Below, one piece after another: positions 1-16,211 of a stretch of 16,211 nt of DNA (its first letter is position 1; each line of letters starts with the position of its first letter). The stretch spans positions 1 through 16,211 of the forward strand of contig NZER01000117.1 of assembly GCA_002690445.1 (NCBI GenBank). The letters are read 5' to 3'. The position numbers and the translations under genes were made by a program. Source of the stretch: Candidatus Pacearchaeota archaeon. GTDB taxonomy: Archaea; Nanoarchaeota; Nanoarchaeia; Pacearchaeales; GW2011-AR1. A model generated the notes under the pieces. It saw only the letters and a program-made list of their open reading frames with translations, was not told the DNA's origin and did no database searches.

Positions 1-2
1 AA

Positions 3-287
3 GGATATCAGGGGTATCAGGGATACCAAGGTTATCAAGGTTACCAAGGATATCAGGGTTATCAAGGTTACCAAGGATATCAGGGGTACCAAGGATATCA
101 GGGTTACCAAGGGTATCAAGGATACCAAGGGTATCAAGGGTATCAAGGTTATCAAGGGTATCAAGGCTACCAAGGTTATCAAGGTTACCAAGGGTATCAA
201 GGTTATCAAGGCTACCAAGGTTATCGAGGTTACCAAGGTTATCAAGGCTATCAAGGTTACCAAGGATCAGGTTACCAAGGCTATCAA
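3..287 (+). repeat. 9-nt tandem repeat encoding Gly-Tyr-Gln
   Basis: Thirty-one in-frame copies of a 9-nt unit GGN-TAY-CAR are visible, continuing from before the window. All four Gly codons, both Tyr codons and both Gln codons are used, so the peptide is much better conserved than the DNA. The exceptions are a CGA (Arg) at 225-227 and a two-codon Gly-Ser insertion at 264-269. Confidence 0.95.
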
Positions 288-2393
288 GGAGTGGGGTTGA
301 GCTGCGGTGAAACTGTTGGGTCTGGATGTAGTGCTGCGATCAATTTCTACTGCCCGGTTTGGGTTCACTGCGATGCTCAAGTGGGTGATACGACTAATTC
401 CAGAAATTTTTATCATCTTGGTGGGGATTTCATTTCAACCTCAGGCGCGATTTACCTCGGCTTCGGCACGAATAAATCTACTCTAGCGGGCGGGGTGACG
501 TATCACGGAAATAATGAGTCGCACTACGGTAACAATGAATTCCTTTCTCCCGCCGGCCCATGCGCTAGCACTACGGATTTTCATCAGCAAGTAAATTTCA
601 ATTGTAATACAAATTTCAATGCTGGCATTGTTACTTTCAATACAGCTACAGTTTTCAACGTATTTGTTCCTTTCCCCATTGGCGGTGGCATGGGCCCTCA
701 GCCCGCCCCGGGATTCGCTCTCCCGCCCATCGGGCCAATGGTCTTCCCCGGTATTCCGGGCGTTGGCGGTATCGCAGGGTTCATAGGTGGTGGAGCTATG
801 CTTCTGGGGCGAAGCTGCGCCGACTTTACCTTAGTAAATTCTCAGACTCAATTCTTATGTAATACTTACATTGGAAATGCTCCCGGAGGTACGCCAGAAT
901 GCTCAGGACTGTTAGAAGTCTATCATGAGGCAAGGTTTTTCTGCGAATCAAATTTCTATCACACCACAAACTTCTCCCACGCCGTAAACATCGCGCAAAC
1001 GGGGGATGCCTGCGAGTGCGTTGGTGGGACAGGGGCCACAGAAGGGGATTGTACAACCAACGGCGGCACTTGGGAGTGTTGCACCGACTGTTGTTTTGAC
1101 AACGACGGTAGTCATTTAAATCCGTTAAGCGTTGATTCATCCGCAGAATTTAGCTGTAATGTTTACATTGGCGCAAATGTGACTACAGCAATCGTAGCTG
1201 GAGGAGCTGGGAACGCAGGAACACTAACTCAAACGGACAGCGGCAAGTGTAAAATATGGGACCGAGCAACAGATTTAACCGCAGATAAAGATCAAGTTAA
1301 ATTATTCCACTGCACCTATCCCGCCGTGCTTGACGCAGACGTAAACATAGGTGGAGGAAGTCTTACTGCTGGCGGAGATCCCAGTCTTTATGTCGAGGCG
1401 AAATCTTGGTTCCATAAGGAAGCAAGTATATGCGCTGACTTTAATGCGTACGAAAATGTCATAGTTGGAACTGATTGTGGTCACTCCTTAACCGTAGAGT
1501 CTACTTCAACATTTAAATGCCCGGTAACTATTGAAGGCGATTGTGGAACAAATGCGTTAACAGTTGAGGGTGACTCAACATTTAAATGCCCGGTGACTAT
1601 TGAAGGCGATTGTGGAACAAATGCGTTACACGTTCTGGGGGATGCAACCTTTATGTGCAATGTAGAGATGGGAGACGGCGCTTGCGGAACTACTTTACTG
1701 GTCACATCAGACTCAACCTTTGACTGTCCGGTGGTAATACAGGGGTCATGCGGCACCACCGCTTTAACCGTCGGGGGTGATACCGCGCTTGAATGCAGTG
1801 TTACAATTGGAAGCGGAAATTGCGCGGGCGCTGAACAACTTAATTCTTGGGTTGAATCCATATTCCATTGTAATGTAGATATTGGAACCTTAGCTACCGC
1901 GTGTGATCCAAATTTCACGTTTAATTCGTATCATGATAGCAACTTCTTCTGCGACACAACATTCCACGAAAGTGTTGTTATCGGTGATAGCTGCGCGAAT
2001 GATACTTTGACAGTTGGCGCTACTTCAACGTTTAATTGCCCTGCTACATTCACTGACGACGTTACAATTGGCAATGACTGCGGCGCTGACATCTTAACCG
2101 TTAATGCTGGGTCCATTTTTACTTGCCCCACTGAATTTACTGACTGTGTTGAGGTCGCGAACTTAAATGTGGGGGGCGCCCTATCAGCTCAGTCCTTTTA
2201 TTTCTGTGGACAGAGTGATGCTTGTGGTGGTGACGGACTTGGAACCCTGCTCCCATGCCCCGGAGGCGGCGATGACGATGAAATTCTTCTTAACAATGGA
2301 GGTACATTAACTTGGCATGGATATACAGAAGAGACTATAAGCGTATGTATAGACGGAGTAATGACTCCTAAGAAATTCCTAATACTGGATTAG
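3..2393 (+). CDS. Collagen-like/Cys-rich repeat fibre protein (5' partial)
   Basis: The frame is open from the window edge, so the start lies upstream; GTG at 291 is only an internal codon. About 797 residues are visible. Residues 1-95 are Gly-X-Y triplets, nearly all Gly-Tyr-Gln, with one GYR and one Gly-Ser interruption. The rest is built from degenerate repeats of about 23 residues of the form F-x-C-x-V-x-I-x-G-x-x-C, clearest at nt 1480-1830, which suggests a beta-solenoid or stacked-strand fibre. I count about 44 Cys after the triplet region, which is very high. The C-terminus has a Gly/Asp stretch followed by a compact hydrophobic end. Collagen-like triplets are well known in phage tail-fibre and appendage proteins, so a virion fibre or receptor-binding role is inferred; no enzymatic motif is seen. 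The next gene starts 10 nt downstream and is also Cys-rich and repetitive. Confidence 0.8.
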   Translation, partial: GYQGYQGYQGYQGYQGYQGYQGYQGYQGYQGYQGYQGYQGYQGYQGYQGYQGYQGYQGYQGYQGYQGYQGYQGYRGYQGYQGYQGYQGSGYQGYQGVGLSCGETVGSGCSAAINFYCPVWVHCDAQVGDTTNSRNFYHLGGDFISTSGAIYLGFGTNKSTLAGGVTYHGNNESHYGNNEFLSPAGPCASTTDFHQQVNFNCNTNFNAGIVTFNTATVFNVFVPFPIGGGMGPQPAPGFALPPIGPMVFPGIPGVGGIAGFIGGGAMLLGRSCADFTLVNSQTQFLCNTYIGNAPGGTPECSGLLEVYHEARFFCESNFYHTTNFSHAVNIAQTGDACECVGGTGATEGDCTTNGGTWECCTDCCFDNDGSHLNPLSVDSSAEFSCNVYIGANVTTAIVAGGAGNAGTLTQTDSGKCKIWDRATDLTADKDQVKLFHCTYPAVLDADVNIGGGSLTAGGDPSLYVEAKSWFHKEASICADFNAYENVIVGTDCGHSLTVESTSTFKCPVTIEGDCGTNALTVEGDSTFKCPVTIEGDCGTNALHVLGDATFMCNVEMGDGACGTTLLVTSDSTFDCPVVIQGSCGTTALTVGGDTALECSVTIGSGNCAGAEQLNSWVESIFHCNVDIGTLATACDPNFTFNSYHDSNFFCDTTFHESVVIGDSCANDTLTVGATSTFNCPATFTDDVTIGNDCGADILTVNAGSIFTCPTEFTDCVEVANLNVGGALSAQSFYFCGQSDACGGDGLGTLLPCPGGGDDDEILLNNGGTLTWHGYTEETISVCIDGVMTPKKFLILD
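1506..1628 (+). repeat. 69-nt direct duplication in fibre gene
   Basis: Positions 1506-1559 and 1575-1628 match at 53 of 54 bases (A or G at base 21). The period of 69 nt equals one 23-residue protein repeat. Neighbouring repeats have diverged much further, so this pair looks like a recent in-frame duplication or gene conversion. Confidence 0.9.
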
Positions 2394-2403
2394 AACATAA
2401 GAT

Positions 2404-3375
2404 ATGGCCACGATTTATACATGTTCTAGATGTGATGGTTCTGGCACAGTTTACGTTCAGGACGCTTATGATACTATAGCGGGAATGTGGTCTTCTGACC
2501 CGTATATAACTTATTACGATAGTAATAGTAACGAGTTCTGTGTAGAAATTATTTCCGAGGGAAGTGGAAGTTCGAGCAATGAACTGAGCATGTATGGAAT
2601 GATGAGTTGCTCAGATTGCTGTAGTTATACTGGTGAAAGCGGGTGTAACGGTGGCGGTGGGGAGACAACAACGACGACATCAACCACTACGTCGACCACT
2701 ACATCAACGACAACATCGACGACTACATCAACGACAACATCGACAACTACGTCAACGACAACATCGACGACTACATCAACGACAACATCGACCACTACGT
2801 CAACGACAACATCGACAACTACGTCAACGACTACATCGACAACTACGTCAACGACTACATCGACAACTACGTCAACAACTACATCGACGACAACAACGAC
2901 GACGACCACGACGTCAACCACGACTACCACAACCACGACTACATGCACGCCAGAAGTAGGTTGGGCATTTCCGATTTATACGGTGCACGCCGATGGTTCA
3001 ACTACGTGTGAATGTTGTGAAACCGACTGCATAACCACGACAACAACATCAGGCGGCGGAGGCTGCGAGAATTGCGGGTGCACGACAGAGAAATTTTACG
3101 GAACAGTTTGCCCTACGGCGGGATATGACCACGCAAACGGGCTGGCTGTTGGGGCAAGCATAATTATAGCCGGTTGCTGCAACGGCGCTTGGACGTATCC
3201 GATTGTTGGAAATGAATTTGGCGTAGCGGTAGACTTAGCTAAACCCAATTGCACAACATATCTTGCGGTTGAATTCTCTCAACCCTTCGACGACGTATCA
3301 GCAACTGAAAACGGCAGCCCTGATGTAATGATAAGCTCCTGCTGTGGGTACGATTGCAATAACCCAACAACGTAA
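2404..3375 (+). CDS. Thr/Ser-rich mucin-like Cys-rich structural protein
   Basis: This 323-residue protein has three parts. The N-terminal 87 residues begin with a CxxCxGxG motif like a DnaJ-type zinc knuckle and hold several Cys pairs. A tract of 93 residues (nt 2665-2943) is only Thr and Ser, mostly TTTS. The C-terminal domain of about 143 residues is again rich in Cys (CxCC, CxxCxC, CC pairs), with a second short Thr run and a Gly4 hinge. About 22 Cys occur in the whole protein. I recognise no enzyme family. By position beside the fibre gene, an exposed virion or appendage protein is likely, with the Thr/Ser tract as an extended linker and possible O-glycosylation site (inference). It starts with ATG 10 nt after the previous stop without a strong Shine-Dalgarno, and its TAA overlaps the next ATG (TAATG). 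Confidence 0.75.
   Translation: MATIYTCSRCDGSGTVYVQDAYDTIAGMWSSDPYITYYDSNSNEFCVEIISEGSGSSSNELSMYGMMSCSDCCSYTGESGCNGGGGETTTTTSTTTSTTTSTTTSTTTSTTTSTTTSTTTSTTTSTTTSTTTSTTTSTTTSTTTSTTTSTTTSTTTSTTTSTTTTTTTTTSTTTTTTTTTCTPEVGWAFPIYTVHADGSTTCECCETDCITTTTTSGGGGCENCGCTTEKFYGTVCPTAGYDHANGLAVGASIIIAGCCNGAWTYPIVGNEFGVAVDLAKPNCTTYLAVEFSQPFDDVSATENGSPDVMISSCCGYDCNNPTT
2665..2943 (+). repeat. Thr/Ser tract with 12-nt and 24-nt tandem repeats
   Basis: Ninety-three consecutive Thr/Ser codons. A 12-nt unit encodes Thr-Thr-Thr-Ser. From 2707 a 24-nt higher-order unit is visible (2707-2730, 2731-2754, then successive blocks to about 2874), differing only at third codon positions. Past 2875 it decays into mostly Thr. 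The repeat keeps the opposite strand and other frames open too, which creates spurious ORFs. Confidence 0.95.
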
Positions 3376-3566
3376 TGAAACAACAAGATTTAGTCGTTAA
3401 CAATATATCAGTGGTACTGAACACTGACGAAAGCGGCGCTTGGATGGAAGACTCTTTGATTATCTTAAAAAAAGATTCGACGGAAGAAGAGGCCATGAAT
3501 ATAATAAATTACCTGTATGAAGAAGGTTTTATCTGGGATAGGCGCATAAAATATGAAATCAAGTAA
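3375..3566 (+). CDS. Small hypothetical protein (63 aa)
   Basis: The ATG overlaps the previous stop by one base (TAATG), implying translational coupling to the Thr/Ser-rich protein gene. The product is small and acidic, with a predicted beta strand (LVVNNISVVL) followed by an acidic helix and an aromatic C-terminus (GFIWDRRI). There is no Cys, signal peptide or membrane segment. I do not recognise the family. Its place at the end of the structural cluster suggests a virion-related or assembly accessory role, but that rests only on position. Confidence 0.6.
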   Translation: MKQQDLVVNNISVVLNTDESGAWMEDSLIILKKDSTEEEAMNIINYLYEEGFIWDRRIKYEIK

Positions 3567-3616
3567 TAAAAATTGTGTAATTTATACCAGTGAACCAACA
3601 AGAAAAAGCTGTTTGC

Positions 3617-3811
3617 ATGAACACTCCTTATATATCTGTGCTAAGGGTACTGGAAATCGTTGACAAAAGCATCAACGAATACGATAAGCTATACGCAGAA
3701 GCAAGGAACAGTCACGAAAAAAAAGTAGGAAGGCTCGGTAAACTAGTCTCAATAAAAATTAAAAATAATATAATCAACGATATAAAACAAAGAGAAGGTA
3801 ACTTCGACTAA
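3617..3811 (+). CDS. Small hypothetical helical protein (64 aa)
   Basis: A short, charged and probably all-helical protein (VLRVLEIVDKSINEYDKL, then a Lys-rich segment). I chose ATG 3617; an in-frame GTG at 3590 would add nine residues, but neither start has a convincing Shine-Dalgarno. The TAA at 3809-3811 overlaps the stop codon of the convergent annealing-protein gene, so the two transcription blocks meet tail to tail with no spacer. The function is unknown. Confidence 0.55.
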   Translation: MNTPYISVLRVLEIVDKSINEYDKLYAEARNSHEKKVGRLGKLVSIKIKNNIINDIKQREGNFD

Positions 3812-4533
3812 GTTTTAATCTTCTTCAATCTTTCAATTAGTTCAAAAATTTTAGCCTTTGGTATTTGCTCTACGCAGGAGATAGAGTCTGCCTTTTCATA
3901 TTCTTCGTCTTCAAGTCTCTTTTTCACCTTAGCCCAAGTAACTTTCTTTTCTGACATTACTCTCTTGAGTAAAGCAACTGGTGAGGGTTGAGTGTCTATC
4001 TCTTCAACGGGAGAAGAGGCTGCTTGAGGTGAGAAAGGTTTTACAAAGGTCATTTTTTCCAGTTCATCGTTAGCAACAATGTTAATCTTTAGGAAGTTAC
4101 GAACGCAACGAACGAACGCCCTGTTCTCTGCCATAGGTCCAAGGAAGGCTTGACCAAAACCGTGTGTGTTGTGAGGCCCTGCGTCACCAATAGCGGAGAA
4201 TGTAACCTCTCTACCCTCTGTCTCGTAATTGGGAGTGAATTTTATGCTACACGAGGCAATAACGTAATCTTTAGAGGGCGAGGTTACGTCGTAACGCACG
4301 TCTGTATACCCTCTAACTTGAGCTAATTCTTTGATCCCTGCGATTAGGATGATGAGTTCTGTATCTTTTAGTTTCGTAACGTCTCTTTCACTGGTTTTTT
4401 GGAGGTTTGGAACAAGGTGTTCTACCTTTATCATCTTACGCCAATCAATGAAGCCGTCTTCGTTAAATATATAATCAACGGAACCTCCTGAAATTAATCC
4501 GTTTTTGTCTCTCTTAATTTCCTTTAGCTTCAT
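3808..4533 (-). CDS. Putative Rad52-like single-strand annealing protein
   Basis: A 241-residue protein. Residues 55-150 show the order expected of Rad52/Sak/Erf-type annealing proteins: a helix (ELIILIAGIKELAQ), a beta sheet (RYDVT, YVIASCSIKFT, REVTFSAIGDA), then a helix carrying AENRAFVRCVRNFL, which resembles the conserved helix of Rad52-superfamily proteins. A Pro/Ser linker (about 165-185) leads to a Lys/Glu-rich helical tail. Such proteins pair complementary ssDNA during phage recombination. It is last in the - strand block, while a Cas4/RecB-like nuclease lies upstream in the same block, a plausible nuclease-annealase pair. Its ATG is 6 nt after a TATACT -10, with no Shine-Dalgarno possible if transcription starts at the usual distance. 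The assignment is by pattern and remains moderate; another phage DNA-binding family is possible. Confidence 0.5.
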   Translation of the reverse strand: MKLKEIKRDKNGLISGGSVDYIFNEDGFIDWRKMIKVEHLVPNLQKTSERDVTKLKDTELIILIAGIKELAQVRGYTDVRYDVTSPSKDYVIASCSIKFTPNYETEGREVTFSAIGDAGPHNTHGFGQAFLGPMAENRAFVRCVRNFLKINIVANDELEKMTFVKPFSPQAASSPVEEIDTQPSPVALLKRVMSEKKVTWAKVKKRLEDEEYEKADSISCVEQIPKAKIFELIERLKKIKT

Positions 4534-4539
4534 ACTCTA

Positions 4540-4567
4540 AGTATACTGGGTTTTTTAATTTTGTCAA
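4540..4567 (-). promoter_or_regulatory. Sigma70-type promoter of the annealing-protein gene, leaderless
   Basis: On the - strand: TTGACA (4562-4567), 16-nt spacer, TATACT (4540-4545), 6 nt, ATG (4531-4533). Both hexamers are consensus or near consensus. A 6-nt discriminator would place +1 on the A of ATG. The TGA of the upstream ORF is inside the -35 box. The first 20 bases of this cassette match the one at 7969-7996 at 19 positions. Confidence 0.8.
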
Positions 4568-5712
4568 TCTAATTTGTGAAGTACTTTGAGGAATGGCAAA
4601 TCCTTGAAAAGAACGTCACTTTCTTCAAGTTTGCATGTCTTAAAGGGCTTATCTATAGCCATCATGTTGTCTCTAGCGTATTCAGTCGGGTAGAAAAGTC
4701 CATTGTCATAGATTACTTTGCATGACGAATAAAATAAACTATTTATTTTAAAATTTTTAAAGACCTCTGATTCTTTTACGGCATTAGATCTTAGGTCAAT
4801 TATCGGATCAAAGTCAATGTAGTTAAGTTTTTGAGAGTTCAGTTCTTCTTCCTCTAAAAAAGAAACAAGTTTATATTTTATTGAAAGCTCGTTCAGAGTC
4901 TTTATGAAGTTGGGGTCGCCTTCTTCTGTTATGATGTAAAACACCTGCTGTATTTGATCCTTAAGGGCTTTAAGTATTTCTTTGTTAATTGGCTTGTTTG
5001 TCCATATTTGGTGGGCTTTAATCTTCAAAAGGTTGTAGAGGTATTCTTCATTAAAGTTCAGGTCCATCCTTATGGAGCAATTATTGTTCTCCATCTTTAC
5101 GGGAGGTTTGTCGTCTGGTACGATCTCCATGGCAATATCATTACTGTAATAGAATTCGCCAAGGTAAATTGTTTCGTATTTATAATCGTACCCTATGTCT
5201 AGCGCAGTAAGTATATTTTTTGCTATTTCCTCTGGCTTTATTGAGTTAACTATTGGGTAGTTTTCTTTAATGTCAAACGCTGGAGGGGCATCAGCCTTAA
5301 CTTCGAAGTCATTTTCTTGGTTCCAGTATGGGCGAACATTTTGTGGGAATGCATTTGAGTATATAGTTACTGTTTTAATATTGTAGTGAGAAGCTAAGTC
5401 GCTGGATATAGTTGGCTCGCCAAAGTGCAGCAAGCTATTCTCTATAAGGTGTGCGCACTGATTGTAGTCTATGTCTACAATTTCATGACAAAGATCAAAT
5501 TTTTCTTCGTTTTTATTTTTTATATAAATTATTTCAATACCGCGACTCTCTAGGCTTGGGTGAATTATATCTATTACATCTTGATAATATTCATAACTAC
5601 TATAACTAAAGGTAATATACTTCTCTGCGGGAGCAGGATAATATTTTTGAAAAATATATGGCTTGTCTATTTTGAGACCACAATTTAATGCGTATGTTTC
5701 TAGGAAGTGCAT
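4564..5712 (-). CDS. GT9-like glycosyltransferase, C-terminal half plus extra domain
   Basis: A 382-residue protein starting with an ATG that overlaps the stop of the preceding ORF (TAATG). Its first residues (HFLETYALNCGL) resemble the middle of heptosyltransferase-type GT9 proteins. Residues 96-120 (HFGEPTISSDLASHYNIKTVTI) sit where GT9 enzymes have their sugar-nucleotide-binding segment just before a strand. The preceding protein ends in what looks like the N-terminal GT9 Rossmann domain, so the two ORFs appear to share one GT-B module. Residues 180-382 are another alpha/beta region that I cannot assign (FYSSCKVIYDNGLFYPTE near the end). It probably acts in surface glycan or virion glycosylation together with its partner. 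The GT9 match is by pattern only and the acceptor is unknown. Confidence 0.5.
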   Translation of the reverse strand: MHFLETYALNCGLKIDKPYIFQKYYPAPAEKYITFSYSSYEYYQDVIDIIHPSLESRGIEIIYIKNKNEEKFDLCHEIVDIDYNQCAHLIENSLLHFGEPTISSDLASHYNIKTVTIYSNAFPQNVRPYWNQENDFEVKADAPPAFDIKENYPIVNSIKPEEIAKNILTALDIGYDYKYETIYLGEFYYSNDIAMEIVPDDKPPVKMENNNCSIRMDLNFNEEYLYNLLKIKAHQIWTNKPINKEILKALKDQIQQVFYIITEEGDPNFIKTLNELSIKYKLVSFLEEEELNSQKLNYIDFDPIIDLRSNAVKESEVFKNFKINSLFYSSCKVIYDNGLFYPTEYARDNMMAIDKPFKTCKLEESDVLFKDLPFLKVLHKLD

Positions 5713-7421
5713 TAATGTTTTAAGTCGTAGGCAATTTTGTCTTCCCCGTTATGGGTAAAGGTAATAATTTTTTGGGTATTTATATAAGGTATAAATGCTA
5801 TTTTAAAAAATCCTTCGTGAAGCCCTTTGCCTTCTAGCCAGAACAAGTCATCCATTTGAGGAAGGTATTCTATAGCTTTATGTACGTAGGGATTGCCTTC
5901 TAGGATGGGGAAAAATCTTTTGTTTGTCGCGACGTACAAGTCATGATCTGGGTATAGGTCTTGCATTGATTTAAACAGGCTTGTAGACAAAAAGAGATCT
6001 CTTTCTTTTCCCGGCATGACGAAAAGGATTTTTTTATTCTTGTCTCCTTCAGACAGGGGGTTCTCCGCGCCCGCATCAGCCTTGGAGGGGTATTTGTATT
6101 TAGTTTTTGGGGCGTCATCAATAAATTTTTCTACAATTTTGCAAACACTTTCTGATGAGTAATTATCTAACACCCATTGTCTGGCTTTTTTGCCAAGCTT
6201 TTCTTTTTTTGCCTTACCCATTGTATATACTTCGTGTATGGCTTCCGCTATTGAGTCTGGGGAAGTTGATGCTTTTTTGTATTCTGATTTATGCTCTCTG
6301 TATTCCGTCCACTCGAGAGGTATGGAGTGTGCCTCAGGTAGACACATCTCTTCCCCGCAGCTATAGTTAGTTACTAGAGTTATTAGCTCTGTTAACTTAG
6401 CTTCTTGGATTGGTATTTCTTGACCACCGGAAGTAAACGGATGGCAATAGGTGTCCATTAAGTTATATATTTCATTAAGCTGTTCTTCAGACACTCCGTT
6501 CTCGGGCATTGGGGTATAACACGACTCAGGTGCACCACAATATTTGCATTGAATTCCTTCTTCAGTAAAACTTTGAATAGTATAATTATTACAATTCATG
6601 CAACAATATGTAGTTAAAATATCTTCATTACTTAAATTGTTTTCAACTATATGTTTGTTTATATCCCACCCCTCTGACCAGCCAGTGTGTAGTAACAACT
6701 TGCTATTCGATGGATGTTGTTTTTTCCATTTAGAGAATCCTTGTAGTAAGTTTGGTACGGATTTTCTTAATTGATTTCTAAAAACAAAACCAATTACAAA
6801 ACAATTTTTATCTATTTCATTTTCTTCCCTTAATTTAAGGCTTTCTTCGTTGGGCAATTTGTAAAAAAAACTATCTTCTATGGGTCCGTGGACAGTTTTT
6901 GTATGGGTTTGTCCCAGTCTATGCAGCTCTTTGGTGGCAAAGTCAGACCATATCCAAAAATTACTACTTTTTTCTGCTGCATCTATAGTTAAGGGCAAAG
7001 CGGGTACGGAGTCTAAAGTAGTCCAGATAACTGACGTAATTTCTTTGAACCAAGGTTTTTCTATGGCGTGTGTTAACCCCCATATATCTTGTATCCCAAT
7101 GTATATATCTGGTTTTTCTTGGTAAACAACTTGGTCTAAGCTATGTATTCCGTAGTAAGCTTTTTTCGATTCTAGCTCGTCTTTTGAGAGCTTTTTTCTC
7201 GCCTCTATATCTAGAGGTATGCATCCTATTGACTTCCATGGAGTTTTTTGTAACGAGGGGGAGCCTTGTTTCTCTCCGCAAGAAAGATGAACTATATCAT
7301 ATTTATTTAATTTGTATAAATAAACCAAAATGGCCTTGGCGGTCCTGCCAAAGCCTGTCTTGGCCAAACTAAAGTCAGTTTGGAATAATATTTTTTTTCT
7401 ACCAGAGGTCATCTTCTTCAT
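5712..7421 (-). CDS. GT4-like glycosyltransferase with zinc ribbon and GT9-like N-domain
   Basis: About 569 residues from ATG 7421 (a GTG at 7424 is also possible). The N-terminus has a GT-B start (KKILFQTDFSLAKTGFGR). The second Rossmann half begins near residue 205 (CFVIGFVFRNQLRKSVPNLL), and the nucleotide-sugar motif is SGGQEIPIQEAKLTELI near 332-348, like the EX7E region of GT4 enzymes. An insertion carries two CxxC knuckles near residues 275-278 and 293-296, a likely zinc ribbon. After a linker, residues 464-570 start again with KKILFVMPGKERDL and look like the N-terminal domain of a GT9 enzyme, whose second half is in the next ORF. Likely role: sugar transfer to a phage or host surface acceptor. 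The start overlaps the end of the SSB-like gene by about 23 nt. Confidence 0.7.
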   Translation of the reverse strand: MKKMTSGRKKILFQTDFSLAKTGFGRTAKAILVYLYKLNKYDIVHLSCGEKQGSPSLQKTPWKSIGCIPLDIEARKKLSKDELESKKAYYGIHSLDQVVYQEKPDIYIGIQDIWGLTHAIEKPWFKEITSVIWTTLDSVPALPLTIDAAEKSSNFWIWSDFATKELHRLGQTHTKTVHGPIEDSFFYKLPNEESLKLREENEIDKNCFVIGFVFRNQLRKSVPNLLQGFSKWKKQHPSNSKLLLHTGWSEGWDINKHIVENNLSNEDILTTYCCMNCNNYTIQSFTEEGIQCKYCGAPESCYTPMPENGVSEEQLNEIYNLMDTYCHPFTSGGQEIPIQEAKLTELITLVTNYSCGEEMCLPEAHSIPLEWTEYREHKSEYKKASTSPDSIAEAIHEVYTMGKAKKEKLGKKARQWVLDNYSSESVCKIVEKFIDDAPKTKYKYPSKADAGAENPLSEGDKNKKILFVMPGKERDLFLSTSLFKSMQDLYPDHDLYVATNKRFFPILEGNPYVHKAIEYLPQMDDLFWLEGKGLHEGFFKIAFIPYINTQKIITFTHNGEDKIAYDLKH

Positions 7422-7962
7422 CACTCAACTCGCTTGCCTCGACTGGACTGCGGTCAGGCGCGCTATGAGTAACGTTCTGTTTGAAAGATTTCTCTATTAG
7501 TTCGTCTGTAATTTTAAAACTATCAGAAAGAAGGTGAGAAAGATGCTGCTGGAGTAACTCCGCTTCGCCAAAATTAAAACCAATCAAGAAGCTGGCCTTG
7601 TCGGTAGAGTCTTCTTTGTTCTCTTTAGTAACACTAAAAGAGAAACCTCTTTGCTCTTGTTCTCCCTTTCTAACATAGGGGCCAAAAGTAAACCTAACGA
7701 TCTGATTGCTCCCGTGATAACCAGTAAATTTTTGATTACGCTTAATTGAGTCTATAATTGAGGCTACTTCTAGGGCGCTAAACTTTATGTTAACCCTCTT
7801 GCTTGGGTTATCTTTATTCTTTTTAAACGAACCAATCCTTCTTTCGCTATTCCATCCGTCTTGCTTAATTAAGGTGGAGAAAAAGGCGTTGTCTCTCTTG
7901 TTGAGATAAAAAGAACAGGCAGTACCTGTCACTTTCGGAGTTGGCTTGTAAAAATGTATCAT
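7399..7962 (-). CDS. Putative phage ssDNA-binding protein with acidic tail
   Basis: A 187-residue protein. The N-terminal 120 residues alternate beta strands rich in basic and aromatic residues (IHFYKPTPKVTG, IGSFKKN, RVNIKFSALEVASIID), a pattern I associate with PC4/Whirly-like ssDNA-binding phage proteins. After a helical region (LLQQHLSHLL) comes a disordered Ser/Glu linker and an acidic end with a terminal aromatic, DEEDDLW. This resembles the acidic C-terminal tip by which SSB proteins and T7 gp2.5 contact replication partners. It lies directly downstream of the DnaE core but has its own consensus promoter. Transcription should start at its ATG, so the mRNA is predicted to be leaderless. 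Function is inferred from tail and context; the exact fold is uncertain. Confidence 0.5.
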   Translation of the reverse strand: MIHFYKPTPKVTGTACSFYLNKRDNAFFSTLIKQDGWNSERRIGSFKKNKDNPSKRVNIKFSALEVASIIDSIKRNQKFTGYHGSNQIVRFTFGPYVRKGEQEQRGFSFSVTKENKEDSTDKASFLIGFNFGEAELLQQHLSHLLSDSFKITDELIEKSFKQNVTHSAPDRSPVEASELSDEEDDLW

Positions 7963-7968
7963 AGTACT

Positions 7969-7996
7969 AGTATAAGGGGTTTTTTAGTTTTGTCAA
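7969..7996 (-). promoter_or_regulatory. Sigma70-type promoter of the SSB-like gene, leaderless
   Basis: On the - strand: TTGACA (7991-7996), 16-nt spacer, TATACT (7969-7974), 6 nt, ATG (7960-7962). The TGA stop of the DnaE-core gene lies within TTGACA. The promoter fills the whole 30-nt gap between the two genes, and its -35 and spacer are almost identical to those at 4540-4567. Confidence 0.8.
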
Positions 7997-10578
7997 CTGT
8001 TTTTTAATTCTGATAGTTTTGTATAAATTCTGTTGGTTTGGACCGCTATTCTGTCAGCAAATACAACTTCGTCCTTTTTTACCCCATTTACGATAACAAT
8101 GTTACTTTCTTCTGGGGGTGCGCCATTATTCTGAGTTACGCATTCTTCAAGTTTGCGGGAGAATATCATAACCTTTGAGCTTCCTGTCTCATCTTCTACA
8201 AACATCCTCAGATAGTCATTTCCGTTACGAGAAGTGCCCATGTAGGGCTTTGTTTCTACCGTACCTATGAAGGACACCCTGTCGTCCACCTCGGAGTCTT
8301 CGACGTCTCTTAGGGAAAGTAGGTCGGCTTTTTTGTCTGAGAAAATATCCCTTAAATTCTTATTATAAGTATACCCAAGTAGGTGTTTTTCGTAATACCA
8401 GTTTGCAAATGTTTCTGAATATTTATTTTTAAAATAAATTTGCTTGTATGGTTCAGACCTTGTTTTAATTGTGTTAAGGCGAGTATCCTTGATGAGGGGC
8501 TTTCCTTTCTCGTCTTTTCTTTTAGATATTTGTTTAACAATTTCAACTAAATCGTAATTATTGGACTCAGCCAGCATCATTGCAGACTTCTTCTCTTTCT
8601 TAGTTAAGATATTCCAAAGTTGAGCTTCGTAAACAATCTTGCTGCGAGACATTGTAAAGCCCTCAAAGGTGCCAGCTTGGATCAATGCGGATAAAATCCC
8701 GATAGTTAGACCTGATTCCTTTGCTCCTTCGAACACTTCAAATTTATTAGAGTAATGATTTTTAAAGTTTCCTAGTTTTTCAATTGATCTGTCCGAAATA
8801 CCCTTGATTGAAAGAAGACCGAATCTAATATCATCTTGCTCTACTTTAAAGTCCATGTCGGATTTTATAATATGAGGCGGTAAAAGTTTTATGCCAAAGT
8901 AATACATCTCTCTTTGTATCTTAGAGATTTCACTAATTGGATCTGGTTCATGGCGGGTCATTTTAAGTAGGCTCAAAAAGAATTGCTGTGGATATTTAAA
9001 CTTAAGATAAATAGTTGTAGCTGCTAAGGCCGCGTATGAAATAGAGTGAGATTTATTAAAAGAATAATTTGCAGAGTCTTCCAGAACGCTCCATAAGATG
9101 TCGCCAATTTCTGGCTCAAGATTGTTTTCTTTAATCTTGTTTTTGATTTTTCTTTTCCACTTGCGAACCTCTTTTACTTTTTTCTTGCCAACGATTCGTC
9201 TTAATATCTCTGCTTCGTCAAGCGTAAAGCCGATTTTGTTAGCCATTTTCATTAGCTGCTCTTGGTATAGGGCTACGCCTCCTGTCGATGTTAAGATGTC
9301 GTCAAAGAACGGGTGAATTGGATCGTAAGTTCCATCTTCTACGTAAGCAGCGTATTGATCAACGAAATTGAGTGCACCGGGACGAGCTAAGGCCAACACT
9401 GCGCTTAGTTCTTCTAGGTTTTTAGGCTTAACCTTTTGGCAGACACGAAAATTAGTCTCCGCTTCAATCTGAAACAGGCCATGAGGAGTTCTGAGATGCT
9501 GTAGGTTGTCGTATATAAGTTGGTCTTTGAGGTCTACGTCGGCTAGGTTGATGCCAACGCTTTTACATACATCATCAACAACCGACACTGCTCGAAGACC
9601 AAGTATGTCAAGTTTGACATTAAAAATTGAAATCCAGTTCATGTCATACGAAGCGACATGGCTTTTCTTGTCGGAAGTTAGCTCTGTTGGGCAACTGTCA
9701 TTAAGTTTTTCAAACGAAAGCGAGATTGCAGATGGGTGGACACCTTTGTTTTTTATAAGTCCCTTCAGTTTTAGCGCTATGTTGTAGCACTCTTCGTTTT
9801 CGTCGCACCAAGCTTTAAACTCTTCTTGCTCCGCATACGCTTCTTTAAGGTCTTTAATTTGTCCAAATACTTTTGGTATGAGGGAGGACACCTTGTTCAT
9901 TTCTTGTTCGCTTTTACTTCCCGCGACCTTACCGCACTCTTTAATGCAGAGTTTTCCACTGAGGGTATTTAGTGTGATAATTTTTGAGGTCTTGCCAATG
10001 AATTTTGTTTCTAAGTATTCTATTACTCTTTGGCGATTGTAATAGCAAATGTCCAAATCAACATCCATCATTAGTGAGCCATCTAAATAGGTTATTCCAT
10101 CTACCACGCTTTTTTTAGTTCTAATTTTAGATATAAATCTTTCAAAGAATAACCCATGCTCCAATGGGTCTACTTTAGTCACACCTATAAAGTATAAGAC
10201 TAAACTACCCGCCGCGCTACCGCGGCCAAGCCCCGTGGGTATATCATTCTCTTTGCAAAAATTAACTACATCCCAAACAAGAAGAAGATAATCTATAAAG
10301 CCAAGGTTTTTAATGGTTTTAAGTTCGTGCTCTAATCTTCTTGCGTACTCTCCTTTATGTTCTTTACGAACGTTACTCCACATTTTTTCTCTACCGGCTT
10401 CGCATAACGCTTCTAAAAAATCTTCGTTACTGATGTCCTCACTTACCCCAAGAGCTCTTTTATATTTGATATCGATCTCGAAAGAAGGAAGGCGTACCCC
10501 ATGGAGGGGTATGTCTAGCTCTTTAAACTGTGACGAAAATGCACTCATAATTCTATCTGCCATTTTAACTTGTTCCAT
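7993..10578 (-). CDS. dnaE: DNA polymerase III alpha (DnaE-type) core lacking PHP domain
   Basis: An 861-residue C-family replicative polymerase. Visible landmarks: palm entry GRGSAAGS (118-125); VDPLEHGLFFERF; the catalytic carboxylates in MDVDLDIC (D174, D176) and VKLDILGLR (D324), matching E. coli D401, D403 and D555 as I recall them; HPSA near 281; fingers motifs LYQEQLMKMA (about 435) and YSFNKSHSISYA (about 512); a helix-hairpin-helix-like region (FGLLSIKGISDRSIEKL); and a C-terminal OB fold (last 100 residues, from VSFIGTVE). No tau-binding domain follows, and I see no clear clamp-binding motif. The N-terminal PHP domain (about 270 residues in DnaE) is absent but is encoded separately at 12391-13146. 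The 3' end of the DnaQ gene overlaps the start; ATG 10563 or 10548 (ATGA overlap) are alternative starts. The role is phage DNA synthesis. Confidence 0.93.
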   Translation of the reverse strand: MEQVKMADRIMSAFSSQFKELDIPLHGVRLPSFEIDIKYKRALGVSEDISNEDFLEALCEAGREKMWSNVRKEHKGEYARRLEHELKTIKNLGFIDYLLLVWDVVNFCKENDIPTGLGRGSAAGSLVLYFIGVTKVDPLEHGLFFERFISKIRTKKSVVDGITYLDGSLMMDVDLDICYYNRQRVIEYLETKFIGKTSKIITLNTLSGKLCIKECGKVAGSKSEQEMNKVSSLIPKVFGQIKDLKEAYAEQEEFKAWCDENEECYNIALKLKGLIKNKGVHPSAISLSFEKLNDSCPTELTSDKKSHVASYDMNWISIFNVKLDILGLRAVSVVDDVCKSVGINLADVDLKDQLIYDNLQHLRTPHGLFQIEAETNFRVCQKVKPKNLEELSAVLALARPGALNFVDQYAAYVEDGTYDPIHPFFDDILTSTGGVALYQEQLMKMANKIGFTLDEAEILRRIVGKKKVKEVRKWKRKIKNKIKENNLEPEIGDILWSVLEDSANYSFNKSHSISYAALAATTIYLKFKYPQQFFLSLLKMTRHEPDPISEISKIQREMYYFGIKLLPPHIIKSDMDFKVEQDDIRFGLLSIKGISDRSIEKLGNFKNHYSNKFEVFEGAKESGLTIGILSALIQAGTFEGFTMSRSKIVYEAQLWNILTKKEKKSAMMLAESNNYDLVEIVKQISKRKDEKGKPLIKDTRLNTIKTRSEPYKQIYFKNKYSETFANWYYEKHLLGYTYNKNLRDIFSDKKADLLSLRDVEDSEVDDRVSFIGTVETKPYMGTSRNGNDYLRMFVEDETGSSKVMIFSRKLEECVTQNNGAPPEESNIVIVNGVKKDEVVFADRIAVQTNRIYTKLSELKNS

Positions 10579-11183
10579 ACTTTAAGATTTAACTCCAGAT
10601 CAACCAAGGCATCGTGAAGCTTGTCGGGGTTATGATTAACTTCGAACTCCCTGCCTAGTGCCGCAAGGTTTGTCCTGATTCCTTTTCTTCTTTCGTGGTA
10701 CATTTTATATTGGTACTGCGTTAGGTCTTCGGTGTTTTTATAATGCATACCATATTTTACCCCTTTTGCTATGCAATTTGTATCGATAATTTTGTTAACC
10801 AAATGTCTGTAAGATTTGCCCATGTAGTTGTAGTAGTCCTTTATTAAGTAGAGATCAAAGCCAAGAATGTTATGGCCCACCACGTAGTCAGCGTTATCCA
10901 GCCAATCTTCTATGGTTGGAAAAATTTCTTCCGGAGCTACGCCTTTTTTTTCTAGAGTCTTAGGGCTGAATCTCGTTATCCTTGCTGCTTCTGGGCTAAT
11001 CTCTAGCTTTGTGTCCCACTTGATGTAGTAATTTTTTTCAGCGATCTTTTTATCCCCCTTGGCTTTAATCATTGCTATCTGCCAAGGTAGGTTATGACAA
11101 GAGTTGAGGCAAAGGTTGAACGTTTCGCAGTCTATAAAAACGTACTCTTTTTCTTTATCGAATCTTAAAAAATCTTCATCCAT
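10545..11183 (-). CDS. dnaQ: DnaQ-like DEDDh 3'-5' exonuclease
   Basis: A 212-residue exonuclease of the Pol III epsilon/RNase T superfamily. All three Exo motifs are visible: FIDCETF (D18, E20), VVGHNILGFD (H104, D110) and HDALVDLELN (H190, D195), giving a complete DEDDh set. It lacks any long C-terminal extension. Its gene directly precedes and overlaps the DnaE-core gene, so it should be the proofreading subunit acting in trans; in E. coli the corresponding subunit binds the PHP domain. The ATG has no Shine-Dalgarno but lies 6 nt after a TATACT, the same spacing as in the leaderless promoters here. A role in nucleotide salvage from host RNA or DNA is a weaker alternative. Confidence 0.9.
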   Translation of the reverse strand: MDEDFLRFDKEKEYVFIDCETFNLCLNSCHNLPWQIAMIKAKGDKKIAEKNYYIKWDTKLEISPEAARITRFSPKTLEKKGVAPEEIFPTIEDWLDNADYVVGHNILGFDLYLIKDYYNYMGKSYRHLVNKIIDTNCIAKGVKYGMHYKNTEDLTQYQYKMYHERRKGIRTNLAALGREFEVNHNPDKLHDALVDLELNLKVWNKLKWQIEL

Positions 11184-11187
11184 GGTA

Positions 11188-11874
11188 TTAGTATAAGTCT
11201 GGTTTGTATATTTTTAGTAAAGTATCGCGACCTTCGTGATTAATTGAAGCGAAGTGTATTAAAAAATCTCCCTCTTCATAAACTCCATTATCAAACGCTT
11301 CTAAGTTTAAAACAAATTTAAAAACTCCAACCTCAAAAGTATGCCCCTCTGGGAAAAATTGCCTAGTTTCTTTTGCGACAGAGTTGAAATCTCTTTGCTT
11401 AAGTACTTTAATTCTTGAGCCCTTCTCAAAGCAGGAGTTAATAAAGGCTCCCTGCTCCCATGCAAATGAGGAGGAGTCAGTAAACTCTTCTTTTGCATAT
11501 GTATATTCTAGCATTTCTTTTGCTTCAGTCGAGTTTTTAATAAACCAAGCTCCTGTATTCCAACAGAACGCGTCTTTACATAAGATAAAGTCATATCTAT
11601 CATCGATAAAGTTAGTTAGCGAGATTGAATCATTCATGACTACGGCGTCAGCATCTATCCAAAAAATCCAATCGTACCCTTTTTCAAGAGCCTTCAATAT
11701 ATATAAAATTTTATTCCATGCTGGGGGTCTAGACTCATCCAAGACTTCCCAATGCTCCTCCCAATCATATCCGTATTTCTCTGCGTATAGCCTATTGTTC
11801 TTAAAAATCTTCTCGGCGTAAGAAGAGATATCTGGGGTCGCAAAAGACAGCATGCATATGTTCGGAGTGTTCAA
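11188..11874 (-). CDS. GT34-like (GMA12/MNN10) glycosyltransferase
   Basis: A 228-residue GT-A type enzyme. Landmarks fit the galactosyl/mannosyl transferase GMA12/MNN10 family: a substrate strand at the N-terminus, PAWNKILYILKAL (51-63), YDWIFWIDADAVVMN with the metal-binding DAD at 74-76, CWNTGAWFIKN (104-114), WEQGAF (139-144), and a late His in DFLIHFA. It should transfer a hexose from a nucleotide sugar; the acceptor is unknown. The start is TTG at 11874, set by an AAGGAGG box 6 nt upstream and by a 4-nt overlap (TTGA) with the stop of the preceding gene. It lies between the PHP gene and the DnaQ/DnaE genes, an odd place for a sugar enzyme. Confidence 0.75.
   Translation of the reverse strand: MNTPNICMLSFATPDISSYAEKIFKNNRLYAEKYGYDWEEHWEVLDESRPPAWNKILYILKALEKGYDWIFWIDADAVVMNDSISLTNFIDDRYDFILCKDAFCWNTGAWFIKNSTEAKEMLEYTYAKEEFTDSSSFAWEQGAFINSCFEKGSRIKVLKQRDFNSVAKETRQFFPEGHTFEVGVFKFVLNLEAFDNGVYEEGDFLIHFASINHEGRDTLLKIYKPDLY
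11190..11195 (-). promoter_or_regulatory. Possible -10 element of the DnaQ gene
   Basis: TATACT on the - strand ends exactly 6 nt before the DnaQ ATG (11181-11183), the same spacing as three other genes here. No TTGACA-like box is found at 16-18 nt upstream, and the hexamer overlaps the last codons and stop of the glycosyltransferase gene, so it could be chance. Confidence 0.35.
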
Positions 11875-12404
11875 TAGTGCCCTCCTTCATAAACGCCCGT
11901 CGGCAATCTGTCTAAGGTCTCGTCCGAATTCAGCTTTGAGATTGGTATGTTATAGCAGTCTGCTCTAAAGTAAAAACCTGCATTTGGTGGTGAGTCTGGA
12001 TCTAGGTCTCCTTCTTTGTAGAATTTTGCCTCTTTATAAAAATCCTTCTTACTTATTTTACCCAAGTACCATGCGGTAGAGTGATCGTTTAATACGCTCA
12101 CGAAAGCATACTCGTCACACTCTTGCTTGGTGTTAAAGTCTGCTACGGTGCAGTTATAATTTTCTCTTGGAGGTACCGTCCTCTCCTTCGTTTTAACATC
12201 AACCTTAGTGCCGTCACCGTACGTTACATCATAGTCATAGGTGTCTTCTATTTTTCCGCGCAAAACCCTTTTAACAACTTCTTCACCTATGTAGGCAACG
12301 ACTGCCCCTTCACCTCCTCTAATTGAATTATTGAGCAGGGGCAAGGTCTTTGCTCTGTCTTTTATATTCAGCAGCGTGCTACTTGAAATCTTAAACTTTT
12401 TCAT
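11871..12404 (-). CDS. Putative PD-(D/E)XK-fold nuclease-like protein
   Basis: A 177-residue soluble protein. A helix with GEGAVVAYIGEEVVKRVL (31-48) precedes DYDVTYGDGTKVDVKTKER, where D59 and the D69-x-K71 pair fit the core of the PD-(D/E)XK nuclease fold (acidic helix, then D and [DE]xK on adjacent strands). A third strand with YAFVSVL and a tryptophan-containing strand follow. The C-terminal third (YFRADCYNIP, LPTGVYEGGHY) is unassigned. It may be a restriction-like, repair or homing-type endonuclease. ATG 12404 is preceded by GGAAGGA, a fair Shine-Dalgarno lying inside the 3' end of the PHP gene (14-nt overlap). It sits between the two parts of the split polymerase. The fold call is by motif only. 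Confidence 0.55.
   Translation of the reverse strand: MKKFKISSSTLLNIKDRAKTLPLLNNSIRGGEGAVVAYIGEEVVKRVLRGKIEDTYDYDVTYGDGTKVDVKTKERTVPPRENYNCTVADFNTKQECDEYAFVSVLNDHSTAWYLGKISKKDFYKEAKFYKEGDLDPDSPPNAGFYFRADCYNIPISKLNSDETLDRLPTGVYEGGHY
11881..11887 (-). promoter_or_regulatory. Strong Shine-Dalgarno deciding a TTG start
   Basis: AAGGAGG on the - strand, 6 nt before TTG 11874. It is the best ribosome binding site in the window, within the end of the preceding coding region, and it supports TTG over the internal ATG codons. Confidence 0.75.
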
Positions 12405-13146
12405 TCTTTTCCTTCCAGCTTTCTACGCAAAATTCATCGCTAGTCATGTGTTCAATCTCTGGTTTCTCAAGGGTACTGCGGTTGTTGATACAACGAAACG
12501 TCAAGTACGCCTTAAAGTCCTCCTTGTTTTTGTAATAAATGCTTTGGGTCTTCTGCGTTTTGTTTGATATGTTCATTACTTTTAGTTTGATTAGGTTATC
12601 AAATGGCAGGTCGTTATCCTCTAGAAAATAAGTAGGCTCAGTGAAGTCAAGCTCTGGTACGCAGATATTACTATAGAGTGTGTTCTTAAAAACGTAAGAA
12701 TCATAAAATGGTATTGCCATTGAAAGGTCTTCGTCGCTCCATTCCTTTTTTAAGTTCTTGTAGTCTATTCGTGGTTCATAGTAGAAGCCATCTCTTGCGG
12801 CTAGAGAAAAAATTCTTATTAACCTTTTGTATCCTTCTTCGTTCTTTAGCAGAATGACTATCTTGTTGTTCGTTTTTAGGGAGTCTGCATCTTTTTGGCT
12901 CATATCGTTACAAATAGTAAGTCTTATTCCGAAAATTAGTTTGATGCCTAGGTCTTTCGAATTTTGGTAGGCCTGAAGGAATCCGCTCATATTATGATCA
13001 ATGAGTATTAATTCCTTTAGTTTAAGCTCTTCGCAAATATCAAAAATTGAATCTGATTCATCTGGGTCAGAGTCATTATTCTCAAGGGTTAAGATGGATC
13101 TGCCCAAACTATAGTGAGATTTGAAAACCGGTAAAACTCCGTCCAT
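12391..13146 (-). CDS. Stand-alone PHP domain of DNA polymerase III alpha
   Basis: This 251-residue protein matches the N-terminal part of DnaE. It has the opening strand and SHYSL (10-14), a helix, ELILIDHNMSGFLQAYQNSKDLGIKLIFGIRLTI (about 45-78, the TDH-N-x-x-G...GIKPIIG region), and VILLKNEEGYKRLIRIFSLA (about 98-117). Near the end a DEFCVESWKE helix corresponds to the DnaE region just after the PHP domain. The protein stops where the DnaE-core protein begins, so 251 + 861 residues approximate one full DnaE. The usual HxH metal ligands near the N-terminus are replaced (VFK at that place by my alignment), while D50-H51 remain, so phosphoesterase activity is doubtful. It probably serves as a scaffold for the polymerase core and DnaQ. 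Its own consensus promoter predicts a leaderless mRNA. Confidence 0.8.
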   Translation of the reverse strand: MDGVLPVFKSHYSLGRSILTLENNDSDPDESDSIFDICEELKLKELILIDHNMSGFLQAYQNSKDLGIKLIFGIRLTICNDMSQKDADSLKTNNKIVILLKNEEGYKRLIRIFSLAARDGFYYEPRIDYKNLKKEWSDEDLSMAIPFYDSYVFKNTLYSNICVPELDFTEPTYFLEDNDLPFDNLIKLKVMNISNKTQKTQSIYYKNKEDFKAYLTFRCINNRSTLEKPEIEHMTSDEFCVESWKEKNEKV

Positions 13147-13152
13147 AAAGCA

Positions 13153-13180
13153 AGTATACAGCTTTTTTTACAAATGTCAA
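13153..13180 (-). promoter_or_regulatory. Sigma70-type promoter of the PHP gene, leaderless
   Basis: On the - strand: TTGACA (13175-13180), 16-nt spacer with an A-tract, TATACT (13153-13158), 6 nt, ATG (13144-13146). As with the two other cassettes, the upstream TGA stop lies inside the -35 box and the intergenic gap is exactly 30 nt. Confidence 0.8.
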
Positions 13181-14136
13181 ATCCAATCGCATGGATCTTC
13201 TGGCGCGTCTTGTTCGTGCGCTGGGCACCCCTCGTACCTCTTTTTGGTTATCTTTTGTCCAGATTTAGCGGGCTTTAGCTCCTCTTCGGTAAAGGCACCT
13301 TTAAGAATGTTACCATCTTTGTCTTCAAGGGAGTAATAATCATACGGCTCTAGGTAGGGACATTTCCAGTGTTGTCCGGCCTTGCAGAAGAATTTTGTTT
13401 CCATTTTATCTTTTGCATAATTGGTTTTTGCTTGATCTTCTGTAAAGGAGTTGATTATTTCGTACATATAGGCGAGATAATGCTCAAAGCCGTCAAGCTG
13501 TTCCTTGGAAATTGTTATTTGTTGAGAGGGTTGCCTCGGGAACTTTAAAAATAAAAATTCTACCTCTACATTGTCTGCTGATTTGGGCCATTTTCTTTTA
13601 GCCGCGAGGGTATATGCCATCGCTTGTATGTTGGACGCTAGGTCTTTAGAGGGGAACTTTCTTTTGCTTGATTTGTAGTCAACTATTTTTATTTTGTCTT
13701 TGTATTTGATCTTTTTGTCGATGAATCCCGTTATCTCATACTTCGGATTTTCGTTTTTGATTGAGAACCGGATTTCAGGCTTATCAGCTACTCCTCCTGC
13801 TCCAAAAAAATCAGAATTTAAGCCAACATAAACCATGTCTAGGCACATTTCGTAGTTTTCTTCGCTGTAACAAGTGCTTTTTGTAAGGAGGGTTTTAATG
13901 AGTCTTGCTATGGGTTTGCTAGCTTTCGTGAAACCCTTCTCAATTATTAAATCAAAATGTTTTCTGTGTTTCTTATTTAGGAGAAGCTCAAAAACAGTGT
14001 GACATACTAAGCCGCGACAGGCTCCATCGTTTTGGGTTTGGGGTATCTTTAGGTTGTAGTTGCACCAATACTTCCAAGAACAATCTTCAAGAGTTTTAAT
14101 TCTTGACGCGGACAATACTTTTTTTTCTTTAGCCAA
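13177..14136 (-). CDS. Cas4/RecB-like PD-(D/E)XK nuclease with Fe-S cysteines
   Basis: A 319-residue nuclease. The order of motifs fits the Cas4/RecB/AddB superfamily: SASRIKTLEDCSWKYW with C19 and C25; RGLVCHTVFELLL (H46); EIRFSI (E121); TGFIDKK (D140); KIVDYKSSKRK (D153, K155); and QAMAYTLA (Q171, Y175). Cysteines near the C-terminus (C251, C259, C304) together with C19 or C25 could bind a 4Fe-4S cluster as in Cas4 and AddB. There is no CRISPR array here, so a role in phage recombination or end processing is more likely, perhaps with the annealing protein at 3808-4533. The start is TTG at 14136, after AAAGG at a rather long spacing. A TTGCAT/TATACT promoter lies upstream. Confidence 0.8.
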   Translation of the reverse strand: MAKEKKVLSASRIKTLEDCSWKYWCNYNLKIPQTQNDGACRGLVCHTVFELLLNKKHRKHFDLIIEKGFTKASKPIARLIKTLLTKSTCYSEENYEMCLDMVYVGLNSDFFGAGGVADKPEIRFSIKNENPKYEITGFIDKKIKYKDKIKIVDYKSSKRKFPSKDLASNIQAMAYTLAAKRKWPKSADNVEVEFLFLKFPRQPSQQITISKEQLDGFEHYLAYMYEIINSFTEDQAKTNYAKDKMETKFFCKAGQHWKCPYLEPYDYYSLEDKDGNILKGAFTEEELKPAKSGQKITKKRYEGCPAHEQDAPEDPCDWI

Positions 14137-14143
14137 TAGAGGG

Positions 14144-14269
14144 TTACCTTTCTATAGAGAGTATACTAGTTATTTCTTTCAATGCAAAACAAAAAATTAA
14201 AAAAATAACCCCAAGAAGGTAGAAGAAAGTAAGAAGCATAGCCCAAAGAAAAGACAGGGAACTCCTCAT
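14144..14269 (-). CDS. Small single-pass membrane peptide (41 aa)
   Basis: The ATG at 14269 overlaps the stop of the dehydrogenase gene by one base (TAATG), so translation is probably coupled. After MRSSLSF comes a hydrophobic stretch of about 23 residues (LWAMLLTFFYLLGVIFLIFC), then a short polar tail ending KEITSILSIER. One membrane helix is clear. No family is recognised; small phage membrane peptides can be lysis accessories or host-interaction factors, but nothing here decides. It accounts for the gap between the dehydrogenase and the Cas4-like gene. Confidence 0.55.
   Translation of the reverse strand: MRSSLSFLWAMLLTFFYLLGVIFLIFCFALKEITSILSIER
14160..14187 (-). promoter_or_regulatory. 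Promoter of the Cas4-like nuclease gene
   Basis: On the - strand: TTGCAT (14182-14187), 16-nt spacer, TATACT (14160-14165), then a leader of about 17 nt to TTG 14136 with AAAGG as a possible Shine-Dalgarno. The spacing matches the three TTGACA promoters, but here the gene keeps a leader. It lies inside the end of the 41-aa membrane ORF. Confidence 0.55.
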
Positions 14270-15381
14270 TATATAATCTCTAATAATTTTAAATTATTAT
14301 TAAACTCTTCGAACGGGACATCCCTGTAAGAAAGGTTAACGGGGTACTGCGTGTGGTAATCTCTGCGTTCATCCTTGTTGCCTTCTAGTTTTCCTTCTGC
14401 CATAATTTTGGCGACACTTGATATAGAAAATGCTGTCGCTTTTTGCATTGCTGAAAATTGTTTGTCAGACTTGATAACTTTTTCTTGCCTCCAAGTTTTG
14501 TCTCCCCCTTTAACTTCTGCTAGTATAAAAACTTCATCTCTGTCTACGAACCCGCACCCTTTAGTGAATATGTCGACTAATGTTTTGTCGTCAAGCTCGC
14601 AGTCTCTAATTAAAAATCTAACTATGTCTCTGTGCCCTTGGTATCTTAGTGTTTTGTAGTAGCAATTTTTTACGCCGCGCTCTTTCATTGAGTGAATGGA
14701 GTGGGATGCCCCTCCGCTCGTATAAAAAGCCTCCATGGTTCCGAATTTTTTGCCCTCGACAGTTTCTAGGCCATCCATTCCTCTCACTGTTTTGAGTTCA
14801 CCGTTTTCAAGAATGATGCAATCGTCTCTATATTCGTTTATTAGCCCGTCAATAGACCAAGTAATTCCGTATCTCAGGGGATTAAGGTTGCTGTCATGGT
14901 AGTCGGGTAATCCTCCGACCATCATTCTTACCGTCTCTACTGGCCCGTGAATTTGCCTACATCCTTCTTCAGCTAAGATATTTACCCACCCCGGTGCAAG
15001 GCCAAGGTCTGTAAAAACTGGGCTCTTGATTGGTCCTCCGTGATTTTTTGCTGCGTCATTTATGTTTTGTGACACATCTACTCTGCCTCCTAGGTCACAG
15101 TAGCGAAATGAATTATCATTACACCAATGGCCGACTTCCTCTGTCTGGTGGTATGGTAAACTACTTATAACAATATCAGGCTTCTCGAACATTAGCGCTC
15201 GCGGAAAAGTCTTATTTTCGTCAGTCAAATAAAACGCGCCATTGGGGCCGGAAATATGTTTTCTAAAGTTATCCGCGGCGCCAGCGTATGAATCTACGCC
15301 TACAACATCAAAGCCCAGCTTGTTCATTGCGTAACAAATAGCTGTGCCCATCTTACCTACACCTAGGACTGCCGCTTTCAT
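14269..15381 (-). CDS. Saccharopine/lysine dehydrogenase-like oxidoreductase
   Basis: A 370-residue NAD(P)-binding enzyme. The Rossmann motif is GVGKMG (7-12), and a family hallmark is TDLGLAPGWVNILAEEG (124-140), followed by VRMMVGGLPD and YGITWSIDGLINEYRDD, then FGTMEAFYTSGGASHS and KTLRYQGHRDIVRFL. This series matches saccharopine dehydrogenase family proteins, especially the lysine 6-dehydrogenase-like branch. It would oxidise an amino-acid substrate at the amine. In a phage this is an auxiliary metabolic gene candidate; the true substrate (lysine, saccharopine or a polyamine precursor) cannot be read. The start is ATG 15381 with AAAGGA 6 nt upstream, rather than the upstream ATG/GTG that would add a 13-residue tail overlapping the membrane peptide gene. 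Confidence 0.8.
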   Translation of the reverse strand: MKAAVLGVGKMGTAICYAMNKLGFDVVGVDSYAGAADNFRKHISGPNGAFYLTDENKTFPRALMFEKPDIVISSLPYHQTEEVGHWCNDNSFRYCDLGGRVDVSQNINDAAKNHGGPIKSPVFTDLGLAPGWVNILAEEGCRQIHGPVETVRMMVGGLPDYHDSNLNPLRYGITWSIDGLINEYRDDCIILENGELKTVRGMDGLETVEGKKFGTMEAFYTSGGASHSIHSMKERGVKNCYYKTLRYQGHRDIVRFLIRDCELDDKTLVDIFTKGCGFVDRDEVFILAEVKGGDKTWRQEKVIKSDKQFSAMQKATAFSISSVAKIMAEGKLEGNKDERRDYHTQYPVNLSYRDVPFEEFNNNLKLLEII

Positions 15382-15387
15382 TTTATA

Positions 15388-15393
15388 TCCTTT
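15388..15393 (-). promoter_or_regulatory. Shine-Dalgarno deciding the dehydrogenase start
   Basis: AAAGGA on the - strand lies 6 nt before ATG 15381. It selects this ATG, which also gives the normal N-terminus directly before the Rossmann glycine motif. Confidence 0.7.
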
Positions 15394-15398
15394 TCTTA

Positions 15399-15542
15399 TT
15401 AAAAAAATTCTAACCACCAAAGAGTTAGTATCGCTATAAGTATAGCAACCTCTATAGTGTATTGTCCATTAAAAAATAAAAGAGTAGACAATGTTATTAT
15501 AGATAATCCTATAAATAAATCTTTCCAATTTTTTTTATTCAT
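15399..15542 (-). CDS. Small two-helix membrane peptide (47 aa)
   Basis: An ORF from ATG 15542 to TAA 15399. After a Lys-rich N-terminus (MNKKNWKD) come two hydrophobic segments, LFIGLSIITLSTLLFF (9-24) and EVAILIAILTLWWLEFF (31-47), separated by NGQYTI, a helical hairpin. Its ATG overlaps the last codons of the preceding gene (8 nt including the stop), in operon style. It may be a membrane partner of the preceding two-helix protein, but no family is recognised. Confidence 0.55.
   Translation of the reverse strand: MNKKNWKDLFIGLSIITLSTLLFFNGQYTIEVAILIAILTLWWLEFF
15439..15468 (-). promoter_or_regulatory. Weak candidate promoter before the dehydrogenase gene
   Basis: On the - strand: TGGACA (15463-15468), 18-nt spacer, TATACT (15439-15444), followed by about 57 nt to ATG 15381 with a good Shine-Dalgarno. 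It is inside the 47-aa ORF. The -10 matches the others here, but the -35 and spacer are off. Confidence 0.3.
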
Positions 15543-16116
15543 TGGGTTTATTTAAAAAGTCGGAAGGCCTAAGCTCGTGGAACTCCCAGTTTTGTTCTTG
15601 GGATTCACTTCCTCCTCCTTTTTTATTGCTTGGGTTTTGTGCTCCGTTTTTACTCTTGCCTTCTCCTCCTTTTATTTTCGAAAGACTACCTAGTATGGGT
15701 TGCCCTTTTCTAAGTCTTCCTTTCATTTGGTTTTGCACTTGTTCATGGAGTCCCCTGCTGTAGGGGAGGGCAAATAGGCGGGGCTCGGGACGATCTTTGC
15801 CGTAAGCAAAAACATGAAGCCATGAGCTCTTTTTTTTCTCGGCTGACTCTATCAGGAAATAAATTGCTCCATTAAATTTTGTATGCTTATTTGGTTCTTT
15901 AACTATCACCCAATGTATTAACACTTTTTCAGGCATATCACTCTTGAGGGCTGGCCAACCTAGGTATGAGTGAATAGTAGACCAAAAGACAACGGTGAAA
16001 ATACAGAACGTAGCAATGCATGTTGTTTTAAAGTACCATTTTACTGACGATTCAGTAAGCAGCCAAAAAGTTAGCGTTCCAAAGGTTAGTAGTAAAATTG
16101 GTAATGCAATACTCAT
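15535..16116 (-). CDS. Two-helix membrane protein with soluble C-domain
   Basis: A 193-residue protein. There are two N-terminal transmembrane segments (about 3-21 and 30-48), then a soluble domain with HWVIVKEPNKHTKFNGAIYFLI, LHVFAYG and LFALPYSRGLHEQVQNQM. The last quarter is a low-complexity Gly/Ser/Lys/Asn linker (about 147-172) ending WEFHELRPSDFL. I have a faint memory of similar conserved hypothetical proteins in marine T4-like phages but cannot verify it. No function is known to me. The ATG overlaps the stop of the previous ORF (ATGA), and its own end overlaps the next membrane peptide. Confidence 0.75.
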   Translation of the reverse strand: MSIALPILLLTFGTLTFWLLTESSVKWYFKTTCIATFCIFTVVFWSTIHSYLGWPALKSDMPEKVLIHWVIVKEPNKHTKFNGAIYFLIESAEKKKSSWLHVFAYGKDRPEPRLFALPYSRGLHEQVQNQMKGRLRKGQPILGSLSKIKGGEGKSKNGAQNPSNKKGGGSESQEQNWEFHELRPSDFLNKPNE

Positions 16117-16211
16117 AAGTCAAAACACCTTTGTTCAACGTCGTAGCAGCTTTTAAGTAGCTCTTTATCTATTCTAAAGTTTTTTCTTATATTCTCTAAG
16201 GAATCGTCCAT
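16113..16211 (-). CDS. Small ORF at window edge (32 aa, maybe partial)
   Basis: An open frame on the - strand from the window edge to TGA 16113-16115. It encodes 32 charged residues beginning MDDSLENIRK and ending YDVEQRCFDL. The first codon at the very edge is ATG, so it may be complete or the tail of a longer protein. The stop forms an ATGA overlap with the next gene, which supports real translation. No function can be given. Confidence 0.5.
   Translation of the reverse strand: MDDSLENIRKNFRIDKELLKSCYDVEQRCFDL

Follow-up and report, generated by a model that had tools for sequence, protein, structure and literature searches.

A phage DnaE polymerase encoded as separate PHP and polymerase genes with a DnaQ exonuclease gene between them

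The window, by which we mean the whole 16,211-nt stretch of DNA analyzed here, carries a run of seven minus-strand genes that are transcribed in the order PD-(D/E)XK exonuclease, PHP, 177-aa ORF, glycosyltransferase, DnaQ, polymerase and 187-aa ORF. Because these genes overlap or sit no more than about 30 nt apart, they have the appearance of a single operon:

13177..14136, minus strand: PD-(D/E)XK exonuclease (Pfam PDDEXK_1, 9.1e-18; phrog_69), a conserved neighbor just upstream of the PHP gene
12391..13146, minus strand: PHP half of DnaE, 251 aa, with a degenerate metal site
11871..12404, minus strand: 177-aa ORF overlapping the end of the PHP gene, with a restriction-nuclease-like D..DVKTK motif recognized by eye only
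11188..11874, minus strand: GT34-like glycosyltransferase (Pfam Glyco_transf_34, 1.6e-14), an insert at the PHP/DnaQ junction
10545..11183, minus strand: DnaQ-type 3'-5' exonuclease, 212 aa, sharing 34 nt with the beginning of the polymerase gene
7993..10578, minus strand: polymerase half of DnaE, 861 aa, with palm/NTPase, fingers, HhH and OB fold and without PHP
7399..7962, minus strand: 187-aa ORF with an acidic C-terminal tail, a conserved neighbor just downstream of the polymerase gene

The original prediction held that the 251-aa and 861-aa ORFs are a single DnaE cut at the boundary between its PHP and polymerase parts, not two unrelated genes, and profile comparisons bear this out. The two ORFs cover complementary parts of NF004226 (positions 12-250 for the PHP ORF and 278-1050 for the polymerase ORF), of phrog_405 (63-292 and 318-1076) and of 2hqa (3-251 and 276-911). 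The shorter ORF, which had been read as the PHP region of DnaE, does have the DnaE PHP fold and retains a C-terminal DnaE-like segment. In the longer ORF, Pfam and PDB alignments identify palm/NTPase, fingers and HhH domains, and the predicted three catalytic aspartates and OB fold are both found: D172, D174 and D324 are invariant in our alignment, and model residues about 752-851, C-terminal to the fingers, align with OB structures, the Pfam OB match being weak by itself (E 0.15). The polymerase chain has no PHP domain; in the window, as in those fetched relatives that have both parts, PHP is a separate gene and never shares a frame with the polymerase. At the other end, where we considered a tau-binding domain, the polymerase ORF's match to NF004226 stops at position 1050 of 1146. 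A search for a beta clamp in 11 viral records, which are possibly fragments, gave no DNA_pol3_beta match.

The DnaQ protein matches Pfam RNase_T (1.1e-14) and, below that family's cut-off, NF004964 (4.4e-16). Its residues D18, E20, D110, H190 and D195, which we take to be the DEDDh residues, are invariant across a 21-row alignment, and the exonuclease is active-looking on this basis. The E. coli proofreading subunit, epsilon, binds PHP (PMC3919608). The phage protein is 212 aa long with its exonuclease domain at 15-202, so a PHP-binding C-terminal tail of the E. coli epsilon type would be short or absent, an observation that counts against DnaQ docking on PHP.

We followed the arrangement through four sets of loci, which overlap and include near-copies; one weak match (L096) and three named phages (L083-L085) were left out of the gene-order counts. 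The window set, found with the window's own proteins, comprises 82 loci on 80 viral contigs (the best 80 of 434 core relatives), and together with the window makes 83 core-bearing loci, 80 of which also have PHP and DnaQ. In all 80 complete loci of this set, drawn from the best 80 of 434 relatives, the genes lie in the order PHP-DnaQ-core on one strand and in separate frames; at L006, L021 and L024, PHP was not searchable because the contig begins inside another ORF upstream of DnaQ. The MAG set comprises 11 contigs, 10 of them with this core; all nine loci with all three genes keep the same order, and one core-bearing contig (L087) begins inside DnaQ. A second scan around a distant member, L090, which is 43% identical to the window, returned the order PHP-DnaQ-core in 76/76 complete loci among the best 80 of at least 476, the other four being cut by contig ends. 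A set started from PHP (the best 80 of at least 571; 79 were scanned, L003 having been scanned before) had DnaQ and core downstream in 69/79 loci, ordered PHP-DnaQ-core in 69/69, and PHP in one frame with the core in 0/79. Six of the remaining 10 loci lie on contigs that end within 1.5 kb, three have a core further on, and L228, an 11.9-kb contig, has PHP without DnaQ or core. L228 is the sole exception to PHP lying upstream of DnaQ and core where the fetched contig is long enough; the contigs of cores without PHP stop too early for a judgment.

This lineage is broad. Its 164 family cores, some of them without PHP on the contig, fall into 117 clusters at 95% identity and 30 at 70%, with a lowest pairwise identity of 40.4%, and all cores of INPHARED cultured phages are below 60% identity; the phage group, which is described as large, is known here from environmental sequence alone. 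The operon's outer genes are also widespread among the 83 loci, window counted: the PD-(D/E)XK exonuclease gene is present in 77, and the 187-aa ORF, for which no family was found in Pfam, PHROG or NCBIfam, in 74. Seven viral contigs of 84-172 kb each carry a single PHP match and a single PF07733 match (7/7), and so show no second, intact DnaE, although these contigs may themselves be fragments. Among the matches listed from the core side, the PHP side or the protein database there is no fused relative within the window's clade; the 120 listed of 3695 protein-database matches are 845-881 aa long, and none has a PHP Pfam label. Among the fetched contigs the split is a stable, lineage-wide trait and not an assembly error: the outcomes that would have spoken against it, an error in the window or relatives with an intact gene, were not what we found, and separate frames recur across relatives.

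The junction between PHP and DnaQ is less uniform. The gap between their profile matches is under 150 nt in 33/80, 6/9, 59/76 and 29/69 loci of the four overlapping sets, and in the remaining loci it is wider and usually filled by other genes. These inserts, which were named by eye and mostly without a family search, include 177-aa-type ORFs, other small possible nucleases, glycosyltransferases and a cupin-like protein. The 177-aa ORF occurs in 13/83 loci, counting the window and two locus pairs each from one contig; Pfam, PHROG and NCBIfam offer no match for it, and the only matches from a PDB profile search, to syntaxins, are at chance level. The GT34-like glycosyltransferase occurs in 3/83 loci, window counted. 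Both belong to these varying junction inserts. Since DnaQ is constant and the inserts vary, the old event appears to be the parting of PHP from the core with DnaQ between them, and the PHP/DnaQ joint a later insertion site. The scanned loci of this lineage share no conserved endonuclease at the split, where the inserts are varied and some are nuclease-like by eye, and among the matches listed we saw no intact (fused) relative in the window's clade that would speak for a homing-endonuclease origin.

The active metal site of a PHP nuclease follows the motif HHDHEHCDH (PMC12926913). We aligned 160 family PHPs with PHP domains from six other phages. At six of the nine metal-ligand positions, every family PHP that could be read (160, or 151 for HxH) has something other than the canonical residue. 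The HxH pair, placed via the following YS where the aligner left a gap and readable in 151/160 (nine lack the motif), has become L/I/V/F and K/T/R/Q in 151/151. The ligand E is R or K in 158/160 and the third ligand H is K in 158/160, while the late D (now S/T/N) and late H (now Y/F/L/C/V) are replaced in 160/160. In motif II, D is retained in 23/160 and H in 7/160, and the window keeps both; the Cys column falls in a gapped stretch and is unreliable. The replacement residues are themselves largely conserved (K in 142/151, R or K in 158/160, K in 158/160). From this pattern, the phage PHP is probably not a nuclease. Judged by substitution rates, the PHP gene is nonetheless under constraint, though dS is saturated in most pairs: dN is 0.097 between the window and L001, where dS is saturated, and the median dN/dS is 0.043 from the 4/21 pairs with usable dS, none of which includes the window. 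PHP is the faster-diverging half, with a median pairwise identity of 53.6 versus 66.2 for the core.

In E. coli, PHP is structurally integrated into the polymerase and changes there reduce stability and activity; loss of the PHP metal site accompanies a separate exonuclease, and the role of PHP in replicases that no longer use its nuclease is described as not entirely understood (PMC3666897). Having lost nearly all of its metal ligands, the phage PHP probably acts as a structural adaptor, a role that has been proposed in E. coli DnaE, and a degenerate PHP together with a DnaQ that has DEDDh residues makes the same pattern as the E. coli case.

We consider it likely that these phages have a C-family replicase of their own, a bacterial-type polymerase III alpha, in the form of a split DnaE whose halves bind non-covalently, with PHP probably serving as a structural adaptor and DnaQ as the proofreader, probably docked on PHP. 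PHP and the polymerase core would be made as two polypeptides and would associate along the domain boundary across which the bacterial chain runs covalently, so that the separate parts probably reassemble into one working enzyme. PHP would be a non-catalytic subunit binding the core and probably DnaQ, and proofreading would come from the DnaQ encoded between the halves. The arrangement may have originated by insertion of DNA into an ancestral fused dnaE, and a mobile nuclease gene would be a good candidate for this DNA. There is precedent for such reassembly: the split pair gp43A/B of phage 25 purifies together in active form, and Aeh1 NrdA, also split, works (PMC2988022). PHP and core distances are correlated across 51 loci (r 0.94, partial correlation 0.41), but GT570-ORF382 (0.76), DnaQ-core (0.58) and core-exonuclease (0.51) have higher partial correlations, and as the genes of an operon co-diverge anyway, mirror-tree statistics cannot separate contact from co-inheritance.

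Other readings of the two genes are less likely. PHP might have a separate job, for instance in binding DNA or protein, and leave a self-sufficient polymerase core. A metal site swapped for residues that are largely conserved, divergence faster than that of the core and a PHP without a core on L228 would all suit such a role, but the protein retains the DnaE PHP fold with its C-terminal DnaE-like segment, and its gene stays upstream of DnaQ and core wherever the contig is long enough, L228 excepted; we regard a separate job as unlikely. If the core instead borrowed the PHP of the host DnaE and the phage PHP were a remnant, we would expect its loss in some lineages, and its preservation under constraint and in fixed gene order makes this reading, in whose favor we found nothing, very improbable.

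There is equally little chance that trans-splicing, frameshifting or a hidden shared transcript unites the halves in a single chain. Split-intein-like ends do exist on the cores of the relatives L092 and L121. Against this, PHP ORFs measure 247-285 aa from stop to stop in 78/79 loci (among the best 80 of at least 571), a length that leaves no room for an intein half, and the sole longer PHP frame, at L231, continues into an unrelated stretch; moreover, DnaQ, plus up to 2.3 kb before it in the scanned loci, separates the halves. A sequencing or assembly artefact, or the decay of a once intact gene, might be suspected because other phage records, such as L085 and Vibrio phage PVA7, have an oddly broken DnaE. 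Recurrence across many contigs (the 164 cores in 117 clusters at 95%) and the constraint on the sequences leave this explanation almost no weight.

The original prediction did not place the split among described phage systems, but a view of it as undescribed in kind is not supported. Krampusvirus (Microbacterium phages) and Wollypogvirus (an Arthrobacter phage) have, like the window, a PHP/polymerase split near the same point, and a single sentence of PMC7302621 links two genes of cluster EF (AnnaSerena, Krampus) to a Pol III alpha for which one gene is usual; in a literature search of open-licence papers, this sentence was the nearest to a described PHP/polymerase split in print. The halves measure 345 and 767 aa in Krampus, 308 and 739 aa in Wollypog, and 344 and 751 aa in another Microbacterium phage, RikSengupta, and match NF004226 at 4-280 and 306-874, 4-279 and 315-858, and 4-280 and 293-859, respectively. 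Unlike the window's clade, these three phages have by annotation no DnaQ between the halves, and their PHPs still show the HxH and EH residues of the metal motif. Wollypog has an annotated HNH endonuclease gene between its DnaE halves, and Streptomyces phage ShakeNBake, set beside it, has a fused DnaE that is 57-62% identical. In an unrooted core tree of 45 rows, made by a quick method with ten rows of odd composition and three long outgroup rows whose position is uncertain (one beside the window's clade), the 30 window-clade rows fall on one side of a branch with SH-aLRT 99, and the three actinophage split cores nest among fused actinophage polymerases. Read most simply, the tree suggests that a split at the PHP/polymerase seam arose twice. 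A core piece of L085, a gut record, served as an outgroup row; L085 and Vibrio phage PVA7 were rejected as examples of a split, their DnaE lying in overlapping frames that are perhaps sequencing faults. Tentatively, and with less confidence than we place in reassembly itself, we suggest a three-part phage Pol III core in which PHP, strictly part of the polymerase chain in bacterial replicases, would be a dissociable, independent, non-catalytic adaptor holding the proofreader on the polymerase. The same cut, made at least twice, would then point to the linker between PHP and palm as a place where C-family polymerases come apart naturally.

Among other two-part replication enzymes, group 2.2 jumbo phages also have a C-family polymerase in two phage proteins, but there the cut lies inside the catalytic region, other Pol III domains are missing, and the split genes are distant from each other and accompany a family B polymerase (PMC7824862). 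Aeh1 nrdA, T4 topoisomerase gene 60 and phage 25 gene 43 encode two-chain phage replication enzymes, with reassembly shown for nrdA and gene 43; nrdA and gene 60 have a homing endonuclease in the split and intact relatives, whereas here the split is constant and an endonuclease is not, and the cause of the gene 43 split is left open by the review (PMC2988022). PolC resembles the window in having an exonuclease encoded between PHP and polymerase parts, but its exonuclease is inserted within PHP in a single chain (PMC3919608), in contrast to three genes here. In sequence and fold the window polymerase is closer to DnaE than to PolC. Single-chain DnaE1 of E. coli, Thermus and Mycobacterium has the same domain order through the OB fold, with PHP and polymerase in one chain where the window has separate genes. 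Splits of this kind may be mentioned in Kazlauskas and Venclovas 2011, reportedly a survey of viral replicases. The word PHP is absent from the available part of PMC11348598, which deals with the swapping of phage polymerases, and PF07733 is reported to characterize one group of marine jumbo phages (PMC9123017).

A PHP/polymerase split is therefore already known as a kind, and what is new here is an old, lineage-wide split with DnaQ inside it and a degenerate PHP. Because PHP and polymerase already come as separate proteins in these phages, the role of PHP becomes testable by simple omission: it can be removed or added to ask whether it stabilizes the polymerase, docks the exonuclease, or both. 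The split also matters for viromes, the phage group being widespread. Where source records give names, the label DNA polymerase III alpha tends to be given to both halves, so that virome surveys would count one polymerase twice.

In one relative of the window, a MAG contig (L092), the polymerase core is itself divided over two ORFs (7971-10955). The sequences of the ORF ends look like those of a split intein with the junction NFNK|SHS, a site that presumably lies near the position of the cyanobacterial DnaE split intein; when both ORFs were searched against Pfam, only the first matched Intein_splicing, at a score below the cut-off. A second relative (L121, 5962-9039) also has core ends like those of a split intein, with the junction GRG|SAAG at a different point from that in L092, and intein families match its first ORF only, with scores below their cut-offs. 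Among named phages, DnaE is broken at points other than the window-type split in Alicyclobacillus phage KKP_3916 (L180, 4848-7198), where a LAGLIDADG ORF adjoins the interrupted gene, and in Rossellomorea phage phiT1 (L083, 3209-6491).

Many relatives (for example L023 and L028) have DnaQ and the core about 200 nt apart with a small ORF within the spacer, and 50 of these small ORFs fall into one cluster, whereas in the window the DnaQ and core genes overlap. At the PHP end, the PHP gene and insert of L231 form a single 439-aa frame (1751-3067), whose C-terminal extension has no Pfam match; on visual comparison, it looks like an insert that forms its own ORF in another relative (L076). An 11.9-kb contig (L228) encodes a PHP protein of the window's family; no core was found on this contig, and DnaQ is absent from the 4 kb downstream of the PHP gene.

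No match to the bacterial-type beta clamp (PF00712) was found in 11 viral records of 84-203 kb, which are possibly incomplete. Unless they are, the replicase may use the host's clamp or some other one.

Downstream of the polymerase in the window is a conserved 187-aa ORF (7399-7962) with no family match and an acidic C-terminal tail, DEEDDLW; such a tail is a feature of single-strand DNA-binding proteins. An ORF with a threonine-serine repeat (2625-2960) and a glycine-tyrosine-glutamine repeat at the window's edge (1-263) perhaps represent structural or tail proteins. Adjoining the phage replication genes is a saccharopine dehydrogenase-like gene (14269-15420), which matches Sacchrp_dh_C in Pfam (1.5e-24).
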